Part shown: in pieces, positions 1 through 64,000 of the stretch | Position numbering within the stretch: the stretch's first letter is position 1 | Layout: each line of letters begins with the position of its first letter | Origin: Methylomagnum ishizawai | GTDB taxonomy: Bacteria > Pseudomonadota > Gammaproteobacteria > Methylococcales > Methylococcaceae | DNA length: 64,000 nucleotides | Direction of reading: 5' to 3' | Assembly: GCF_019670005.1 (NCBI RefSeq) | Contig: NZ_AP019783.1 | Coordinates: 1,136,501-1,200,500 of the forward strand | The notes under the pieces: generated by a model | Database searches by the model: none | The model's input: the letters and a program-made list of their open reading frames with translations, nothing else | Told to the model about the DNA's origin: nothing | Position numbers and translations under genes: made by a program

Positions 1-872
1 GACGGGTTGCCGGAACCGTAATACATCAGGTTCAGGGCCGGATCGTAGCTGTACCAACCCCAAGTGGAGCCACCGCCGATCTTCCACTGGTCGCCCTGCC
101 AAGTCTTCAAGGAGGAATCCTTGCCGACCGGGGCCATCTTGCCATCGGTCCAGGTCATGGTCTTGTCGGGGTCGATCTTCATGTCGGCGTCCGGGCCCAT
201 GGAATAGGCTTTCCAGGCCAGGCTGCCGTCCTTGATGTTGTAGGCGGCGATGAAGCCGCGCACACCGAACTCGCCGCCGGAGATACCGGTGAAGACCTTG
301 TCCTTCACGACCAAGGGCGCGTTGGTGTTGGTCATGCCGGCTTTGGGATCGCCGTTCTTGACCTTCCATACGATCTTGCCGGTCTTGGCATCGAGGGCCA
401 CCAGGGTGGCGTCGCCTTGGGCCAGGAACACCTTGCCGTCGCCATAGGCCAGACCGCGGTTGACCACGTCGCAGCACATCACGCCGATCACCTGGGTCTG
501 GTCGGTGCCCGCGTCGGGGGCGTAGTTGTATTCCCAAACCACGGAGTGGGTATCCTGGTTCAGCGCGTAAACCTTGTGCGGATAGCCGGTGTGGATGTAG
601 ATCAGGTCGCCGACGACCAAGGGACCGCCTTCGTGGCCGCGCAGCATACCAGTGGAGAAGGTCCAGATCGGTTGCAGGCTCTTAGCGTTGTCCTTGTTGA
701 TCTGCGTCAGGCTGCTGAAGCGGGTGCCGTAGTAATCGCCACCCCAGGTCGCCCAGTTCTGGGGATCCTTGGAGAGCTTTTCCACTTCGGCGTTGGCGAA
801 CGTAACCCCGGGGGCTGCCAGCACGGACGCGATAGCGGTCGCGAGCAACCAACTTTTCACGGGTTTTTTCAT
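1..872 (-). CDS. xoxF: PQQ-dependent methanol dehydrogenase, XoxF type (partial, 3' end outside window)
   Basis: Periplasmic quinoprotein that oxidises methanol to formaldehyde or formate. Only the N-terminal 290 codons are in the window. Start ATG at 872-870 follows a strong GAGGAGG ribosome site. A signal peptide ending near residue 26 (VTFANA) is visible. The vicinal disulfide Cys133-Cys134 in [10 protein letters not shown] is characteristic of PQQ alcohol dehydrogenases, and the tryptophan-docking region with [13 protein letters not shown] is present. [11 protein letters not shown] and [12 protein letters not shown] resemble XoxF more than MxaF, so XoxF is preferred. The aspartate pair that decides lanthanide versus calcium use lies beyond the window edge, so metal preference cannot be checked here. 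Confidence 0.88.
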
Positions 873-1271
873 CTCTTTTCCTCCTCGTAATCTGTTGTGG
901 CTAACAGAGTACTGTTGTTAACGACAAGTTACCCTTAAAGCGATAGGGACGGTTTTTTCATTGAGCAAGGAAAAATTTCCTGAAATTATCCTGATATTTT
1001 CCCGGCTAGGCCCGTCAGCGTGCGTAAATTGAAGGATTTCCACCTAAAAGTCAATGATGCGGAAACGGGGCTGCGACGGTGGTTTCCGGGGCTTGCAAGC
1101 CGGGTTTCGCCCCCCGATCGCGCCTTTCGGGCCGGTGGTCGGAGGCGTTCATCAAGGCCGGGGCGGGGTGGCGATTGTCACGGAACGGGTGGGGCGGCCA
1201 AGCCGGGGCCGACGGTTGAATCCCCATCGCGGCGCGGGGAAAATGCCCTGCCACTTCCAAGGAGAATCGCC
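873..1271. promoter_or_regulatory. Divergent intergenic region between xoxF and the metallohydrolase gene
   Basis: A 399-bp non-coding stretch separates the oppositely oriented xoxF and metallohydrolase genes and must hold both promoters. The part next to xoxF (about 900-1010) is AT-rich; the rest is GC-rich. An open frame reading through from 1020 lacks a ribosome site and I do not treat it as coding. No specific operator was recognised. Confidence 0.5.
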
Positions 1272-2198
1272 ATGAAATCCCTGTTCGCCGCCTGTGCCTT
1301 GCTCGCGTTACCGTTGCCGGGTAACGGCGGGCCGTTGCCCGAAATCTCGCTCCGGGAAGTCGCGCCCGGCGTCTATGTCCACCAAGGAGTGCATCAACTG
1401 CCGGACCGCCATAACCGCGGCGAGATCGCCAATATCGGCTTCATCGTCGGCGAGCGCTGCGTCGCGGTGGTCGATACCGGCGGCAGCCCGGAACAGGGCG
1501 AGGCGCTGAGACAAGCCGTGGCCGCCGCGACGACGGTGCCGGTGTGCTATGTCATCAATACCCATGTCCATCCCGACCATATCTACGGCAACCTCGCTTT
1601 CAAGAAGCCGGGCGTGAGCTTCGTCGGCCATGGCAAGCTGGAACAGGCCATGGCGCTGCGGGCACCTTATTACCGGGATTTGGCCGGGCGCGAATTGGGG
1701 TTCAAGCCCGGCCCCGAGCATTTCATTCCGCCCGACCGGCCCGTGCGCGATACCCTGGAATTGGAGTTGGGCGGGCGCACCCTGCTATTGACCGCCCATC
1801 CCACCGCCCACACCGACAGCGACCTCAGCGTCTACGACCAGAAGACCCGGACTTTGTGGCTGGCCGACCTTCTATTTATGGGGCATACGCCGGTGGTCGA
1901 TGGCAGCCTGAACGGCTGGCTCAAGGTGATCGATCAGCTCAAAGCGATCGATGCCCGGCTGGCGATTCCGGGACATGGTCCGGTGTCCGCCGCCTGGCCC
2001 TTGGCGCTGATATCGGAGGAACGCTATTTAAGGATGCTGCAAACCGAAATCCGCGCCGCGCTCAAGGCCAACAAGACCATGGAATGGGCCATGGCCAACG
2101 TCGGCCAATCGGCCCGCCCGGAATGGCAGTTGTTCGACGAGTTCCACCAGCGCAACATCGCGACGGCGTTCGCGGAACTGGAATGGGAGGATGAGTAG
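1272..2198 (+). CDS. Quinoprotein relay system zinc metallohydrolase (metallo-beta-lactamase fold)
   Basis: A 308-residue exported metallo-beta-lactamase-fold protein. The start at 1272 is chosen because AAGGAG lies just upstream and it gives a signal peptide (MKSLFAACALLALPLPGNGG); the open frame extends upstream to 1020 without a start signal. The zinc-binding motif THVHPDH is at residues 97-103, with downstream ligand motifs HPTAHTDSD, LADLLF and IPGHGP. Members of this family are encoded beside periplasmic PQQ dehydrogenases together with SoxYZ-like carriers, exactly as here (xoxF upstream, carrier downstream). The substrate is unknown; a role in quinoprotein electron relay or maturation is inferred from context only. 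Confidence 0.8.
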   Translation: MKSLFAACALLALPLPGNGGPLPEISLREVAPGVYVHQGVHQLPDRHNRGEIANIGFIVGERCVAVVDTGGSPEQGEALRQAVAAATTVPVCYVINTHVHPDHIYGNLAFKKPGVSFVGHGKLEQAMALRAPYYRDLAGRELGFKPGPEHFIPPDRPVRDTLELELGGRTLLLTAHPTAHTDSDLSVYDQKTRTLWLADLLFMGHTPVVDGSLNGWLKVIDQLKAIDARLAIPGHGPVSAAWPLALISEERYLRMLQTEIRAALKANKTMEWAMANVGQSARPEWQLFDEFHQRNIATAFAELEWEDE

Positions 2199-2277
2199 CG
2201 CGCCGGGAATTCCCAGCCATCCCGGCCCAGCCTAAAATCGCCCCGACCCTAAAACAACACCGCCTTTCGGAGGAACC

Positions 2278-3096
2278 ATGAACCCATTCCGCGTCCCGCG
2301 ACCCGTTTTCCCCGTCTTGTTCGGCCTCGGCCTTATCCTGGCGGGCACCGTCCAAGCCGCGGGCGAAGAAGACTTGGCCTGGAACACCCGCCTCAAGCAG
2401 CAGTTCTATGGCGACCGCCCCATCGAGGAAGGCACCCAGGTCGTCGAGTTGACCGCGCCCTACCGCGCCGAAGACCCGGCCTTGGTGCCCCTGCAAATCA
2501 CCAGCAAGATTCCCCAGGCCCAGGACCATTACATCAAGAACATCACCCTGGTCATCGACAACAACCCGGTGCCGTTCTCGGCCTCGTTCGATTTCACGCC
2601 CGAGAGCGGCAAGGCCGATGTGGCGCTGCGGGCGCGGGTGAACGCCTACACCAATGTCCGCGCCATCGCCGAGACCAACGACGGCAAGCTCTATATGAAC
2701 AAGGCGTTCGTGAAGGCCAGCGGCGGCTGTTCCGCGCCCATCGGCACCGACCTCGAAGCCGCCATGGCGCGGCTGGGCAAGATGAAGTTCAAGTTCGACG
2801 GCGACAAGGCGGCGCTGGGACAGGCCAATCCGGTGCAATTGCTCATCAGCCATCCCAATATCAGCGGGATGCAGATGGACCAGATCAGCCGTTTGGTGAA
2901 GCCCGCGCATTTCGTGGACGAGGTGAAGGTGAGCTTCGATGGCAAGCCGGTATTGACCGCCAAGACCGATATCGCGGTCAGCGCCGACCCCAATTTCCGC
3001 TTCTATTTCGTGCCGGACAAGGCGGGCGAACTCAAGGCGGAGATCAAGGACAACCTGGGCAACCATTTCACCCAAACCCAGGCGGTGACGCCGTAG
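2278..3096 (+). CDS. Quinoprotein dehydrogenase-associated SoxYZ-like carrier protein
   Basis: A 272-residue periplasmic protein combining SoxY-like and SoxZ-like halves. Start ATG at 2278 follows CGGAGGAACC. The signal peptide runs to about residue 28 (TVQAA). The SoxY half carries a GGC motif (Cys151, in KASGGCSAP), equivalent to the swinging-arm cysteine of SoxY but internal because the SoxZ half (from about residue 165) is fused behind it. It follows the metallohydrolase by 79 bp on the same strand and probably shares its transcript. The family accompanies PQQ dehydrogenases; the carried group is not known. Confidence 0.8.
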   Translation: MNPFRVPRPVFPVLFGLGLILAGTVQAAGEEDLAWNTRLKQQFYGDRPIEEGTQVVELTAPYRAEDPALVPLQITSKIPQAQDHYIKNITLVIDNNPVPFSASFDFTPESGKADVALRARVNAYTNVRAIAETNDGKLYMNKAFVKASGGCSAPIGTDLEAAMARLGKMKFKFDGDKAALGQANPVQLLISHPNISGMQMDQISRLVKPAHFVDEVKVSFDGKPVLTAKTDIAVSADPNFRFYFVPDKAGELKAEIKDNLGNHFTQTQAVTP

Positions 3097-3114
3097 GCCG
3101 GGATTTCTCGGGGC

Positions 3115-3147
3115 ATGAAAAAGGCCGGTGCGACCGGCCTTTTTCAT
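3115..3147. terminator. Bidirectional Rho-independent terminator
   Basis: A perfect 15-bp inverted repeat with a 3-base GCG loop and A/T tracts on both sides lies between the convergent SoxYZ-like gene (ends 3096) and glgX (ends 3159). It can terminate both transcripts. Confidence 0.9.
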
Positions 3148-3158
3148 AGGCGGAACGC

Positions 3159-5279
3159 TCAGCCCCGTTCCGCCACCAGGACCACCAAACTGCGGTCGCG
3201 CACCAGGAGCGAGCTTTCATGGTGGAGCGGGATGCCGTGGCCGGGCTGGCAGACATCGAAGGGCGGACCGGCGCTGGTATCCACCTTCTTGGTCCAGCGG
3301 CAACCGCCCGGCGCGCGCGGCAACAGGAAGCTGACCGCGTGGGGCAGGGGATTCGACAACAGGCACAACTGGCGCTCGCCGGTTTCGGCGGCGTGGATAT
3401 GGCAGCCGATGGCGGACTCGGTATGCCAATCCGGCATCCAGCCCGAGGGGTTGAACCAACTCACGTCCTCGGGTTTATAGAAACGCTCGCTGGTCAATAC
3501 CGGATGCCGCCGCCGGAAGGCGATCATGTTTTTGACGAATTCCAGGAATTCCTGGTTCTGGTCGGCGAGGCTCCAATCGAACCAGGAGATCGCGTTGTCC
3601 TGGCAATAGGCGTTGTTGTTGCCGTGCTGGGTGCGGCAGAACTCGTCGCCGCCGAGGATCATGGGCACGCCGCGCGACACCAGCAACGTCGCCATGAAGT
3701 TCTTCATCTGGCGGAGGCGCAGCCGGTTGATATGGGCGTCGTCGGTCGGGCCTTCCACGCCGTAGTTGGCGCTGAAATTGCCGTCCGAGCCGTCGCGGTT
3801 GCCTTCGCCGTTGGCGAGGTTGTGCTTATGCGAGTAGCTGACCAGGTCGTTCAGCGTGAAACCGTCGTGGCAGGTGACGAAGTTGATGCTGTTGACCGGG
3901 GCTTTGCCGCTGTGTTCGTAGATATCGGCGCTGCCGCACAAACGGCTGGCGAACGCTCCAGCCAGACCCGAGTCGCCGCGCCAATAACGCCGCACATCGT
4001 CGCGGTAGAGGCCGTTCCATTCCGACCAGCGCTCTCCCGGAAACCGTCCGACCAGATAGGCTCCGCCCGCGTCCCAGGCTTCGGCGATCAGCTTCACGTC
4101 GCGCAGGATGGGGTCTTCGGCGATCTGCTCCAACAGCGGCGGGTTGGGGATCAGGTTGCCGTTGCGGTCGCGGCCCAGGATCGAGGCCAGGTCGAAGCGG
4201 AAACCGTCCACATGCATTTCCACCACCCAATAGCGCAGGCAATCGAGGATGAAGTTCCGCACCACCGGGTGGTTGCAATTGATGGTGTTGCCGCAGCCGG
4301 AATAGTTCTTATAGCGGCGCTTGTCCTCTTCCAGGATGTAGTAAATGCTGTTGTCGAGGCCGCGGAAGCTCAGGGTGGGGCCGGTCTCGTCGCCTTCCGC
4401 CGTGTGGTTGAACACCACGTCCAGCAAAACCTCGATCCCGGCTTTGTGCAGTGCCTTGACCATGGTCTTGAATTCGTCCACCTGGCAGCCGGGATAGAGC
4501 CGGGTGCCGTAGCCTTCGTAGGGCGCGAAGAAGCCGATGGTGTTGTAACCCCAGTAATTGGAGAGCCGCTGCCCGGTCTCGGGATTCACCAAGGTGGTTT
4601 CGTGCGGATTGAATTCCTGCAAGGGCATGAATTCGACGGCGGTGACGCCGAGTTGCTTGAGATAGGGAATCTTGTCGATCACCCCGAGATAACTGCCCGC
4701 CAGCCGGGTGCCGGAACTCGGATGGATGGTGAGTCCGCGCACATGGGTTTCATAGATGACCAGATCGGACCAGGGATGATAGAGCGGGCGGTCGTCTTCC
4801 CAATCGAAGCCGTTGGCGGTGACCAAGCCCTTGACCAGGGCCGGTTGCCGCCAATCGGGGCTATGGTCCTGGTTGGCCGAGAAGCCCATGAAATCCCAGT
4901 GCGGCGGGCTGGTCAGCGCGGTGGCGTAGGGGTCGATGAGGATGCGGCGCGAATCGAAGCGGTGGCCGCGCTCGGGCGCGACCGGACCATCGACCCGGTA
5001 GGCGTAGACCAAGCCCCGGCCCGCCCCTTCCACCACGATATGCCACATATCGCCGGTTTTATGCTGGCGCGGGTCGAGTTCGATGACCTGGAACGGCTCG
5101 ACGGCGTTGATATCCTCGAACAGCAACAGCCACACCTTCACGGCATGGCGGCTGAACAAGGCGAAATTGACCCCGCCCTTGTGCAGGTGCACGCCGTGCG
5201 GCAACGGCGAACCGGCACCGTAGGAGAACGGGGGGCGTTTGGTGGAAACGATGTCCAAGGGGCGCTCGGCGGATTTCAT
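3159..5279 (-). CDS. glgX: Glycogen debranching enzyme GlgX
   Basis: Cytoplasmic GH13 isoamylase-type debranching enzyme of 706 residues, hydrolysing alpha-1,6 branches of phosphorylase-trimmed glycogen. An N-terminal CBM48-type domain (about 20-130) is followed by the catalytic barrel. Conserved GH13 regions are DVVFNHT (about 287-293), GFRFDLAS with the nucleophile Asp363, IAEAWDAG with acid Glu400, and TCHDGFTLND with Asp472. Length and motif spacing are normal for GlgX. The ATG at 5279 has only a weak ribosome site. The gene stands alone, with no glycogen synthase or phosphorylase gene beside it. Confidence 0.93.
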   Translation of the reverse strand: MKSAERPLDIVSTKRPPFSYGAGSPLPHGVHLHKGGVNFALFSRHAVKVWLLLFEDINAVEPFQVIELDPRQHKTGDMWHIVVEGAGRGLVYAYRVDGPVAPERGHRFDSRRILIDPYATALTSPPHWDFMGFSANQDHSPDWRQPALVKGLVTANGFDWEDDRPLYHPWSDLVIYETHVRGLTIHPSSGTRLAGSYLGVIDKIPYLKQLGVTAVEFMPLQEFNPHETTLVNPETGQRLSNYWGYNTIGFFAPYEGYGTRLYPGCQVDEFKTMVKALHKAGIEVLLDVVFNHTAEGDETGPTLSFRGLDNSIYYILEEDKRRYKNYSGCGNTINCNHPVVRNFILDCLRYWVVEMHVDGFRFDLASILGRDRNGNLIPNPPLLEQIAEDPILRDVKLIAEAWDAGGAYLVGRFPGERWSEWNGLYRDDVRRYWRGDSGLAGAFASRLCGSADIYEHSGKAPVNSINFVTCHDGFTLNDLVSYSHKHNLANGEGNRDGSDGNFSANYGVEGPTDDAHINRLRLRQMKNFMATLLVSRGVPMILGGDEFCRTQHGNNNAYCQDNAISWFDWSLADQNQEFLEFVKNMIAFRRRHPVLTSERFYKPEDVSWFNPSGWMPDWHTESAIGCHIHAAETGERQLCLLSNPLPHAVSFLLPRAPGGCRWTKKVDTSAGPPFDVCQPGHGIPLHHESSLLVRDRSLVVLVAERG

Positions 5280-5823
5280 GGCGATGAACGTGTCGCTAGC
5301 TGGATGAATATCGGCGTAGACCAGGCGTTCCTTCGGCGGAAAAGCATTCCCCGACCGCGGATGATGATGAATTTATCGAGTCCTAACGACTTCAAAATCA
5401 AGAGCTTATCGGCGAATCCCAGGGGTCCGGTGCTAATCTTACCATTCTAGTTGGTTAAACGGGAAATTTGTCGCATCGCGACCACTAGCCTATTTTTCCG
5501 ATAAATCAAGTTCCGCCGGGCCGCCATCGCCTGTGGCATATCACTCGGACACTGGGTCATATGCCGGCCTGTCCTGGCTTGGACGCCTATTCGTCGGTTT
5601 GCGCCACTGTTCGGCGGGATGGATATTGCGATGTCCGGCCCGCGCCGGTTTCGCGTAAACTCCGCCGGGTTTTGGACGTCCGAAAAAATTTCCGAGGAAA
5701 ACCCTGGGGTACCGGAATTTTTTTTTAAGGCTCCGGTCAGACCATCCGTCAGTGGTTAACAACCGATGAAGCTGACACACACAACCGCTGTTCAATCAAC
5801 AACAAGTGTTTTTGGAGGTTAAT
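5280..5823. promoter_or_regulatory. Intergenic region between glgX and pmoC
   Basis: A 544-bp non-coding stretch between divergent glgX and pmoC. It contains AT-rich segments (5340-5520 and 5690-5730) including a run of nine or more T near 5718. It ends with TTGGAGG, the ribosome site of pmoC. It must hold the pmoC promoter, but no unambiguous -35/-10 pair was identified. A small open frame on the minus strand (5541-5795) has no ribosome site and is not called. Confidence 0.45.
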
Positions 5824-6582
5824 ATGGCTGCAACGACTGTTGGCGGCGTAAGCGCACAAGACAAGCCGCTCTTGGATACCAAGTGGCTGGCGTTCGCGTT
5901 CACGATCTATACCGTGTTCTATATGTGGGTACGCTGGTATGAAGGCGTCTATGGCTGGGCGGCCGGCCTCGACTCCTTCGCGCCGGAATTCGAGACCTAC
6001 TGGATGAACTTCCTGTATACCGAGATCGTGTTGGAAGTGACCACCGCGTCGATCCTGTGGGGCTATATCTGGAAGAGCCGCGACCGTAACCTGGACGCCC
6101 TCGAACCCCGCGAGAACCTGCGCCGCAACTTCACCCACCTGATCTGGGTGTTCGCCTATGCCTGGGCGATCTACTGGGGCGCTTCCTACTTCACCGAGCA
6201 GGACGGCACCTGGCACCAGACCATCGTGCGCGACACCGACTTCACCCCGTCGCACATCATCGAGTTCTACCTCAGCTACCCGATCTACATCATCACCGGC
6301 TTCGCGGCGTTCCTGTATGCCAAGACCCGCCTGCCGTACTTCGCCAAGGGCCTGTCCCTGCCGTACCTGGTGACCGTGGTCGGTCCTTTCATGATCCTGC
6401 CGAACGTGGGCCTGAACGAATGGGGCCACACCTTCTGGTTCATGGAAGAGCTGTTCGTGGCTCCCTTGCACTACGGCTTCGTGATCTTCGGCTGGCTGGC
6501 CCTGGCCATCGCCGGCGTGCTGCTCCAGATCTTCGCGAGCTTCGCCGAAGTGCTGAAGAAGGACCTGTGCCCGGACCTGTAA
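5824..6582 (+). CDS. pmoC: Particulate methane monooxygenase subunit C (orphan copy)
   Basis: Integral membrane subunit of the copper-dependent methane monooxygenase in intracytoplasmic membranes; 252 residues. ATG 5824 follows TTGGAGG; an upstream in-frame GTG at 5806 is not needed. Ligands of both metal sites described in pMMO structures are conserved: Asp127, His131 and His144 (equivalents of D156, H160, H173 of M. capsulatus) and Asn198, His202 and His216 (equivalents of N227, H231, H245). Five or six hydrophobic helices are visible. No pmoA or pmoB follows; a terminator lies 59 bp downstream, so this is a stand-alone copy like the extra pmoC known in some Methylococcaceae. Confidence 0.95.
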   Translation: MAATTVGGVSAQDKPLLDTKWLAFAFTIYTVFYMWVRWYEGVYGWAAGLDSFAPEFETYWMNFLYTEIVLEVTTASILWGYIWKSRDRNLDALEPRENLRRNFTHLIWVFAYAWAIYWGASYFTEQDGTWHQTIVRDTDFTPSHIIEFYLSYPIYIITGFAAFLYAKTRLPYFAKGLSLPYLVTVVGPFMILPNVGLNEWGHTFWFMEELFVAPLHYGFVIFGWLALAIAGVLLQIFASFAEVLKKDLCPDL

Positions 6583-6927
6583 TCGGTACGCGCGGCTAGG
6601 ACGGCTGGGTTCCCCAGCCGGTCCCGGCCAGGATGAACGGAACCGCCGTCCGAGAGGCAATTCGGACGGCGGTTTTTAATGCCCGCCGATCGGTGCCCTG
6701 GGCGGCATCGGGCGGCGGGCGCGAAACCACGGCCAAGGCCCCACCCGCATTGCCCCGGCAAATTTAACTTGCTAGCATTCGACGGCCCCAGGTGAGCCCC
6801 TGGGGCCTTGGATTCGCGAGCAGCGTTCGGTTCCGCCGTTAGGGCGCGGAATAGGCGGATGGGGATTTCCCCCCATCCCGCGATATATCAAGAAAAAGAA
6901 GAACCGCCCCCTTCACCGGAAGCTCCC
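6583..6927. other. Intergenic region after pmoC
   Basis: A 345-bp stretch holding a short hairpin (about 6603-6619), the pmoC terminator and the upstream region of a small membrane-protein gene. An open frame continues upstream of that gene from 6808 but shows no ribosome site. Confidence 0.5.
6641..6678 (+). terminator. Rho-independent terminator of pmoC
   Basis: A 13-bp GC-rich stem (AACCGCCGTCCGA and its complement) with a 7-base loop is followed by a run of T. It lies 59 bp behind the pmoC stop. Confidence 0.9.
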
Positions 6928-7167
6928 ATGCCAGACCTCATGTCCAAATTGAAACACGCCGGCCGTGTCATCGTCGGTGGAACCTGGGGTGTGGTGGCGT
7001 GGGGCCTTTCCGGGGCCGGCGCGGTGGCCGTGGTCATCTGGGGCATCAAGGCGGTCGCCATCCCCTTGCTGATGCTCAAGACCGCTTCCTGGGGTATTTG
7101 GGGCTTGGGCGTGCTGCGCGAGGCCAAGACCCGCCCCCCCTTGCCGCCGCCTTCCGATCCTTCTTGA
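6928..7167 (+). CDS. Small hydrophobic membrane protein, unknown
   Basis: A 79-residue protein with one long or two short hydrophobic stretches (about residues 13-60) rich in Gly, Ala, Val and Trp, a charged N-terminus (MPDLMSKLKHAGR) and a proline-rich tail (PPLPPPSDPS). ATG 6928 is favoured over the upstream in-frame extension because the extension is GC-random in composition and lacks a ribosome site; the site at 6928 is itself weak. I do not recognise the family. It is convergent with the acetyltransferase gene that follows. Confidence 0.5.
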   Translation: MPDLMSKLKHAGRVIVGGTWGVVAWGLSGAGAVAVVIWGIKAVAIPLLMLKTASWGIWGLGVLREAKTRPPLPPPSDPS

Positions 7168-7214
7168 AGAGGGGGCCGGAAACCCGCCCGGCTTCCAGCC
7201 CCTTCGATCATCCC

Positions 7215-8063
7215 CTAACCCAGCTCGAACGTGGTGATACCGAACACCCGCGCCAAGGGCGTTGCCGGGATCGCGCCCTGGTACATTCGGGCGGTCTCGA
7301 ACACCACCGCCATGCCATGCCGCGCCGCCAGGGCCACGGCGTCCGCGTTCGGCTCGGGCACATCCAACAGCACCGGCTCGCCCGGTCCCGCGTGGTTGCG
7401 TAGGGCGAGGAACAAGGTTTCCGCGCCGTCCGGGCTGTCCGCGAATAATGGCCCGATCTTCCAACCGCTGTGGCATTTCCGAATCACGCCGTAACCCTCC
7501 AGCCCGTCGCCCCTGGGTAGCCCGAAGGCGGCGCTTCCCGGTTGTCCGATCCAGGGCCGCAGGAAGGTTGGGCGCGGCACGGGGAACAATTCCGCGTCGT
7601 AACGCGCCACGGCCTCGAACGGCAGCGCCGCCAGCGGCACGGCTTCCGTAGGGCGCGGCATCCGGCCCGGCGCGATGCCTTGGTAGCGCACATTGCGGTA
7701 GGCCAGCGCGAAACCCGAGCGCCCATAATCGGCCTGCCGCTCCACCACGCCGTCCAGCCCGACGGCCTGCCCGCGCAGATATTCCATGGCGGTCCGCCAT
7801 AGCCTCATCCCATGCCCTTGGCCCCGGTGTTCCGGCTTGACGATATACAGCCCCAGGAAACCGAAACGCCCGCCATAGCTCACCGCCGACAGCGAACCGA
7901 TCGGTTCATCATCCAGGAACGCTCCGAAAAATCCCTCCGGGTCGGCGGCGTGGAAGGCTTCGGCGTCGTACAGGCCGGGATTCCAGCCTTCTTGGGCCGC
8001 CCATCGCAGGGGGATTTCCAGTTCGGCGCGGCTGAGGGTGCGGATGGTCGAAGTCGTGGCCAT
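7215..8063 (-). CDS. GNAT family N-acetyltransferase with C-terminal acetyltransferase-like domain
   Basis: A 282-residue cytoplasmic protein. The N-terminal GNAT domain (about 1-130) shows the acetyl-CoA binding signature in LYIVKPEHRGQGHGMRL. The C-terminal half (about 150-282) fits the second domain found in two-domain GNAT proteins (Acetyltransf_18 type). ATG 8063 is chosen because GAGG precedes it; an in-frame extension to 8117 runs into the preceding terminator hairpin. Substrate unknown. Confidence 0.78.
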   Translation of the reverse strand: MATTSTIRTLSRAELEIPLRWAAQEGWNPGLYDAEAFHAADPEGFFGAFLDDEPIGSLSAVSYGGRFGFLGLYIVKPEHRGQGHGMRLWRTAMEYLRGQAVGLDGVVERQADYGRSGFALAYRNVRYQGIAPGRMPRPTEAVPLAALPFEAVARYDAELFPVPRPTFLRPWIGQPGSAAFGLPRGDGLEGYGVIRKCHSGWKIGPLFADSPDGAETLFLALRNHAGPGEPVLLDVPEPNADAVALAARHGMAVVFETARMYQGAIPATPLARVFGITTFELG

Positions 8064-8095
8064 GGGGATTCCTCGCGGTATTGGGTTGCTGAACA

Positions 8096-8143
8096 CATAA
8101 AAGTCCGCCCCGCGCACTCCGGGATGGGGCGGGCGGGGCGGAC
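8096..8143 (-). terminator. Rho-independent terminator behind the porin gene
   Basis: On the minus strand an 11-bp GC stem (GTCCGCCCCGC and its complement, 8103-8113 and 8133-8143) is followed by TTTTATG. It lies between the porin stop and the acetyltransferase start, so the two genes are probably separate transcripts. Confidence 0.8.
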
Positions 8144-8210
8144 CTTGGAGTCGTCCAGCCGTCCGGGCCGGACGGCGGATTGCGAGCGGCGGCGATTCCG
8201 CGTCGGCGCG

Positions 8211-9692
8211 TCAATAGATGAAACCGACCCCCAGGTTGAATTCGTCGGGAACCGGGCCGCCATTCGAGCTGATATTGCGGTAATCGGCCTTGATTGCAAT
8301 ATTCTGGATCGGCTTGTAAGTCAAGCCCCCTTGGTAGATCCAGCGGTCGTAGAAGCCGCCGTAGTTGTCGAAGCCGGTGGGCACCGAAGCCAAGGTGTTG
8401 TAGCGCTCGTAGCGGAAGAAGGGGGCCAGGTATTGGCTGCTGTCCTTCCATAGCCAGGGCATGATGTCGTAGGCGACTTCGGTGTACCAGCCGTAGTTCG
8501 CCGAGCCGATGGTCTCGCCCTTGGCCTGGCTCAGCACGGCGGCGTCGCCGATATGCCCGTAAGCGCCCAGGGCCCGGAATTCCATCCCCCTGTAGCGCCA
8601 TTCGACATGGCCTTCGTAGAGCTGGGTAAGGGCGGATATTTTGCGTCCCGCATAGAGTTCGTCCTGGCCCGCGTCGCCGATGAAGGTCGAAGCGCCCACC
8701 AACAGGCCGGGCACGGCGGCGGGCGTGTAATCCAGGCGTCCGGTATAGGCCCAGTTCTCGGCGATGGACATGCTGCCGCCTTGGCGTCCCTCGCGTATCC
8801 CCGAGCTTTCGAAGCCCTCGGCGTTCAGGCTGTTCATGGCGTACATGCGGTATTGCAGGCCGGGGACGATTTCGCCGAACAGCCCAGCGCCCATTTCGCG
8901 CCAGGTGCTGGGGATGATGTATTGCTCGACATTGGGGCGGTGGTTGCCGTGGAAGGTGGTGGGTTCGTGGATTTCGTTGATGAAGCCCATCGGCACCAGC
9001 ATCAGGCCGGCCCGGATGTTGGCGGCGCGGTGCAACAGGAAATCGAGCTGGGAGAATTCGACCGACACCTCGCCCTTTTCTTCGCTGCCCTCGCCGGTGC
9101 TGGCGTGTTCGAATTCGAACTCGTTGTTGAGGATGATCCAGTCGTTGAATTTATAACCAACGTACAGCACGGCGCGTTCCATATCCGCCGTGTCCTTGGC
9201 ATCGCCCTTGTCGGCCACGTAGTTGGTGTAGAGGAATTCGCCGTAGCCGCCGATGGACAGCCCGCGGTTGACCCGGTACACCTCGGACGCCGCCGGGCCG
9301 AAGCCGTATTGGCTTTTGTATTCGCGCTTGTCGGGGATGAGGAGCTGGGTTTTGAGCTTCTCGACCTCGGAGGCGAGGATATCGGTCTTGCGCTCGGTGT
9401 CGGTCTTGGCCGCTTTGCCTTTGGTGCCGGGGTCCGTGGCTGTGGCTTGCGCGGTGCCGGCGGCCTTGGCGGCGTCCTGCTGGCTCGCCTTCAGTTGCTT
9501 CACTTCCTGCTTGAGGTTTTCGTTCTCGCCCGCCTTGGCTTTGAGGGCTTCGATCTCCTTTTGCTGCTGCTGGATGATCTTCCACATCTCTTCCATGGTG
9601 GCGGGCACGGGCTGGGCGGCATGGGTGGCGGCGGAACAGAGCGCCGCACCGATGGCCGCGCCTAGGGAGAGGGAGGTTTTGTTGGCTTTCAT
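8211..9692 (-). CDS. Outer-membrane porin-like beta-barrel with N-terminal coiled coil
   Basis: A 493-residue exported protein. The signal peptide is MKANKTSLSLGAAIGAALCSAATHA; ATG 9692 is chosen because it starts the signal peptide directly, though an ATG at 9710 is also possible. Residues about 30-130 form a Gln/Lys/Glu-rich coiled coil (EEMWKIIQQQQKEIEALKAK and on), as in trimeric porins anchored to peptidoglycan. The rest alternates aromatic and polar residues and ends NLGVGFIY, a typical C-terminal beta-strand ending in Tyr. It resembles phosphate-selective porin O/P-like families; the solute is unknown. Confidence 0.75.
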   Translation of the reverse strand: MKANKTSLSLGAAIGAALCSAATHAAQPVPATMEEMWKIIQQQQKEIEALKAKAGENENLKQEVKQLKASQQDAAKAAGTAQATATDPGTKGKAAKTDTERKTDILASEVEKLKTQLLIPDKREYKSQYGFGPAASEVYRVNRGLSIGGYGEFLYTNYVADKGDAKDTADMERAVLYVGYKFNDWIILNNEFEFEHASTGEGSEEKGEVSVEFSQLDFLLHRAANIRAGLMLVPMGFINEIHEPTTFHGNHRPNVEQYIIPSTWREMGAGLFGEIVPGLQYRMYAMNSLNAEGFESSGIREGRQGGSMSIAENWAYTGRLDYTPAAVPGLLVGASTFIGDAGQDELYAGRKISALTQLYEGHVEWRYRGMEFRALGAYGHIGDAAVLSQAKGETIGSANYGWYTEVAYDIMPWLWKDSSQYLAPFFRYERYNTLASVPTGFDNYGGFYDRWIYQGGLTYKPIQNIAIKADYRNISSNGGPVPDEFNLGVGFIY

Positions 9693-9880
9693 CGGGAACT
9701 CGTTGTGCATAGGGATGATAGTCAGAATTATATGCAAGCCTTTTCCAAATGGAAACGCTTCTCAAATAATGGGTTAGGCATTACACTCTTTAAAAAATCG
9801 ATTCCCAGGGAAACATCGCCGACACCGGGCTATCGGGTCGCCGCGCCGATGAATCCCCCTCTCCTAAGCACAGGGGTTCC

Positions 9881-11026
9881 ATGAACAAATCCAATGCCGC
9901 CGCATTCCTCGCCTTGGCCCTGGCCTTGGGCGGGAACGCCCAAGCCGCGAATATCAGCCGCAAGGCGCAGTTGGGCCGCCAGTTGTTTTTCGATACCAAC
10001 CTATCCACCCCGCCGGGCCAGGCCTGCGCCACTTGCCACGATGCCGGCCTGTTCTTCAGGGATCCCGACCAGGATATCCCGACTTCCGAAGGCGCGTCCC
10101 CGGAACTCAAGGGTTCGCGCAACACGCCCACCGCGCTGTATACCGCCTTCATTCCCAAGTTCCATTTCGACAAGGCGGAGGGTTTGTATGTGGGGGGGCA
10201 ATTCTTGGATGGCCGCGCGGCGACTTTGAAGGAACAGGCCAAGGGGCCGTTCCTGAATCCTTTGGAAATGGACAATCCCGACAAGGCCACCGTGGTGGGG
10301 AAGGTGAAACAGGCGGAATATGCGCCCTTATTCCTCAAGGTCTATGGCCCGCGGGCTTTCGATAATACCGGCAAGGCATACGACCGCATCGCCGATGCCA
10401 TCGCCGCCTTCGAACGGACGCGGGAGTTCGCGCCGTTCACCTCCAAATACGATTATTACCTCGCGGGCAAAACCCCATTCACCGAGCAGGAGCGGCGCGG
10501 ACGGCAGGTGTTCGAGGCGGGGGACAAGGGCAATTGCGCCGCCTGCCATCCCGACCGGCCCGGCGCGGACGGCACGCCGCCGCTGTTCACCGACCATACC
10601 TACGACAACATCGGAATACCCAAGAACCCGGACAACCCGTTCTATGCCCTGCCCAAGGAGTTGAACCCCGAGGGTTCCGCCTTCGTGGACAAGGGGCTGG
10701 GCGGCTTCGTCAAGCAGCCCGCCGAGGACGGCAAGTTCAAGGTGCAGACCCTGCGGAACATCGCCAAGACGGCGCCCTATATGCACAACGGCTATTTCAA
10801 GACCTTGCGCGGGGTGGTGGACTTCTACAACACCCGCGATATCAAGCCGACCTGCCCAGACCCGTTGACCCCGGAGGCGCAAGCCCTGGCCCAGGGCTGT
10901 TGGCCTGCGCCCGAAATGCCGCGCAATGTGAACCACGACGAACTGGGGGCCTTGAACCTGACCGAGCAGGAAGTGGACGATCTGGTGGCGTTCTTGCAGA
11001 CCCTGACCGATGGCTATCGGCCTTGA
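9881..11026 (+). CDS. Di-heme cytochrome c peroxidase / MauG family protein
   Basis: A 381-residue periplasmic di-heme protein. The signal peptide ends at NAQAA (about residue 23). Two c-type heme motifs are present, CATCH (about residues 49-53) and CAACH (about 219-223), with the conserved LKGSRNTPT and LRNIAKTAPYMHNG segments of the bacterial cytochrome c peroxidase/MauG superfamily. It may detoxify hydrogen peroxide or oxidise a partner protein. Surface-associated members of this family are known in Methylococcus, but no MopE-like partner is seen here. It stands alone, divergent from the porin. Confidence 0.85.
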   Translation: MNKSNAAAFLALALALGGNAQAANISRKAQLGRQLFFDTNLSTPPGQACATCHDAGLFFRDPDQDIPTSEGASPELKGSRNTPTALYTAFIPKFHFDKAEGLYVGGQFLDGRAATLKEQAKGPFLNPLEMDNPDKATVVGKVKQAEYAPLFLKVYGPRAFDNTGKAYDRIADAIAAFERTREFAPFTSKYDYYLAGKTPFTEQERRGRQVFEAGDKGNCAACHPDRPGADGTPPLFTDHTYDNIGIPKNPDNPFYALPKELNPEGSAFVDKGLGGFVKQPAEDGKFKVQTLRNIAKTAPYMHNGYFKTLRGVVDFYNTRDIKPTCPDPLTPEAQALAQGCWPAPEMPRNVNHDELGALNLTEQEVDDLVAFLQTLTDGYRP

Positions 11027-11057
11027 AAGCCGTGGCCAGGGCGGGAGCCTTGGCGGC

Positions 11058-11081
11058 CTCCCCGGCCTTCAGGCCGGGGAG
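11058..11081. terminator. Terminator-like hairpin between convergent genes
   Basis: A perfect 10-bp stem CTCCCCGGCC with loop TTCA sits between the peroxidase gene (ends 11026) and the convergent PKD protein gene (ends 11130). It lacks a T tract, so its role as an intrinsic terminator is uncertain. Confidence 0.45.
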
Positions 11082-11129
11082 TGGGGTATCCAGCTACATC
11101 GGAACCGGTTTTTGAAGGCGGGGATATCC

Positions 11130-12701
11130 TCAACGCTTTTGGGTCGAGGTATATGAGTTGGCGGTATCCAAGACGGCGGTTCCCTGCTTGCCGGGCGGCA
11201 CTGGCACGGTGATCGCTCCCTGGCAGGATTGGCTGCCGTCGTTGGCGCTGAAGCGGACGGTGTAGACCCGGCCATTGCCGGTGAACGGACGGCCTTTGCG
11301 GGCCAGGCCCTGGCGTTCGGCGCGGAGGAGGACGCTTTGGTGGGGCTTGGGTTCCTGGGCCGTGGCCCTGGGCCTGACGACCTTGGCGTCCGGTCCGGTT
11401 TTGTCCTTGAGCTTGGGATTCCTGACGGGTTCGTCCTGTGAAACGGCGTCGATGGTGAGGGTGTAGGCGTTGGGGCCGGTGACGCCGAGGATGTGGACGG
11501 GCCTGAAGCCCTGGTTGGGGGGCCAGAGGGAGGCGCGGCTGGGCCGGGCCGTGCCGCAGTCCAGGGCGGTGCCGTCCGCCGTGACCAGGAGGTTGAACTC
11601 GGCGCTGGCCGACCTGGGATCGGGGCTGAAATCGTCGGTGGCGGTGAGGCGCAGGGTCAGGGATTGCGCGGTGCCGCCCGCCAGGGCGGGGGTGGTCAGG
11701 CGCAGTTCCGGGCTATCGGCGCCCTGGAGCGGCACGGCGGGACCGCCGGTTTGTTCCCATTGGTAATGGAGCGTGTCGCCGTCCGGGTCCAGGGCCGTGG
11801 CGTGGAGGACCACCGCCTGGTTTTGCGCGGCCAGGCGCCGGGGTTCCGGGGTGATCGTGGGCGGGTTGTTGGCGGTGACGGCGACCTGGGTCTCGCGGCT
11901 GTCGCGCAGGCTGCCGTCGGACACGGTGAGCCGGAACCCCAGGGTCTGGCCCAGGGCCGCCAGGGGGACGACCGTGGTGGGCTTTGCCGCCGTCGGGCTG
12001 GACAGGGTCACGGCGGGGCCGGCGGTTTGTTCCCAGGCGTAGCCCAGGGCGTCGAAGTCGGGGTCGTAGCTGGCGGTCCCGTCCAGGACCAGGGTGGCAC
12101 CGGCCCGGATCGGGATGGATTGCGGAAGTTCGGCCACCGGGGCATGGTTGACCTGTTTAATCATGAGGTTCACGACCGCCGGATCGCTGGCGTTGCCGTC
12201 GGGGTCCGTGACCACCAGTTGGAAGCTCATCTGGGTGTTCACCGCCGCCGCCGGCACGGTGAGGCTCGGCCGCGCCGCGTGGGCGTCGCTCAGGGCGGCC
12301 TGCGGCCCGGCCACCTGGGTCCATTGGTAGCCGAGGGCTTGGCCCTGGGGGTCTTGGCTGGCGCTGCCGTCCAAGGCGAGCGTTTCCTGGGGGGCGGCGG
12401 CCCGGTCGTCGCCCGCGACCGCCAGGGGTTTGTTGCGGACCGCGATGTGCACGCTGTCGGCGTCGCTCGAAATACCCGCGTTGTCGAGGGCGACCAGCCG
12501 GAATTCGAGGACCTCGTCGCCGTCCAGGGGCGCGGCGAAGGACGGGGTGGCGGTGCCGGCGTCCGTCAAGTCCACGCCGGGCCCGGCGGTTTGCGACCAT
12601 TGGTAGGCGGCGATGACGCCGTCGCTGTCGGTCGCGGACCCGTGCAATTTCACCACGCTTCCCCCGTTCACCGTTTGGTCCGGACCGGCATCGGCCACCG
12701 G
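11130..12701. repeat. Copy A of a 1,572-bp nearly identical direct repeat
   Basis: This block matches 15729-17300 at a constant offset of 4,599 bp with no gaps. Apart from scattered single-base changes, the only clearly diverged patch is about 12106-12165. It encodes the four PKD-like repeats and the C-terminal domain of the two surface proteins. Confidence 0.95.
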
Positions 12702-13448
12702 CGCGGACAGCGTCGTGGCGCTCAAGTCGTCCATCGCGAAATAGGCCGGCGTATTCATGCCGAACTGGCCGACGTCGGAAGAAGACAGGGCGAACTTCAA
12801 GCCGTCAATCGCGCCCAAGGACGACAAGTCCAACCACGTCCAGCGCTTGACGATGTAATCCTGGCTGTTGTCCCCCGGCCTATAATCGGCCAGATAAAAA
12901 TCGACGGTCCCGGACTCGTGCCCGCCCTTCAAGCCGGTGACGGTCAATTTCAGCCAATCGGCATCGTCGCCGCTGGCACCGCCGAATTTCTTCGCGAAAC
13001 TATCGCCGTTCAACATCGACAAGGCCGCGTAGGTGGTATTGGTCACATAAAACCCATCGACATGCACCGTTTGGTCGAAGCTGATGGGCGACCCGTCGCC
13101 GGACACGTAGTCCACGCCAAAATTACCGCCGCTGTGGGCCTGCCCGGCATAGGCGCTGTACTGGTTGCCATATCCCGGCGTGGTGTCGTCGGTCATGTTG
13201 GAATAGGCCCAACCCGATGCGGTCGTGAACCCGCCCCAATCGGTCATTTCATTCGGGAAGCTCGCCAAGCCGGAAGCGAAGGTGCCTGGATTGGGTTGGC
13301 CCTGGGGGATGGAGGGATCGGTTTGTCCGGCCCAATAGCTGTCGGGGTCCAAGGCCAAATTCTCGAAATCGCTGACGACCGTTGCCGCCTGGGTTGGCGG
13401 GGCCAGGGATAGGCTGAGCAGGGTGATTGAAGGCCATTCAAGTTTCAT
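11130..13448 (-). CDS. Secreted DUF4465-type protein with PKD-like repeats, last gene of the cobalamin riboswitch operon
   Basis: A 772-residue exported protein. ATG 13448 gives a signal peptide (about residues 1-24, ending PPTQAA). Residues about 25-250 resemble DUF4465 domains (SDFENLALDPDSYW, YVTNTTYAALSM, WTWLDLSSLG). Four PKD/cadherin-like repeats follow, with markers VADAGPDQTVNGG, LALDGSASQDPQG, LVLDGTASYDPD and LHATALDPDGD, then a C-terminal domain with SLWPPNQG and two cysteines. DUF4465 proteins are frequently encoded beside cobalamin receptors. From about residue 250 to the end it is almost identical to the protein at 15729-18146. It follows the TonB receptor gene on the same strand. 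Cell-surface B12 binding is inferred, not shown. Confidence 0.75.
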   Translation of the reverse strand: MKLEWPSITLLSLSLAPPTQAATVVSDFENLALDPDSYWAGQTDPSIPQGQPNPGTFASGLASFPNEMTDWGGFTTASGWAYSNMTDDTTPGYGNQYSAYAGQAHSGGNFGVDYVSGDGSPISFDQTVHVDGFYVTNTTYAALSMLNGDSFAKKFGGASGDDADWLKLTVTGLKGGHESGTVDFYLADYRPGDNSQDYIVKRWTWLDLSSLGAIDGLKFALSSSDVGQFGMNTPAYFAMDDLSATTLSAPVADAGPDQTVNGGSVVKLHGSATDSDGVIAAYQWSQTAGPGVDLTDAGTATPSFAAPLDGDEVLEFRLVALDNAGISSDADSVHIAVRNKPLAVAGDDRAAAPQETLALDGSASQDPQGQALGYQWTQVAGPQAALSDAHAARPSLTVPAAAVNTQMSFQLVVTDPDGNASDPAVVNLMIKQVNHAPVAELPQSIPIRAGATLVLDGTASYDPDFDALGYAWEQTAGPAVTLSSPTAAKPTTVVPLAALGQTLGFRLTVSDGSLRDSRETQVAVTANNPPTITPEPRRLAAQNQAVVLHATALDPDGDTLHYQWEQTGGPAVPLQGADSPELRLTTPALAGGTAQSLTLRLTATDDFSPDPRSASAEFNLLVTADGTALDCGTARPSRASLWPPNQGFRPVHILGVTGPNAYTLTIDAVSQDEPVRNPKLKDKTGPDAKVVRPRATAQEPKPHQSVLLRAERQGLARKGRPFTGNGRVYTVRFSANDGSQSCQGAITVPVPPGKQGTAVLDTANSYTSTQKR

Positions 13449-13575
13449 GATGATTATCCGCAAAGAATCGATTCAAATGGAAAGGTTTTGCTGCCTATAG
13501 GGCGCGATAGCGCGGCGTATTGCGCCGGATGCCTGCCAACCCCCCATTGGCCACCCATTTCGCGCTCGAAAGGCT

Positions 13576-15639
13576 TCATGGTTGCTCGCCTGGGGCTGGA
13601 AAGGTATAGGTCAAACCGGCATAGAACTGGCGGGTCGGCATGGGATAAAAAGACAGGCCATACGCCGTGGTTTCATAAAAATCGTCGAATAGGTTATTGA
13701 TGCCGGCGAAGAATTCGGCATCCCCCAGTTTGTAAAAGGCTTTCAAATCCACCCTTTGGTAGGCTGCGAGCTTTGGCGCGTCGACGCCGGAGGCGATATT
13801 CGCCCCATTGCTGCGCGGACCGATAAACTCGGCGGAAACGCTAAGGCTTAGCTGGGTCGTGGCCTGCCACAGTAGGCTGACTTGGCCGCTTAGTTCCGGC
13901 ACCAGCGGCACCTTGAGTCCGGTGGTTTCAAAACGGGCGTCGATAAAACCGAAATTGCCCGACAAACTGAGCGTATCCATCGGCATCAAACGCCCACTGA
14001 GTTCCAGCCCTTGCCGTAAGGTGGCGTCCGCATAATTCCGGTTGACGTGGTTGTCGTAGTAAATCTCCTGCTCATTCCTCATCCTGAACAGCGCCAGCGA
14101 TAACCGCCCCCCATTTTGGGAGCGCAGCCGCCATCCCGTTTCGAAATTATTGCCGGACTGGGGGTGCAAGTCCTGGGCGCTCAGCACTAATTCTTCCGCA
14201 TTCGGATTGCGATAACTGTGGTTGTAATTGAAATACCATGACAGGTATTCGGCCATATTCCAGGTCAATCCGATATCGGCGGCGAAGTTGTGCCAGGTAT
14301 TATCGCTGTCGCCTAGTGCGAGCCAGCGATTTTCACAGCCCAAGGGTTGATAGGGGAAAACCGGCGCGTAAGTACACACCCGCTTGAGCGCCACCGATTG
14401 CCGCTGCACCGCGAAACGGTCATACCGGTAGCCGGCATCCAACACCCAGGGTATGGGCAAATTCCAGCGGGTATTGATAAAACCGCTCTGATTGGCGTAT
14501 TGCGCGTCCTTTTGTACGCTTTGATCGGGAATGTCTTGGCCATTTTCTTGGCGGCCCGCCGAACCGAAGCGCCCGAAATATCCCAAAGTCCAATCCTGGG
14601 TAATGGGGCCGGAATTGAAGGACAGTTGATGCCTAATATCCACCTCCTGGAATTTGAAGGTATTTTTCCAAGGGGCGACCGCATTTTCTCCTTCGGACCA
14701 ATAATTGGCCGCCTCATAAGGGTTATCCCGATACCGGTAGGACCATTTCAGCACGGTCGAACCCACGGGGCCCCAGTCCATGGAGCCACCGGCCTGTCCC
14801 AGGTAATCGCGGGTTTTGCCGCCGCCGTCGGGCGTGGAGGCTGCGCGGCGTAATTGCGCGTTATTGATCGCGCTATAATCGACCGGACCGGGCAAACCAT
14901 ATCGATCCTCATGGAACCGGAATCCGGCCTGGAATTCCAAAGCCTGGGTCAACGGGTGGGCGAGGTTGGCGGCTACTTGGGTTTTGTCGAGAAAGGAGTT
15001 ATCCCGATAACCATGGGTCTGGTTATGGAAGGCGTTCAAGGAGGCACGGGTGGAACCGCTTTTGAGCGAGGCGTTCAAGCTTGAGTCCAGGGTATCGAAG
15101 CTTCCATAATTGCCATAAAGGTCCGCCTTGGTCTGCTGGCCGCGCCGGGTGACGATATTGATGACGCCACCGACCGCGCCGTCCCCGTACATGACCCCAT
15201 TGCCGCCGCGGATGATTTCAACCCGCTCTATCTGCTCCAGGGATAAGGTCGTGAAATCGACCCCGGAAAGATCGGGCGCATTCAATTTGACGCCATCCAC
15301 CAATACCAGCACATTACTGGAATAGCTATCGCCCATGCCGCGAATATCTACGCCGCCAAATTTATCGTTCCCCGTAGAGCTTCTTAAGTTGACATTGGCT
15401 TCCCGGCTTAATAAGTCGATTAAAGAATTGCCAGGGGCATTTTCTATGGCTTTCCGGTCGATGACCGTGATGTTCTTCGATTGATCCGGTGCCGTGTCAT
15501 AAACAGTGACCTCGGGTAATGGATGGGCTTCATCGTTAAGGGTATCGCCCCAGGCCGATTCGATGGGCTGTATGCCCACGGCCAGACCTGCGAAAACCAG
15601 CAGGTTCAATAACCCTGCCGTGCGGAAACGCGCTGTCAT
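13576..15639 (-). CDS. btuB: TonB-dependent outer-membrane receptor, probable vitamin B12 receptor (BtuB-like)
   Basis: Outer-membrane beta-barrel receptor of about 687 residues that should import cobalamins using TonB energy. The N-terminus has a signal peptide (LLNLLVFAGLAVG), a TonB-box region near LPEVTVYDT, a plug domain with DIRGMGDSYSSNVLVLVDG and IERVEIIRGGNGVMYGDGAVGGVINIVT, and a barrel ending in YAGLTYTF. Start is uncertain: ATG 15639 is given because it places the signal peptide at the N-terminus; the frame is open to TTG 15732, overlapping the upstream stop, which would mean translational coupling. Assignment to B12 rests on the upstream cobalamin riboswitch plus family resemblance to BtuB. 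Confidence 0.82.
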   Translation of the reverse strand: MTARFRTAGLLNLLVFAGLAVGIQPIESAWGDTLNDEAHPLPEVTVYDTAPDQSKNITVIDRKAIENAPGNSLIDLLSREANVNLRSSTGNDKFGGVDIRGMGDSYSSNVLVLVDGVKLNAPDLSGVDFTTLSLEQIERVEIIRGGNGVMYGDGAVGGVINIVTRRGQQTKADLYGNYGSFDTLDSSLNASLKSGSTRASLNAFHNQTHGYRDNSFLDKTQVAANLAHPLTQALEFQAGFRFHEDRYGLPGPVDYSAINNAQLRRAASTPDGGGKTRDYLGQAGGSMDWGPVGSTVLKWSYRYRDNPYEAANYWSEGENAVAPWKNTFKFQEVDIRHQLSFNSGPITQDWTLGYFGRFGSAGRQENGQDIPDQSVQKDAQYANQSGFINTRWNLPIPWVLDAGYRYDRFAVQRQSVALKRVCTYAPVFPYQPLGCENRWLALGDSDNTWHNFAADIGLTWNMAEYLSWYFNYNHSYRNPNAEELVLSAQDLHPQSGNNFETGWRLRSQNGGRLSLALFRMRNEQEIYYDNHVNRNYADATLRQGLELSGRLMPMDTLSLSGNFGFIDARFETTGLKVPLVPELSGQVSLLWQATTQLSLSVSAEFIGPRSNGANIASGVDAPKLAAYQRVDLKAFYKLGDAEFFAGINNLFDDFYETTAYGLSFYPMPTRQFYAGLTYTFPAPGEQP

Positions 15640-15728
15640 CGTTCGGATAATCGCCAGCCATCCGGCCCGGAGGACCATCGCCGGTAATACCGGCGCAACG
15701 ATTGATCTAAACCGACAGGGGGTAATGC

Positions 15729-17300
15729 TCAACGTTTCTGGGTCGAGGTATATGAGTTGGCGGTATCCAAGACGGCGGTTCCCTGCTTGCCGGGCGGCAC
15801 TGGCACGGTGATCGCTCCCTGGCAGGATTGGCTGCCGTCGTTGGCGCTGAAGCGGACGGTGTAGACCCGGCCATTGCCGTTGAACGGACGGCCTTTGCGG
15901 GCCAGGCCCTGGCGTTCGGCGCGGAGGAGGACGCTTTGGTGGGGCTTGGGTTCCTGGGCCGTGGCCTTGGGCCTGACGATCTTGGCGTCCGGTCCGGTTT
16001 TGTCCTTGAGCTTGGGATTCCTGACGGGTTCGTCCTGTGAAACGGCGTCGATGGTGAGGGTGTAGGCGTTGGGGCCGGTGACGCCGAGGATGTGGACGGG
16101 CTTGAAGCCCTGGTTGGGGGGCCAGAGGGAGGCGCGGCTGGGCCGGGCCGTGCCGCAGTCCAGGGCGGTGCCGTCCGCCGTGACCAGGAGGTTGAATTCG
16201 GCGCTGGCCGACCTGGGATCGGGGCTGAAATCGTCGGTGGCGGTGAGGCGCAGGGTCAGGGATTGCGCGGTGCCGTCCGCCAGGGCGGGGGTGGTCAGGC
16301 GCAGTTCCGGGCTATCGGCGCCTTGGAGCGGCACGGCGGGACCGCCGGTTTGTTCCCATTGGTAATGGAGCGTGTCGCCGTCCGGGTCCAGGGCCGTGGC
16401 GTGGAGGACCACCGCCTGGTTTTGCGCGGCCAGGCGCCGGGGTTCCGGGGTGATCGTGGGCGGGTTGTTGGCGGTGACGGCGACCTGGGTCTCGTGGCTG
16501 TCGCGCAGGCTGCCGTCGGACACGGTGAGCCGGAATCCCAGGGTCTGGCCCAGGGCCGCCAGGGGGACGACCGTGGTGGGCTTTGCCGCCGTCGGGCTGG
16601 ACAGGGTCACGGCGGGGCCGGCAGTTTGTTCCCAGGCATAGCCCAGGGCGTCGAAGTCGGGGTCGTAGCTGGCGGTCCCGTCCAGGACCAGGGTGGCACC
16701 GGCCCGGATGCCGGGGGATTCCGGGAGTTCCGCCACGGGCGGATGATTGACCACCTTGATCATGAGGTTCACGACCGCCGGATCGCTGGCGTTGCCGTCG
16801 GGGTCCGTGACCACCAGTTGGAAGCTCATCTGGGTGTTCACCGCCGCCGCCGGCACGGTGAGGCTCGGCCGCGCCGCGTGGGCGTCGCTCAGGGCGGCCT
16901 GCGGCCCGGCCACCTGGGTCCATTGGTAGCCGAGGGCTTGGCCCTGGGGGTCTTGGCTGGCGCTGCCGTCCAAGGCGAGCGTTTCCTGGGGGGAGGCGGC
17001 CCGGTCGTCGCCCGCGACCGCCAGGGGTTTGTTGCGGACCGCGATGCGCACGCTGTCGGCGTCGCTCGAAATACCCGCGTTGTCGAGGGCGACCAGCCGG
17101 AATTCGAGGACCTCGTCGCCGTCCAGGGGCGCGGCGAAGGACGGGGTGGCGGTGCCGGCGTCCGTCAAGTCCACACCGGGCCCGGCGGTTTGCGACCATT
17201 GGTAGGCGGCGATGACGCCGTCGCTGTCGGTCGCGGACCCGTGCAATTTCACCACGCTCCCCCCGTTCACCGTTTGATCCGGACCGGCATCGGCCACCGG
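15729..17300. repeat. Copy B of the 1,572-bp direct repeat
   Basis: Partner of 11130-12701. The two copies flank the TonB receptor gene in direct orientation, so recombination between them would delete the receptor and fuse the two PKD proteins. Confidence 0.95.
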
Positions 17301-18146
17301 GGCGTGGTTCGCCGCTTGCGTTTTCTGGTGGATAACGCCGAGGGCGTCCAGATCGAATCCGGCGCTGCCGGTGGTTTTATAGGGATCGTATATGGGATTG
17401 CCCGCGGAATCCTGTTCGGTGCCGTTACCCAGGATATCCTTGATGCGGACATAGCCGATATTATCCAGGTCCAGGCCGGGGATACCTGACAGGACGCTCA
17501 AGTCGAACGGAGTACCATAACCTTGGCGGTATTTCCCCGCGAGGCCATCGATATTGGTGGGATCGACGGCACCGAAGGCCCCTACTTTCGACGGCGTATA
17601 GGAATAGTTGGGGAATCGGTAAAAATCCGTGCCGTTGGACGATACCTCCACCCAGGCCAGCTCCAGGAAGGTATCGCTGAGGCTGTTTTCGAAAACGGCA
17701 AAATCGCTGCCATCGCCGTCCGCGATGGGCTGGGCGAAAGTCAGGGTGATACTGCCGCCGTTGCCGAGCGAGACGATATCGTAAGCGTCGCCCACCGCGG
17801 GGCCCAGGGCTTTTTGCGGGGTTTGCCAGCCGGCATCGACATCGGTGCCGGGCCGATAATCCCGCCACCCGGTGGCCCAGGCGGTGAACAGCGGACTGTC
17901 CTTCGCGAGGGCGGTTGAACCGGCTTGGCCGGCCGCCGGGGCGAAAGGTCCGGCGTGCAGGTCGGCGGCGGATACCAGCAAACAAGCGGCCAGCAGCATG
18001 CCCAGCGGGGGGGTGCCGCGTCTGGCGCGTGGTGGGGTGGCGATGCTGTGAACGCCGTGCGCGACGGCTCGGATGGAAACTGGCGCTGTTCGCGCGATAC
18101 CCGCTTGCGACGGATGAACCGCCCGGATGGATTGAGTGCTGGACAT
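15729..18146 (-). CDS. Secreted PKD-repeat surface protein, first gene of the cobalamin riboswitch operon
   Basis: An exported protein of about 805 residues. ATG 18146 is preferred as it lies downstream of the riboswitch; an alternative ATG at 17999 would start directly at the hydrophobic segment LLAACLLVSAADLHA. The N-terminal domain (about 55-290) has DFAVFENSLSDTFLELAWVEVSSNG-type sequence, seen in cell-surface proteins encoded near cobalamin receptors. It continues into the same four PKD-like repeats and C-terminal domain as the 11130-13448 protein. No LPXTG, PEP-CTERM or lipobox signal is visible. It ends within a few bases of the TonB receptor frame. A role in B12 capture is inferred from operon position. 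Confidence 0.72.
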   Translation of the reverse strand: MSSTQSIRAVHPSQAGIARTAPVSIRAVAHGVHSIATPPRARRGTPPLGMLLAACLLVSAADLHAGPFAPAAGQAGSTALAKDSPLFTAWATGWRDYRPGTDVDAGWQTPQKALGPAVGDAYDIVSLGNGGSITLTFAQPIADGDGSDFAVFENSLSDTFLELAWVEVSSNGTDFYRFPNYSYTPSKVGAFGAVDPTNIDGLAGKYRQGYGTPFDLSVLSGIPGLDLDNIGYVRIKDILGNGTEQDSAGNPIYDPYKTTGSAGFDLDALGVIHQKTQAANHAPVADAGPDQTVNGGSVVKLHGSATDSDGVIAAYQWSQTAGPGVDLTDAGTATPSFAAPLDGDEVLEFRLVALDNAGISSDADSVRIAVRNKPLAVAGDDRAASPQETLALDGSASQDPQGQALGYQWTQVAGPQAALSDAHAARPSLTVPAAAVNTQMSFQLVVTDPDGNASDPAVVNLMIKVVNHPPVAELPESPGIRAGATLVLDGTASYDPDFDALGYAWEQTAGPAVTLSSPTAAKPTTVVPLAALGQTLGFRLTVSDGSLRDSHETQVAVTANNPPTITPEPRRLAAQNQAVVLHATALDPDGDTLHYQWEQTGGPAVPLQGADSPELRLTTPALADGTAQSLTLRLTATDDFSPDPRSASAEFNLLVTADGTALDCGTARPSRASLWPPNQGFKPVHILGVTGPNAYTLTIDAVSQDEPVRNPKLKDKTGPDAKIVRPKATAQEPKPHQSVLLRAERQGLARKGRPFNGNGRVYTVRFSANDGSQSCQGAITVPVPPGKQGTAVLDTANSYTSTQKR

Positions 18147-18515
18147 GGAATACCGCCGCGCCGCTTCGCAGATGGGGTGGATGGCCGGGAGCAAAGCGCG
18201 GACGGACGAAAAGGCAGAGGATGGACTCTGGGAATTTCGCCAACAGCCCACCGCTGTCTCGAACAATCTTACAGGCCAGTCTCCGGGCTCATAAGCGGCG
18301 TATCGCCCCATCCCCGGCCTTCCCATGCGTTGCACAGTGGCGTATTCGAGGAGGTTTAACTTATCTACCGTTGCGGGGGCAGCGCCGGCTTTGGCCGTTG
18401 GACGGCATCACCGGCTTCCTGTTTAAGCGCGGGCCAGGGAAGGCCCGCGGCACCTGAAAGAGCGCCGGATATTAAGCCGACCGTGGCCCATGTGCAAGCC
18501 GGACGGCAGGCGGTT
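18147..18515. other. Leader and intergenic region of the cobalamin operon
   Basis: The 369 bp between the PKD protein start and the metR stop hold the cobalamin riboswitch aptamer, its expression platform (about 18150-18264) and, at 18420-18470, a GC-rich inverted repeat (GCGGGCC...GGCCCGC) that could end the metR transcript or be part of the promoter-proximal leader. Confidence 0.6.
18265..18430 (-). promoter_or_regulatory. Cobalamin riboswitch
   Basis: Read on the minus strand this leader shows the hallmark order of the B12 aptamer: GGAAGCCGGTG, then CAAAGCCGGCGCTGCCCCCGC, then the B12 box GCCACTGTG (18341-18333), GGGAAGGC and finally GCCCGGAGACTGGCC. It precedes the surface protein, TonB receptor and second surface protein genes, and by family knowledge turns them off when adenosylcobalamin is plentiful. 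I did not fold it computationally. Confidence 0.93.
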
Positions 18516-19418
18516 TCAGCGCGGACCCGCGCGATAGCCGCGCGCCAGATCGACGAAGGCCCGCAGGTAGTCGATTCCGGCGTCCTCCTCGCGCAAGCCC
18601 AGGAAAATCCGCTTGGCCACGCCCTCCCGCCCCAGCCTGACCGCTTGGACGGCGAACCGCGCCGCCTGTTCTTCGACCAGCCAGCGCGGCAGCGCCGCCA
18701 CGCCGCGCCCGCTGGCGACCATCTGCAACAGGATGTCGGTGCTTTCGATGGGCTTGTGGCGCTTCGGGCCGATGCCGGCCGGGGTGAGGAATTGGGTGTA
18801 GATATCGAGCCGGTCGATGGCGACCGGGTAGGTGATCAGGGTCTCGCCGGCCAGGTGCCGCGGCTCCACATACGCCAGCCCGCGCAGGGGATGGCCCGGC
18901 CCCACGACCAGCACCTGCTCGTAGTCGAACACCGGCTCGAAGACCAGGCCCGGCTTGTGCAGCGGGTCGGGCGTCGCCAGCAGGTCGATCTCGTAGCCGA
19001 ACAAGGCGCCGATGCCGCCGAACCGGAATTTTTGCTTCACGTCCACATCCACCCCCGGCCACGCGGCGAGGTAGGGTGCCACGATCTTCAGCAGCCATTG
19101 GTAGCAGGGGTGGCATTCCATGCCGATGCGCAAGTTGCCGCGTTCGCCCGAGGCGAACTGCCCGAGGCGCTCCTCGGCGTGTTCGAGTTGCGGCAACAGC
19201 CGGTGGGCCACCGCCAAGAGATATTCGCCGGCCTGGGTTAAGCGCAGGCGGCGGCCCTCGCGGTGCCAGACCGGAAGCCCGAGTTGGTGTTCCAGCTTGC
19301 GGATGCTGTGGCTGAGCGCGGACTGGGTCAGGTGCAGTTTTTCGGCGGCGGCGGTCAGCGAGCCGTGTTGTTCGACGGCGCGGACGATTTCGAGGTGGGC
19401 GCGTTCCAGGAGGGGCAT
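18516..19418 (-). CDS. metR: LysR-family regulator of methionine biosynthesis MetR
   Basis: A 300-residue LysR-type transcriptional regulator. The N-terminal winged HTH is in residues about 1-60 (AVEQHGSLTAAAEKLHLTQSALSHSIRKLE) and the co-inducer domain follows, with MetR-like segments RIGMECHPCYQWL and SGRGVAALPRWLVEE. MetR binds homocysteine and activates metE. The gene is divergent from metE, the classical arrangement. ATG 19418 is chosen by homology with MetR N-termini; its ribosome site is poor and the frame is open upstream to 19469, so the start is uncertain. Confidence 0.88.
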   Translation of the reverse strand: MPLLERAHLEIVRAVEQHGSLTAAAEKLHLTQSALSHSIRKLEHQLGLPVWHREGRRLRLTQAGEYLLAVAHRLLPQLEHAEERLGQFASGERGNLRIGMECHPCYQWLLKIVAPYLAAWPGVDVDVKQKFRFGGIGALFGYEIDLLATPDPLHKPGLVFEPVFDYEQVLVVGPGHPLRGLAYVEPRHLAGETLITYPVAIDRLDIYTQFLTPAGIGPKRHKPIESTDILLQMVASGRGVAALPRWLVEEQAARFAVQAVRLGREGVAKRIFLGLREEDAGIDYLRAFVDLARGYRAGPR

Positions 19419-19455
19419 TGGGGAGGCTGATCCATGAATAAAGCTAATCGATGGG

Positions 19456-19478
19456 TGAATTAATACCATTTTAATTCA
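19456..19478. promoter_or_regulatory. Candidate MetR operator in the metR-metE intergenic region
   Basis: A perfect 8-bp inverted repeat TGAATTAA ... TTAATTCA with a 7-base spacer, in an AT-rich patch between the divergent genes. The outer TGAA and TTCA ends match MetR half-sites, although the spacing is longer than the classical TGAA-N5-TTCA. An inner T-N11-A LysR motif is also present. Confidence 0.55.
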
Positions 19479-19530
19479 TGATCCGGGGTGTTTAGCATGG
19501 CCGACCTTTCATCTCCACAAGGTTTGCAAC

Positions 19531-21825
19531 ATGGTCACCACCCACAATCTCGGTTTCCCGCGCATCGGCGCCCGACGCGAACTCAAATCCGCCCTGGAAT
19601 CCTACTGGAAAGGGCGCTCCTCCCGCGCCGAACTCGAAGCCCTGGGCGTCGAACTGCGCCGCCGCCATTGGGCGGAGCAAGCGGCGCTCGATTTCGCGCC
19701 GGTCGGCGATTTCGCCTTCTACGACCAGGTGCTGGACATGAGCTTCACCCTGGGTAACCTGCCCGGGCGCGTGCGGGACTTCCACGGCGACGCGCTGGAC
19801 AACTATTTCCGCGTGGCGCGTGGCCGTTCGGCCCCTGCCGCCGACGAGCAGGCGGGGTGTTGCGGCGGAGTGGCGGCCGGTGAGATGACCAAGTGGTTCG
19901 ATACCAACTACCACTACATCGTCCCCGAATTCACCGCCACCACCACCTTCAAGCTGGACGCGTCCCGCTTGCTGGAACAATGGGCCGAAGCCCAGGCCCA
20001 GGGCGTCGCGGCCAAGCCGGTCATCATCGGACCCGTGACCTACCTGGCGCTGGGCAAAGCCAAGGACGGCTCCGGCAAGCTCGCCCTGTTGGAACGCCTG
20101 CTGCCCGTCTACGCCGAGCTGTTGGAAACCCTGGCGGCGCGCGGCGTCGAGTGGGTGCAGATCGACGAGCCGCTGCTGGTGACGGAACTGGACGCGGACT
20201 GGCGGCACGCCTACGACCACGCCTACCACGCGCTGAAAAGTTGCCGCGTCAAGCTGCTGCTGGCGACCTACTTCGGCCAGTTGCTTGAGAACAGGCATTT
20301 GGCGCTGAACCTGCCGGTGGCGGGATTGCACATCGATACCAGCCAGGGCCGCGAGGATGTCTTGCCGCTGGTCGATACCTTGCCCCCGCACAAGGTGCTG
20401 TCGCTGGGGGTCGTCAATGGCCGCAATATCTGGAAGACCGACCTGGACGCGGCGCTGGATTGGCTGGAGCCGTTGGCGGAACGGTTGGGCGGACGCTTGT
20501 GGATCGCGCCATCCTGCTCGCTGCTGCATGTGCCGGTGGATTTGGACGGCGAGGAGAACCTCGACCGGGAAATCAAATCGTGGTTGGCCTTCGCCAAGCA
20601 GAAACTGGGCGAACTCGCCTTGCTCGCCACCGCGCTGGACCGGGGCCGCGCCGCCGTGCGGGCCGAGTTGGACGCCAACCGCGCCGCCATCGAATCCCGC
20701 CGCCATTCCCCGCGTGTCCACAATCCCAAGGTCAAAGCCGCCCTGGCCGGGATCGACGCCGGGCTCGGCCAGCGCCAAAGCCCCTACGCCCAACGCGCCC
20801 CCAAGCAGGCCGCGCGGCTGAAACTACCCAAGTTCCCCACCACCACCATCGGTTCCTTCCCGCAGACCGCCGAAATCCGCTGGGCGCGCCGCCAGTTCAA
20901 GGCCGGGGCAATCGATGCGGCCACCTACCGGGCGGAGATGCGGGCCGAGATCGCCCGCTGCGTCCGGGAACAGGAAGCCCTGGGCCTGGATGTGTTCGTG
21001 CATGGCGAGGCCGAGCGCAACGACATGGTGGAGTATTTCGGCGAGCAACTGGACGGCTATGCCTTCAGCCAGTCCGGTTGGGTGCAATCCTATGGGTCGC
21101 GCTGCGTGAAGCCGCCCATCCTGTTCGGCGATATCAGCCGCCCCGAGGCCATGACCGTGGAATGGATCGCCTACGCGCAATCCCTGACCCACCAGCCGAT
21201 GAAGGGGATGCTGACCGGCCCGGTGACGCTCCTCAACTGGTCCTTCGTGCGCGACGACCAGCCGCGCTCGGTGTCCTGCCAACAACTGGCCTTGGCCATC
21301 CGCGAGGAGGTGCTGGACCTGGAACGGGCCGGCCTGCGGGTGATCCAGATCGACGAGGCGGCGCTGCGCGAGGGCCTGCCCTTGCGGCGGTCGCAATGGC
21401 AGGCGTATTTGGACTGGGCGGTGGCATCCTTCCGCATCGCCGCCAACGGCGTGCGGGACGAGACCCAAATCCACACCCATATGTGCTATTCGGAATTCAA
21501 CGACATCATCGCCTCCATCGCCGCCATGGACGCCGACGCCATCACCATCGAAACCTCGCGCTCCGACATGGAATTGCTCGACGCCTTCGATAGCTTCAAC
21601 TACCCGAACGAGATCGGGCCCGGCGTCTACGATATCCACTCGCCCAACATCCCGACCCAGGAACATATCGTGGCGCTGATGAAGAAAGCCGCCGAGCGCA
21701 TCCCGGCGGAGCGCCTGTGGGTCAATCCCGACTGCGGACTCAAAACCCGGCAGTGGAGCGAGGTCATCCCGGCCCTGACCCATATGGTCGCCGCAGCCAA
21801 GGCCCTACGCGCCACGGTGGGCTGA
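19531..21825 (+). CDS. metE: Cobalamin-independent methionine synthase
   Basis: A 764-residue cytosolic enzyme that transfers the methyl group of 5-methyltetrahydropteroyl-triglutamate to homocysteine. The N-terminal folate domain starts [17 protein letters not shown]; the C-terminal barrel has IGSFPQT and the zinc ligands in HTHMCYSEF (His and Cys), the Glu of IETSRSD and the Cys of NPDCGLKTR. Length is normal. It is divergent from metR and lies behind the B12 uptake operon. B12-independent methionine synthesis together with riboswitch-regulated B12 import suggests a cell that adapts to variable B12 supply; whether metH is also present cannot be seen here. Confidence 0.96.
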
Positions 21826-21945
21826 TTCCCGTCGAAAGTCCCGGCCCGCCGCCGGGGCTTTATCCCGATCCCGATCCACGCCTCCGCGTATTTCCTGGAG
21901 CGTCTTCAGGTTATTGGGGTGGGCGCGTGTCCCATGCCCATCCGC

Positions 21946-22161
21946 CTAGCGGAGCGCATCCAATCGAGCCTCGGCGCCGCTTTCCAAGAGCGCCAAGCAG
22001 GCGACACAAAGGCAGCCGTCGTAGGTTTGCCGGATATGGTCCACCGTTTCCCGCGACAAGCGCACTTCCATACAGCCGCATTGGTGGATGCGGTTGGCCT
22101 TGCAGACGAACTCCCGCGCACAACGCGGGCAGGTTTTCGCTTCATGCTTCTGGTCGGTCAT
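21946..22161 (-). CDS. Cysteine-rich CWC family protein
   Basis: A 71-residue protein with eight cysteines in paired motifs (CPRC, FVCKA, CGCM, CLCVAC), matching the small Cys-rich CWC family, probably a zinc or other metal-binding knuckle. ATG 22161 follows GGAGGAAAC. It lies downstream of nikR on the same strand, with a NikR-box-like palindrome between them, suggesting nickel-linked expression. Function unknown. Confidence 0.75.
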   Translation of the reverse strand: MTDQKHEAKTCPRCAREFVCKANRIHQCGCMEVRLSRETVDHIRQTYDGCLCVACLALLESGAEARLDALR

Positions 22162-22262
22162 GTTTCCTCCTGGGCAGGTACCCTAGCCTAGCCGATCCTC
22201 CTTGAGGGGCGGGCGCATACCGATGGAAGCGGATGGCCGTGGTCAAGAACCCGCCGAGGCGT

Positions 22263-22289
22263 GTATGATCTTTTATTAAATTTTCATAC
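22263..22289. promoter_or_regulatory. Candidate NikR operator
   Basis: GTATGA-N15-TCATAC lies in an AT-rich patch between nikR (ends 22332) and the CWC gene. The established E. coli NikR site is GTATGA-N16-TCATAC, so half-sites are perfect and spacing differs by one base. It lies upstream of the CWC gene rather than upstream of the transporter gene. Confidence 0.6.
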
Positions 22290-22331
22290 CAGACGGGCGG
22301 AAACCCATCGGATCGGGCCGAATGAGGGCCG

Positions 22332-22781
22332 TCAACCTAGCGGGCGGCAATGCCCGTGGTGGTGGGGATCGGTCGAATCGGCGTCCACCGTCACCAGGTT
22401 CAGCGCGCTATGCCGCACGCCGCGCTCCGCCGCCATGGCATCCGCGAACCTGCGGATTTCCTGGGTCGGGCCGCGCAGGAACAGCGTTTCCATGCAGTGC
22501 TCGTGATCGAGGTGGACATGCATGGCGGACACGACCAGGCCATGGGCTCGATGCTGGAGTTCGGTCAAGCGCTCCGCCAAGCGCCGTTCGTGGTGGTTGT
22601 AGACATAGGACAGGCTGGCCACGCAATAGGGGGCGGCGTCCGTGGCGAGCCGCTCCGCTTCCAGTTCCCGGCGCAGCATATCGCGCACCGCCTCGGAGCG
22701 GTTGGCATAGCCACGGGCTTGGATCAGCGCGTCGAAGTTCTTGGCCAGCGCCTCGTCGAGGGAAATGGTGATACGTTCCAT
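22332..22781 (-). CDS. nikR: Nickel-responsive transcriptional regulator NikR
   Basis: A 149-residue ribbon-helix-helix repressor with a C-terminal nickel-binding ACT-like domain. The N-terminus MERITISLDEALAKNFD is the DNA-binding strand; the ligands His77, His88, His90 and Cys96 (in AMHVHLDHEHC) correspond to H76, H87, H89 and C95 of E. coli NikR, so nickel sensing should be intact. The C-terminus has an extra His-rich tail (DPHHHGHC). It is divergent from the NiCoT transporter gene, with an 80-bp gap. Confidence 0.93.
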   Translation of the reverse strand: MERITISLDEALAKNFDALIQARGYANRSEAVRDMLRRELEAERLATDAAPYCVASLSYVYNHHERRLAERLTELQHRAHGLVVSAMHVHLDHEHCMETLFLRGPTQEIRRFADAMAAERGVRHSALNLVTVDADSTDPHHHGHCRPLG

Positions 22782-22861
22782 AAATTAAAGGTCCGGGGGA
22801 TATCCCGGCGATTTTAGCGTAGGAACCGGGGGGTTCCCGCATCCAAACTTGAGGAGGCCGC

Positions 22862-23677
22862 GTGGAAGCCTTGCCACAGGACACATTCTTGTTGACGGCC
22901 CTGGTGTTCGCGCTGGGCTTGAAGCACGGCTTCGACGCCGACCATCTATCCACCATCGACGGGCTGATCCGGTACAACAGCCGGGCCAATCCCCGGTGGG
23001 CGCGGTACTGCGGCGTCCTGTTCTCCCTCGGGCATGGCGGGGTGGTCATCGCGGTGGCCGCGGTGGCCAGCCTGATGGCGCGGTCTTGGGCGGTGCCGGG
23101 CTGGATGGAAGGTTTCGGCACCTTGATTTCGGTTTTCTTCCTGGCCTTGCTCGGCTTGGCCAACCTGTCCGCGGTCCTCCTGACGCCTCCCGGCCAGAGG
23201 GTCCGGGTCGTGGGCGTCAAGGGGCGCTGGCTGGGAAGCCTGCGGAGGGCCGGACGGCCTTCCCTGGTCGCGCTGGTGGGGGCGTTGTTCGCCTTGTCCT
23301 TCGATACCCTGGGCCAGGCGACCGTGTTCGCCCTGGGGACCGGCTCCCCCGGCGACTGGCCTCGTGCCGCCGGGTTGGGGCTGGTCTTCATGCTGGGGAT
23401 GTTGACCACCGATGGCATCAATGGCCTATGGATTTGGCGGTTGCTGCGGCGGGCGGACCGGACGGGGCGGATTGCCTCCCGCGTCATGGGGCTAGCCGTG
23501 GCCGTCCTCAGCCTGGCGGTGGCGGCGTTGGGGGTGGCCAAATACGTTTCTTCCCAGGTCGGGGCCTGGATGGAGGGGTCCGAGCTGTCCATGGGGTTGG
23601 GGGTGATCGGCGTCCTCTGCGCCGTTTTCGCCGTGGCCTGGGTTTTCGCCCGTGCCCGCCTTGGCAAGGCGGCCTGA
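22862..23677 (+). CDS. NiCoT family nickel/cobalt transporter
   Basis: A 271-residue inner-membrane permease with about seven or eight hydrophobic helices. The signature HX4DH is at residues 22-28 (KHGFDADHLSTID) in the second segment; a second family motif LGHGGVV is also present. The start is GTG 22862 behind TTGAGGAGG. The divergent nikR favours nickel as the substrate, but cobalt for B12 cannot be excluded because the neighbourhood also holds a B12 uptake operon. Confidence 0.88.
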   Translation: MEALPQDTFLLTALVFALGLKHGFDADHLSTIDGLIRYNSRANPRWARYCGVLFSLGHGGVVIAVAAVASLMARSWAVPGWMEGFGTLISVFFLALLGLANLSAVLLTPPGQRVRVVGVKGRWLGSLRRAGRPSLVALVGALFALSFDTLGQATVFALGTGSPGDWPRAAGLGLVFMLGMLTTDGINGLWIWRLLRRADRTGRIASRVMGLAVAVLSLAVAALGVAKYVSSQVGAWMEGSELSMGLGVIGVLCAVFAVAWVFARARLGKAA

Positions 23678-23742
23678 CCAGGAGGGATCGCGAAGGGAAC
23701 CCGCCGGGGATCGCGGGGCGGGTTTTGCTCCGGCGGGAATAT

Positions 23743-24822
23743 TCAGGCGGTTTTGGCGGGCTGCGGGAACCAGTGGCGGGTCCGGTTGCACACGGCGCAC
23801 ACCGACAACATGACCGGCACCTCCACCAGCACGCCGACCACGGTGGCGAGCGCCGCGCCGGATTCCGGGCCGAACAGGGCGATGGCGGTCGCGACCGCCA
23901 GCTCGAAGAAATTGCTGGCCCCGATCAAGGCACCCGGCGCGGCCACGGCATAGTTCACCTTGAACAGCCGCATCAGGCCATAGACCAGCGACGAGTTGAA
24001 GTAGACCTGGATCAGGATGGGGATGGCGATCAAGCCCACATGCAACCAGCGACCAGTGATGTTGTCGGCCTGGAAGGCGAAGATCAGGACCAGGGTCAGC
24101 AGCAGCGCGGAAATCGCGATGGGGTGCAGGCGGGGCAGGAAGGCTTGCTCGAACCACGCCTTGCCCTTGGCCCGTAACAATCCATTGCGTGTCAATACGC
24201 CCGCCGTCAGCGGGATCACGATGAACACGACCACCGACCAAAGCAGCACATCGAATGGCACGTCGAGGCCGGAGGTGCCCGACACCAGGAACTTCACGAT
24301 GGGCGCGAACAGCCCCAGCATGATGAGGTCGTTCACCGCCACCTGGACCAGGGTATAGGCCGGGTCGCCGTCGGTCAGGTAGCTCCACACGAACACCATG
24401 GCCGTGCAGGGCGCGGCGGCCAGGATGATGACCCCGGCGGTGTATTGGTCCGCCATCTCCGGGCCGATCCAGGGCAGGAACAGGTGCTTGAAGAACAGCC
24501 AGCCCAAAAGGGCCATCCCGAACGGCTTCACCAGCCAGTTCACGAACAGCGTGACCAAGAGGCCCTTGGGGTTCCGGCCCACATCGACAACCGCGCCGAA
24601 ATCCACCTTCAACATCATGGGGTAGATCATCAGCCAGATCAGCGCGGCTATCGGTAGGTTGATGTGGGAAACCTCCATGCCGCGGAGGGCCGCCACCGGT
24701 TCCGGCAGCAGCTTGCCCAGGACGACGCCCACGCCCATGCAGAGCGCCACCCAGACCGTCAGGTAACGGTCGAACAGGCTCATGTGCTTGGGTTCGGCCG
24801 CGGTGGTTGCGATGGTGTTCAT
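23743..24822 (-). CDS. arsB: ACR3-family arsenite efflux permease
   Basis: A 359-residue inner-membrane protein with about ten helices that exports arsenite. ACR3 hallmarks are PAALIWLMIYPMMLKVDF, the conserved cysteine in LAAAPCTAMVFVWSYLTDGD, and GASNFFELAVATAIALFGPESGAA. ATG 24822 overlaps the arsC stop as ATGA, so translation is coupled. Sometimes named acr3; the symbol arsB is used here in the functional sense. Last gene of the ars operon. Confidence 0.93.
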   Translation of the reverse strand: MNTIATTAAEPKHMSLFDRYLTVWVALCMGVGVVLGKLLPEPVAALRGMEVSHINLPIAALIWLMIYPMMLKVDFGAVVDVGRNPKGLLVTLFVNWLVKPFGMALLGWLFFKHLFLPWIGPEMADQYTAGVIILAAAPCTAMVFVWSYLTDGDPAYTLVQVAVNDLIMLGLFAPIVKFLVSGTSGLDVPFDVLLWSVVVFIVIPLTAGVLTRNGLLRAKGKAWFEQAFLPRLHPIAISALLLTLVLIFAFQADNITGRWLHVGLIAIPILIQVYFNSSLVYGLMRLFKVNYAVAAPGALIGASNFFELAVATAIALFGPESGAALATVVGVLVEVPVMLSVCAVCNRTRHWFPQPAKTA

Positions 24823-25340
24823 GACCACTGGGCCTCCTTGGAACTGCCGGGGGTTTCCACGCCGATCCGGTTCAGCGCGGCGGAGAGTTCCGGTCCCGCC
24901 ATCGTCTCGAACGGCAGGGCCAGGAGCTTCTGGACGCGTTGTTCCAGGGCGGCATAGGTGGCCTCGAAGGCAGCTTCCACCTCCTCCGGGGTTCCGGTCA
25001 CATGGGCCGGGTCGGGCAAGCCCCAATGGCCCCGGACCGCCTTGCCCAAATAGACAGGGCAGGTTTCGCCGCCCGCCGAATCGCAGACCGAGATCAGGAT
25101 ATCGATCCCGGCCTCCTCGAATTCATCCCAGGACTGGCTCTTATAGCCTTCGGTCGGGAGGCCATGGCGGGCCAGGGTGGCGAGGGCGCCTGGGTTGATG
25201 CGGCCTATGGGGTGGCTCCCGGCGCTGGAAGCCCGGAGACGGCCCGCGCCGAGATGGTTGATCAGGGCCTCGCCCAGGACGCTGCGGCAGGAGTTGCCGG
25301 TGCACAGGACCAGGACGTGGCGCGGTTGTTCCGCGGTCAT
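24819..25340 (-). CDS. arsC: Arsenate reductase, low-molecular-weight phosphatase fold (thioredoxin type)
   Basis: A 173-residue cytosolic enzyme reducing arsenate to arsenite for export. The P-loop CTGNSCRS has nucleophile Cys13 and Arg19; a resolving cysteine pair Cys86 and Cys94 (SVCDSAGGETC) follows, as in thioredoxin-coupled ArsC. ATG 25340 overlaps the arsI stop (ATGA). The frame is open upstream but out of step with the arsI coding sequence, so that extension is rejected. Confidence 0.92.
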   Translation of the reverse strand: MTAEQPRHVLVLCTGNSCRSVLGEALINHLGAGRLRASSAGSHPIGRINPGALATLARHGLPTEGYKSQSWDEFEEAGIDILISVCDSAGGETCPVYLGKAVRGHWGLPDPAHVTGTPEEVEAAFEATYAALEQRVQKLLALPFETMAGPELSAALNRIGVETPGSSKEAQWS

Positions 25341-25780
25341 GGGCGGTCCCCGGCTTTGGAACCCGGACAACAGGCGGACTTCGGTTCCAACCGGACCGCC
25401 GTGTCCGCGCCGAACATCGGGATCGACTTGAGCGTGTGGAAGGCTTCCCAGGCGATGCCTTGGGGATCGAGCGACCAGTATTTGTCGGACTCGGCATAAC
25501 AGCAGGCGGCCCGGCCCTGCGCCTCGACCGGCAGGGCAGCGGCGCTCAAACCCTGGCGGACGGATTCGAGCGCCTCGCCGGAATCGACCTGTATCCCCAG
25601 ATGGTCCAGGCCGGGTTCGCGGCCCCGCGCCGAGAGGGCGAAATTGACGCGGGGATCGTCCAGCATCCACTTGGCGTAGTCGGCTTCGCGGACCGTGGGC
25701 GCGGCCTGGAACAGCGCGCTGTAAAAGCGGACGCTGTCTTCCAGGTTCTCGACGGCGAGATGGACATGGAATCGTTTCAT
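25337..25780 (-). CDS. arsI: ArsI/CadI-type glyoxalase-fold protein, probable organoarsenical C-As lyase
   Basis: A 147-residue vicinal-oxygen-chelate protein. Metal ligand candidates are His5 (FHVHLAV) and His60 (GLDHLG). The paired cysteines Cys93-Cys94 (AACCYAESDKYW) are those that bind trivalent organoarsenicals in ArsI. The C-terminus has a second CC pair (SACCPG). It precedes arsC with an ATGA overlap. Such enzymes cleave methyl-As(III) to As(III), which the downstream permease can export. Confidence 0.88.
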   Translation of the reverse strand: MKRFHVHLAVENLEDSVRFYSALFQAAPTVREADYAKWMLDDPRVNFALSARGREPGLDHLGIQVDSGEALESVRQGLSAAALPVEAQGRAACCYAESDKYWSLDPQGIAWEAFHTLKSIPMFGADTAVRLEPKSACCPGSKAGDRP

Positions 25781-25841
25781 GGGGAAGCTCCCGGACGGTG
25801 GTGGGTTGAAAAAGCGCGGGGCGGCGGAGCGGGTCCGCCGG

Positions 25842-26186
25842 TTAGGCGGCGGGAGGTCCGCCCGTGCCCGGACACCCCGATGGCGGTGTGGCCGGGCACG
25901 GTTGGCCGCCGCAACAGTTCTCCATCAGGAAGGCGAGCAATTCGTTCATCGCCATGTAGTTGGCCGAATAGATGACGAAGCGGCTTTCCTGGCGGGATTG
26001 CACGAGGCCCGCGTGGCTCAGCTCCTTCATATGGAAGGTCAGCGAGGACGGCGGGATGCCCAAGGCCTCCCCGATCTTGCCGGCGGGCAAACCCTCCGGG
26101 CCGACCTGGACCAGGAGGCGGAAGATGGCGATGCGGGAGTCCTGGGCGAGCGCCGCCAAGGCGGTGACAGCGGTTTTTATTTCCAT
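25842..26186 (-). CDS. arsR: ArsR/SmtB-family arsenic-responsive repressor
   Basis: A 114-residue winged-helix repressor. The HTH region is PAGKIGEALGIPPSSLTFHMKELSHAGLV (split across about residues 34-62). The sensing cysteines are probably the C-terminal NCCGGQPC cluster (residues about 91-98). First gene of the operon, 62 bp before arsI. The AT-rich sequence around 26180-26215 just upstream is the likely promoter/operator. Confidence 0.9.
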   Translation of the reverse strand: MEIKTAVTALAALAQDSRIAIFRLLVQVGPEGLPAGKIGEALGIPPSSLTFHMKELSHAGLVQSRQESRFVIYSANYMAMNELLAFLMENCCGGQPCPATPPSGCPGTGGPPAA

Positions 26187-26345
26187 ATTTCAATTTTAAT
26201 AGAAATATTTGTGTATGCAAGCGCGTTCTCCAAAGCCATCGCAAGCCCGGCGGGCGATGGCCTGCGGAAGATGTGCGGGGCAGGGCGGGGCCCATCCGGT
26301 TTGCCAGGCGCGGTCACAGACCCGCACGCCCCGGAATCCGTGGCT

Positions 26346-27566
26346 TCACAGCCGGATTTCATCGCCCGAGGCCGTGGTCAGGGTGGCGCTGACCTGGCGC
26401 ACGGTTTCCTGGCGGGTGCGGTCCAGGTAGGACTTGGATTTCTCGACCTCCGCGCCCAGCACGTCCACGGTCTTCTGCATGTTCTCCAGCGCCTTGACCT
26501 TGTAGCTGGAAACCATGTCCATGGTGTCGTAGATGTTCTGGAACGCCAGCTTGAGCTTGTCGAGGCTGACGGCGGCGCTGCTGGCCTGTTCGTGGACCCG
26601 GCCCGCCTGCTGCTTGAGCAGGGCCGAGGTGGACTCGATCATGCCGCTGGTGGTGGCGTTCAAGGCGCCGATCTGGTCCAGCACCAACTTCTGGTTGGCC
26701 AGCGCCTGGGCCACGATCACCGCCGTCCTCAGGGCGGAAATGGTGGTGGTGGTGGCGCGGTCCACGCCCTTGATGAGTTCCAGGTTGTTCTTGCGGATCA
26801 TGTCCATCGCCAAATAGCCCTGGATGGTGACGGCCAACTGGGTCAGCAAATCCTGCACCTTCTGGCGCACGTAGAACAGCAGTTCCTCCTTGACCACGCG
26901 GGCCTTTTCCGGGTCTTGGCCCTCGATCTCGGTAAGCCTAGCGCTGATGGCCGCGTCGATCTTCTTGCCGACATAGACATACTGTTCCAGCCGCTCCATG
27001 ATCCGCCAGGCATTGGCCTTCTCCTCCTCGACGGCGGCGTTGTCCTTGCGTAATTCGTCCTGACCGTGGTAGAGCGATTCCAGGATGGCGTTGAGATGGG
27101 TCTGGGCCGATTGGTATTGGCGGAAATAATCCTGGACCTTGGTGCCCATCGGGATGAAACCCAGCAACTTCCTCGGCTCCAACAGGTTGCCCTGCTTCAC
27201 CGGGTCCAGCGCCTCGATCCGCACCCGCAAATCCAGCAAGGACTTGGAGATGGCCGAGCCTTCGTCGAACAGGCCGGTATTCATGGCCTGCATCGGCTTG
27301 TCCAACAGCCGGTTGGAAATCCCGGCGGCGGCGCGGATCTCGTCGTTGGCGAGGGTGTGGACCCCGGAAACCTTGGCCTTGAACGCCTCGCTGTGGAGTT
27401 GCTCGTTCAAGATGATGTTGACGAAATCCTCGACCTTTTTGTCCAGTTCCTGGAACTTGGCCGGGGCCAGCTTGACCATGCCGGCCGCCTGCTCCTTCTC
27501 GACCGGGGCGACGGCGGCGGGCGGGGTCAAGGTTTCCGGCGGGGTCAGTTCGATGGTGGCGCTCAT
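26346..27566 (-). CDS. telA: TelA/KlaA family toxic anion resistance protein
   Basis: A 406-residue, mostly alpha-helical cytosolic protein of the TelA family (tellurite resistance), here recognised by SNRLLDKPMQAMN, FIPMGTKVQDYFRQYQSAQTHLNAIL and the long coiled-coil region from about residue 200 to 390. ATG 27566 is preceded by an AGGAG-containing leader. Such proteins often pair with TerD/5-bromo-4-chloroindolyl phosphate hydrolase-type partners, none of which is seen here. Biochemical function is unclear in the family. Confidence 0.85.
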   Translation of the reverse strand: MSATIELTPPETLTPPAAVAPVEKEQAAGMVKLAPAKFQELDKKVEDFVNIILNEQLHSEAFKAKVSGVHTLANDEIRAAAGISNRLLDKPMQAMNTGLFDEGSAISKSLLDLRVRIEALDPVKQGNLLEPRKLLGFIPMGTKVQDYFRQYQSAQTHLNAILESLYHGQDELRKDNAAVEEEKANAWRIMERLEQYVYVGKKIDAAISARLTEIEGQDPEKARVVKEELLFYVRQKVQDLLTQLAVTIQGYLAMDMIRKNNLELIKGVDRATTTTISALRTAVIVAQALANQKLVLDQIGALNATTSGMIESTSALLKQQAGRVHEQASSAAVSLDKLKLAFQNIYDTMDMVSSYKVKALENMQKTVDVLGAEVEKSKSYLDRTRQETVRQVSATLTTASGDEIRL

Positions 27567-27960
27567 CGCGATACTCCTGTTGCTATTGCTACTATTACGA
27601 TTGGAAATGCCGGGTCCGGGGCCTTGGGCCTCCCGGCTGGGGCGGCAAAGCTTTCCACGTCGCGGCCCCCGAGTCCACCGCCCGGCGCGGATTCACCGCT
27701 CCCCCAACCGCCGGGGAAGCCGCCGCGAATACCTCCCGGTTCCCAGGGGATACCGCTAGAATAAGGTTATTGAATGCCTGTATCCTCCCTTGGATATACT
27801 CCGCGCCGCGCCCAGGGGAACCCCGCGATCGACGATGGAATGGATGGGCGTCCGCACCGGACCCCATGCCCGGACCGGCAGAATTGAACCGAGGCCGCCA
27901 GGGAAACCCGGCGCCCCCACACGACCGGAATCCCCGCCCCCGTCCACCACCGGCACCGCC
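27567..27960. promoter_or_regulatory. Intergenic region between telA and a membrane-protein gene
   Basis: A 394-bp GC-rich divergent spacer. A possible promoter on the plus strand is TTGAAT (27770-27775) and TATACT (27795-27800) with a long 19-bp spacer. The open frame on the plus strand continues upstream of 27961 but without a ribosome site. No other signal is evident. Confidence 0.4.
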
Positions 27961-28671
27961 ATGACCGACCAGAACGCACCCGACACCCCCGAGATGGACC
28001 CCCTCATCGCCCAACCGGCCCCGGCCTCCGCCCCGCCCGATATTCCCCGCCCCCCGGTCCACAGCGGAAGCCGCCGCCGCGTCAGGACGCGGGAGCGCAT
28101 CCGCTACAGCCGCCCGCGCTCGCTATGGATCGGCATACTCCTGTTTTTCATCGGCATCGAAACCGCGGTGCTGCTCGCCATCCACGCCAATATCAACATG
28201 GAAAAAACCGAGCAGCAAACCTTGAACGCCACCCTCAAAAACGGCGACAAGGAAATCAAGGAACTCAACGCCCAGGTGGTCGAAATGACCGAACTCATCG
28301 CCAAACAGGTCTACGCCCGCCTGCCGGGGCTACGCCCCTTGGCGTTCGACCGGGTCATCCCCATCGACGCGGGCCAGGTCAAGAACATCATGTTCACCCA
28401 ATCCGGCATCGGCGACGAACAATCCACCGAATACCGGGTCGTGCTGTACAACCCCGGTAGCGCCACCACCCGCGCCCATATGGAAATCATGCTGTTCAAC
28501 CAAGCCGGCGTGCAAAGTGGCCGGGCCGATGTCGGCGGCAACGAACTCGGTCCCGCCCCCATCGTCCTCGACCCCGGCGAAATCCGCTCCTATTCGGACA
28601 AGATCGGCCTCGAAACCGGGCAAAACGCCCCGTTCTATTTCATGCTCCGGGAACGCCCGGCAGGCAAGTAG
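27961..28671 (+). CDS. Single-pass membrane-anchored protein, unknown
   Basis: A 236-residue protein with a proline-rich N-terminus, a basic stretch (SRRRVRTRERIRYSRPRS), one transmembrane helix (about residues 57-76, LWIGILLFFIGIETAVLLAI) and a periplasmic part that starts with a short coiled coil and ends in an Ig-like beta domain (about 130-230). Topology is N-in. ATG 27961 is chosen because the upstream extension is low-complexity and has no start signal. Family not recognised. Confidence 0.65.
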   Translation: MTDQNAPDTPEMDPLIAQPAPASAPPDIPRPPVHSGSRRRVRTRERIRYSRPRSLWIGILLFFIGIETAVLLAIHANINMEKTEQQTLNATLKNGDKEIKELNAQVVEMTELIAKQVYARLPGLRPLAFDRVIPIDAGQVKNIMFTQSGIGDEQSTEYRVVLYNPGSATTRAHMEIMLFNQAGVQSGRADVGGNELGPAPIVLDPGEIRSYSDKIGLETGQNAPFYFMLRERPAGK

Positions 28672-28689
28672 CTTTTCCCGGAGGATGGC

Positions 28690-29127
28690 ATGAAAGCGGC
28701 GCTGCGCTTCCTGTTCGTCATGGTCCCCGCGCTGGCCGGGGCCGACACCATCTATAAATGCGAGGACAACGGCAAGGCGGTGTTCACCGCCACACCGACC
28801 GGGCCGTCGTGCCAGCCCATGGGACTCAAGGTGATCGAAGCCGACCCCAAGGAAGCCGCCCGCCTCCGCCGGGAAACCGAGCTTTGGAACGAGCAGCGCA
28901 GGGAAATGGTCCAGGACAGCCTCGCCCGCGAGGCCAAAGCTACGCAACAAAGGCGCAAGGCGGAGTTGGACGCGGTGAAAACAAGTCCCCGCCGCTCATC
29001 GAAGGGCAGCCGATGGCAATCCGGCACAGGCACGGACCCCGGCCCGGAGCAAGTGACCGTACCTATCGCGCCGGACACGGCGTCCAGTGGTTCCGGCACG
29101 AACCGGGGATCGGCGGGAGGACATTAA
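28690..29127 (+). CDS. DUF4124-like exported protein
   Basis: A 145-residue exported protein. ATG 28690 follows CGGAGGATGGC. After a signal peptide (ending at ALAGA) comes a DUF4124-type start (DTIYKCEDNGKAVFTATPTGPSCQP) with two cysteines, then a charged helical region and a low-complexity Ser/Gly-rich tail. It follows the membrane protein gene by 18 bp. Function unknown. Confidence 0.7.
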   Translation: MKAALRFLFVMVPALAGADTIYKCEDNGKAVFTATPTGPSCQPMGLKVIEADPKEAARLRRETELWNEQRREMVQDSLAREAKATQQRRKAELDAVKTSPRRSSKGSRWQSGTGTDPGPEQVTVPIAPDTASSGSGTNRGSAGGH

Positions 29128-29166
29128 CCCCGTCCCCAGCGAGCGGGACGATAGCGCGACGGATGC

Positions 29167-29194
29167 TTGCCATAAACTTTTCACCCGTTATACT
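29167..29194 (+). promoter_or_regulatory. Sigma-70 promoter of ssrA
   Basis: TTGCCA (29167-29172) and TATACT (29189-29194) with a 16-bp spacer, ending 17 bp before the mature tmRNA 5' end. A short 5' leader would be processed off. Confidence 0.8.
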
Positions 29195-29211
29195 GTCCGA
29201 TCTTCTGAACC

Positions 29212-29567
29212 GGGGGTGACTTGGCTTCGACGTGGATTACAAAACCTTAGGTGCATGCCGAGGTGCGGATTACCTCGTAAAACAATTCGCAATCTTATAG
29301 TTGCCAACGACGACAACTACGCTCTGGCTGCTTAAGTCAGCCAGCCTCTGACCAGGGTTTGCTTACGGACGCTGACTCAGGGGTAACACAATCATAAGCT
29401 CGCGAGGAGGCACGTCCGGGGCCGAATCGCTAAAAATCACGGAATCGCCGTTCTCTCGCCCTGCCGTTCGGGTGAAGCGCGGTTAAAAATCAATAGAGCC
29501 GGATAAGCATGTAGAGCCGAGGGCGGAGGATTTGCGGACGCGGGTTCAATTCCCGCCACCTCCACCA
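29212..29567 (+). ncRNA. ssrA: Transfer-messenger RNA (tmRNA)
   Basis: A 356-nt tmRNA that rescues stalled ribosomes. The 5' end GGGGGUGACUUGGCUUCGACG pairs with the 3' end CACCUCC-ACCA in the acceptor stem (one G-U pair), and the T-arm GCGGG-TTCAATT-CCCGC is intact. The tag reading frame at 29303-29335 encodes ANDDNYALAA and a TAA stop. The last about 26 nt overlap the left attachment core of a prophage, so the present 3' end was supplied by the element. Confidence 0.97.
29542..29560 (+). other. attL core of the prophage (inside ssrA 3' end)
   Basis: GGGTTCAATTCCCGCCACC, a 19-bp sequence repeated exactly at 63869-63887. It begins within the tmRNA T-arm. Confidence 0.9.
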
Positions 29568-29912
29568 ATTAAGTCATTGATCTAAAAGCCGTTTGTACCT
29601 GCCGCCACCATGAAGTGGCGGCAGAGTGGCGGCGATCATCAGCAAACCCCATCCAAATCCATCAATACTGGCCCGGAGCGGCTGGGCGTTCCGCTCTTGC
29701 CGGGTAAGGGATGCGGCAGATTCCAACCCGCAACCCCATCCGCAATGCACAAAAAAAGTTCAAAAACCGGGCAGGTGGGGAGGAGTGCGCGGCTGGCCCC
29801 CACCGGGCTTTCCCGATGCCCGCCAGTGCCTGCCCCATGTCTTTCCGATGGGCACAAAAAAGGCCCGCCAGCTTCCGCCAGCGAGCCTCGCCCGTGCCGC
29901 CTTGCCTTCGCG
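29568..29912. other. Non-coding left end of the prophage
   Basis: A 345-bp stretch between the tmRNA and the last tail gene. It contains a perfect 10-bp hairpin (CTGCCGCCAC, 29599-29624) without a T tract. A poly-A run on the plus strand near 29857 would read as a T run for leftward transcripts. No gene is supported. Confidence 0.5.
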
Positions 29913-30788
29913 CTAGGCCTTGATCCCGTCCACCCGGCCCTTGTAGCCGTCCACATCCCCGCCCACGTCCACGATGTCCGCGCCCTGGGTACACGCCCCG
30001 GTGCTGGGATGCGTGTGCGTGGCCAGGATCGTGCAAAGCTGCTTCACCGCGCCCATCAACAGGCTTACCAGTTCCAGCAGGTTCTCCCCCTCGCTGCCCA
30101 CCCACACCGCCGGGGCGCGCACCTTCAGGGTGCCCTTGCTCGATAGGTTGGCATCGCCCACCGCCCCGAGGTCCAGCCGCCCGCCGCTCAACGCCTGTAG
30201 CGCCCCCATGGCCCGTAGCCGGTAGAGTCCGCCCACCTCGTGCAGCTCGTCCGCGTCCACGGTGCGGCTGGCCTGGGTGAATTGTTCCAGCACCTCCAAA
30301 GCTTCGATCACCCGCTCCACACTGTGGTCGGTAATCCGCCCATCGGTCCGGCGCTCGTGGTTGCCCTGGGCGTCGATCCGATCAAAGCTCTCGGCGCTGT
30401 GCTGGCGGCGCTGTTCGCCGGGTTCGAGGTCCGGCAGGCCCAGGCCCTCGGCCAGGATGGCGCGGACCATCGGCTTATTGGGCGAACCGTAGGCGAACCC
30501 CATTTCCACCTTGGTCCCCGGTTCCGGCAGGGCGAATTGCCCGCGCTCCTGTCCGCCGGTCGGGATCGGCAAAGGCACGTCGCGCAGGATGGGAATAGCC
30601 GTGTCCGGGTTGCCGTGGGCGTCCAGCACCTGCAAATCCACCGCATAGCGGGGCCGGTACGGGTCGGCGATATCGCCCGAGGCCGAACCCTCCCGGATGC
30701 CCACCACCTCGGCGTGCTTGGGCAGGTGCAGCCCGCCCGAGAGTTCGGGGAACTGCCGCTCCATCATCCGCCTTATCGCGTCGTCCAT
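29913..30788 (-). CDS. Baseplate spike / assembly protein V-like
   Basis: A 291-residue tail protein. The N-terminal half has the OB-fold region of phage spike/baseplate V proteins (ADPYRPRYAVDLQVLDAHG, RGQFALPEPGTKVEMGFAYGSPNKPMVRAIL). The rest is beta-helical in character (LDLGAVGDANLSSKGTLKVRAPAVWVGSEG) and the C-terminus has a conserved HTHPSTG motif. It should form the puncturing tip of the contractile tail. It overlaps the preceding hub gene by 16 bp and is the last gene of the late operon. Confidence 0.72.
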   Translation of the reverse strand: MDDAIRRMMERQFPELSGGLHLPKHAEVVGIREGSASGDIADPYRPRYAVDLQVLDAHGNPDTAIPILRDVPLPIPTGGQERGQFALPEPGTKVEMGFAYGSPNKPMVRAILAEGLGLPDLEPGEQRRQHSAESFDRIDAQGNHERRTDGRITDHSVERVIEALEVLEQFTQASRTVDADELHEVGGLYRLRAMGALQALSGGRLDLGAVGDANLSSKGTLKVRAPAVWVGSEGENLLELVSLLMGAVKQLCTILATHTHPSTGACTQGADIVDVGGDVDGYKGRVDGIKA

Positions 30789-31474
30789 GTGACCACCATG
30801 TGGTTGCCTTGGAATTCGAGGCGCTTGATCCGGGAGCCGTTGAGGCTGACGCCGGGCCGCAAGGCCGGAACCGCCGCGATCCGGGCGCTATCGCTGGCGA
30901 GGTGTTCGTGGAACAGATCGTCCGGCGCGTCCACCTCGCGCCCGGCGTAGCGGCTATCCGTCCACGTCCCCACGTAGACCACGCCCCCGCCCTGTTGCTG
31001 CCAAAGGTAATCGTCCACCTGGAACGCCGCGCCGATGTGGTCCAGGGCGTTGTAACCGCTGCCCAGGTTGTAGAAGTTGGGGATGCGGCGGCGGGAATAG
31101 TCGGCGTCGGGGATGCTGAACGAAAGGCCGGCGGCGTCGGCGATGGCGTTGCACACATCCGGGATCGCGCAATGGCGCAAGGCCAAGGGCAACGGCAAGC
31201 GCAGCGCCCCGGCCAGTTCGCGGCAAAACAGGCGTTGCCGGGTATAGTCCACCGGCGTGATACTCTCGACATACCCCAGGAACAGCCGCTGCCAATCGTC
31301 CGAATTGGCCCAGGCCAGGTCGAAGGCCACCGGCGCGAGTTCCGCCACCGGCCCGCCCCCGCCCACGTTCACCATGAATTCCGCCCGGCCCGGCGAATTC
31401 AAATCCAGGATCACCCGTTCCTCTATCACCGGGTACAGCGTGCCGCCGATGTTCAAGCGCCGTTCCAGCTTCAT
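30773..31474 (-). CDS. Baseplate hub protein, gpD/gp27-like
   Basis: A 233-residue protein with the fold pattern of P2 gpD or Mu gp44-type hub proteins: an N-terminal ring domain with RVILDLNSPGRAEFMVN and a later segment FCRELAGALRLPLPLALRHCAIPDVCNAIADAAGLSF. It should carry the spike. ATG 31474 overlaps the preceding stop (ATGA). Assignment rests on position and weak sequence resemblance. Confidence 0.6.
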   Translation of the reverse strand: MKLERRLNIGGTLYPVIEERVILDLNSPGRAEFMVNVGGGGPVAELAPVAFDLAWANSDDWQRLFLGYVESITPVDYTRQRLFCRELAGALRLPLPLALRHCAIPDVCNAIADAAGLSFSIPDADYSRRRIPNFYNLGSGYNALDHIGAAFQVDDYLWQQQGGGVVYVGTWTDSRYAGREVDAPDDLFHEHLASDSARIAAVPALRPGVSLNGSRIKRLEFQGNHMVVTWTTR

Positions 31475-32034
31475 TTCAGCGCGTCATCCAACCGCTTCAA
31501 AACTTTCTCGAATCCGCTCAAAGGCTCGGTCCCGCCGGTCGCCGCACTGGACGCGCCCGAACTGGCCGCGCTCCCGGACGAACCGCCGGCCGCCGTGCCG
31601 GTCGCCGTCTGTGCCGCCGTGGATCGTGCCGCCGCCTTCGGATTGCGTTCCTCCACCTTCTCGGGCGTGCTTCGGTATTCGGCCAGGGTGAACGACACCT
31701 CCCACGCCCTGAGCCGGTCCGCTTCCTTCACGTCCAGGTTGCCATCGAACTTCACTTGCTTGATACCCATGGCCTGGGCCGTCCGGTTCTGGATCGCGAA
31801 CATGCGCCGCTCCTGATTGCCGTCCTTGCCCTCGGCCAGGGCGATCAAGTCCGATAGCCACGCGGCATCCTGGTAGCGGATTTGCAGGCTGACGGACAGG
31901 CTCTTGCCCTTGTCGCCGGTCTCGGCCTTCGGAGTGGCGGAACTGTTGCCGCTCATATCCTCGCTGGCGAGCGGCAACGCCGCCGACACCCTCAGCCCAT
32001 GCCCCTGGATTTTCTTGCCATCAAGCCACAGCAT
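31471..32034 (-). CDS. Phage baseplate complex protein (putative)
   Basis: A 187-residue protein; start ATG 32034 gives MLWLDGKKIQGHGLRVSAAL, whereas the longer frame to 32157 overlaps the previous gene's coding sequence. The body has SLSVSLQIRYQDAAWLSDLIALAEG and RLRAWEVSFTLAEYRS; the C-terminal third is a low-complexity Ala/Ser/Gly linker ending GFEKVLKRLDDALK. Position between the tail fibre and the hub genes suggests a baseplate/tail accessory role. Confidence 0.6.
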   Translation of the reverse strand: MLWLDGKKIQGHGLRVSAALPLASEDMSGNSSATPKAETGDKGKSLSVSLQIRYQDAAWLSDLIALAEGKDGNQERRMFAIQNRTAQAMGIKQVKFDGNLDVKEADRLRAWEVSFTLAEYRSTPEKVEERNPKAAARSTAAQTATGTAAGGSSGSAASSGASSAATGGTEPLSGFEKVLKRLDDALK

Positions 32035-32752
32035 CGAGAATCCCCGCCAAAACCGCCAGTTCGCCCGGCTGGCCCAGGAACACCGACACGGTGGACAGCG
32101 TATGCTCGTGGCCCGGCGCTCCCGCCCCGAGCGCCGCCGCGTGGTCGGCCTCGGCATAGCAACGCCAGCAACCCGCAGGCTCGCCAGACAGCCCGGCGGT
32201 AGCCCCGGCCAGGGCGTCGGCGATGCTGGCCGCGTGCGTGGCCTTGAGGCCGGCCAAATCGTCCAGCGCGGCCAAGGCGTCGGCCAGGGTGTCCGCCGCC
32301 GCCGCGCTGGCTTGCAGGATCGCCGCCCGCTTGATCGCCGCCAGCGACGGCAAGCCCCCGGTCAACACCGTGCCCACACCCGGCGGTAGGGACGCGGGCA
32401 GGGTCCACTTGTCGGTTTCCAGGTTGATGAGGCTCGCCGCCCGCCGCGCCGCCTTGCCGAACATCGGCAAGGGAAAGGCCGCGGCTAAATCTTGCAGTCC
32501 CCGCGACAGGTCCGGCAGGCTCGCCGCCGCCACGCCGATGGCCAGGACCGCGCCGCCATAGTTGGCGGGCAGGCGTTGGATAGCCGCCCGCACCGCGTTG
32601 GGAAACGACAGGTAGCGGTAAGCGTCTTCGCCCTCGCCGATCCCGTGCTGCCAAGGATCGACCTGGATCAACCCGAGCGAGACCGGAATCCCGGCCAGGA
32701 GGGCCGAGGCATCGCCTATGGGGGCGCGGATGGCGAGCGGTGCCCAGGCCAT
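32021..32752 (-). CDS. Phage tail-associated protein, unknown
   Basis: A 243-residue Ala-rich helical protein (MAWAPLAIRAPIGDASALLAG). It starts at ATG 32752, overlapping the tail-fibre stop as TGATG, and overlaps the next gene by 14 bp, so it belongs to the tail operon. Central repeats of Ala, Leu and Asp suggest a coiled or bundle structure. Family not recognised. Confidence 0.6.
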   Translation of the reverse strand: MAWAPLAIRAPIGDASALLAGIPVSLGLIQVDPWQHGIGEGEDAYRYLSFPNAVRAAIQRLPANYGGAVLAIGVAAASLPDLSRGLQDLAAAFPLPMFGKAARRAASLINLETDKWTLPASLPPGVGTVLTGGLPSLAAIKRAAILQASAAAADTLADALAALDDLAGLKATHAASIADALAGATAGLSGEPAGCWRCYAEADHAAALGAGAPGHEHTLSTVSVFLGQPGELAVLAGILDAVA

Positions 32753-33972
32753 CAGGCGGTCCTGGTGGCGAGCTGGCCGGACCCCGCGCCATCTATGCAC
32801 CCCAGGGATACCCAGGTACCCGGCGGTGTGGCCCAGTTATTGTCGCCGTTGATGTTCCAGACGATGAAGCGATGTGGTCCGCTCGAATCCAACACGGTGC
32901 CCGGCGCATAGCCCGCACTCAGGCCGTAGATCGCGCCCAGCACCATGCTACCCACCCGCAAATCCGCCGCCCTCGGCACCACATCGGCGCTATCCGCATA
33001 GGTCCGCCACGCCGTCCAGACGCCGCTACTCAGGAAACGGCTATGGAGCCGCCCGCCGTGCGATTCCTGTGCCTGCTGATACACGACGTCCGCCACCTCG
33101 CGCCAAACCTTGACTAATCCATAATCGGACGGCGCATGTGTGCAATCCGAGTTGTAGTAGTAATCGCCGGGCGAAATCAGGGTATCCATATCGCCGGAGA
33201 ATGGCATGGTATCCCGCAAGTCGCTGCCTAAATGGGTGATAGCATCGCGCCGCCCCGTGCCCACATTATCCCAATGGGCTGTGGCTTGGCCCGAGGTTTG
33301 TAGTTGTGTCTTGGTGTAGTAGCGATCATCGTGGCTGTGCCCGGCGTCCGACTTGCCCCCGAGCGCCGCGTTCATTTCCGCCTCGGTGTAGTAGCGGTCG
33401 TCGTGATCGTGCCCGGTGTCCGACTTGCCCCCGAGCGCGGCATCCATCGCCGACTTGGTGTAGTAGCGGTCGTCGTGGTTGTGCGGATCGGGGGGGAATG
33501 TGTCCGGTTTGCCCGCGAGCGCTTCCCAGGTGAAATCCATCTGCCACGCATCGGCGGGCACGTCCAAGTCCAGCAACGCCGCGATCCCGGAATAGGCCAG
33601 CGCGAAATTACGGGTGAGGTTGTTCCCCCGCGCGTCCCCGTCCGTGGCGGTCTTGGTGATCGGGGCGATGTAGGACACCGCCACCAGGGTATCATCGGCC
33701 CCGGCCAGCCCCACCCAGTTGAAAACGAAGTCGCCGATGGTGGCATCCAACAACAGCGAGTAAACGACCTGGTTCGGCCCCGCCGCCCCGCGCCGGTCCC
33801 AGGCCCGTTCCAGCACGATCTCGCCCGGCGCGGGCATGGATTCAATCCGGTCGGTGGGTTCCTCGCCCAGCCCGTCGATATAGGCCAGCACGAAGCGTTC
33901 GATATTCGGGTGGGTACCGGCGACTTGGTGCGCGGCAAACCAGTTTTCCCCGGCTACGGTGATAAATGCCAT
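32752..33972 (-). CDS. Phage tail-collar fibre protein
   Basis: A 406-residue tail fibre. The N-terminal about 150 residues match the tail-collar fibre family (MAFITVAGENWFAAHQV, FVLAYIDGLGEEPTDRIESMPAPGEIV), which attaches to the baseplate. Three copies of HDDRYYT, separated by AALGGKSD spacers (about residues 168-230), are the metal-binding or trimerising repeats typical of fibre shafts. The C-terminal part (from about 260) is the probable receptor-binding tip. Confidence 0.85.
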   Translation of the reverse strand: MAFITVAGENWFAAHQVAGTHPNIERFVLAYIDGLGEEPTDRIESMPAPGEIVLERAWDRRGAAGPNQVVYSLLLDATIGDFVFNWVGLAGADDTLVAVSYIAPITKTATDGDARGNNLTRNFALAYSGIAALLDLDVPADAWQMDFTWEALAGKPDTFPPDPHNHDDRYYTKSAMDAALGGKSDTGHDHDDRYYTEAEMNAALGGKSDAGHSHDDRYYTKTQLQTSGQATAHWDNVGTGRRDAITHLGSDLRDTMPFSGDMDTLISPGDYYYNSDCTHAPSDYGLVKVWREVADVVYQQAQESHGGRLHSRFLSSGVWTAWRTYADSADVVPRAADLRVGSMVLGAIYGLSAGYAPGTVLDSSGPHRFIVWNINGDNNWATPPGTWVSLGCIDGAGSGQLATRTA

Positions 33973-33981
33973 GGTGATTCC

Positions 33982-34509
33982 CTACGGTAATTCGGCGTGG
34001 TCGTAATACCAGGTATGCCCGGTCTCGCCCGCCGCGATGAAAATCCCGGCGGTGTCGGTGCCCCCCAGCCGGTAGCGGCGGCAGGTGCGGCCATATTCCT
34101 GCACGATGAAGTCCAGCATGGGGCCATATTCGGAGGTGGCGCTGTCCGGCAGGTCCAGCAGGATCACATCCCAGTCCACCGGGTCGGTGCGCTCGCGTTG
34201 GTCCAGCAAGGGGATTTCCAGGCGGTCGAAGATGCGGAAAAACCCCGCCTTCTGGCCCGAGTCCTTGGCGTTGGCGTAGGCGTGCTTTACCCGCCGCCGG
34301 TACAGGGGCAACGGCTCGCCCCGGAACCGCACCACCCGCCGCTGATAGGCCAGCAAATCCAGCATCGGCTCGGCACAGGTCAACGGGTCCAACTGTCCGA
34401 GCGGCCAGCGCATCCACCCTTCCGCCCGTGTCCACCACGACAGTGCCGCTCGTCGCAGCTTGTCGAGTTCGGGGCCGGACAGCCAAAACGGCAACTTGAG
34501 GTCGATCAT
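33982..34509 (-). CDS. Phage tail protein I (baseplate)
   Basis: A 175-residue protein similar in character and position to P2 gpI: it follows gpJ with an ATGA overlap and precedes the fibre gene. Recognisable segments are DPLTCAEPMLDLLAYQRRV and PLYRRRVKHAYANAKDSGQ. It joins the baseplate wedge to the fibre. Confidence 0.75.
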   Translation of the reverse strand: MIDLKLPFWLSGPELDKLRRAALSWWTRAEGWMRWPLGQLDPLTCAEPMLDLLAYQRRVVRFRGEPLPLYRRRVKHAYANAKDSGQKAGFFRIFDRLEIPLLDQRERTDPVDWDVILLDLPDSATSEYGPMLDFIVQEYGRTCRRYRLGGTDTAGIFIAAGETGHTWYYDHAELP

Positions 34510-35687
34510 TCGGCGTCCTCCACCGTCACGTCCAGATCATCCAGCACCGGAATCCACAGCCCGGCCACGATGTCCGGTTCCCCGAAGTCGATGCTATGCA
34601 AGGCCGGGAATTGCTCGTGCAGCTCCTTCGCCAACCGGCTGAAGCTGAACCGGGAATAGGGATAGGCCAGCGTGGCCTTGCCCTGATAGGCGAGGTTCGC
34701 CCGGAACGCGGTGCCGATGAAATTTTCTAGCCCGGCCTGTAGCGCCGCCTTGGCTTCGGTGGACGTGCCCGGCTCGGCCCAGGCCGTGACGGCCAGGGAA
34801 TAGCCAGTCTCGGGCATCTGCGCCACGAGTAGATCGTCCCCATGGCCGTGGTTGCCATCGTCCATGATGTGGGTGTTGATGGCGCTCAGGTACTCGGCGG
34901 CATCGGCCCCGAAGTCGAACAGCACATAGGCGTTCGCGCTGCCTGGTCCGCGCGGCGCATCATGGACGAACCAAATCGAATCGATATCCACGCCGGGGAA
35001 ACTGGCGATGATGGACTTGTAGGCCGCGTCGGTGTGATAGCTGGACGCCGTGGCGAACTGGTTGCGGCATCGCGCCCTGAGCGCGTCATCCGTCTCGGCA
35101 TCCGCGCCGGGCAGTGTCAGCCAATCGGCTTCGTTGGTTACGGATATTCCGTTGATCGGGGTCGGCAGGATCGAATAGTAGCCCGCGCCCAGGTTGTAGG
35201 CCGCGCCCACCCCGGCGGCGATCACTGGCGCGGACACGCTCAACTCCCCGGCGGGGAGGGTGGCGTCGGCGGTGGTGGTGACCACATAGGCCACGCCATT
35301 GATTTCCGCTGTGCGGATCGTGGTCCCGGCGGCGATGGTGAGCGGCCCGCCCGCCGTGGTGCGCGAGAACACCACCACGCCCTCGGCCTGGACGCCGGGT
35401 TTACGGCTCAGGTTCACCGCGTCGGCCAACAGTTCCAGGAACACGCCCGAAGCATAGGCCAGGAACGCATTCGGCAGCACGGTATCGGCCACGAGGCCCA
35501 CCAGCCACAGCACGGGCCGGGTGATGAGCGCCGTCACGGTCCGCCAGAACGGCGAATAGGCCGGGAGGTTGGAGATCGGCGAATCCACCGCCGCCAATTC
35601 GGTCCGCCATTGGGTTTCAAGGTCCGCTTGCGTGGTGGGAATTCCCGCGTCCTTCAATACCTGCCAAAAATCAACCTGGGTACTCAT
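34506..35687 (-). CDS. Baseplate J family protein
   Basis: A 393-residue baseplate wedge protein of the gpJ/gp47 family: an N-terminal helical part (FLAYASGVFLELLADAVNLSRKPG), then VVFSRTTAGGPLTIAAGTTIRT and NLGAGYYSILPTPINGISVT and ETDDALRARCRNQF, all hallmarks of the family. ATG 35687 overlaps the previous stop (ATGA). Confidence 0.9.
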   Translation of the reverse strand: MSTQVDFWQVLKDAGIPTTQADLETQWRTELAAVDSPISNLPAYSPFWRTVTALITRPVLWLVGLVADTVLPNAFLAYASGVFLELLADAVNLSRKPGVQAEGVVVFSRTTAGGPLTIAAGTTIRTAEINGVAYVVTTTADATLPAGELSVSAPVIAAGVGAAYNLGAGYYSILPTPINGISVTNEADWLTLPGADAETDDALRARCRNQFATASSYHTDAAYKSIIASFPGVDIDSIWFVHDAPRGPGSANAYVLFDFGADAAEYLSAINTHIMDDGNHGHGDDLLVAQMPETGYSLAVTAWAEPGTSTEAKAALQAGLENFIGTAFRANLAYQGKATLAYPYSRFSFSRLAKELHEQFPALHSIDFGEPDIVAGLWIPVLDDLDVTVEDAE

Positions 35688-36109
35688 AGCAGCCCCGGCA
35701 GTATGCTGGCCGTAAACCCGAATTTCCCATAATCCACGGTATCCCCCAGGATGAAAAAGGTATCGTTATCGGCCCTTTCAATCTTGACCGTTCCTGGCAC
35801 CAAGCGAATATCCTCTTCGATCAACAAAACCAGCCGATCCAGCAGTGCCCGGACCTTAACGCCATCCCGTTCGGCGATGCAGCGCCACAGCAAACCACTC
35901 TCCCGGATCACGTGCTTCAAGTCCTGCACCACGCTATCTTTATTGGCAAGCAATAGCGGCTCGAAACTCAGGTCTATATCCAGGTCGTTATTGACAATTC
36001 GCCAATCAATATACAACCCAGGATTTCCAAGATAGGGCTGTGCCGAGGGGCCGGGCTGGCCGTCGCTCTCGTGTTCGTTGATGGCAGGATCGTTGATTAC
36101 CATATTCAC
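35684..36109 (-). CDS. Phage baseplate wedge component (gp46/gpW-like position)
   Basis: A 141-residue protein with ASNKD-type spacing (FEPLLLANKDSVVQDLKHVI) seen in short baseplate proteins encoded before gpJ. It overlaps both neighbours by 4 bp. The Mu gp46 / DUF2590 families are the nearest expectations; exact family was not verified. Confidence 0.55.
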   Translation of the reverse strand: MNMVINDPAINEHESDGQPGPSAQPYLGNPGLYIDWRIVNNDLDIDLSFEPLLLANKDSVVQDLKHVIRESGLLWRCIAERDGVKVRALLDRLVLLIEEDIRLVPGTVKIERADNDTFFILGDTVDYGKFGFTASILPGLL

Positions 36110-36906
36110 ACGTTGGGGAATGAGCTGGATGGCGGCGTAAAACTGCTGCCGGTATATCGGGCTATGCCGTCCGTAATGCGTATTTCCTCAATCAGCCCGC
36201 CAACACTGAATACCCCGGACGCCACAGCCCTATTTCCTATATATATAGTATCGAAATTAAACGACGGGGCACTGGTATTATGAATAAGCCTCGTCCCATT
36301 GACATAGACATCGAATGCTCCGGGACTGCCATCCGTTCGTATAAACGCTATATGATTGCGGTCCGCAGATATGGCAGAAAATAATGTTGCCCCTCCAAGC
36401 GAGAACGCCAGATTGCTGGACGTCATCGCCATTATCGCAAATGTTTTCGTTCCGCCAGACGTACAACGGATAAATTCGTATCGACCATCCGCATAACCAC
36501 CAGTATTCGGGTTTGTAATTGATGTTATTCTAACCCAGCATTCAAGGGTAAATGTACCTGTAGATGACGACAGGAAACTAGAGCCGCTATACGACACATA
36601 ATTAGCGGTCGCGCCTGCCGCGAACGCCATTGCCTTTTCGCCGAACCAAGCGGAGTCTGTAGTGATAGAAGGCGATCCGGTTTGTGTGAATGCCCAATCG
36701 TGCGAGGATGAATCCTTTGTAGTGGAAACATCCATGTGCATGAGCAAGACAACATTTGAAAAGTATGGGTCCGATTCTGCGGAGCCAGAACCGCCTTCTA
36801 GGGCATGTTGGGTCAAACTACAATATCGCCCCCGGCGCGGCACCTGAATGTCGCGATAAGGGACTATCAATCCATCGTCATTTGGGAGCCAGATTTTCCC
36901 CATCAT
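36106..36906 (-). CDS. LamG/concanavalin-like lectin domain protein in the tail operon
   Basis: A 266-residue protein. Residues about 45-260 have the jelly-roll pattern of LamG/pentraxin-like lectin domains (VVLLMHMD at the start, FTLECWVRI, NHIAFIRTDGSPGAFDVYVNGTRL, FDTIYIGNRAV, GLIEEIRITDGIARY). Such domains in phage tails bind sugars. The gene is visibly AT-richer than its neighbours, suggesting separate acquisition, yet keeps ATGA overlaps on both sides. Confidence 0.75.
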   Translation of the reverse strand: MMGKIWLPNDDGLIVPYRDIQVPRRGRYCSLTQHALEGGSGSAESDPYFSNVVLLMHMDVSTTKDSSSHDWAFTQTGSPSITTDSAWFGEKAMAFAAGATANYVSYSGSSFLSSSTGTFTLECWVRITSITNPNTGGYADGRYEFIRCTSGGTKTFAIMAMTSSNLAFSLGGATLFSAISADRNHIAFIRTDGSPGAFDVYVNGTRLIHNTSAPSFNFDTIYIGNRAVASGVFSVGGLIEEIRITDGIARYTGSSFTPPSSSFPNV

Positions 36907-38216
36907 TTGCTGTCCTTGCGCGATTGCGCCATATCGAACCGGGACTCCCCGCCGATGCCCGTACCGGATACCCAGTCCACGGCGTTTGCTGTGGCTGTGA
37001 TGGTGGGCGCGGTGCCTCCGGGGAATTTGTAGACGCTATTCCAGCCCGCCACGGTTCGTCCACCTGTCGCGTCCTGGGTAAACCGGATTGAAATAGGTAT
37101 CGAACCGGATGCCGGAACATTGGTAGGGGCGTTGACGGCGGTGATATTGGTCGTGAGGGAAACCAAGAATACATTCCCCAGCGACAAATCTGGGGTAATC
37201 GCGCCCCCGGAAATGGATAGCGTTACCGCCGTTTCCCGCACGCTGGTTAATTGGGCATTTTTGATTTGATGCCCCGCCACATCCCAATCGCCGGTTGCCG
37301 CTACCGATCCATCCTTTTGTAGCGCGTTATCGGCCTTGGTGCCCTGGGCGGCGGTCGCGAATAGCCCCGCGACCGCCGCCAGTACCCGCCCCACCGTGAA
37401 ATAAAGGTTCGTTGAACCCTCGGGGAGCTGGTCGGTATTCGCCGCCCCGGTGCCGTCCGAACTGGTCAACACCCAAGCGCCATCGCTCACGTCCCAGGAA
37501 TAGACATGCAGCGCCCCGCCGGTCCCGCTGTCCACCTGGGCGTAGTCGCCCGCCGCCGCCGTGGGATATGCGGATTCCAGGGCCGCCAGCGTGGCGAACA
37601 GTCCCTTGAAGCGGTCGTTATAGGCCGATGCGTCCAGTTTCAAATCCAGCGCCGCTTGCGTGGCCGTCGAAACCGGCTTGTCCAGGTCGGCGGTGTTATC
37701 CACTTCGCCCAACCCCAGGTTGTCCCGCGCCGCCGCCGGGTCGGTGACTTCGTTCAGGTTACGTGACCCGAGCATGTCCCCGGTGCCGAACCCGCTGATA
37801 TCGTCCGGCTGGACATAGCGCCCGTCCGCCTCGGCTTGGGTCAGATACACCGGGTGCGGATCGTCCTCGGCTTCATGGGCCGCGATGGCCTCGGCAATCG
37901 CCGCTGTACCCGCCGCCACCTGTTGCAGTTCGGCCAACAGTTCCGCGCAGACCGTCACCTTGATCATGGTGCCCGCGTTCCATGCCCGCGTGGTCGGCGT
38001 GGTCGGGTCCAGCGTCAACACGTCGCCGGTCCGCCCGATCACCTTTACCCGTTGGTCCCCACCGGGGAGGCCGATCCGGGTCCAGATATGTTGGTTATCG
38101 CCGAGAGTGCCGAACTTGGCCCCTTCCCCGGCCCGTACCAGGAGCGTGGTCGCGCTTTGGGCCACATCCGACGCCAAGGCGGTTGTGCAGTTGTTGACGA
38201 AAATAGCCTGGGACAT
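36903..38216 (-). CDS. Phage tail appendage/fibre-like protein
   Basis: A 437-residue protein. The N-terminal domain (about 1-100) binds to the tail; a middle section has HPVYLTQAEADGRYVQPDD and LNEVTDPAAARDNLGLGEVDNTADLDKPVS, the repeating shaft motifs of tail fibres; the C-terminus is a beta-rich tip (TLSISGGAITPDLSLGNVF). Together with the LamG protein and the collar fibre it supplies host-range functions. Confidence 0.72.
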   Translation of the reverse strand: MSQAIFVNNCTTALASDVAQSATTLLVRAGEGAKFGTLGDNQHIWTRIGLPGGDQRVKVIGRTGDVLTLDPTTPTTRAWNAGTMIKVTVCAELLAELQQVAAGTAAIAEAIAAHEAEDDPHPVYLTQAEADGRYVQPDDISGFGTGDMLGSRNLNEVTDPAAARDNLGLGEVDNTADLDKPVSTATQAALDLKLDASAYNDRFKGLFATLAALESAYPTAAAGDYAQVDSGTGGALHVYSWDVSDGAWVLTSSDGTGAANTDQLPEGSTNLYFTVGRVLAAVAGLFATAAQGTKADNALQKDGSVAATGDWDVAGHQIKNAQLTSVRETAVTLSISGGAITPDLSLGNVFLVSLTTNITAVNAPTNVPASGSIPISIRFTQDATGGRTVAGWNSVYKFPGGTAPTITATANAVDWVSGTGIGGESRFDMAQSRKDSK

Positions 38217-38234
38217 GCGGGATAAACCTCCTAC

Positions 38235-40364
38235 CTAGGGCGCGGCCATGTTGAGTTCGTGGGCGAGGCGTTGCCCGCTCATGGGCTGGCCGTAGTTGTG
38301 GACATGCACCGCGCCGATGGAGCGGCTGCTGTTGGTGTTGATGGCGGTGCTAATTTGCTTGGCAACGCCGCCGGGCGCACCGCCCCCTTTGGGCGCGGCC
38401 AATCCCGCCGGGGGGCCGGGCAGGGCGGCGGCGGGCGCGGCCCCGAAGCTGGGCATCGAAAACGAAGGCATCGACCACCCGGCGAACGGATTCAAGCTGG
38501 CGATGGCTCCGACCAGCGCTTGCCATTGGGCGGAAATGCCGCCGATGAAGCCATCCCACCAGCCGGTGAGGCCGGACCATGCGCCCAGGATGCTGGCGAC
38601 ATAGCCGCCCATTCCGCCCGCGAAGCCGTCCCACCACAGCGTGAGGCTATCCCATCCGGCGACGATATCGCCGACCCCGAACGAACCGATGGACGCCAGC
38701 CAAGTTTGGACCGCGCCCAGAATCGATCCGGTCCAACGGCCCACCGCGCCGGTCCATTCATCCCAGTACACGACCGCCGCCACCACCGCCGCGCCCAGGG
38801 CGATCACGCCCGCGACAACCCAGGTGATTGGGTTCGCCAGCAAGGCGGCGGCGAAACCCCACACGGCGGGCAGCGCCCCGAGGATGCCCATCCGCAGAAT
38901 CCCGAAGGCCAGTGCGGCCCCACGGCTGGCCGCGTTCCACAGCCACATCGCCGCGCCGGACAGTTGCACTTGCAGGGCGAAGGCCAGCATGATCGCCCGC
39001 AGCCCCGCGAGCATCCCGCGCCACAGCCCACCCATGGCCAGGGCCGCGAGCCACGCCAGGCGCAGCAGCTTGAACGGCGCGATCAGCAGCCATACCGCAC
39101 CCTGTAGCAGCATCATCCCGCCTTGCAGTCCGACCAATAGGAACCGGCCCACGCCCACGGCGATGGACAGCGCGGATACGGCGGCGATCAAAGCCAGGAT
39201 GCCCAGCACACCCTTCCCGAGCGCGGCGGTGAGGTGGGGAAACAGGTCGGTCCAGCGCAAGAGGCGCTGTTCCAGGGCGGTGATCTTGTCCAGGGTGGGC
39301 GTGAGCGCCGAAACCATCTTCTGGCCCACGGCGATGCGTAGCGCGTTCGCGCCCGAAATCACCCGGTCGAACGGGTCCACCATCGCATCAGCCATGCGCT
39401 GTAGTTCGGCCAGTCCCTTTTGCTGGCCGATGTCCTTGATGTTCTTGCCGAGGCCGTCCACATCGGTCATCAACAGCTTAATCAGCGACACCGCCTCGCC
39501 CGAGCCGAACGCCTTCTTGAGCGCGTCCGATTCGGCCACGGTGTCGATCTCGCCATACTTGCCCTTGATCTTGTTCAGCACGTCCACCATGGGCAGCAGC
39601 CGCCCACGGGCATCGGTGAATTTCAGCCCGAGTTCTTTCTGTGCCCCGCCCACGCCGTCCAGGAACGCCCGGTACTTGGTGCCCGCCTCGGCCCCCGGCA
39701 TGGTGGCTTGCAGGGTGCCCAGCACGGCGAACTGTTCGGCCATGGCGATCCCGGCGGTGGTGGCGTTCGCGCCCAGGTTGGTGAATGCCTCGGACATGCC
39801 CTTGCCGTCCGTCTTGAATACGTTCACGGCCATGGCGGTTTGCGCGGCCAGCATTTCGACCCAGTTGGACCGGCCCATTTGGTCGGCGGTCTTCTGGAAA
39901 ATGCCGTACATGGTGCCCACGTAGCTGGTGATATCGCCCACGTCCGCCTTGGTGCCCTTGGCGAGCAAGGCCGAGGCCGTGGTGAAGGCGGGAAGTTCGT
40001 TGCCCACGAGGCCCGCGATAGCGCCCTGGATATCGTAGGAAGCGGAGACAAACTCCGCAGCGCTTCCGCCGTACTGCGTGCTGAACCGGAGGGCGGTACT
40101 GTTAAGGTTGTCGAGTACGTCCTGGGCCACGCCCAGCGATTTCACCTCGCCCAGGGCTTTATTCATCTCGCGGGCCGGGTTCACGATCTCGACCAACGCC
40201 GCGCCGGTACCCACCAGTCCGGCCACGCCGTAGCCGATGCGTTGGTAGCCCTTTTCAGCATGGCCGGTGAGCTTGTCCAGCGCCTTCATGGCCTTTCCCG
40301 CCGGGCCGGTCATGCGGTCGATCAGGGATAGGACGAATTCGAGGCGGGAGGTTGCGGCGGCCAT
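38235..40364 (-). CDS. Phage tail tape measure protein
   Basis: A 709-residue tape measure of the TIGR01760-type core (FVSASYDIQGAIAGLVGNELPAFTTASALLAKGTKADVGD, split here as one family region around residues 100-170, and GTKYRAFLDGVGGAQKELGLKF). A strongly hydrophobic central section (about 360-560) has several membrane-like helices. Size predicts a tail of roughly 100 nm by the usual rule, an estimate only. Confidence 0.9.
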   Translation of the reverse strand: MAAATSRLEFVLSLIDRMTGPAGKAMKALDKLTGHAEKGYQRIGYGVAGLVGTGAALVEIVNPAREMNKALGEVKSLGVAQDVLDNLNSTALRFSTQYGGSAAEFVSASYDIQGAIAGLVGNELPAFTTASALLAKGTKADVGDITSYVGTMYGIFQKTADQMGRSNWVEMLAAQTAMAVNVFKTDGKGMSEAFTNLGANATTAGIAMAEQFAVLGTLQATMPGAEAGTKYRAFLDGVGGAQKELGLKFTDARGRLLPMVDVLNKIKGKYGEIDTVAESDALKKAFGSGEAVSLIKLLMTDVDGLGKNIKDIGQQKGLAELQRMADAMVDPFDRVISGANALRIAVGQKMVSALTPTLDKITALEQRLLRWTDLFPHLTAALGKGVLGILALIAAVSALSIAVGVGRFLLVGLQGGMMLLQGAVWLLIAPFKLLRLAWLAALAMGGLWRGMLAGLRAIMLAFALQVQLSGAAMWLWNAASRGAALAFGILRMGILGALPAVWGFAAALLANPITWVVAGVIALGAAVVAAVVYWDEWTGAVGRWTGSILGAVQTWLASIGSFGVGDIVAGWDSLTLWWDGFAGGMGGYVASILGAWSGLTGWWDGFIGGISAQWQALVGAIASLNPFAGWSMPSFSMPSFGAAPAAALPGPPAGLAAPKGGGAPGGVAKQISTAINTNSSRSIGAVHVHNYGQPMSGQRLAHELNMAAP

Positions 40365-40367
40365 GGA

Positions 40368-40820
40368 TCAACGCCCCTCGAACAGCGCCCGCTCGGCCCG
40401 TCGCCGGGCGATCAGGTATTCGCAAGCCACCAATCCATCATTGATATAAATCCCGAAGGCCCGTGCCGCGCCTGCATAATCGCCATCGTTCAAGCGCTTG
40501 GCGACTTCGCACCCGGCGAAGGATTGCTTTTGCTGGCCCAGGCTGAAGGCCAGCGACACCAACGCATCGAACTGGTGCTGATTCAGCGCCACCTTGACAT
40601 ACAGCCGGATGTTCTTGGCCGCGATCTCGCAATCGTCCTTCAGCAGCGCTTTAGCCTCGTTCTTGGTCAAGCGGTCGGGCACCATGTCCCCCTGTCGCTT
40701 GATGTGGCCGTAGCCGATTTCCGCGTGCCCCCACTTGCCCAGCCCCCAGGTCGACAGGAAGGTTTCCATCCGCATGATGGCGTCCAGGCCGTTCGCCGAT
40801 AGCCGCATTTCCGCGTTCAT
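40368..40820 (-). CDS. Lysozyme-like GH24 paralogue lacking two catalytic residues
   Basis: A 150-residue protein with clear GH24 lysozyme C-terminal features (LNQHQFDALVSLAFSLGQQ, SFAGCEVAKRLNDGDYAGAA, RRRAERALFEGR). Glu19 is present, but the aspartate expected nine residues later is Gly28 and the threonine of TIGYGH is Glu34 (AEIGYGH). It therefore may be inactive or altered. No signal or anchor. ATG 40820 overlaps the upstream endolysin stop (ATGA), so the two are made together. It could modulate lysis or bind peptidoglycan. Confidence 0.75.
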   Translation of the reverse strand: MNAEMRLSANGLDAIMRMETFLSTWGLGKWGHAEIGYGHIKRQGDMVPDRLTKNEAKALLKDDCEIAAKNIRLYVKVALNQHQFDALVSLAFSLGQQKQSFAGCEVAKRLNDGDYAGAARAFGIYINDGLVACEYLIARRRAERALFEGR

Positions 40821-41302
40821 GCCCCCGCCCCCTTGAACCCAGCGCGGCACAGTTCGCGCTCTTCGGCCCGGCGGCGGGTCAAGCCCGGCCATTCCACGCC
40901 CCCGGCCTTGTTCCACCGGGGGAACTCTTCGCACGCCCCGGCGATGTCACCGGCATTGAGCTTGCGCCGCAAAGTGGACTTGCAGAACGCCCCGGTCCCG
41001 ATGTTGTATGTGAGGTCTAGCGCCGCGATATAGGCACCGTCCGGGATGGACTCGGGCCGGTCCAGGCACGCCACCATGCCCGCCTCGAATTCGCGCAGCC
41101 GCGCGCCGAGCAGGGTCCGGCATTGGTCGGCGGTCGCACGGTCGCCCATTCGGACACCGCGAGTCTCGCCAAAACAGATCGTGGGGATACCAATGGGGTC
41201 GCGATAGGCCACGGTGCGCAGCCCTTCGTAGCCCCCGGTCAATGCCACCGCCGCCGCCAGCACGCCGCCGGTCAACCGGCTTTTCTTGAACTTCGCCGCC
41301 AT
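40817..41302 (-). CDS. SAR-type GH24 endolysin
   Basis: A 161-residue lysozyme with an N-terminal signal-anchor-release segment (TGGVLAAAVALTGGYEG). The complete GH24 catalytic triad with E-X8-D-X5-T spacing is present: Glu26, Asp35 and Thr41. It should be secreted by Sec, tethered to the membrane and released on depolarisation to degrade murein. Located directly before the degenerate lysozyme and behind the tail chaperone. Confidence 0.88.
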   Translation of the reverse strand: MAAKFKKSRLTGGVLAAAVALTGGYEGLRTVAYRDPIGIPTICFGETRGVRMGDRATADQCRTLLGARLREFEAGMVACLDRPESIPDGAYIAALDLTYNIGTGAFCKSTLRRKLNAGDIAGACEEFPRWNKAGGVEWPGLTRRRAEERELCRAGFKGAGA

Positions 41303-41303
41303 G

Positions 41304-41764
41304 TCATTTCCCCGAAAACGCCTTGTCGATACCCGCCGCCACCGCCGCCCGCATGTGTTCCCAGTACCGTTGCTCCAGCCACAGCGCGGCCCCCAGCGTC
41401 TCGGGGTCCGGCTCGCAGCCTGGAAAATAGTGCCGGGCCAACCAAAGCAACTGCCCGTAGCCGTCCGCCTCTAGGCGCTCGGCCCGAGCTTGGGCTTTTT
41501 TACGGCCACCTTGACGGTTTCGGCCCCTTCCTCCACCAGTGCCCCGGCCACTTGCAAGGCCAGGATGCCCTTGATTTCACCCCCGGCGGTCAACGCGCCT
41601 TTCAGGGCGTCCCGTTGGTCCGGGACCACGCAGCCCATACAGAAATTGAAGGCCGGGCCGATCTTGTCGGCGGGCGTGGTGTCGTTCAGGAAAGTGTTGA
41701 TGGCGGTATGGTCCACGGTGAACGCGAAGTCCACAGCGCCGATGGATAGCGTTGTCTCTGGCAT
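41304..41764 (-). CDS. Tail assembly chaperone, -1 frameshift product
   Basis: If ribosomes slip -1 at the A_AAA_AAG heptamer (41501-41495), the 90-residue N-terminal part of the tail assembly chaperone continues into an otherwise start-less frame of 63 codons ending at TGA 41306-41304, giving a 153-residue protein. The extension has real protein character (LLWLARHYFPGC, PDPETLGAALWLEQRYW) and resembles small phage families placed before tape-measure genes. This is the P2 gpE/gpE+E' and lambda gpG/gpGT arrangement. The stop sits 1 bp before the endolysin start. Confidence 0.82.
41471..41764 (-). CDS. Tail assembly chaperone, zero-frame product
   Basis: A 97-residue protein (MPETTLSIGAVDFAFTVDH start) whose position between the tail tube and the tape measure fits tail assembly chaperones, which coat the tape measure during tail building. 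It ends VAVKKPKLGPSA when no frameshift occurs. The start ATG 41764 follows a GGGGATA leader. Confidence 0.8.
   Translation of the reverse strand: MPETTLSIGAVDFAFTVDHTAINTFLNDTTPADKIGPAFNFCMGCVVPDQRDALKGALTAGGEIKGILALQVAGALVEEGAETVKVAVKKPKLGPSA
41495..41501 (-). promoter_or_regulatory. Programmed -1 ribosomal frameshift site
   Basis: The heptamer A_AAA_AAG in the correct phase (codons GTA AAA AAG) lies just upstream of the zero-frame stop at 41471. The -1 frame is open before and well beyond that stop. GC-rich sequence downstream could form a stimulating stem. Confidence 0.85.
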
Positions 41765-41773
41765 GGGTATCCC

Positions 41774-42067
41774 CTAATTGTGTGGTTTGGAAATCGGCCC
41801 GATCCGGGCGTCCAGCTTGTCCTCGATCCGGTCCAAGCGGGCATGAACCCCGCCGATGGATCGGGCCAGATCGTCCTTGGTCGGATAGCCCGCCGCCACC
41901 TGGGTTTCGATGGCGTGCAGCTTGGCGGTGTCCTGTTCCATGCGCTCGCTCAGTTTGCCCACCATGCCCTCAAGGCCATGGATGTACAGCCCGGCCAGCG
42001 CCGCCAGCACTGTAAGCGCGGCGGTCAAGGCATCGCGCAACGTGATGTTCTGCCCGTTCACCGCCAT
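41774..42067 (-). CDS. Small TM/coiled-coil phage protein, lysis-associated candidate
   Basis: A 97-residue protein with one hydrophobic helix (about residues 12-31, ALTAALTVLAALAGLYIHGL) and a C-terminal coiled coil (MVGKLSERMEQDTAKLHAIE, RLDRIEDKLDARIG). The design resembles spanin or antiholin-type accessory proteins. It follows the holin candidate by 1 bp. No specific family recognised. Confidence 0.6.
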   Translation of the reverse strand: MAVNGQNITLRDALTAALTVLAALAGLYIHGLEGMVGKLSERMEQDTAKLHAIETQVAAGYPTKDDLARSIGGVHARLDRIEDKLDARIGPISKPHN

Positions 42068-42068
42068 G

Positions 42069-42362
42069 TCAGCCGCTCCCCTTGTTCAGCGCCGAATCCG
42101 CGCCGTAGCCGGTGAGGAAGGCCAGGGCCAGCGACTGCGGCGAACCGTCCACGGGCGTACCGTTCGCCACGAGGGCGGCGATCTCGCTGGAGATCGCCCC
42201 CAGCGAGGCGAACAGCGACAGCAGGGTGTGCCCGAAGTTCTCGCCCAGGTGGTCGAACAAGCCGTCCGGGGTTTCGCCGCGCAAGCGGCGCTTGGCCCAA
42301 TGCGCGAGCGCCCCCAATCCGGCCAGGGCGTACAAAGTCAAAGCGGCCTTCCACGGGTCCAT
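42069..42362 (-). CDS. Putative phage holin
   Basis: A 97-residue protein starting MDPWKAALTLYALAGLGALAHWAKRRL, with an N-terminal transmembrane helix, a short polar stretch and a second and third hydrophobic segment (NFGHTLLSLFASLGAISSEIAALV, SLALAFLTGYGADSAL). It starts 2 bp after the tail tube stop and sits one gene away from the endolysin set. Size and topology fit a holin; it is hidden within a longer unrelated-frame open reading frame. Confidence 0.6.
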   Translation of the reverse strand: MDPWKAALTLYALAGLGALAHWAKRRLRGETPDGLFDHLGENFGHTLLSLFASLGAISSEIAALVANGTPVDGSPQSLALAFLTGYGADSALNKGSG

Positions 42363-42364
42363 GG

Positions 42365-42811
42365 CTACAGCCCCTGGGTGTCGGTTTTGCGGAGGTACGG
42401 CACGCCGTTGATCCGCACGAAGTCGGGCGAGGTCACATAGAACGGCACCTTGCGCTTCACCTTTTCCGCCGCCTTGGGGTCGATGCTCACGAGGTCGGAA
42501 ATCTTCAGCTTGCAGCCGAACAGCTCCAACTTCTCCGATTGCTCCCCGAAGCTGCCCGAACACACGATGTCGAACGCGGCCAGGTCTTTCCAGGAACCGG
42601 CGGTCTGCGCCTGGTCGTTCAGCTTCTTGAATTCCTTCAAGCTGAATTCCAGTTCGCCCTCGCACGACACGTCCCCGTCGATATCGCCATCGGGCACGCC
42701 GTTGGTGCTGGCGAAGGTGCTGTTGTCGGTGATGGTGGCCGTCATGTTTTCCACGTTCACGGCGGTGTTGCCGATGATGATGTGGAAGTTCTTGCCGGAT
42801 AGGTGGCTCAT
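42365..42811 (-). CDS. Phage tail tube protein (DUF2597 type)
   Basis: A 148-residue beta-rich protein (MSHLSGKNFHIIIGNTAVNVENMTATITDN start) of the type encoded directly behind the sheath gene, as P2 FII is. Segment ELEFSLKEFKKLNDQAQTAGSWKDLAAFDIVC is characteristic of the DUF2597 family. It should form the inner tail tube. Confidence 0.78.
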   Translation of the reverse strand: MSHLSGKNFHIIIGNTAVNVENMTATITDNSTFASTNGVPDGDIDGDVSCEGELEFSLKEFKKLNDQAQTAGSWKDLAAFDIVCSGSFGEQSEKLELFGCKLKISDLVSIDPKAAEKVKRKVPFYVTSPDFVRINGVPYLRKTDTQGL

Positions 42812-42826
42812 GGTTGGGTTCTCCGA

Positions 42827-43954
42827 TTAGGCCGGGGCGCTCAGGTCCAGCACGATGTAGGCGGTGATCGTCTTGGGCGACTCGAAAGGCCGCACCACCA
42901 TGTAAATCCGCACCTCGGTCCGGGACACCCATTGAATGGCGATATCGCCCTCTTGCGGCGGTTCTATGTCCGCCACGAACGGGATGCCCTGGAACACGTA
43001 GGACTTGGCCATCTCGCGCAGCGGCGCGGATAGCCGGGTGGTGGCCCAAGCGATGGACTCGGGCGATGAATTGAGGCGGCGGTCCGCCACCATGGAAATG
43101 AGGATCAGCCGCACGCGCCGCGCCGCCTTGTCCACCACCCGCAGGTTTTCCACCACCTGGAAATCCCCGCCCTCGGCGTCCAGCATCTGCCCGTCGCTCC
43201 AATACACGCCTTCGTAGTCGGCGTAGGTCTGGGGCACCGTGAGCCGGGCATTGTTGAGGGCCAGGGCGTGGGCGTTGCCGTAGACCACGCCGTCCTTGTC
43301 CGCCGGCAGATCGTCCAGCGTGCGCCCGAGGATCGCGCCGGTCGCCACCCGCATCGGGCTGTCGGCGATGGACACATCGGCCCGGCATAGCCGCCCGGCC
43401 AGGATGCCCACGGCGTCCGGGAAGATGAGCGGGCACAGCATCACCCGCGAAGCCAGCACGCCATCGGTCAAATCGCCCAGGTCGGCGATGTAATCGCCCC
43501 AGCTTTGGCCTTCTTCCGCGTCCGGGTCGATGGCGGCGGTGGGCGCGATGAAGAACACGCGCCGGCCACTAGCGGCCAGGATGGCCTCGGCCTTGGATTG
43601 GTAGGCGGTGATATCGGCCTGGGCCGCGATGGGGAAGCACATCGCCACCGCTTCCACGCCCTTGGCGTAGCCGGTGCCGAGGTCCACCGCATCCTCCCAA
43701 TCCGCCGTGCTGGCGATGGGCGCGGCGATGCACGCCCAACCCTGCCCGCCGTTCAACTGCGCCGCCGCCACTTGGGTTTTCAAGGCACTGGACGCGCTAC
43801 CGAGTTCGGCGTCCAGGTCGCTTTGCGCGTTCAGGAAAACGAGTTCGCCCTGGTGCGACGGTCCCACGCCGACGAAGAGGAAGTATTTTTCGATGGCCGC
43901 CACCTCGCCCTGTTGCTGGTTGGCGGCGATGACGGAAACGGAGCCTAGGGCCAT
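42827..43954 (-). CDS. Contractile tail sheath protein (DUF2586 type)
   Basis: A 375-residue protein that should polymerise around the tube and contract on infection. Features are GSVSVIAANQQQGEVAAIEKYFLFVGVG at the N-terminus, a Walker-free alpha/beta middle, and a C-terminal segment with VQRVSR-like IQWVSRTEVRIYMVVRPFESPKTITAYIVLDL as in DUF2586 sheath proteins of VHML/VP882-like phages. The tube gene follows after 15 bp. Confidence 0.82.
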   Translation of the reverse strand: MALGSVSVIAANQQQGEVAAIEKYFLFVGVGPSHQGELVFLNAQSDLDAELGSASSALKTQVAAAQLNGGQGWACIAAPIASTADWEDAVDLGTGYAKGVEAVAMCFPIAAQADITAYQSKAEAILAASGRRVFFIAPTAAIDPDAEEGQSWGDYIADLGDLTDGVLASRVMLCPLIFPDAVGILAGRLCRADVSIADSPMRVATGAILGRTLDDLPADKDGVVYGNAHALALNNARLTVPQTYADYEGVYWSDGQMLDAEGGDFQVVENLRVVDKAARRVRLILISMVADRRLNSSPESIAWATTRLSAPLREMAKSYVFQGIPFVADIEPPQEGDIAIQWVSRTEVRIYMVVRPFESPKTITAYIVLDLSAPA

Positions 43955-43990
43955 GGGTTCACCTCTGGGTTGCTATTCAAGGGAAGCGGG

Positions 43991-44692
43991 CTACATGCCC
44001 TTCGCCCGGCACATTTCAAAAATCTGTTGCCGGAGTTTCTGGACGTAAGGATCGAGTTCCGGTTCTTCCGGCAGTCCCAGAAAGCTCCTGGGGGGCAGAA
44101 CGGTTTGCCAGCTTGCTTTAGGCCCGCCGCGCATTGATCGGATGATCGCGCCCGCCTGAAGCATGGAAATGTTCTGGGTAATCCAGCGCTTGCTTTGCTT
44201 TTTCCAGCCGCTTCCCTTGCGCCGGAACTTCGCGTTCAACTCGTCGGCCAGCACCTTGGCCTGTCGAGGCGTTGCCATCAGCCCCGCCTGTAGATCGTGG
44301 CGTCCGTTCCTCTGCCGCCTCGGATCGGCCCGCTTCAGGCTGGCCGCCGTCACGGTTTGGGACGCGCCGCTTTGCTGTTGACTGGCGATAGCGCCGGTCC
44401 GGCCATCCGTGAAACCGATCTTGGCTTCCACCCCGGACACCGCCACCACCGCCAGCCGCCCGCGCAGCCCGGCCAGCATCTTGCGGCCATCCTTGCGGCG
44501 CTTGTGGCGCTTCGGGTATTTCGCGCCGCCCAGGTCGGTTTGTCGGCTGATGCGCTTCTTGGCATCCATCGCCACCTTGCGGGCCACGCGGGCCAGGATG
44601 CGGCGGCGCTTGGCTTCGGGCAGGGCCAACAGCTTCAACTGTTCCCGCGCCGCCAGTTTGCCGTTCACCTCAACGCGGATGATGGCGGGCAT
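43991..44692 (-). CDS. Phage virion morphogenesis / tail completion protein
   Basis: A 233-residue basic protein (MPAIIRVEVNGKLAAREQL start at ATG 44692). Recognisable family segments are RILARVARKVAMDAKKRISRQTD, YPKRHKRRKDGRKMLAGLR and PPRSFLGLPEEP, typical of P2 gpS / Mu gpG-type virion morphogenesis proteins. Its start overlaps the stop of the gpR-like gene (TGATG). Confidence 0.82.
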   Translation of the reverse strand: MPAIIRVEVNGKLAAREQLKLLALPEAKRRRILARVARKVAMDAKKRISRQTDLGGAKYPKRHKRRKDGRKMLAGLRGRLAVVAVSGVEAKIGFTDGRTGAIASQQQSGASQTVTAASLKRADPRRQRNGRHDLQAGLMATPRQAKVLADELNAKFRRKGSGWKKQSKRWITQNISMLQAGAIIRSMRGGPKASWQTVLPPRSFLGLPEEPELDPYVQKLRQQIFEMCRAKGM

Positions 44693-45144
44693 CAGGCGAT
44701 CTCCCCGGCTTCGGCGGGCCACACGGCGGGCGCTTCCACCCGCCAGCGCTGGCCCTGGTATTCGATAGTCCCGGCTTCATCCGGGACGATGCCCACCTCT
44801 TCGCGGAAGCGGATCGTGATGGTCAGGTCCGCGAGGTTGTTGTCGAGGATGTCCACGTCGATCTCGGGATCGGTTTCGCCCCGGTCCCGGTCGCGCTCGG
44901 GATCGTTGGTGAACAGCCACGCCAATACCTGGGCGAACAGCAAATCCGGGTCGATGTCCTGGTGCGGCCAGCGCTCGAACGCGAACCACGCGGTATACCA
45001 GCGCTCGAACAAGATCACACCGCCATCGCCCCGGCTCTGGTAGCGCGGAACTAGGTTCATATCCTCGGCCCAGGCGTCGATTTGCTCCGATGCCACGAGG
45101 TCCAGGGCGTAGAGGAATTGAGCGAGCGCGGCCAGCTTGTTCAT
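44692..45144 (-). CDS. Tail completion protein, P2 gpR-like
   Basis: A 150-residue protein starting MNKLAALAQFLYALDLVASEQIDAWAED, followed by the aromatic-rich FERWYTAWFAFERWPHQDIDPDLLFAQVLAWL, which fits the P2 gpR family of tail completion proteins. Overlaps the head-completion gene by 4 bp. Confidence 0.8.
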   Translation of the reverse strand: MNKLAALAQFLYALDLVASEQIDAWAEDMNLVPRYQSRGDGGVILFERWYTAWFAFERWPHQDIDPDLLFAQVLAWLFTNDPERDRDRGETDPEIDVDILDNNLADLTITIRFREEVGIVPDEAGTIEYQGQRWRVEAPAVWPAEAGEIA

Positions 45145-45677
45145 AGCAGCGCGACGTAAACGCCGTGGTTGGTCTTGCCGGGGTTGCCCAGCAACATCCG
45201 CATTTGGATTCCGCCCAGGTTCTGTTGGGCTTCGTCCAGGAAATACGCCTCGGTGTCCGGTGCCGACTTGGCTTCGTTCTCGGCGACGGGGCGGCGGTCG
45301 ATGGTGGCGAACCGGCGCAACGCCTTGGCCTTGGCGAGGTTGTACACGGCGTTGCGGTACAGCACGGCCACCACGGGTTCCCCGTCGATCAGTTCCGGGT
45401 GGGCCTCGGCCCAGGTCACAAGGTCGCTGTCGTTGATGGCCGGGTCCGCCACGAGGCGGTCATGGCCCAGGGCTATCGCCGCGGTTTTGCATTCGCGTAA
45501 ATCGCGGTTCACCTCCACCATGGCCGTGCGCAGGCATTCCAGAATCAGGGCGTCCTGATACTCCGCCGGGAGGCGGTGCGCCTCGATCCAGGTCCGCACG
45601 TCCACGTCCGGCCAAAACCCATCGTTGTTGATGGTGCGGCTCAGGGTGGACGGTGGCTTGCCGGTAAGTGCGGCCAT
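45141..45677 (-). CDS. Head completion/stabilisation protein, P2 gpL-like
   Basis: A 178-residue protein with the gpL pattern: DGFWPDVDVRTWIEAHRLP near the N-terminus, ALILECLRTAMVEVNRDL and VYNLAKAKALRRFATIDRRP. GpL closes the filled head before tail joining. ATG 45677 follows a GGAGCC leader. Confidence 0.85.
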   Translation of the reverse strand: MAALTGKPPSTLSRTINNDGFWPDVDVRTWIEAHRLPAEYQDALILECLRTAMVEVNRDLRECKTAAIALGHDRLVADPAINDSDLVTWAEAHPELIDGEPVVAVLYRNAVYNLAKAKALRRFATIDRRPVAENEAKSAPDTEAYFLDEAQQNLGGIQMRMLLGNPGKTNHGVYVALL

Positions 45678-45776
45678 GGTGGCTCCGAATTAGGGCCGGT
45701 GCGGACAGGGTTCCGGCAACGTGGGGGGAAGTCCCGTGCCTTCACCGTTGCCCGCCCCGGCGGGGAGGAATCGTTG

Positions 45777-46109
45777 TTAATCGGATGAACAGACAGAAGA
45801 TGAACCGGAATCACAGCCACAGGTACTCGATCCGCTATCACCCGCCGATGATCCCGTGTCGCTATAGCCGCTGTAATGACTTGATGAGCAATGCCCGGCG
45901 TCGGTACTCGCGGAACTGTTAAGCAGCGCCTGATTTAATGGGTGAAGCGGGCTTGCCAAATAATCGTCATCGGCTCGCCGTGATTCGGTTGGATGAATCT
46001 TTGTGGCACTGGTTTGTGCTGGTCTGGGTGGAGCTTTCGGTAATCTCGTCGGCTGCTTATTGGGGGAAGTTGCAGGCTTTTTAAAAAGCCATTTAATCCA
46101 GTTAAGCAT
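45777..46109 (-). CDS. Ser/Cys-rich small phage protein, unknown
   Basis: A 110-residue protein with a basic, proline-rich N-terminus (MLNWIKWLFKKP) and a C-terminal 45 residues composed mostly of Ser, Gly, Asp and Cys (SSHYSGYSDTGSS, STCGCDSGSSSVCSSD). It has five cysteines, all in the tail. It interrupts the otherwise continuous P2 order between the small terminase and head-completion genes and is AT-richer than its neighbours, so it may be a moron. Function unknown. Confidence 0.55.
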   Translation of the reverse strand: MLNWIKWLFKKPATSPNKQPTRLPKAPPRPAQTSATKIHPTESRRADDDYLASPLHPLNQALLNSSASTDAGHCSSSHYSGYSDTGSSAGDSGSSTCGCDSGSSSVCSSD

Positions 46110-46134
46110 GGCTATATCCCAAATGATGGAATCG

Positions 46135-46998
46135 TTATGCGCCGGCTTGTTCGGCCAGCCTCTGCGCCTGTAAACAGCGGTCCAGCAAGCCCTTGCAGCC
46201 GTGCTTTTCCGGGTTCACTTCCATGGCCTTCATGCACGCGCTGGCCGCCGCGCCGTACTCTTGCAGCCGTTCCAGGTGTTTGGCTTGCATCACGTAGAGC
46301 TTGGAAAGCACCGCCGGATGTAGTTGCCAGCGGGCATCCTCGATAGCCGCCAAAAAATCGGGCAGATAAGGGGCCGCTTGATCGTTCGCCTTCAGCCGCT
46401 CATTGGCCCAGTCATAGAGCGCATCGCACACGAAGGTTTTCATGTCCCGGTCAAACCGGCTGGGCATGGGGTGGATACCCTGGACGATCAGGCGGAACGC
46501 CAGCCCCAGGGCTTGCCCGATATTGCCCACATCGAACAGCCAGATCATGACTTGCACGGCCACACTGTTCGGGTAGCGCTGGCCCGAGTCCAGATACGCG
46601 GCCACGAAGGGCATGATCTCGGGCAGGGCCGTCGCCGCCTTGTAGGCTTGCCGCTCGGCCAGGTCTTTCATCGGGGCCATGGCCGCGATATGGGCGTCCA
46701 CCGCTGCCTGATACTGCGCGAGTTCGCCCAGCACGCGGGGCGATGCCTCGGCGGCGATGGATTCCGGCGCGGCTTCGGGCGGTGCGTTGCGCTGGGCATT
46801 CGCGGGCGGCAGGCGGTTCCGGCGCGGGGCTTGCGCCTTCGGCTTGGCTTCATCCTGGACTTTCTGTTCGCGCCGCTTGGCGGCGATGCGGGCCAAGGGG
46901 TTCAGGTGGGCCGGGGCCGGGGCTTGCGCCTTTGGCTTGGCCTCGCCTTGGGCCTTCTGTTCGCGCCGCTTGGCGGCGATGCGGGATAGCGGGTTCAT
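46135..46998 (-). CDS. Terminase small subunit, P2 gpM-like
   Basis: A 287-residue DNA-packaging protein. The gpM-like core spans about residues 80-285 (ALPEIMPFVAAYLDSGQRYPNSVAVQVMIWLFDVGNIGQALGLA as one conserved region). The N-terminus contains a tandem duplication: NPLSRIAAKRREQKAQGEAK and NPLARIAAKRREQKVQDEAK, each a basic segment of about 29 residues that may be extra DNA contacts. Confidence 0.85.
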   Translation of the reverse strand: MNPLSRIAAKRREQKAQGEAKPKAQAPAPAHLNPLARIAAKRREQKVQDEAKPKAQAPRRNRLPPANAQRNAPPEAAPESIAAEASPRVLGELAQYQAAVDAHIAAMAPMKDLAERQAYKAATALPEIMPFVAAYLDSGQRYPNSVAVQVMIWLFDVGNIGQALGLAFRLIVQGIHPMPSRFDRDMKTFVCDALYDWANERLKANDQAAPYLPDFLAAIEDARWQLHPAVLSKLYVMQAKHLERLQEYGAAASACMKAMEVNPEKHGCKGLLDRCLQAQRLAEQAGA

Positions 46999-47005
46999 GG
47001 CTGGC

Positions 47006-47398
47006 CTATTGCGCGGTGAGTTCCAGGATCAGCGCCGTTTGGGCGTTGTCGTTGCCATTGGTGTGCTTGACGCGCACCCACCGCGCCGTGGGCACCGCCG
47101 CCACCACCATGTTGGCGGCGCTGGCCGGGCTGGACATGAGGCCGGTCAATGCCGCCGCCGGGCACGATACCCAGGTGGGCGATTCTTGGTCGCCATCGTG
47201 CGCTTGCTCGATCAGCAGGGTTTCCCCAGTGCTGGCCAGGCCGCGCTTGACCGCGATGACCTTGGTGAAGCTGTGAACAGCGCCCAGATCAAGGATGTCC
47301 GTGGTCTTCGCCGCGTTAGTGACCGATGCCCCGATAGCATTGCGGATGTGCTGGACCATGCTCCGCGCTCGGTGGCGGATGGCTTTGATGATGCTCAT
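47006..47398 (-). CDS. Small virion-associated protein, unknown
   Basis: A 130-residue protein with a basic N-terminus (MSIIKAIRHRARSMVQHIRNAIG) and a beta-rich body (TTDILDLGAVHSFTKVIAVKRG, ARWVRVKHTNGNDNAQTALILEL). It lies between the capsid and small terminase genes, where P2 has none. A decoration or head-accessory role is possible but unproven. Confidence 0.5.
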   Translation of the reverse strand: MSIIKAIRHRARSMVQHIRNAIGASVTNAAKTTDILDLGAVHSFTKVIAVKRGLASTGETLLIEQAHDGDQESPTWVSCPAAALTGLMSSPASAANMVVAAVPTARWVRVKHTNGNDNAQTALILELTAQ

Positions 47399-47425
47399 GT
47401 TTGCCTCTGCGCTGGGTTGGCGCGC

Positions 47426-48466
47426 TTATTCGAGCGGTTGGGTTTCGTCGATGGTGATGCCATCGACCAAGGCGAAGGCCCGGTAGTCGCCGATGGCGTA
47501 GCACTCGTTATTGCTGTTCCAGTCGGCGTAGGCGTTGAGTTCCGGCTTGTCCTCGACCTTGCGGCGCATACTGGACGGCTGAAACAGCCGCTGTAGGTTC
47601 TTCCAGGTGGTGGCACCCACCACGCCATCGGGCAAGAACGGCGGGGAATAGGCGGGCAGTCCGCCATAGGTTTTCACGATGATGCCGTTTTCCAGCATCT
47701 TGGATTTTTCGGTCGGTTTGCGCCCGTTCGCCTTGTAGAACTGTTGTTCCTCGTGGTCGATCAGGTTTTGCGAAACAATCGCCACCAAGCTGGGATCATT
47801 GCGGTAAACCACATGGACCCGGCCTTTGGTCGTGGACACGATGTAATCCAGGTTCGGGAATTCCTCCGAACCCAGCACCACCTCACCGCCCGAACCGTCC
47901 ACGTAGTAGTCATCGGCATAATCGGAAGCTCGGGCCAATTCCAGCCAGCCTTTAGCCACATCCTCGCCTTGCGGATAGGTGCCCATGTTGGTACCGCTGG
48001 CATAGGACGTACCGTTCCAGCCCACCCGCAAAATATCGTTGCCGATAGCGCGGCGGACCATCGCCGCCCACACATCCATGAAGTTGGGCAGGTGCGCCCA
48101 CGAGTCGATCACGGAATAACCGATCTTGATATCCCGTTCCACCGGGTACATGTCGTACTCGTTTTTGCCCAAGCTGTGGACGCTCTTCGGGGTGCGTTCG
48201 GTGCCCGGCGTGGCGGTATTGGTGCGGCTGGACACAAGGCCGGAGTCGCCCATGTACAGCACGTCGCCGCGCATATCGGTGCGGGGCTGGTTGTCGATCA
48301 GGCCCAGATAGGGGGAGGCGTCTTGCGCCATCAGCAGGTGGATTTCCTGGGCGCGGGAAGGATCGACCGTGAACGCCTGGACGCCATCGGTCGCGCCATG
48401 GAACTGCCGCAACTGGGAACGGAACTCTTCGGCGCGTCTGCGCCCGGTATCGGAAAGGATGCCCAT
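47426..48466 (-). CDS. Major capsid protein, P2 gpN-like
   Basis: A 346-residue HK97-fold capsid protein of the P2 family. Family markers include the QEIHLLMAQDASPYLGLIDNQP region near residue 40, NEYDMYPVERDIKIGYSVIDSWAHLPNF and NAYADWNSNNECYAIGDYRAFALVDGI near the C-terminus. It follows the scaffold gene by 26 bp, as in P2. Confidence 0.93.
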   Translation of the reverse strand: MGILSDTGRRRAEEFRSQLRQFHGATDGVQAFTVDPSRAQEIHLLMAQDASPYLGLIDNQPRTDMRGDVLYMGDSGLVSSRTNTATPGTERTPKSVHSLGKNEYDMYPVERDIKIGYSVIDSWAHLPNFMDVWAAMVRRAIGNDILRVGWNGTSYASGTNMGTYPQGEDVAKGWLELARASDYADDYYVDGSGGEVVLGSEEFPNLDYIVSTTKGRVHVVYRNDPSLVAIVSQNLIDHEEQQFYKANGRKPTEKSKMLENGIIVKTYGGLPAYSPPFLPDGVVGATTWKNLQRLFQPSSMRRKVEDKPELNAYADWNSNNECYAIGDYRAFALVDGITIDETQPLE

Positions 48467-48492
48467 GTCGGTTTCCTAATTCTGGGATGGGG

Positions 48493-49386
48493 TTACAGGA
48501 ACGCCTTGGTGCTGCCGCCGCCGCCGGGATTGGCCGGGGATTTGGTACCGCCGGGGGCCTCGGTATTCAGCGCGGCCTTGAACTCTTCGCGCAGCGCCTT
48601 GACTTCATCCTGCACGGCCTTGAACTGGCCTTGGGTGTCGGTGTCCTTCTTTTCGAGTTCCGCCACCTTGGCCTTGAGTTCGTCGCGTTCCTTTTCCAAG
48701 GCCGCATATTGGGCCGGGTCGATGGCGTCCGGCTTATCGTCCTTGCCCTTGTTCTTGCCATCGTCCGCGCCGGTCTCGGCGGGCTTGCCGCCAGCGGTGA
48801 ACTTGGCGTCCAGGGCGTCCAGGCGCTTAAAAATCTTGTCGGCTAACTCTTTATCCACCGTGGATTCCTCTTGGGTTTCGGGGCGGCCAAACAGCCGCTT
48901 GAATAAACTGGTTTTGTCGGCGGGTTTCGGGGCTTCATCCTCAAGCCGCAATTCCACATGGGCACCGAACATCAACGGCTCGGAATCAGACGAAAATCGG
49001 ATTTCCTCGGTGCGCGTGCTGGCCGGGGTATCGGTAGGCGCACAGCCCACAAGGTAATACTCGCCTTGCTTGGGAAAATCGGGCCGCAATTCCATCGAAC
49101 TATAGAGATACTGCCCACTGCGGTTGGCATAGATATAGTTTTCGTTGGGAACGATGATGGCTTGCAAACTGATACTGCCGTCCGCGTTCTTCACCGTGCG
49201 AAGGGAATCAATCTTGCCGAAACTGGGTGCCCACATGCGCTCGTGATCCGGGAACATCAGCGCGGTATAGAACGCCGGATCATAGGTTTTGGCGGCGGAC
49301 ACCAGCACATCGGCGGATATGGCCCGCCCGTCCACCGTGGGGCCGCTTGAGCCTATGGTTTTCCAATCGGTCTTGAGATTCTGCAT
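48493..49386 (-). CDS. Capsid scaffold and protease, P2 gpO-like
   Basis: A 297-residue protein. The N-terminal half is a serine protease domain (VDGRAIS, FPDHERMWAPSFGKID and LYSSMELRP contain the likely Asp, His and Ser). The C-terminal about 90 residues are a charged coiled coil (PAQYAALEKERDELKAKVAELE) for scaffolding. ATG 49386 is chosen over 49413 because GGAG lies upstream and it matches the gpO N-terminus pattern. Confidence 0.88.
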   Translation of the reverse strand: MQNLKTDWKTIGSSGPTVDGRAISADVLVSAAKTYDPAFYTALMFPDHERMWAPSFGKIDSLRTVKNADGSISLQAIIVPNENYIYANRSGQYLYSSMELRPDFPKQGEYYLVGCAPTDTPASTRTEEIRFSSDSEPLMFGAHVELRLEDEAPKPADKTSLFKRLFGRPETQEESTVDKELADKIFKRLDALDAKFTAGGKPAETGADDGKNKGKDDKPDAIDPAQYAALEKERDELKAKVAELEKKDTDTQGQFKAVQDEVKALREEFKAALNTEAPGGTKSPANPGGGGSTKAFL

Positions 49387-49549
49387 CGCCGCTCCGGCCC
49401 GCCTTGAAATCATTCGAGGCTATAGGCTAGGCAGTATTCCCCTGCCCATCAAACCCTTTCATTCCTGATTATTCCTAGATTTTCAATTTAGGAACTCTAT
49501 AGGAACGCTGCCGGTTCGCTCGGACTTATGCGCCCGCCACAATACCGGC
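49387..49549. promoter_or_regulatory. Divergent late promoter region between scaffold and terminase genes
   Basis: A 163-bp AT-richer spacer between leftward and rightward late genes, where P2 carries its Ogr-dependent P and O promoters. It contains the inverted repeat TTCCTA (49472-49477) / TAGGAA (49489-49494) and a direct repeat TAGGAAC at 49489 and 49500. These are candidate activator sites; no match to a known Ogr site was established. Confidence 0.5.
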
Positions 49550-51361
49550 ATGGCTAAACCTTATTCCCCAGAAATCCGCGCTTCCGCGAAACGGCTATTC
49601 CTCCGGGGCTTTACCATGGAAGAAATCCGGGCGGAATTGCGCCTACCCAATGCGCGGCGGATTTACGACTGGCGGGAACAAGAGGGATGGGACGCGCTCG
49701 CGCCCACCTCCGGCGTGGAAGAGGTGGTATCGCGCCGGATTTGCGTGCTGGCGGACCGGGAGGACAAGAGCAAGGCCGAACAGGCCGAACTCGAAATGCT
49801 GTTGAAGCGGTTGGAAGCGCTGGCCGTGCCGCTCGCGAAGGCCCGCCGGATCGACCGCGCCCCGCTGGACGCGCCCTTGCCGGACGAAGGCGAAACGGAC
49901 GAAACCGAGGCCCAGCCCAAGCGCCGCAAGAACGGCCAGGGCAAGCGGGAAAAGAAGGTCAAGAACGATGTGTCCGGGATCACCGCCGAGCAGCTCGCGG
50001 CGGTGCGGGAAAAGCTGTTCTTCAGCTATCAGCTTGAGTGGCACGCCCGCCGCTACGATCCCGAGACGCGCCGGACCCGGTTCATCCTGAAGAGCCGCCA
50101 GATCGGCGCAACCTACTACTTCGCCTGGGAGGCTTTCGAGAACGCCGTCTTGACCGGCGACAATCAGATTTTCCTGTCGAGTTCCCGCGATCAGGCCGAA
50201 GTGTTCAAGGCGTACATCATCGCCTTCGCGCAAACCCACTTCGGGGTGGAACTCAAGGGAAGCCCGGCCATTACCCTATCCAACGGCGCGGAACTCCGCT
50301 TCGTCTCGACCAACGCCAGCACGGCGGCCAGCTATCACGGGCACCTCTATGTCGATGAGATTTTCTGGATTCCCAATTTCCGCAAGGTGTGGGATCAGGC
50401 GTCCGGCATGGCCTCGCACAAGAAATGGACGCGCACGCTGTTTTCGGTGCCCTCGGCTATTAGCCACCCGGCCTATGAGCTTTGGTCCGGCGAACACTTC
50501 AACAAGGCCAAGGCGAAAAAGGATCAAGCCGAGTTCGATATTTCCCATGCCGGGCTGAAGGCCGGGAAGAAAGGCGCGGATCGGTTCTGGCGGCAGATCG
50601 TCACCATTGAGGACGCGGCGGCGGCGGGCTGTGATTTGTTCGACCTGGAACAGTTGCAGGACGAGAACGGCGGCAAGGCGGGCGATGCCTTCCGCAACAA
50701 ATATCTGTGCCACTTCATCGACGATAGCAAGAGTGCGTTCAACCTCACGCTGTTGTTGGCGTGCGGGGTCGATCCGGGCGAGTGGAAGGATTTCAAGCCG
50801 CAAGCGGCGCGGCCTTTCGGCAACCGGCCCGTGGCGATTGGCTACGATCCGAGCCGGACCGGCGACAACGCCAGCGTGGTGGTGCTGGCCGTGCCCTTGA
50901 AGCCCGCCGACCCCTGGCGGGTGCTGGAACGGATCGACATGCGCAAGGTGTCGTATGAGTCCCAGGCGCGGCGGATCAAGGAATTCCTGAAGTGCTACAA
51001 CGTGGTTCACATCGGGGTGGACGTAAGCGGCGAAGGCCGGGGCGTGTGGCCGTATTTGCAGGATTTACCGCAGGCCATGCCCATGACGTACAACCTGAAT
51101 TTCAAGGCCGACCTTGTGACCAAGGCGCTGGACGTGGTGCAGCCGCCGCCGCGCCTGCAATTCGACGCCAAGGACAAGGACATCACCGCGGCATTTCTCA
51201 TGATCCACACCACCACCACGCCCGGCACGAACCAGATCACCTATCACTCGGCGCGGACCAACGCCCTGGGCCACGCCGATGTGGCCTGGGCGATCATGCA
51301 CGCGCTTATCTATGAACCCATCAACGCCGCCGGGAACAGTACCCGCGTGGCCTTCAGTTGA
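49550..51361 (+). CDS. Terminase large subunit, P2 gpP-like
   Basis: A 603-residue packaging ATPase and nuclease. An N-terminal HTH-like segment (SAKRLFLRGFTMEEIRAELRL) precedes the ATPase with Walker A-like KSRQIGATYYF (about 181-191) and Walker B HLYVDEIFW (Asp269-Glu270). The nuclease has IGYDPSRTGDNAS, IGVDVSGEG and HADVAWAIMHAL with acidic residues for metal binding. It cuts and packages DNA with the small subunit. Confidence 0.93.
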   Translation: MAKPYSPEIRASAKRLFLRGFTMEEIRAELRLPNARRIYDWREQEGWDALAPTSGVEEVVSRRICVLADREDKSKAEQAELEMLLKRLEALAVPLAKARRIDRAPLDAPLPDEGETDETEAQPKRRKNGQGKREKKVKNDVSGITAEQLAAVREKLFFSYQLEWHARRYDPETRRTRFILKSRQIGATYYFAWEAFENAVLTGDNQIFLSSSRDQAEVFKAYIIAFAQTHFGVELKGSPAITLSNGAELRFVSTNASTAASYHGHLYVDEIFWIPNFRKVWDQASGMASHKKWTRTLFSVPSAISHPAYELWSGEHFNKAKAKKDQAEFDISHAGLKAGKKGADRFWRQIVTIEDAAAAGCDLFDLEQLQDENGGKAGDAFRNKYLCHFIDDSKSAFNLTLLLACGVDPGEWKDFKPQAARPFGNRPVAIGYDPSRTGDNASVVVLAVPLKPADPWRVLERIDMRKVSYESQARRIKEFLKCYNVVHIGVDVSGEGRGVWPYLQDLPQAMPMTYNLNFKADLVTKALDVVQPPPRLQFDAKDKDITAAFLMIHTTTTPGTNQITYHSARTNALGHADVAWAIMHALIYEPINAAGNSTRVAFS

Positions 51362-51369
51362 GGCCCACC

Positions 51370-52428
51370 ATGTCCGAAACCCTGGAATCCCAAACCGGCG
51401 AACTCGTGGCCCGCGATGAAGGCGGCGGGGTGCCGGTCGTATTTTCGTTCGGCGACCCCGAACCCGTGTTGAAATCGCGCGTTCCCGATTACCTGGGCGT
51501 GTTCGCCGATAGCACGTTCGGCTATTGGATTCCGCCGATCTTCCTGGAAGGGCTGGCCCGCAGCCTGGACGCGAACGCCCACCACGGCCCCATCGTTTAT
51601 TTCAAGCGGAACATGCTGGCGCGGTGGTTCCGGCCCTCGCCCATGCTCGGCTATGCCGATTTCCGCAAGGCGGCGCTGGATTGGCACACGTCCGGGATGG
51701 CCTACTTCCGGGTGGTGCGCAACGTGTTCGGCCAGGTGTTGCGCCTGGAACGCCGCCCGGCGCTGTATATGCGGGTGGGGGTGGAGCCGGGGCGGTTTTT
51801 CGAGTTGCGGACCGATCCGCTTTACTGGCGACAGCCGGTCGAATACCAGCCGGGGGAGATTATCCAGATCAAGGAAGACGATCCGGTGCAGGATATTTAC
51901 GGCAAGCCGGAATGGTATGGCGGGTTGCAGTCGGTGTTTCTGCGGGAGGATATGATCTTGTTCCGCCGCAAGTATTACCGCAACGGGGCGCACATGGGCT
52001 ATGTGTTCGTTACCCACGATGCCGGGATCAACGATGAAACGGCGGCGATGATCGAAGAGAAGATCAAGGACGCGAAGGGGCCGGGGAACTTCAGGAACCT
52101 CTACATCAACATCGGGCGGTCCAGCGCCTCGAAAGAGCCGGTGAAAGTCATTCCCATCGGGGATATCGCCACCAAGGACGATCTCATGTCGATCAGCAGC
52201 ATTACCCGGTCGGATGCGCTCGCCATGCACCGGATGCAGCCGGGGATCGCGGGCGTCATGCCCGAGAACATGACAGGGTTCGGGGACTTGGAAAAGGTAA
52301 TGCGGGTCTACTGCGAACTTGAGGTTCCGCCGATGCAGCAGCCGTTCCTGATACTGAACGATATTTTGCCGCCCGCCGGTCGGATCGGGTTCGATCCGCC
52401 GGTTTGGGCCAACGCGGTGGCGGGTTAA
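51370..52428 (+). CDS. Portal protein, P2 gpQ-like (PBSX-type family)
   Basis: A 352-residue portal protein; ATG 51370 (MSETLESQTGELVARDEG) lies 8 bp after the terminase stop. Family markers are YFKRNMLARWFRPSPML, YYRNGAHMGYVFVTHDAGIN and SSASKEPVKVIPIGDIATKDD. It forms the dodecameric DNA gate at one capsid vertex. Confidence 0.92.
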   Translation: MSETLESQTGELVARDEGGGVPVVFSFGDPEPVLKSRVPDYLGVFADSTFGYWIPPIFLEGLARSLDANAHHGPIVYFKRNMLARWFRPSPMLGYADFRKAALDWHTSGMAYFRVVRNVFGQVLRLERRPALYMRVGVEPGRFFELRTDPLYWRQPVEYQPGEIIQIKEDDPVQDIYGKPEWYGGLQSVFLREDMILFRRKYYRNGAHMGYVFVTHDAGINDETAAMIEEKIKDAKGPGNFRNLYINIGRSSASKEPVKVIPIGDIATKDDLMSISSITRSDALAMHRMQPGIAGVMPENMTGFGDLEKVMRVYCELEVPPMQQPFLILNDILPPAGRIGFDPPVWANAVAG

Positions 52429-52448
52429 TCCCCGTGCGCCGGGTCCGC

Positions 52449-52454
52449 TATAAT
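52449..52454 (+). promoter_or_regulatory. -10 element upstream of the ogr-like gene
   Basis: A consensus TATAAT lies 31 bp before the ATG at 52485; no good -35 was found. A separate promoter for the activator gene would fit its regulatory role. Confidence 0.5.
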
Positions 52455-52484
52455 CGCTTCAAATCCAAGCACTTGAGGCGATAC

Positions 52485-52736
52485 ATGCGTATTGTTTGCC
52501 CCCATTGTGGCGGTAAGGCCGTCATCACCAGCCGCCAAACCCACACGCCCACCGCCGCCGACCTTTACTGTCAGTGCCGGAATACGATGGGGTGCGGGGC
52601 TTCGTTCGTGTACACGCTGGCCTTGAAGCACATGCTGAACCCGCCGATAGAGGTGACGGCGCAACTGGCGATGGCCGTCATCAAGGCGCTACCGGCGGGC
52701 GAGCGGGTTAAGTTGGGGAGGTTGTGGGAGGATTGA
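52485..52736 (+). CDS. ogr: Ogr/Delta-like late gene transcription activator
   Basis: An 83-residue zinc-finger protein. The metal ligands are Cys in CPHC near the N-terminus and in CQCRNTMGC; the following ASFVYTLALKHMLNPP matches the P2 Ogr C-x-ATF-type region. Ogr recruits RNA polymerase to late promoters through its alpha subunit. ATG 52485 starts at MRIVCPHCGGKA; the longer frame from 52404 overlaps the portal gene and is rejected. Confidence 0.88.
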   Translation: MRIVCPHCGGKAVITSRQTHTPTAADLYCQCRNTMGCGASFVYTLALKHMLNPPIEVTAQLAMAVIKALPAGERVKLGRLWED

Positions 52737-52824
52737 TAACCGCTCCCGCTACTCGGCTCCCCGGTTGGCTTCGGTGCTGCATTTCGTGGTGGAGTGATTA
52801 GATAGACATCAACCGTGGCCGCGC

Positions 52825-52979
52825 CGCATAAGCAATCAGGACGTCTTTATCCAACCGTGTTTCTTGGTTGACAGGCCGGATTAGGCGGCATATCGTTTTT
52901 GCTTAGGCGGAAGATATGACGCATAAGCAAGCTTTCTTATGCGGCGATCGCGCCTAACTCAGTCGTTAAATCGCATAAG
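52825..52979. repeat. Cluster of CGCATAAG repeats and nested palindromes upstream of the cargo gene
   Basis: CGCATAAG occurs directly at 52825, 52920 and 52972 and inverted at 52936-52943; the central copies form a 24-bp near-palindrome with AAGCTT at its centre. It is nested in an outer pair TTAGGCG (52903-52909) / CGCCTAA (52951-52957), and TTAGGCGG is repeated at 52881. It precedes the gene at 52991 and could be an operator or recombination site. Confidence 0.7.
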
Positions 52980-52990
52980 GAGACTGGTGC

Positions 52991-53791
52991 ATGCGGCCAA
53001 TCGCGCCCGTAGTAGCGCTCGCACTAATAATATTCTCGAACGTAGTATCGGCTGCTTCAGATCAATTGGCGCTACTTGATTTGGCTGCCCAACAGGCGAT
53101 GGCCCAATGGGCAAAGTACTCGTTTTTTACAACAGTCGCGGGCCTCATCTTAAGTGCTGCTGGGTTGGTTGCGCTTCTTATAAGCCTTCGGCATACAAGA
53201 ATTGCGACAGCGGCTGCTGAAAGCGCAGCGAAGGTGGCAAAAGATGCGCTTTCTGCGGAAACACGCGCATGGGTGTCTGTTGATTGCATGCTGTCACCGC
53301 CGGAGTTAGGAAGGACTCAATCTGGCGATGAAGGCATCTATTTTAACGTCATGTGTAAAGCAACTAATCATGGAGCCTCACCAGCAACCAGCGTCACCTT
53401 TCACGCAAAACTTTCCCTTTTAGGAGCGGGTAGTGCATCACCAAATGAGTTGCTCTCAGAGTATTGCGGTCGCATTCGAGCCAGAGTGGATCACGATGCC
53501 GGGACTATCTTCCCAGGGGCGGACATTGGCACAGAGCACATGGTGTTCCTATCCCACGCAGATATTCGCACAGACATTGCGCAGAAAGATTTTAAGGTTA
53601 TTTCACCTGTTGTCTATGGCTGTATAAACTATAAGTCTCCACACGTAGATGGAATCCGGCAAACGCGATTTCTCTATCATGTGACTACATGCAACAATCA
53701 GGGTCAGGCAATGGTTCTATTACCAGAAACAGATGGCTGGCTAGCAAAGCCGATCGTGCTGACTCAGCCCGAAATGATCATCGCAGATTAG
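52991..53791 (+). CDS. Membrane protein, prophage cargo (moron candidate)
   Basis: A 266-residue protein. ATG 52991 follows AAGGAGA. A cleavable signal or first helix (VVALALIIFSNVVSAAS) is followed by a second transmembrane helix (about 48-72, FFTTVAGLILSAAGLVALLI), then a soluble beta-rich domain that includes AETRAWVSVDCMLSPPELG and KATNHGASPATSVTFHAKL. This architecture recurs in small accessory membrane proteins on mobile elements. The gene is AT-rich and has its own flanking palindromes and REP-like repeats, so it is probably foreign cargo; superinfection exclusion or envelope alteration is speculative. Confidence 0.65.
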   Translation: MRPIAPVVALALIIFSNVVSAASDQLALLDLAAQQAMAQWAKYSFFTTVAGLILSAAGLVALLISLRHTRIATAAAESAAKVAKDALSAETRAWVSVDCMLSPPELGRTQSGDEGIYFNVMCKATNHGASPATSVTFHAKLSLLGAGSASPNELLSEYCGRIRARVDHDAGTIFPGADIGTEHMVFLSHADIRTDIAQKDFKVISPVVYGCINYKSPHVDGIRQTRFLYHVTTCNNQGQAMVLLPETDGWLAKPIVLTQPEMIIAD

Positions 53792-53793
53792 CT

Positions 53794-53881
53794 CGCGTAG
53801 GTGCGATTAGCGTAGCGTAATCGCACGGTTTCAATGCCTCCGATTACACTTCGCTAATCGGAGCTACGCGGGCTACGCGGG
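53794..53881. repeat. REP-like nested inverted repeats behind the cargo gene
   Basis: Two hairpins in tandem: GTGCGATTA ... TAATCGCAC (53801-53826) and CTCCGATTA ... TAATCGGAG (53838-53863), enclosed by CGCGTAG (53794-53800) / CTACGCG (53864-53870), then a CTACGCGGG direct repeat. The pattern resembles bacterial REP/BIME elements. It lies between convergent genes and may also terminate transcription. Confidence 0.8.
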
Positions 53882-53890
53882 ATAATCGGG

Positions 53891-54304
53891 CTATTCCTCT
53901 GGTTTTTCTGGTAATGGCATCCAATAATATGGAATTGAATATACTTCACCGGCATCATTGGTAAGCCACCTATCTTTCTCCTCTAAACCAACTCTTCCAT
54001 AATGAATGACATCCATATGCTTAATACTTTGGCATGTTGTTGTTAGGTATGCGAGTATTTCAGTTCCGTCTTTTGGCGCGGTTTCTATGGGTCTCCATCC
54101 AATCACTTTATCTTCTAATTCTGCCGTGGGAATTCCAGATAAAAAGTTTAAACATGCGGCAATCCTCCTGGCTAATTCCTCTCCACCAGCAATATCTCTA
54201 TCAAAACCATAACAACTTGCAACGCAAGTATCTATATCATTGGTTACTTCCCAAGCATTTTTAGATTTCCCAGGTTTCAGAACTCTAAATTTAAATTTAT
54301 ACAT
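53891..54304 (-). CDS. DUF551-like phage protein
   Basis: A 137-residue protein. The C-terminal part WRPIETAPKDGTEILAY ... IPYYWMPLPEKPEE is the DUF551 signature common in phages. The N-terminal half (KNAWEVTNDIDTCVASCYGFD) is separate. AT-rich compared with the neighbours. It lies 1 bp after the primase stop and shares its transcript. Function unknown. Confidence 0.75.
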   Translation of the reverse strand: MYKFKFRVLKPGKSKNAWEVTNDIDTCVASCYGFDRDIAGGEELARRIAACLNFLSGIPTAELEDKVIGWRPIETAPKDGTEILAYLTTTCQSIKHMDVIHYGRVGLEEKDRWLTNDAGEVYSIPYYWMPLPEKPEE

Positions 54305-54305
54305 A

Positions 54306-56987
54306 TCACTTTCCTCCCGACTTGGAAAACACCCAACACCGCAACGTGGTCCCGGTAATCCGGGAATTCACATGCTTGTTTTCAAGGAATTTATACCGTT
54401 TGGAATCCGGGAACAGCGCCCGCAAATCCTTCTCCCGGAACGCCTCGATCCCCGCCTTGCTGCACGCCGCCTGGAACGATTCGATATTCACCGCGATCTC
54501 GGTATCCGGGTTCCGGCTGTGGTTCTGCCCGCCCTCCAACTCAACAGGCTGGCCGAGCGCGTCCTTGCCCGCGCTCCGGTCCAGTAGCTCAAACACGTTC
54601 CAGAAGCGTTCGATCACCTCGTGGTCCGAACTGAGCGCGTTCTGGCGGTCGATGGCGAGTTGATAAAGATGGCCATGGATGCGGGTCACATCATCAGCGG
54701 ACAGCGGCAACAACAGGGCGAGGCATTCGGCCAGGGCCATCAGATAGGCGTGGTTGGTCGCAATGCGGACCATCGATACCCCACCCGCCCCGAGTATCCA
54801 CTTTTCATGGCCGCGCACCTTGCTGTTGAACAGGTCCATGATTTCCTTTTCCCGGCACACCGCCAGCTTCAGGAAGCCGGACAGCCGTTCCACAGGCATC
54901 AGGTTCAGCCGGTCGGAGGCATCGCGGCCCGCCGGGGTGTGGTCGCGCTTGTCGAAGCGGACTTGCACCAAGCGGGACAGGAACGCCTCGCTCGCGTTGA
55001 TCGGGGTGTTCTGGCTCATGGCGAGCGCCCCCCGGAACGGCGGGTTCCGCGTGGTGGTGCCCTGGTTCTTGACGCCGGACACGCGCCCGATTTGCCCATC
55101 GAACAGGGTCAACAACTCTTCCCAGTTCATCACGCGGACGTGGGGCCGGTCGTCATAGTGGTTGGCTTCGATCAGCACCACGGGCAGGTTGGACACCTGG
55201 GCGAACTCGCGGGACCGCCCGATCATGGTGGATAGGTTCGGGTTGAACCCCTCGTAATTGTTGCGGCCCACCAGCTTCCACAGGAATTCCAGCATCCGGG
55301 ATTTGCCGGAGCCGGGTTCGCCGCACATCTCGAAAAAGGGATAGCTCTCGTGGCGCTCGCGGATTTGTTCGGCGAACAGCGAACCCAGCCACCACGCGAG
55401 GCCGACCAAGCCGCGCCAGCCGAAGGCGGTCCGGTAGTCGGCGAACCATGATAGGTCGGTGTCGGTGGACAGCCGGAGGCCGATGGCGCTGGTGGTCTTC
55501 ATGCCCCCGATCTTGCCCAGGTCGAAATAATCATCGGCGTTCTTGGGGATGAGCTTCCCGGCCAGGATGGCGAAGTCGTGATAGAGGTACGCGCCCACGG
55601 TGCGGTCATAGCCGATGTAGTCGATGGATTTGATGGTGGTGTGGCGCTTGAGGAACCAGCCGCGATAGATCGTGTCCAGGTGGTCGCTCGTGCCGGTCCA
55701 TTGGGCACCGGGGGCCACCGACAGTAGGCGTTTCTTGAAGTCGGACGCGCTGGCGAACACGTTGCCGGGCAGGCCCACGTTCTGCGGCGGGGTGCCGTTC
55801 GGGTAGCGGATGCGTAGGAAGTTCAAGCTTTCTTCGGTTTCCTCGGCCACCTCGACATAGCGGAATTCCATCGCCACCGTGGCGATTTCCTTGATGTTGC
55901 CCGAGGCTTCGAGGGCGTAGCGCTTCTGCGCTTCTTCATCGCCCGCCATGGTGGGAATATCCGCCGCCTCAGACAGCGCCTTGGTGTACTTGTCGGCGTC
56001 CAGCTTGAAGGCGTGGGTGCGGTTGCCGAACTCGAATATGAAGCTGTTCAGTCCCTTGTGCTGGAAGATGGTCCGGGCCTTGTCTTCTCGGGTCTCGGCG
56101 GTCAGCAGCGCCCCGTAATAGCGGAAGTTCTTCCAGGCGCTGGGTTCCTCAAGCCTGCCTTGCTGGTACAGATCGTTCCAATCCACCTTGGCCTCGCCTT
56201 CGGATGGCAGGACACAGCCGGTTTTCTGGCCCATGTCCTTCAGGCGGGCGATGTGCTTCAAGGTGGACTTGCGCCCGGCGGGATCGGGGTCGAGGGCCAG
56301 AATCCAGGTGATACCCAGGTCGCGATGATCGGCGATGAAATGTTCGGGGAAGTTGGCGCAGGACATGAGGGCGATGGCTTTCTTTCCGGCGGCACGCAGG
56401 GCCAGGGCGTCGAATATCCCCTCGGCCATGTACAGCTTGTCGCCCTGGGCCAGTTCCAGGCCGGGCGGTGCCCAGGCCAGCCCCTTGTATTTGCCGCCGA
56501 AATTTTCACCGCGGGTTTCGGGTTCCTCGCCGGGGGCTTGGATGCGGACGGGTTCGATCAGCTTTTCCCAGTAGACGCCCTCGGCCAGGGCAAAGCGCAC
56601 GGTGGCGGTGCCCTTATCGCCGTGCAGGTTCCAGTAGGTGCCTTGGGTGAATAGGCCGTCCAGCGCCGCCGGATCGAATCCGCGGTGATATTGCAGGTAG
56701 GCGCGGGCGGTGGCGAGCGGGTCCGCCGGGGTGGCGGGATAGCGGCGGTTGAATTCGGTGAAGAGTTCCGGGAACAGGGCTTTGGCGCCGGATTCCCAGC
56801 CGCATTTGGACAGGCGGGCGCATTGGATGTGGAAGGGCTTTTCGGCCCAGGTCCACAGTTCTTTCTTGCCGCAAGCGGGACAAACGCCCTTGCGTAGATG
56901 GGTGCCCTCTTGCTTCATGGAATATTCCCGGATCAGCCGGTCGGCGATCTCGGGGGCTAGGTCGATGCGGGTGTGTGGTGTGCCCAT
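54306..56987 (-). CDS. Phage primase/helicase with zinc finger, Toprim and ATPase domains
   Basis: An 893-residue replication protein. A CHC2-like zinc finger uses Cys36, Cys39, Cys56 and Cys62 (CPACGKKEL, HIQCARLSKCGW). A Toprim domain follows (about 190-260) with YMAEGIFDALAL and LALDPDPAGRKS. The C-terminal ATPase/helicase has Walker A CGEPGSGKSRM (about residue 557) and a downstream acidic/Asn motif (VVLIEANHYDD). It should prime and unwind prophage DNA for replication. Confidence 0.88.
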   Translation of the reverse strand: MGTPHTRIDLAPEIADRLIREYSMKQEGTHLRKGVCPACGKKELWTWAEKPFHIQCARLSKCGWESGAKALFPELFTEFNRRYPATPADPLATARAYLQYHRGFDPAALDGLFTQGTYWNLHGDKGTATVRFALAEGVYWEKLIEPVRIQAPGEEPETRGENFGGKYKGLAWAPPGLELAQGDKLYMAEGIFDALALRAAGKKAIALMSCANFPEHFIADHRDLGITWILALDPDPAGRKSTLKHIARLKDMGQKTGCVLPSEGEAKVDWNDLYQQGRLEEPSAWKNFRYYGALLTAETREDKARTIFQHKGLNSFIFEFGNRTHAFKLDADKYTKALSEAADIPTMAGDEEAQKRYALEASGNIKEIATVAMEFRYVEVAEETEESLNFLRIRYPNGTPPQNVGLPGNVFASASDFKKRLLSVAPGAQWTGTSDHLDTIYRGWFLKRHTTIKSIDYIGYDRTVGAYLYHDFAILAGKLIPKNADDYFDLGKIGGMKTTSAIGLRLSTDTDLSWFADYRTAFGWRGLVGLAWWLGSLFAEQIRERHESYPFFEMCGEPGSGKSRMLEFLWKLVGRNNYEGFNPNLSTMIGRSREFAQVSNLPVVLIEANHYDDRPHVRVMNWEELLTLFDGQIGRVSGVKNQGTTTRNPPFRGALAMSQNTPINASEAFLSRLVQVRFDKRDHTPAGRDASDRLNLMPVERLSGFLKLAVCREKEIMDLFNSKVRGHEKWILGAGGVSMVRIATNHAYLMALAECLALLLPLSADDVTRIHGHLYQLAIDRQNALSSDHEVIERFWNVFELLDRSAGKDALGQPVELEGGQNHSRNPDTEIAVNIESFQAACSKAGIEAFREKDLRALFPDSKRYKFLENKHVNSRITGTTLRCWVFSKSGGK

Positions 56988-57083
56988 GGCGTTGTTCTTG
57001 GCGTGCAGGGTCCGCGCCCGGCGCGGGGCCGGGCGGGAACCGGAGGTGAGGGATTCAGGCTTGGCGGTGGGGCGGGACGCCCC

Positions 57084-57296
57084 TCAGAACGGCACCTCCA
57101 ACCATTGGCCGCAGACTTCGCAGCGTTCGGCGGAATCCTCAAGAGGCCGGGCCAGGGCGCTGTAGCCGTGGCATCCGGGGCATACCTTGCCGGTGCCGTG
57201 GCATTGGCGGCAGGCCCACACCCGCAGGGACAGGGACGCAAAGCCGCGCCCGTCGCAGGATAGACAGTCCACTGGCTTGTAGGCTGGCTTAACCAT
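57084..57296 (-). CDS. Small DnaJ-type zinc-finger phage protein
   Basis: A 70-residue protein with paired CXXC motifs (CLSCDGRGF, CRQCHGTGKVCPGC, CEVCGQW), like the DnaJ cysteine-rich module. ATG 57296 overlaps the next upstream gene's stop region by 8 bp. Probably binds zinc; function unknown. Confidence 0.65.
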   Translation of the reverse strand: MVKPAYKPVDCLSCDGRGFASLSLRVWACRQCHGTGKVCPGCHGYSALARPLEDSAERCEVCGQWLEVPF

Positions 57297-57876
57297 GGGC
57301 CACCTCAACCCGCTTGAACTGGATCACCCGAACCCACGGGTTATGCCCCCAGGTTTCGCCGATGCGCCCATGCAAGCTTTCCCACAGGCAACGGTAATGG
57401 TCCACGTCCGGCACGCCTTCGGCTTCGGCGTCGGCTTCGCTGATTTCCTGGACTCGCTCGAACCGGATGTCGGTGATTTCCAGCAGGATGCGGGAAGCGT
57501 AGCGGGGCATATGGATTGAGGGATGCCAACGGCCATCAAGGCGACATTGCTCGGAAAGCAGATCAGCCCGGTAAACAAAAGGGCCATTCTTATCATTGGC
57601 GGAGTTCACCGCAGCAAGGTCATAGGCCCACGTCTCTCGTACCCATAGCCGGTCGCCAATCTGGCCGTAAGGACACCGCCACCACCGAAGCCCACCATCG
57701 GCCCGGCGGTTATCCGGCCCGAACGCGATTTCCAGCCCCTTGGGGCCGTAGCTTTCAACCGGATCAATCCGGCCCACAGGCTGGGGTTTGATGATGCGTC
57801 GCGTCTGGGTTTTCCGGTCCTCCAAGAGGGCGCGGACCATCGGGCCAGAAAACAGGATGGGACGTTCCTTAACCAT
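57289..57876 (-). CDS. ASCH-like phage protein
   Basis: A 195-residue protein starting MVKERPILFSGPMVRALLEDRKTQTRRII, a phage family with the pattern IGDRLWVRETWAYD, MPRYASRILLEITDIRFERVQEISEADAEAEG and NPWVRVIQFKRVEV, typical of ASCH-fold RNA-binding-like domains. ATG 57876 overlaps the previous gene by 8 bp. Role unknown. Confidence 0.78.
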   Translation of the reverse strand: MVKERPILFSGPMVRALLEDRKTQTRRIIKPQPVGRIDPVESYGPKGLEIAFGPDNRRADGGLRWWRCPYGQIGDRLWVRETWAYDLAAVNSANDKNGPFVYRADLLSEQCRLDGRWHPSIHMPRYASRILLEITDIRFERVQEISEADAEAEGVPDVDHYRCLWESLHGRIGETWGHNPWVRVIQFKRVEVAHG

Positions 57877-58081
57877 GGCGTCCCCCGCTGATTTGGGTGA
57901 AGTAGTCGGCCAGCGCCGCAAGCTCGGCGTGGGCGGTGGCGAGTTGGCGGGGCTGGTCGTGGGCGACACGCCGGGCGATTTGGGCCAGCATCTGGGGCAG
58001 GATGGGAAGCACTTGATCCAAGGGCATCGGCGGGCGCGGCGCGGGTTGCGGGGCGGGGAAGCGGTAGATGGTGGCGCTCAT
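57869..58081 (-). CDS. Small phage protein, unknown
   Basis: A 70-residue protein with a proline-rich N-terminus (MSATIYRFPAPQPAPRPPMP) and a helical remainder (LPQMLAQIARRVAHDQPRQL). It overlaps both neighbours by 4-8 bp and is part of the early operon. Confidence 0.6.
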   Translation of the reverse strand: MSATIYRFPAPQPAPRPPMPLDQVLPILPQMLAQIARRVAHDQPRQLATAHAELAALADYFTQISGGRHG

Positions 58082-58458
58082 GACACCACCTCCACCAGCA
58101 CGTTCACGGCGGTTTGCAGGTCCAGCGCGGCCAGCTTCAAATCGGGGGAAAGCGGGCCTTCGCGGAACAGGATTTGCACCACCTCGGCGGTGCGGTCGGC
58201 GGTGATGTTCGCCAGCTTGCGGGCCTGGGCGTCGTGGCGTTCCAGGTCGCCGCGCTTGGCGGTGGCTTGGTGCTTGAGGTTCAGCCGCTGGGCGCGGGCG
58301 TCCAGCGCTTCCAGGTACAGCGGGGTGTGGGGCGGGAGGGTGCCCGCCGCGTCGCAGATTTCACAGGGCTGGGCACCGATGCCGGTCCGGTCCTGGGCCG
58401 GTACGTAGCCGTCGCCGCCGCAGTTGGGGCAGGTTTTTTCTTGGGCGAGGGCGTCCAT
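58078..58458 (-). CDS. Small zinc-finger phage protein
   Basis: A 126-residue protein with two CXXC pairs near the N-terminus (CPNCGGDGYVPA, CEICDAAG) followed by a helical C-terminal part (LDARAQRLNLKHQATAKRGD). ATG 58458 shares a base with the preceding stop (TGATG). Family not recognised. Confidence 0.62.
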   Translation of the reverse strand: MDALAQEKTCPNCGGDGYVPAQDRTGIGAQPCEICDAAGTLPPHTPLYLEALDARAQRLNLKHQATAKRGDLERHDAQARKLANITADRTAEVVQILFREGPLSPDLKLAALDLQTAVNVLVEVVS

Positions 58459-58754
58459 CAGAATTCCCCCGCTTCGTTGTCCCCGCAAGCGGCCTCTTCG
58501 GCTTCGCGCTCGGCTTCGTCGGGGTCTTGGATGGTCTCCAGATCGTGGTTCACCCAGACGGATTCTTCATTGCCGATGGCGTAGCGGGCGAAAGCGCCAT
58601 AGGCTTCCAGCCAAATCCCGTAGGAAATGACCGCGTGATAGGCGTCGGCGAGCCTGTCCGCCGCGATGAGGTCCGCGACGAATACGGCAAAGCGCGGTTC
58701 TTTGGGGGATGCGGGCGGATTTTGCCCCTGGGTGACATTCGGTATCGTGGACAT
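58458..58754 (-). CDS. Small phage protein, unknown
   Basis: A 98-residue protein with an acidic C-terminus (DPDEAEREAEEAACGDNEAGEF) and a helical core (FVADLIAADRLADAYHAVISYG). ATG 58754 follows GGAGCATC. Early operon member; no family recognised. Confidence 0.58.
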   Translation of the reverse strand: MSTIPNVTQGQNPPASPKEPRFAVFVADLIAADRLADAYHAVISYGIWLEAYGAFARYAIGNEESVWVNHDLETIQDPDEAEREAEEAACGDNEAGEF

Positions 58755-58917
58755 TATGATGCTCCTGTTCGGTATCGGCCTGGGATGGATTCAGCATCCC
58801 CGGCGGACGGAATGGGCGGCGGTTTCCTTCCCCTGGAAACCCCGCCCTTTTTGTTTCGGCATCCCGCCTTCTCTACTGTTTGCGCTGTTTGGCTTGGCAT
58901 CCTGCCCATCGGTCCTT

Positions 58918-59100
58918 TTAGGTCTGCCTTACGCCCGCAAGCCGGGCAATCTCTTTCCGCGCATCGGCCAGTTCCAGCCGGGTGCGCCGTAAATCATTTT
59001 CCAGGCGCTCGTTCTGCGCCCGGACCTTGTTGGTTTCCACCGCGTTGACGCGAAGGGCTTCCCGCAGGAAGGTGAGGGTCTTGTAGGGATCGTCGCTCAT
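58918..59100 (-). CDS. Small coiled-coil phage protein
   Basis: A 60-residue protein beginning MSDDPYKTLTFLREALRV and continuing as a coiled coil (NKVRAQNERLENDLRRTRLE, ADARKEIARL). The frame is open far upstream but that part has no start signal or protein character, so ATG 59100 is used. Confidence 0.55.
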   Translation of the reverse strand: MSDDPYKTLTFLREALRVNAVETNKVRAQNERLENDLRRTRLELADARKEIARLAGVRQT

Positions 59101-59252
59101 GGTCCGGTTCCTGGTGTGGTGGAAGGGCCGCGCCGCCGCCGGGAGAGAGTCACCGGCGGCGGTGGGTCCAAGTGCCGGAAGTTTGCCGATCCCACGGCGA
59201 CACCCTCCGGTTATCCTCCCGAGATTCCGCCGGGAGCAGCGGGGTTGATCGA

Positions 59253-59468
59253 TCAGCGCCAGGGCTTCCGCGACAGCAGCCCCTTGCGGCGGTTGTTGTC
59301 TGCCCTGCGACTGGGCGTCTTGAACGGCAGCAGCGCGGGCGCGGGTTTCGCGGGCCTCGGCGTGGCGGCGAACTCGGCTTGATTGAGCGCGGCGCAACCT
59401 TTGTGCTTGGGATGGGTGTGGCGTAAGCCGCAACGGGGGCACAGGCCGGGATTGTTCAGGATCAACAT
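59253..59468 (-). CDS. Small zinc-ribbon-like phage protein
   Basis: A 71-residue basic protein with CPRCGLRHTHPKHKGC at the N-terminus, a possible zinc site, and a basic tail (RRADNNRRKGLLSRKPWR). It overlaps the end of the LuxR-type HTH gene by 7 bp. Confidence 0.55.
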   Translation of the reverse strand: MLILNNPGLCPRCGLRHTHPKHKGCAALNQAEFAATPRPAKPAPALLPFKTPSRRADNNRRKGLLSRKPWR

Positions 59469-59857
59469 AACGCCCTCCCGGCCCCGGCCCGCGTAAAGGT
59501 CTGCGACACCCGCACGCCCGTCCGATGATGCCGCGCAGCCCTGGGCCTGAGCGCGTCGTCGTCCAGCGCCTGCCAGCCCATCGCCAGCGCGAACACCACG
59601 CCCCCGTAGCGCCGCGACACCCGCACCAAGCCATCGGCCACCGCGATCAAGGCCACCTGCACCGGGCTATGCGCCCCCAGCTTGAACCGCACATGCTCCA
59701 GGTGGGTGGACACCGTTTTCGGTGTGCAGCCCAGGCGGCGGGCGATGCCCTTGACGGGCTGGCCCTCGCAAAGCTGGCGTAGGACTTCCGCCTCGCGTGG
59801 GGTACAAGGGCCGGGGTCGATCAGTTCGGCCAGCAGGTCATGGGGGAGGCTGTCCAT
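59462..59857 (-). CDS. LuxR-type HTH regulatory protein of the prophage
   Basis: A 131-residue protein. Residues about 18-75 form a LuxR/GerE HTH: TPREAEVLRQLCEGQPVKGIARRLGCTPKTVSTHLEHVRFKLG as one region. No receiver or ligand domain precedes it, so it is a stand-alone DNA-binding module. It may control early or late prophage genes. ATG 59857 lies after a CCTAGGACAAACC leader with no strong ribosome site. Confidence 0.75.
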   Translation of the reverse strand: MDSLPHDLLAELIDPGPCTPREAEVLRQLCEGQPVKGIARRLGCTPKTVSTHLEHVRFKLGAHSPVQVALIAVADGLVRVSRRYGGVVFALAMGWQALDDDALRPRAARHHRTGVRVSQTFTRAGAGRALC

Positions 59858-59924
59858 CGGTGGTTTGTCCTAGGGTGGGTGTCCGATTTTGGGATGGGTG
59901 GGGATGGCCTACGCTAGGCCGGGC

Positions 59925-60146
59925 CTAGGACTCGGGCGGCGGCAGCTTCAAGCCGAGGGCGACGGCGGCGCGGTGGGATTTGCCGATCTTGCCCGCTGAC
60001 CGTCCATTCAGCAGGTCGTAAACGGCCTGTTCATCCAGGCCGGTTTCCCGGCAGAACTGGGGGACCGACTTCCCTTGTCGGCGGAGCCATTCGCGGGCTT
60101 GTTGGCGGGTTCTTGTAGCCTTGATCGCGTTCTTTTTCTGGGTCAT
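59925..60146 (-). CDS. BcepMu gp16-type phage DNA-binding protein (Cro-like position)
   Basis: A 73-residue basic HTH protein with the pattern TRQQAREWLRRQGKSVPQFC and ETGLDEQAVYDLLNGRSAGK, RAAVALGLK, typical of BcepMu gp16-family phage proteins. ATG 60146 follows GGAAGCTCCCC. It is divergent from the repressor gene, the classical position of a Cro-like switch protein. Confidence 0.72.
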   Translation of the reverse strand: MTQKKNAIKATRTRQQAREWLRRQGKSVPQFCRETGLDEQAVYDLLNGRSAGKIGKSHRAAVALGLKLPPPES

Positions 60147-60326
60147 GGGGAGCTTCCGGGCTGTGGTAAACTCCCAAGAAAACACAAAACTTTCCAATAC
60201 CTAGACAGTCATCCCCGCGCCGCTAACGTGGGTTCCTACGTATTGTGTTTTGTGGATTCTGGGAAAACCTTGTGTGGATTCATTGTGGTCGAAAAAAATC
60301 GACCATGCAAGCGAAGGTCTAAAAAA
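60147..60326. promoter_or_regulatory. Prophage genetic switch: divergent promoter/operator region
   Basis: A 180-bp AT-rich spacer between the Cro-like and repressor genes. It has two direct copies of TGTGGATTC (60251-60259 and 60273-60281) spaced 22 bp apart, and related ACAAAAC/GTTTTGT elements on both sides (about 60183 and 60246). These are the likely repressor operators. Confidence 0.6.
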
Positions 60327-60728
60327 ATGTTCTTTGCCGATGGTTGGCACGCACGGCTACGCGAGGAACGGGAGCGACTGGGGCACTCCCAGCCCATTTT
60401 TGGCGGGTTCGGTGGAGTCAAAAAGCAGACGCAAATAGCGTATGAACAGGGGAAAAGCTCCCCGGATATTGAGTATTTGCAGGCTATCGAGAAGGTGGGG
60501 GCGGATGTTTTCTATGTCTTGACCGGAGCCAGGATGCAGCCCCAGACGCCAGCGCCAGCCCCGCCACCCCCCACGGAAGAGTATTCACAACAGGAAAAGG
60601 TGATTGTCGCGAAACTGCGAATGCTCGACCCCGAAGAGCGGGACGAAATCGAGGAACTTGTCGAAAAAGTTGAACAAGCGAAAACGGCCAGGGATAAAGT
60701 AGTCCGGCGTTTCCGCAAGGCGAGTTAA
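60327..60728 (+). CDS. XRE-family phage repressor
   Basis: A 133-residue regulator. ATG 60327 follows GAAGG, although the frame is open from 60075. The N-terminal HTH (about 5-65) reads HARLREERERLGHSQPIFGG and KKQTQIAYEQGKSSPDIEYL, typical of XRE repressors. A proline-rich linker (QTPAPAPPPPTEE) leads to a helical C-terminus (DPEERDEIEELVEKVEQA) that may dimerise. There is no peptidase domain, so SOS self-cleavage is not expected. Confidence 0.82.
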   Translation: MFFADGWHARLREERERLGHSQPIFGGFGGVKKQTQIAYEQGKSSPDIEYLQAIEKVGADVFYVLTGARMQPQTPAPAPPPPTEEYSQQEKVIVAKLRMLDPEERDEIEELVEKVEQAKTARDKVVRRFRKAS

Positions 60729-60745
60729 GGGACTACACACGATTA

Positions 60746-60761
60746 TGTGAACCGGGTCACA
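60746..60761. promoter_or_regulatory. CRP-like site before the nuclease gene
   Basis: TGTGA-N6-TCACA, both half-sites identical to the CRP/Vfr core consensus, 44 bp before the nuclease ATG and adjacent to another palindrome. Function is inferred from sequence only. Confidence 0.5.
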
Positions 60762-60769
60762 CGTTTTTG

Positions 60770-60787
60770 AACGTGAATATTCACGTT
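60770..60787. promoter_or_regulatory. Perfect 18-bp palindrome before the nuclease gene
   Basis: AACGTGAATATTCACGTT, immediately followed by TTGACA (overlapping its last bases). It is a likely repressor operator on the nuclease promoter. Confidence 0.65.
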
Positions 60788-60804
60788 GACAAAAGGGGGA
60801 AGCC

Positions 60805-61449
60805 ATGCGGGGGATTTATAGCGCCGCGCTGTTGATCGTGATGAGCGGCCCATGCGCTGCCGATTGGACGGGAAAGGTTGTGGGGGTTCATGACGGGGAC
60901 ACCCTCACCGTCATGCAGAACGGTAAGGGAACCAAGGTGCGTTTAGTGGAAATCGACGCGCCGGAATCCGACCAGGACTACGGGCAACGCTCCAAGCAAA
61001 GTCTATCGGACCTGTGCTTTGGCAAAGATGCGACTGTACAGGACCAAGGCAGGGACAAGTACGGCAGGACGCTGGGCCGGGTGGCCTGCAATGGCGTGGA
61101 CGCCAACCTCAAACAGGCTGAACAGGGGATGGCTTGGTTCTATGTCCAGTACGGCCACGATCCGGCCATCCGTGCGGCGGAAGAAAAAGCCCGCGCAGAC
61201 GGCGCGGGGCTGTGGGCCGACGCGAATCCTACACCACCCTGGGAATACCGCCACGGAGGCCAGAAGAAACCCAAGACCAACACCGCCAGCACCGGAGGAA
61301 CCGGCGGCGGCGGGGCGTGCGGATTGAAAAGCACCTGCGGGCAAATGTCGAGTTGCGCGGAGGCGCGACACTACCTGAACGATTGCGGCCTATCGAAACT
61401 CGACCGCGATCACGATGGGGTTCCGTGCGAATCCATCTGCGGACATTGA
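60805..61449 (+). CDS. Secreted thermonuclease with C-terminal Excalibur domain
   Basis: A 214-residue exported nuclease. The signal peptide (SAALLIVMSGPCAA) is followed by a staphylococcal nuclease fold (about 20-140) with GVHDGDTLTV, VRLVEIDAPESDQDYGQRSK and DKYGRTLGRV, which include the catalytic Arg/Glu and calcium-binding residues. A Gly/Thr linker leads to an Excalibur calcium-binding domain with DRDHDGVPCES and paired cysteines. ATG 60805 follows GGGGGAAGCC. It is not a usual P2 gene and appears to be cargo. Confidence 0.88.
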   Translation: MRGIYSAALLIVMSGPCAADWTGKVVGVHDGDTLTVMQNGKGTKVRLVEIDAPESDQDYGQRSKQSLSDLCFGKDATVQDQGRDKYGRTLGRVACNGVDANLKQAEQGMAWFYVQYGHDPAIRAAEEKARADGAGLWADANPTPPWEYRHGGQKKPKTNTASTGGTGGGGACGLKSTCGQMSSCAEARHYLNDCGLSKLDRDHDGVPCESICGH

Positions 61450-61460
61450 AAGGGGGGCGC

Positions 61461-61943
61461 ATGGACATTGACCCAATCCGCTGGGGATGGCTGGCCGGGA
61501 TAGCCTTGATGGTGGCAGGATGCGGGGAAACCGAGACGCTGGACGTGGACCATGTGCTATCAGTATCCGATACCGACATGCAGGCCAGCGGTAAACCCAT
61601 TGTCATCGTCAAGCTGGGCGGGGATGACACCGACCACTTGGATATCACTCTGCGCCGCGAAGATATCCGCGCCGGTTTCGAGTCCGCCACGCACGGCAAA
61701 AATCCAGGCTATGCCCATGCCGATGCCTTCCGGTCCGGCGTTCACTTCCTCGATAACGCTCAGCTGGGCAGTACACATTTCATCGCTATCGAATCACTTG
61801 ACCCTTCCACCCGTAAAGCGGTTTTGCAGGTGGCGGTTTACCTGTGCGACTTCGACGGCGCACGGTGTGCCGCCATGGATGCCCGCCGATTTGAGATATC
61901 CGGTTCCGATTTCGATCACCTGACACAATCCCCCAAGAGGTGA
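61461..61943 (+). CDS. Putative lipoprotein of the prophage
   Basis: A 160-residue protein with a lipobox ending at Cys21 (WLAGIALMVAGC). The mature part begins GETETLDVDHVLSVSDTDMQ and contains two further cysteines (LCDFDGARC). ATG 61461 follows AAAGGGGGGCGC. It lies 11 bp behind the nuclease gene and probably shares its promoter. Function unknown; a lipoprotein beside a secreted nuclease could act in envelope protection. Confidence 0.68.
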   Translation: MDIDPIRWGWLAGIALMVAGCGETETLDVDHVLSVSDTDMQASGKPIVIVKLGGDDTDHLDITLRREDIRAGFESATHGKNPGYAHADAFRSGVHFLDNAQLGSTHFIAIESLDPSTRKAVLQVAVYLCDFDGARCAAMDARRFEISGSDFDHLTQSPKR

Positions 61944-61945
61944 AC

Positions 61946-62170
61946 ATGGCCCTGTCTCCCTTGATCCCCCCCTTTGAATCCACCGACGAAACCACCTTCC
62001 ACGATACGCTGTTGCTGTTCGCCCGCAATATCGAAGACGCCTTGATCGACGCCGGGGCCGTGCCGGGCGAGGATTACACCCGGCTGGATTTGTTCAAGCT
62101 GGCCCAGCCCTATGTGCTGGAACGCTGGCAGTCCGGGGAACTGCGCTACACCAAGGGGTGGAAGGGGTAG
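61946..62170 (+). CDS. Small acidic phage protein, unknown
   Basis: A 74-residue protein (MALSPLIPPFESTDETTFHD start; ATG 61946 after AAGAGGTGAAC) ending LRYTKGWKG. It precedes the integrase gene by 3 bp. Position suggests an excisionase-like or integrase-linked role, but it lacks an obvious HTH. Confidence 0.6.
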   Translation: MALSPLIPPFESTDETTFHDTLLLFARNIEDALIDAGAVPGEDYTRLDLFKLAQPYVLERWQSGELRYTKGWKG

Positions 62171-62173
62171 CCG

Positions 62174-63172
62174 ATGGCGGTGAAGGTATTGGTCGATGGG
62201 CGCTTTGAAGCCGACATCGACCGCAAGGGCATCAAGCGGGTGCGGAAGAAATTCGCCACCCGCGCCCTGGCCGAGGCATTCGAGCGGGAATATCTGGCCC
62301 AACACCTGCCCAAGGCCGGGGCCGATGAAGACCGCCGCAAGCTTTCGGAGTTGATCGGCCTGTGGGACCAATACCACGGCATCAACCTCGCCGACCACGC
62401 CAAGCGGCGGCGGTGCCTGGACGCGATTTGCGCCGCCCTGGGCAACCCCATCGCGGCCCGCTTGACCGCCGAGGATTGGGTGAAATTTCGCTACCGGCGC
62501 ACCGTCACCGATCCACCGGAACAACGGATCACGGCCAAGACCTTCAATAACCACCAAGGCTATCTGGCGGCGGTGTTCCACAAACTCCGCAAGCTGAAGG
62601 TGATCGCCTACGAGTGCCCCCTGGTGGAAGTCGAGGCCATCAAGATTCAAGAGCGCCAGCTTTCCTACCTGAGTAAGGATGAAATCGGGGCGTTGATGGA
62701 CACCATCAGCAGCGGGTGTCTGAATGAATCCACCTGGTGGGTGGCGCAGATTTGCATCCGTACCGGGGCGCGGTGGGGCGAGGCCGAAGGGTTGAGGCGG
62801 AAACACCTGCACAACGGGCGGGTGACTTTCGAGTTCACCAAGTCGAAGAAAACCCGGACGGTTCCGCTCGATCCGGTGTTCTTCAAGCAGCTCCTGGACT
62901 ATGCCGGGGCCAAGTCGCCCGAGGCCCGGCTGTTCACCGGCTGCATCGGCGCGTTCCGCCGGGCGGTGGTGCGGGCCGGGTTGGAGCTTCCGAGCGGGCA
63001 ATGCAGCCACATCCTACGGCATTCCTTCGCCTCCCATTTCATGATGGGCGGCGGCAACCTGTTGACCTTGCAGAAGATTTTGGGGCACAGCGATATCAAG
63101 ATGACCATGCGCTACGCCCACCTCGCCCCCGAACATCTGGCCGATGCCATCCGCTTGAACCCGCTCGCCTAG
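62174..63172 (+). CDS. int: Tyrosine-type site-specific integrase
   Basis: A 332-residue phage integrase, P2-like. The N-terminal arm-binding part (about 1-60) and core-binding domain (about 60-160) are followed by the catalytic domain with Arg200 (RTGARWGEAEG), Lys225/226 (FTKSKKTRT), His279-X2-Arg282 (HILRHSFASH), His305 (LGHSDI) and the nucleophile Tyr314 (MRYAHL). All six residues are present, so it should be active. It is the last gene before the right att site. Confidence 0.95.
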   Translation: MAVKVLVDGRFEADIDRKGIKRVRKKFATRALAEAFEREYLAQHLPKAGADEDRRKLSELIGLWDQYHGINLADHAKRRRCLDAICAALGNPIAARLTAEDWVKFRYRRTVTDPPEQRITAKTFNNHQGYLAAVFHKLRKLKVIAYECPLVEVEAIKIQERQLSYLSKDEIGALMDTISSGCLNESTWWVAQICIRTGARWGEAEGLRRKHLHNGRVTFEFTKSKKTRTVPLDPVFFKQLLDYAGAKSPEARLFTGCIGAFRRAVVRAGLELPSGQCSHILRHSFASHFMMGGGNLLTLQKILGHSDIKMTMRYAHLAPEHLADAIRLNPLA

Positions 63173-63204
63173 CAGAAAGCAAAGCCCAGCGGAATACCTC
63201 TACA

Positions 63205-63261
63205 GCGTAGAGGCTAGCCTGTGCTGTGTAGCGGCTAGCCTGTGCTGTGTAGCGGCTAGCC
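63205..63261. repeat. Tandem 21-bp repeats behind int
   Basis: Two exact adjacent copies of a 21-bp unit ending GCGGCTAGCC (63220-63240 and 63241-63261) and a shortened third copy at 63205-63219 ending AGGCTAGCC. Confidence 0.85.
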
Positions 63262-63300
63262 GCTGACCTAGCCCCGCGCCCTCCATCCTGTCGTGACCAC

Positions 63301-63629
63301 GGGAACCCCGTTAATCGTGCAATATGGCACCTGAAAAGTGGGGTTTTATCTTTTAAAATCAGAAGCTTACACCATCATCGGTTAGTGCAATATTGGTGTA
63401 ATATCGTGCAACCTGGGTTTTCGGCGGATCAGACCTAAGCCGTTGATCCGCAAAGGCTTTAAAGCGGGTTTTGCGCCGCCTTGGTAGTGCAATATTGCCG
63501 ACACCTCGCCGTGCAATATTTGTTGCACGATATTGCACTGATATTGCATTTAACACTTTCTACAACCTACTGAATCTGAAAGGGAAAATCACGCTTTTTG
63601 GATTATGTTGCACGATTAACGGTGTTCCC
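63301..63629. repeat. 22-bp inverted repeats enclosing a GTGCAATAT motif array
   Basis: Outer arms 63301-63322 and 63608-63629 are complementary at 21 of 22 bases. Inside, GTGCAATAT occurs at 63317, 63385, 63487 and 63511 and inverted at 63530-63538; degenerate copies are at 63396 (GTGTAATAT), 63406 (GTGCAA), 63523 and 63541. The array resembles integrase arm-type sites or replication iterons. Confidence 0.85.
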
Positions 63630-63868
63630 TAGGCCAGCAAACTTTTCAGATTTCCCCGTGTGTGGGTGTGTGCGTGCGCGGGAACTCCCTCGAATCCATG
63701 CGCGTGCATCCTTCTTCGCTCCTATTCTTTCCCTGCCGCACACTGGTTCCCGCCCAGAGTGGAGGCCGTCTGTCTCCACTTTCGCCAGTTTGTCGCCGCT
63801 CTGCGTATCTTTGCTTATCCAAGCCGTTGATTATGCTGGGCTTGTTTTTCTGGACTCCCGGCGGTCTA

Positions 63869-63887
63869 GGGTTCAATTCCCGCCACC
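63869..63887 (+). other. attR core of the prophage
   Basis: Exact 19-bp copy of 29542-29560. It is followed by CCACCA where the intact tmRNA has TCCACCA, so this displaced end lacks one T. It is the end of the displaced ssrA 3' fragment. Confidence 0.88.
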
Positions 63888-63926
63888 CCACCAAACCAGC
63901 ATTTCAGGGAATCCCATCCCGACCCA

Positions 63927-63961
63927 AAACCCGTAAGATTCAATGTCTTACGGGTTTTTTG
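63927..63961 (+). terminator. Displaced Rho-independent terminator of ssrA
   Basis: A 12-bp stem AAACCCGTAAGA with a 7-base loop followed by a T run, 34 bp after attR. In the unintegrated chromosome it would lie directly behind the tmRNA gene, so it is probably the original ssrA terminator. Confidence 0.85.
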
Positions 63962-64000
63962 TTGTATCATGCCGTCTCAGAGCGGCCCCCTACATACCGT

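What the first reader, a model, noticed from the sequence alone, without database searches (positions are those of the whole stretch)
41304..41764. Programmed -1 frameshift in the tail assembly chaperone
A_AAA_AAG in the correct phase sits 22 bp before the zero-frame stop, and the -1 frame continues for 63 sensible codons to a stop one base before the endolysin start. The downstream frame has no start of its own and would be missed by gene callers.
Basis: partly seen in the sequence, partly recalled or inferred. Interest (0 to 1): 0.6.

Follow-up and report, generated by a model that had tools for sequence, protein, structure and literature searches.

The report
Phage tail chaperone with ribosomal frameshift
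A dormant virus in this bacterial genome very probably makes two versions of a tail-building helper protein by having some ribosomes slip back one base at a run of six A's, a well-known trick of tailed phages that is strongly conserved in its relatives.

Summary
On the minus strand a 97-aa ORF (41764-41471) has A_AAA_AAG in phase (41501-41495), 21 nt before its TAG stop; the -1 frame then runs 63 codons to TGA 41306-41304, one base before a phage lysozyme gene. The ORF is Phage_TAC_10 (PF10963). The -1 frame is DUF6890 (PF21830, E 2.8e-23), a family of unknown function. Of 251 loci with the -1-frame domain, 247 were classifiable and all 247 carry an in-phase A_AAA_AAN heptamer at the junction, as do 79 of 79 loci from bacterial genomes. 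The first heptamer codon is GTA in 292 of 294 distinct junctions, although GTA is 5% of Val codons in the window's class. This strongly supports programmed -1 ribosomal frameshifting in an HP1-type tail module, working like lambda G/GT; P2 E/E' is only an analogue by sequence. One phage record (ACA1) already predicts it. Verdict: real and well supported, but a new member of a known kind. Small additions: a role for DUF6890, two site architectures, and a predicted hairpin at the window's site. Frameshifting itself is not shown experimentally.

The parts
41471..41764 (-). Tail assembly chaperone, zero frame (97 aa, 'G'-like product), Phage_TAC_10
   Evidence: PF10963 48.9 bits, cut-off 25.7; phrog_1214; weak fold resemblance to phage tail assembly chaperones
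41495..41501 (-). Slippery heptamer A_AAA_AAG, zero-frame phase GT[A AAA AAG]
   Evidence: in-phase AAAAAAN in 247 of 247 classifiable loci and 79 of 79
41304..41495 (-). -1 frame 'T' domain, 63 codons plus TGA, DUF6890; read as the C-terminus of a 153-aa fusion
   Evidence: PF21830 E 2.8e-23; phrog_7050
41471..41473 (-). Zero-frame stop TAG, 21 nt after the heptamer
41453..41489 (-). Predicted 14-bp stem-loop starting 5 nt after the heptamer (zero-frame stop in its apical loop): candidate stimulator, function not shown
   Evidence: z -2.33, 6 of 200 shuffles as stable; 1 of 80 synonymous resamplings as stable; same core helix in G001, z -3.57
40817..41302 (-). Phage lysozyme/endolysin gene starting one base after the T stop (context)
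   Evidence: PF00959
40368..40820 (-). Second phage_lysozyme-family gene (context)
   Evidence: PF00959, 82.7 bits
38235..40364 (-). Tape measure protein gene (context)
   Evidence: phrog_28; PF10145
42365..42811 (-). Phage_HP1_Orf24-family tail protein, taken as the tail tube protein (context)
   Evidence: phrog_1182 tail protein; PF10772
42827..43954 (-). Tail sheath, DUF2586 (context)
   Evidence: phrog_907; PF10758

Best explanation
[quoted passage not shown] Most ribosomes end at TAG 41473-41471 and make the 97-aa chaperone. A minority, with tRNAs on AAA AAG, slip back one base, perhaps helped by the hairpin 5 nt downstream, and make the 153-aa chaperone-T fusion. By analogy with lambda gpG/gpGT, many copies of the short form bind the tape measure protein while a few copies of the fusion recruit tail tube subunits through the T domain (DUF6890). 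Shown here: phase, conserved -1-frame domain, heptamer invariant in kind with silent positions fixed. Inferred: that slippage happens, its efficiency, the hairpin's role, and what the T domain binds.
For: -1 frame is PF21830/DUF6890 (E 2.8e-23) and zero frame is PF10963. In-phase A_AAA_AAN in 247 of 247 classifiable loci, of 251 with a T match, and in 79 of 79. First heptamer codon GTA in 292 of 294 distinct junctions (CTA in 2); in the AAG class all 150 are GTA AAA AAG, where GTA is 5% of Val and AAA 18% of Lys codons elsewhere in the same ORFs (the contrast is milder in the AAC and AAA classes, 24% and 70-75%). Codon-position entropy of the -1 frame after the zero-frame stop is 0.41/0.22/0.95 in 120 distinct AAG-class T sequences of 62 codons, the window's 63-codon one not among them. 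92 of 294 T frames have no ATG/GTG/TTG in their first 30 codons, and in 153 of the other 202 the first one is at codon 16 or 17. Downstream structure exceeds synonymous resampling in the AAC and AAA classes, with covariation above shuffles. Predicted chaperone fold (pLDDT 91.4) is closest to phage tail assembly chaperones among viral models.
Against: No expression data. One relative, L168, has an extra base that puts both parts in one frame, so separate short and long forms are not indispensable there, unless it is a sequence error. Foldseek matches are weak (best E 0.013 and 0.015; none at E 0.001 or better). The AAG class as a whole shows no excess downstream structure (32 examined, mean z 0.11), and HP1 itself and K139 do not either (z 0.21 and 0.14), so a hairpin is not a general feature and the window's may be incidental.
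Confidence: 0.95

Rival explanations
1. Transcriptional slippage: RNA polymerase stutters on the A run and yields a mixture of mRNAs, so the fusion is made from altered transcripts.
For: The site is a homopolymeric A run, and the AAA class has 7 A's.
Against: In the loci tallied the run is 6 A's in the AAG and AAC classes and 7 in the AAA class, never more. Slippage needs only a run, yet the phase A_AAA_AAN is constant. PMC3711429 (passages seen) ties transcriptional realignment to A runs longer than 7, and A_AAA_AAG and A_AAA_AAA to ribosomal frameshifting.
Confidence: 0.03
2. T is translated as a separate small protein from an internal start (TTG in the window; ATG or GTG in some relatives), not as a fusion.
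For: Seven of the 22 fetched phage records annotate T as a separate short ORF. The window has TTG at T-frame codons 16 and 19; 23 of 294 T frames have a start-like codon within the first 8 codons.
Against: 92 of 294 T frames have no start-like codon in the first 30 codons; 153 of 202 others have the first at codon 16-17, inside the region aligned; only 2 of 326 loci have one in the T frame upstream of the heptamer. It gives no reason for the fixed heptamer.
Confidence: 0.03
3. The zero-frame stop is a sequencing error or recent mutation splitting one gene.
For: L168 has both parts in one frame.
Against: The split is present in 247 of 247 classifiable loci from several collections, and in the same-genus genome G001 at 90% TAC identity.
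Confidence: 0.005

Closest known systems
Pseudoalteromonas phage ACA1 gp36/gp36a (OR438928), HP1-type Peduoviridae
   Same: Same chaperone family (PF10963); the record joins two frames and calls it a projected programmed frameshift analogous to P2. T frame read.
   Different: Heptamer A_AAA_AAA, with the stop at the same 28-nt offset. A prediction; the paper PMC10612066 (passages seen) uses 'frameshift' once, for a reverse transcriptase, and 'chaperone' not at all in its main text.
Haemophilus phage HP1 orf26 and the following unannotated frame
   Same: PF10963 (134 bits), T domain in the -1 frame, in-phase AAAAAAC.
   Different: Heptamer abuts the stop; orf27, the HP1 tape measure by ACA1's annotation, follows directly; T not annotated.
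Phage P2 E / E+E'
   Same: Position upstream of the tape measure gene, annotated -1 shift, homopolymeric heptamer 18 nt before the stop; summarised in PMC3931495 (passages seen).
   Different: T_TTT_TTG, not A_AAA_AAG; PF10109 and PF06528, not PF10963 and PF21830; no detectable similarity.
Lambda G / GT
   Same: Mechanistic model: abundant short chaperone and rare -1 fusion that links tape measure and tail tube (PMC5009743, passages seen).
   Different: No sequence relation was tested here; lambda's slippery site is recalled and was not retrieved.

Membership tests
Phage_TAC_10 (PF10963) | Profile score above curated cut-off | tested here: met
   48.9 bits against 25.7
DUF6890 (PF21830) | Profile score above curated cut-off in the -1 frame | tested here: met
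   81.8 bits against 23.6
Lambda G/GT-type frameshifted tail assembly chaperones | Gene pair between the tail tube and tape measure genes | tested here: met
   Tube-type gene 42365-42811 upstream, tape measure 38235-40364 downstream; two lysozyme genes stand between T and the tape measure, unusual for the family
Lambda G/GT-type frameshifted tail assembly chaperones | In-phase slippery heptamer near the 3' end and an open -1 frame | tested here: met
Lambda G/GT-type frameshifted tail assembly chaperones | Conservation of the slippery site among relatives | tested here: met
   247 of 247 classifiable of 251; 79 of 79
Lambda G/GT-type frameshifted tail assembly chaperones | Both products made, in a skewed ratio | not testable with these tools
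   needs reporter assay or proteomics
Lambda G/GT-type frameshifted tail assembly chaperones | G part binds the tape measure, T part binds the tube protein | not tested
   no interaction data; no complex was modelled
P2 E/E' family (PF10109 + PF06528) | Sequence homology to P2 gpE and E' | tested here: not met
   hhalign probability 0.4% and 0.2% (one P2 sequence each, a weak test); different Pfam families
P2 E/E' family (PF10109 + PF06528) | Run-of-T heptamer T_TTT_TTG | tested here: not met
   A_AAA_AAG here; T_TTT_TTG in P2

The most novel reading that the evidence does not exclude
Within one homologous chaperone family, phages use two site designs that trade slippery-codon strength against a stimulator. 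A_AAA_AAG with the stop about 7 codons away mostly does without a hairpin. A_AAA_AAC or A_AAA_AAA directly abutting the stop mostly carries a hairpin 7-8 nt downstream (more stable than synonymous resampling allows in 18 of 24 abutting against 11 of 47 distant-stop representatives). The window and its sister prophage combine the AAG heptamer with a hairpin. DUF6890 would then be the tube-recruiting T domain of HP1-type phages generally. Stop position changes only once on the tree, so the association is a hypothesis, not a replicated correlation; that AAG is the stronger heptamer is recalled, not tested.
Probability: 0.3. Interest if true: 0.45.

Novelty: new member of a known kind. Interest (0 to 1): 0.27.

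Why it matters
It gives two families of unknown function (DUF6890/PF21830, phrog_7050) a likely role as the frameshift-encoded half of a tail assembly chaperone, which annotation leaves out or calls separately in 21 of the 22 HP1-type records that I fetched. It also offers a natural series of sites, with A, C or G at the last heptamer base, stop abutting or distant, and hairpin present or absent, for measuring what sets frameshift efficiency in phages.

Tried and rejected
P2 E/E' homology: no similarity found. Solved-structure search by sequence: TAC profile only 3fgx (E 0.026), T profile nothing. NCBIfam: no model for either part. TAC protein in relatives: 2 of 101 genomes, own and G001. PF10963 over the class: 2 of 369, one of them the window's own. 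PF21830 over the order: 4 of 311, own genome and G001 included. Scan of viral contigs with the window T domain alone: 27 pattern matches, none a relative. Common hairpin for the AAG class: only distant or poorly kept helices, and synonymous resampling gave mean z 0.11. Correlation of last heptamer base, stop position and hairpin: one change of stop position on the tree, so not testable. Papers: no hit for DUF6890, PF10963, PF21830, phagetac10, phrog7050 or phrog1214 in the held library; HP1-plus-frameshift searches gave nothing. Whether Xu et al. 2004 listed HP1 was not checked; it was not read. Errors of mine that were replaced: one search picked the wrong zero-frame stop for L002 and had no row for L007 (both mended); alignment A7 held L002 in a wrong frame and was replaced by A8.

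Full report
Observation. The feature lies on the minus strand. ORF 41764-41471 (97 aa) ends with GT[A AAA AAG] CCCAAGCTCGGGCCGAGCGCC TAG. The heptamer is in X_XXY_YYZ phase, and the -1 frame continues for 63 codons to TGA 41306-41304, giving a 153-aa fusion. A lysozyme gene (PF00959) starts after one base. In isolation the open frame would be weak evidence at 63% G+C, and AAAAAAG is not rare (3 in the window, 4.76 expected).

What the two frames encode. The zero frame is Phage_TAC_10 (PF10963, 48.9 bits; phrog_1214). The -1 frame alone is DUF6890 (PF21830, 81.8 bits, E 2.8e-23; phrog_7050); both exceed Pfam's cut-offs. NCBIfam has no model for either. AlphaFold2 folds the TAC part well (mean pLDDT 91.4). 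Foldseek matches are weak by E-value, none at 0.001 or better, but fit: 3fgx in the PDB (E 0.013, TM 0.65), and among viral models several named tail assembly chaperones, the first at E 0.015.

Context. Neighbouring genes are tail sheath (DUF2586), an HP1 Orf24-family tail protein and a tape measure protein, with P2-family capsid, GpR, baseplate J and terminase genes further out. The element is therefore an HP1/P2-like myophage prophage. A 19-bp sequence at the 3' end of the tmRNA gene (29542-29560) recurs at 63869-63887, which suggests integration in ssrA and a length of about 34 kb.

Conservation, sampled mostly by the T domain and not by the heptamer. I fetched 22 annotated phage loci chosen for diversity (20 from the 73 records hit by T, and L007 and L025 from the 30 hit by TAC), 222 viral contig loci (the first two scans kept the best 80 of 466 and of 405), 79 genome-contig loci, and loci from own and related genomes. 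In one search, 251 of 252 loci had a T match; L252, a partial PF21830 match of 25 bits, had none. Four were not classifiable: L031 and L213 have too little upstream sequence, L110 is cut short but shows AAAAAAG, and L168 has an extra base that puts both parts in one frame. All 247 others carry an in-phase AAAAAAN heptamer: 91 AAC and 68 AAA abutting the stop, 85 AAG beginning 28 nt before it, and one each of AAG at 43, AAA at 28 and AAG at 52. These 247 include the window three times and G001 twice. The 79 genome-contig loci all have AAAAAAG, 78 at 28 and 1 at 43. Of these 326, 325 had enough upstream sequence for and gave 294 distinct junctions; the first codon is GTA in 292 and CTA in 2. In the AAG class all 150 junctions are GTA AAA AAG, although elsewhere in the same ORFs GTA is 5% of Val codons and AAA 18% of Lys codons. 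In the AAC and AAA classes the contrast is milder (GTA 24%, AAA 75% and 70%). Silent positions are thus fixed, as expected for a recoding site, while bases around the heptamer vary. The sample is uneven: the scans were seeded with known members.

The -1 frame looks translated. After the zero-frame stop, 120 distinct T sequences of the AAG class (62 codons; the window's 63-codon T is not among them) show column entropy of 0.41, 0.22 and 0.95 bits at codon positions 1, 2 and 3; the chaperone frame shows 0.71, 0.52 and 0.99. Window against G001: dN 0.050 and dS 0.141 there, 0.061 and 0.353 in the chaperone upstream of the site; with 11 changes this pair alone is weak. 92 of 294 T frames have no ATG, GTG or TTG in the first 30 codons, 153 have the first at codon 16 or 17, and 23 within the first 8; only 2 of 326 loci have one in the T frame upstream of the heptamer. 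Separate initiation is therefore not general.

Stimulators. In the window a 14-bp stem with a 5-nt spacer follows the heptamer, with the zero-frame stop in its loop (-24.5 kcal/mol, z -2.33, 6 of 200 shuffles as stable; G001 z -3.57, 0 of 200). Against synonymous resampling the first 45 nt give z -2.17 (1 of 80 as stable) and -2.45 (0 of 80), but the next 45 nt give -0.54 and -2.99, so in G001 the signal is not confined to the site. By my reading the two prophages differ at three bases of this stretch, two of which keep a pair and one of which breaks it. In the classes with the stop abutting, the first 45 nt are more structured than synonymous resampling allows (30 sampled each; mean z -1.85 for AAC, -2.93 for AAA), while the AAG class is not (32 examined, mean 0.11). 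Later windows are weaker but not flat (AAC 90-135: -0.89; AAA 45-90: -0.88). Named helices keep 89.8% and 75.7% of pairs in 48 and 37 distinct sequences, with covariation scores above all 500 shuffles. The number of pairs changed on both sides is less striking (22 and 283 of 500 shuffles reach it), related sequences can exceed shuffles without structure, and in the AAA class sliding the helix by three columns still pairs 55%. Among 71 representatives, z is below -1 in 18 of 24 with abutting stop and in 11 of 47 with distant stop; HP1 itself (0.21) and K139 (0.14) show none. On their tree stop position changes once, the last heptamer base four times and the hairpin times, so the link between site type and hairpin is not independently replicated.

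Mechanism. The best reading is tandem slippage of tRNAs on AAA AAG, giving mostly chaperone and a minority of chaperone-T fusion. In lambda the short form binds the tape measure protein and the T part of the rare fusion brings in tube subunits (PMC5009743, passages seen). A reporter study of two genes of an HK97-like tail chaperone cluster saw 6% and 7% frameshifting (PMC3711429, passages seen). Efficiency at the present site is unknown. Transcriptional slippage is unlikely with 6-7 A's in fixed phase.

Known or new. Frameshifting in tail chaperones is well established (PMC5009743, PMC10885494 and PMC3931495, passages seen). For the HP1 type, the GenBank record of phage ACA1 already joins the frames by analogy to P2, and PMC10612066 (passages seen) explains that HP1-type tail modules are very distant from P2's. 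P2 gpE and E' belong to other Pfam families and use T_TTT_TTG. Of the 22 fetched records, 1 joins the frames (ACA1), 7 call T separately (phiO18P, phi3, ev239, A051, F108, SI7, yong1) and 14 omit T. No paper naming DUF6890, PF10963, PF21830, phrog7050 or phrog1214 was found in the held library, which lacks most subscription journals. I file it as a new member of a known kind.

Noticed in passing
window 40368-41302: Two phage_lysozyme-family genes lie between T and the tape measure gene. Of 330 loci checked with the window's own lysozymes and tape measure protein (other lysis proteins would be missed), only the window and G001 copies (5 records, 2 distinct prophages) have such a lysozyme just downstream of T; 313 have the tape measure gene within 600 nt.
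   Followed up: partly
window 29542-29560 and 63869-63887: A 19-bp sequence from the tmRNA gene's 3' end is repeated in direct orientation 34 kb away: likely attachment sites of a prophage in ssrA.
   Followed up: partly
L168, about 1480-1490: A viral contig in which one extra base after the A run puts chaperone and T domain in one frame: a natural fusion-only variant or a sequence error.
   Followed up: no
L342 12657-13236 and 18628-19128: In the sister prophage of G001, stretches of the tape measure and tail-fibre genes match the window in several extra tandem copies (blastn), which may change tail or fibre length.
   Followed up: no
window 40368-40820: The second lysozyme-family protein seems, by eye and from memory of the Glu-Asp/Cys-Thr motif, to lack part of the usual catalytic residues (sequence). 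Not tested.
   Followed up: no
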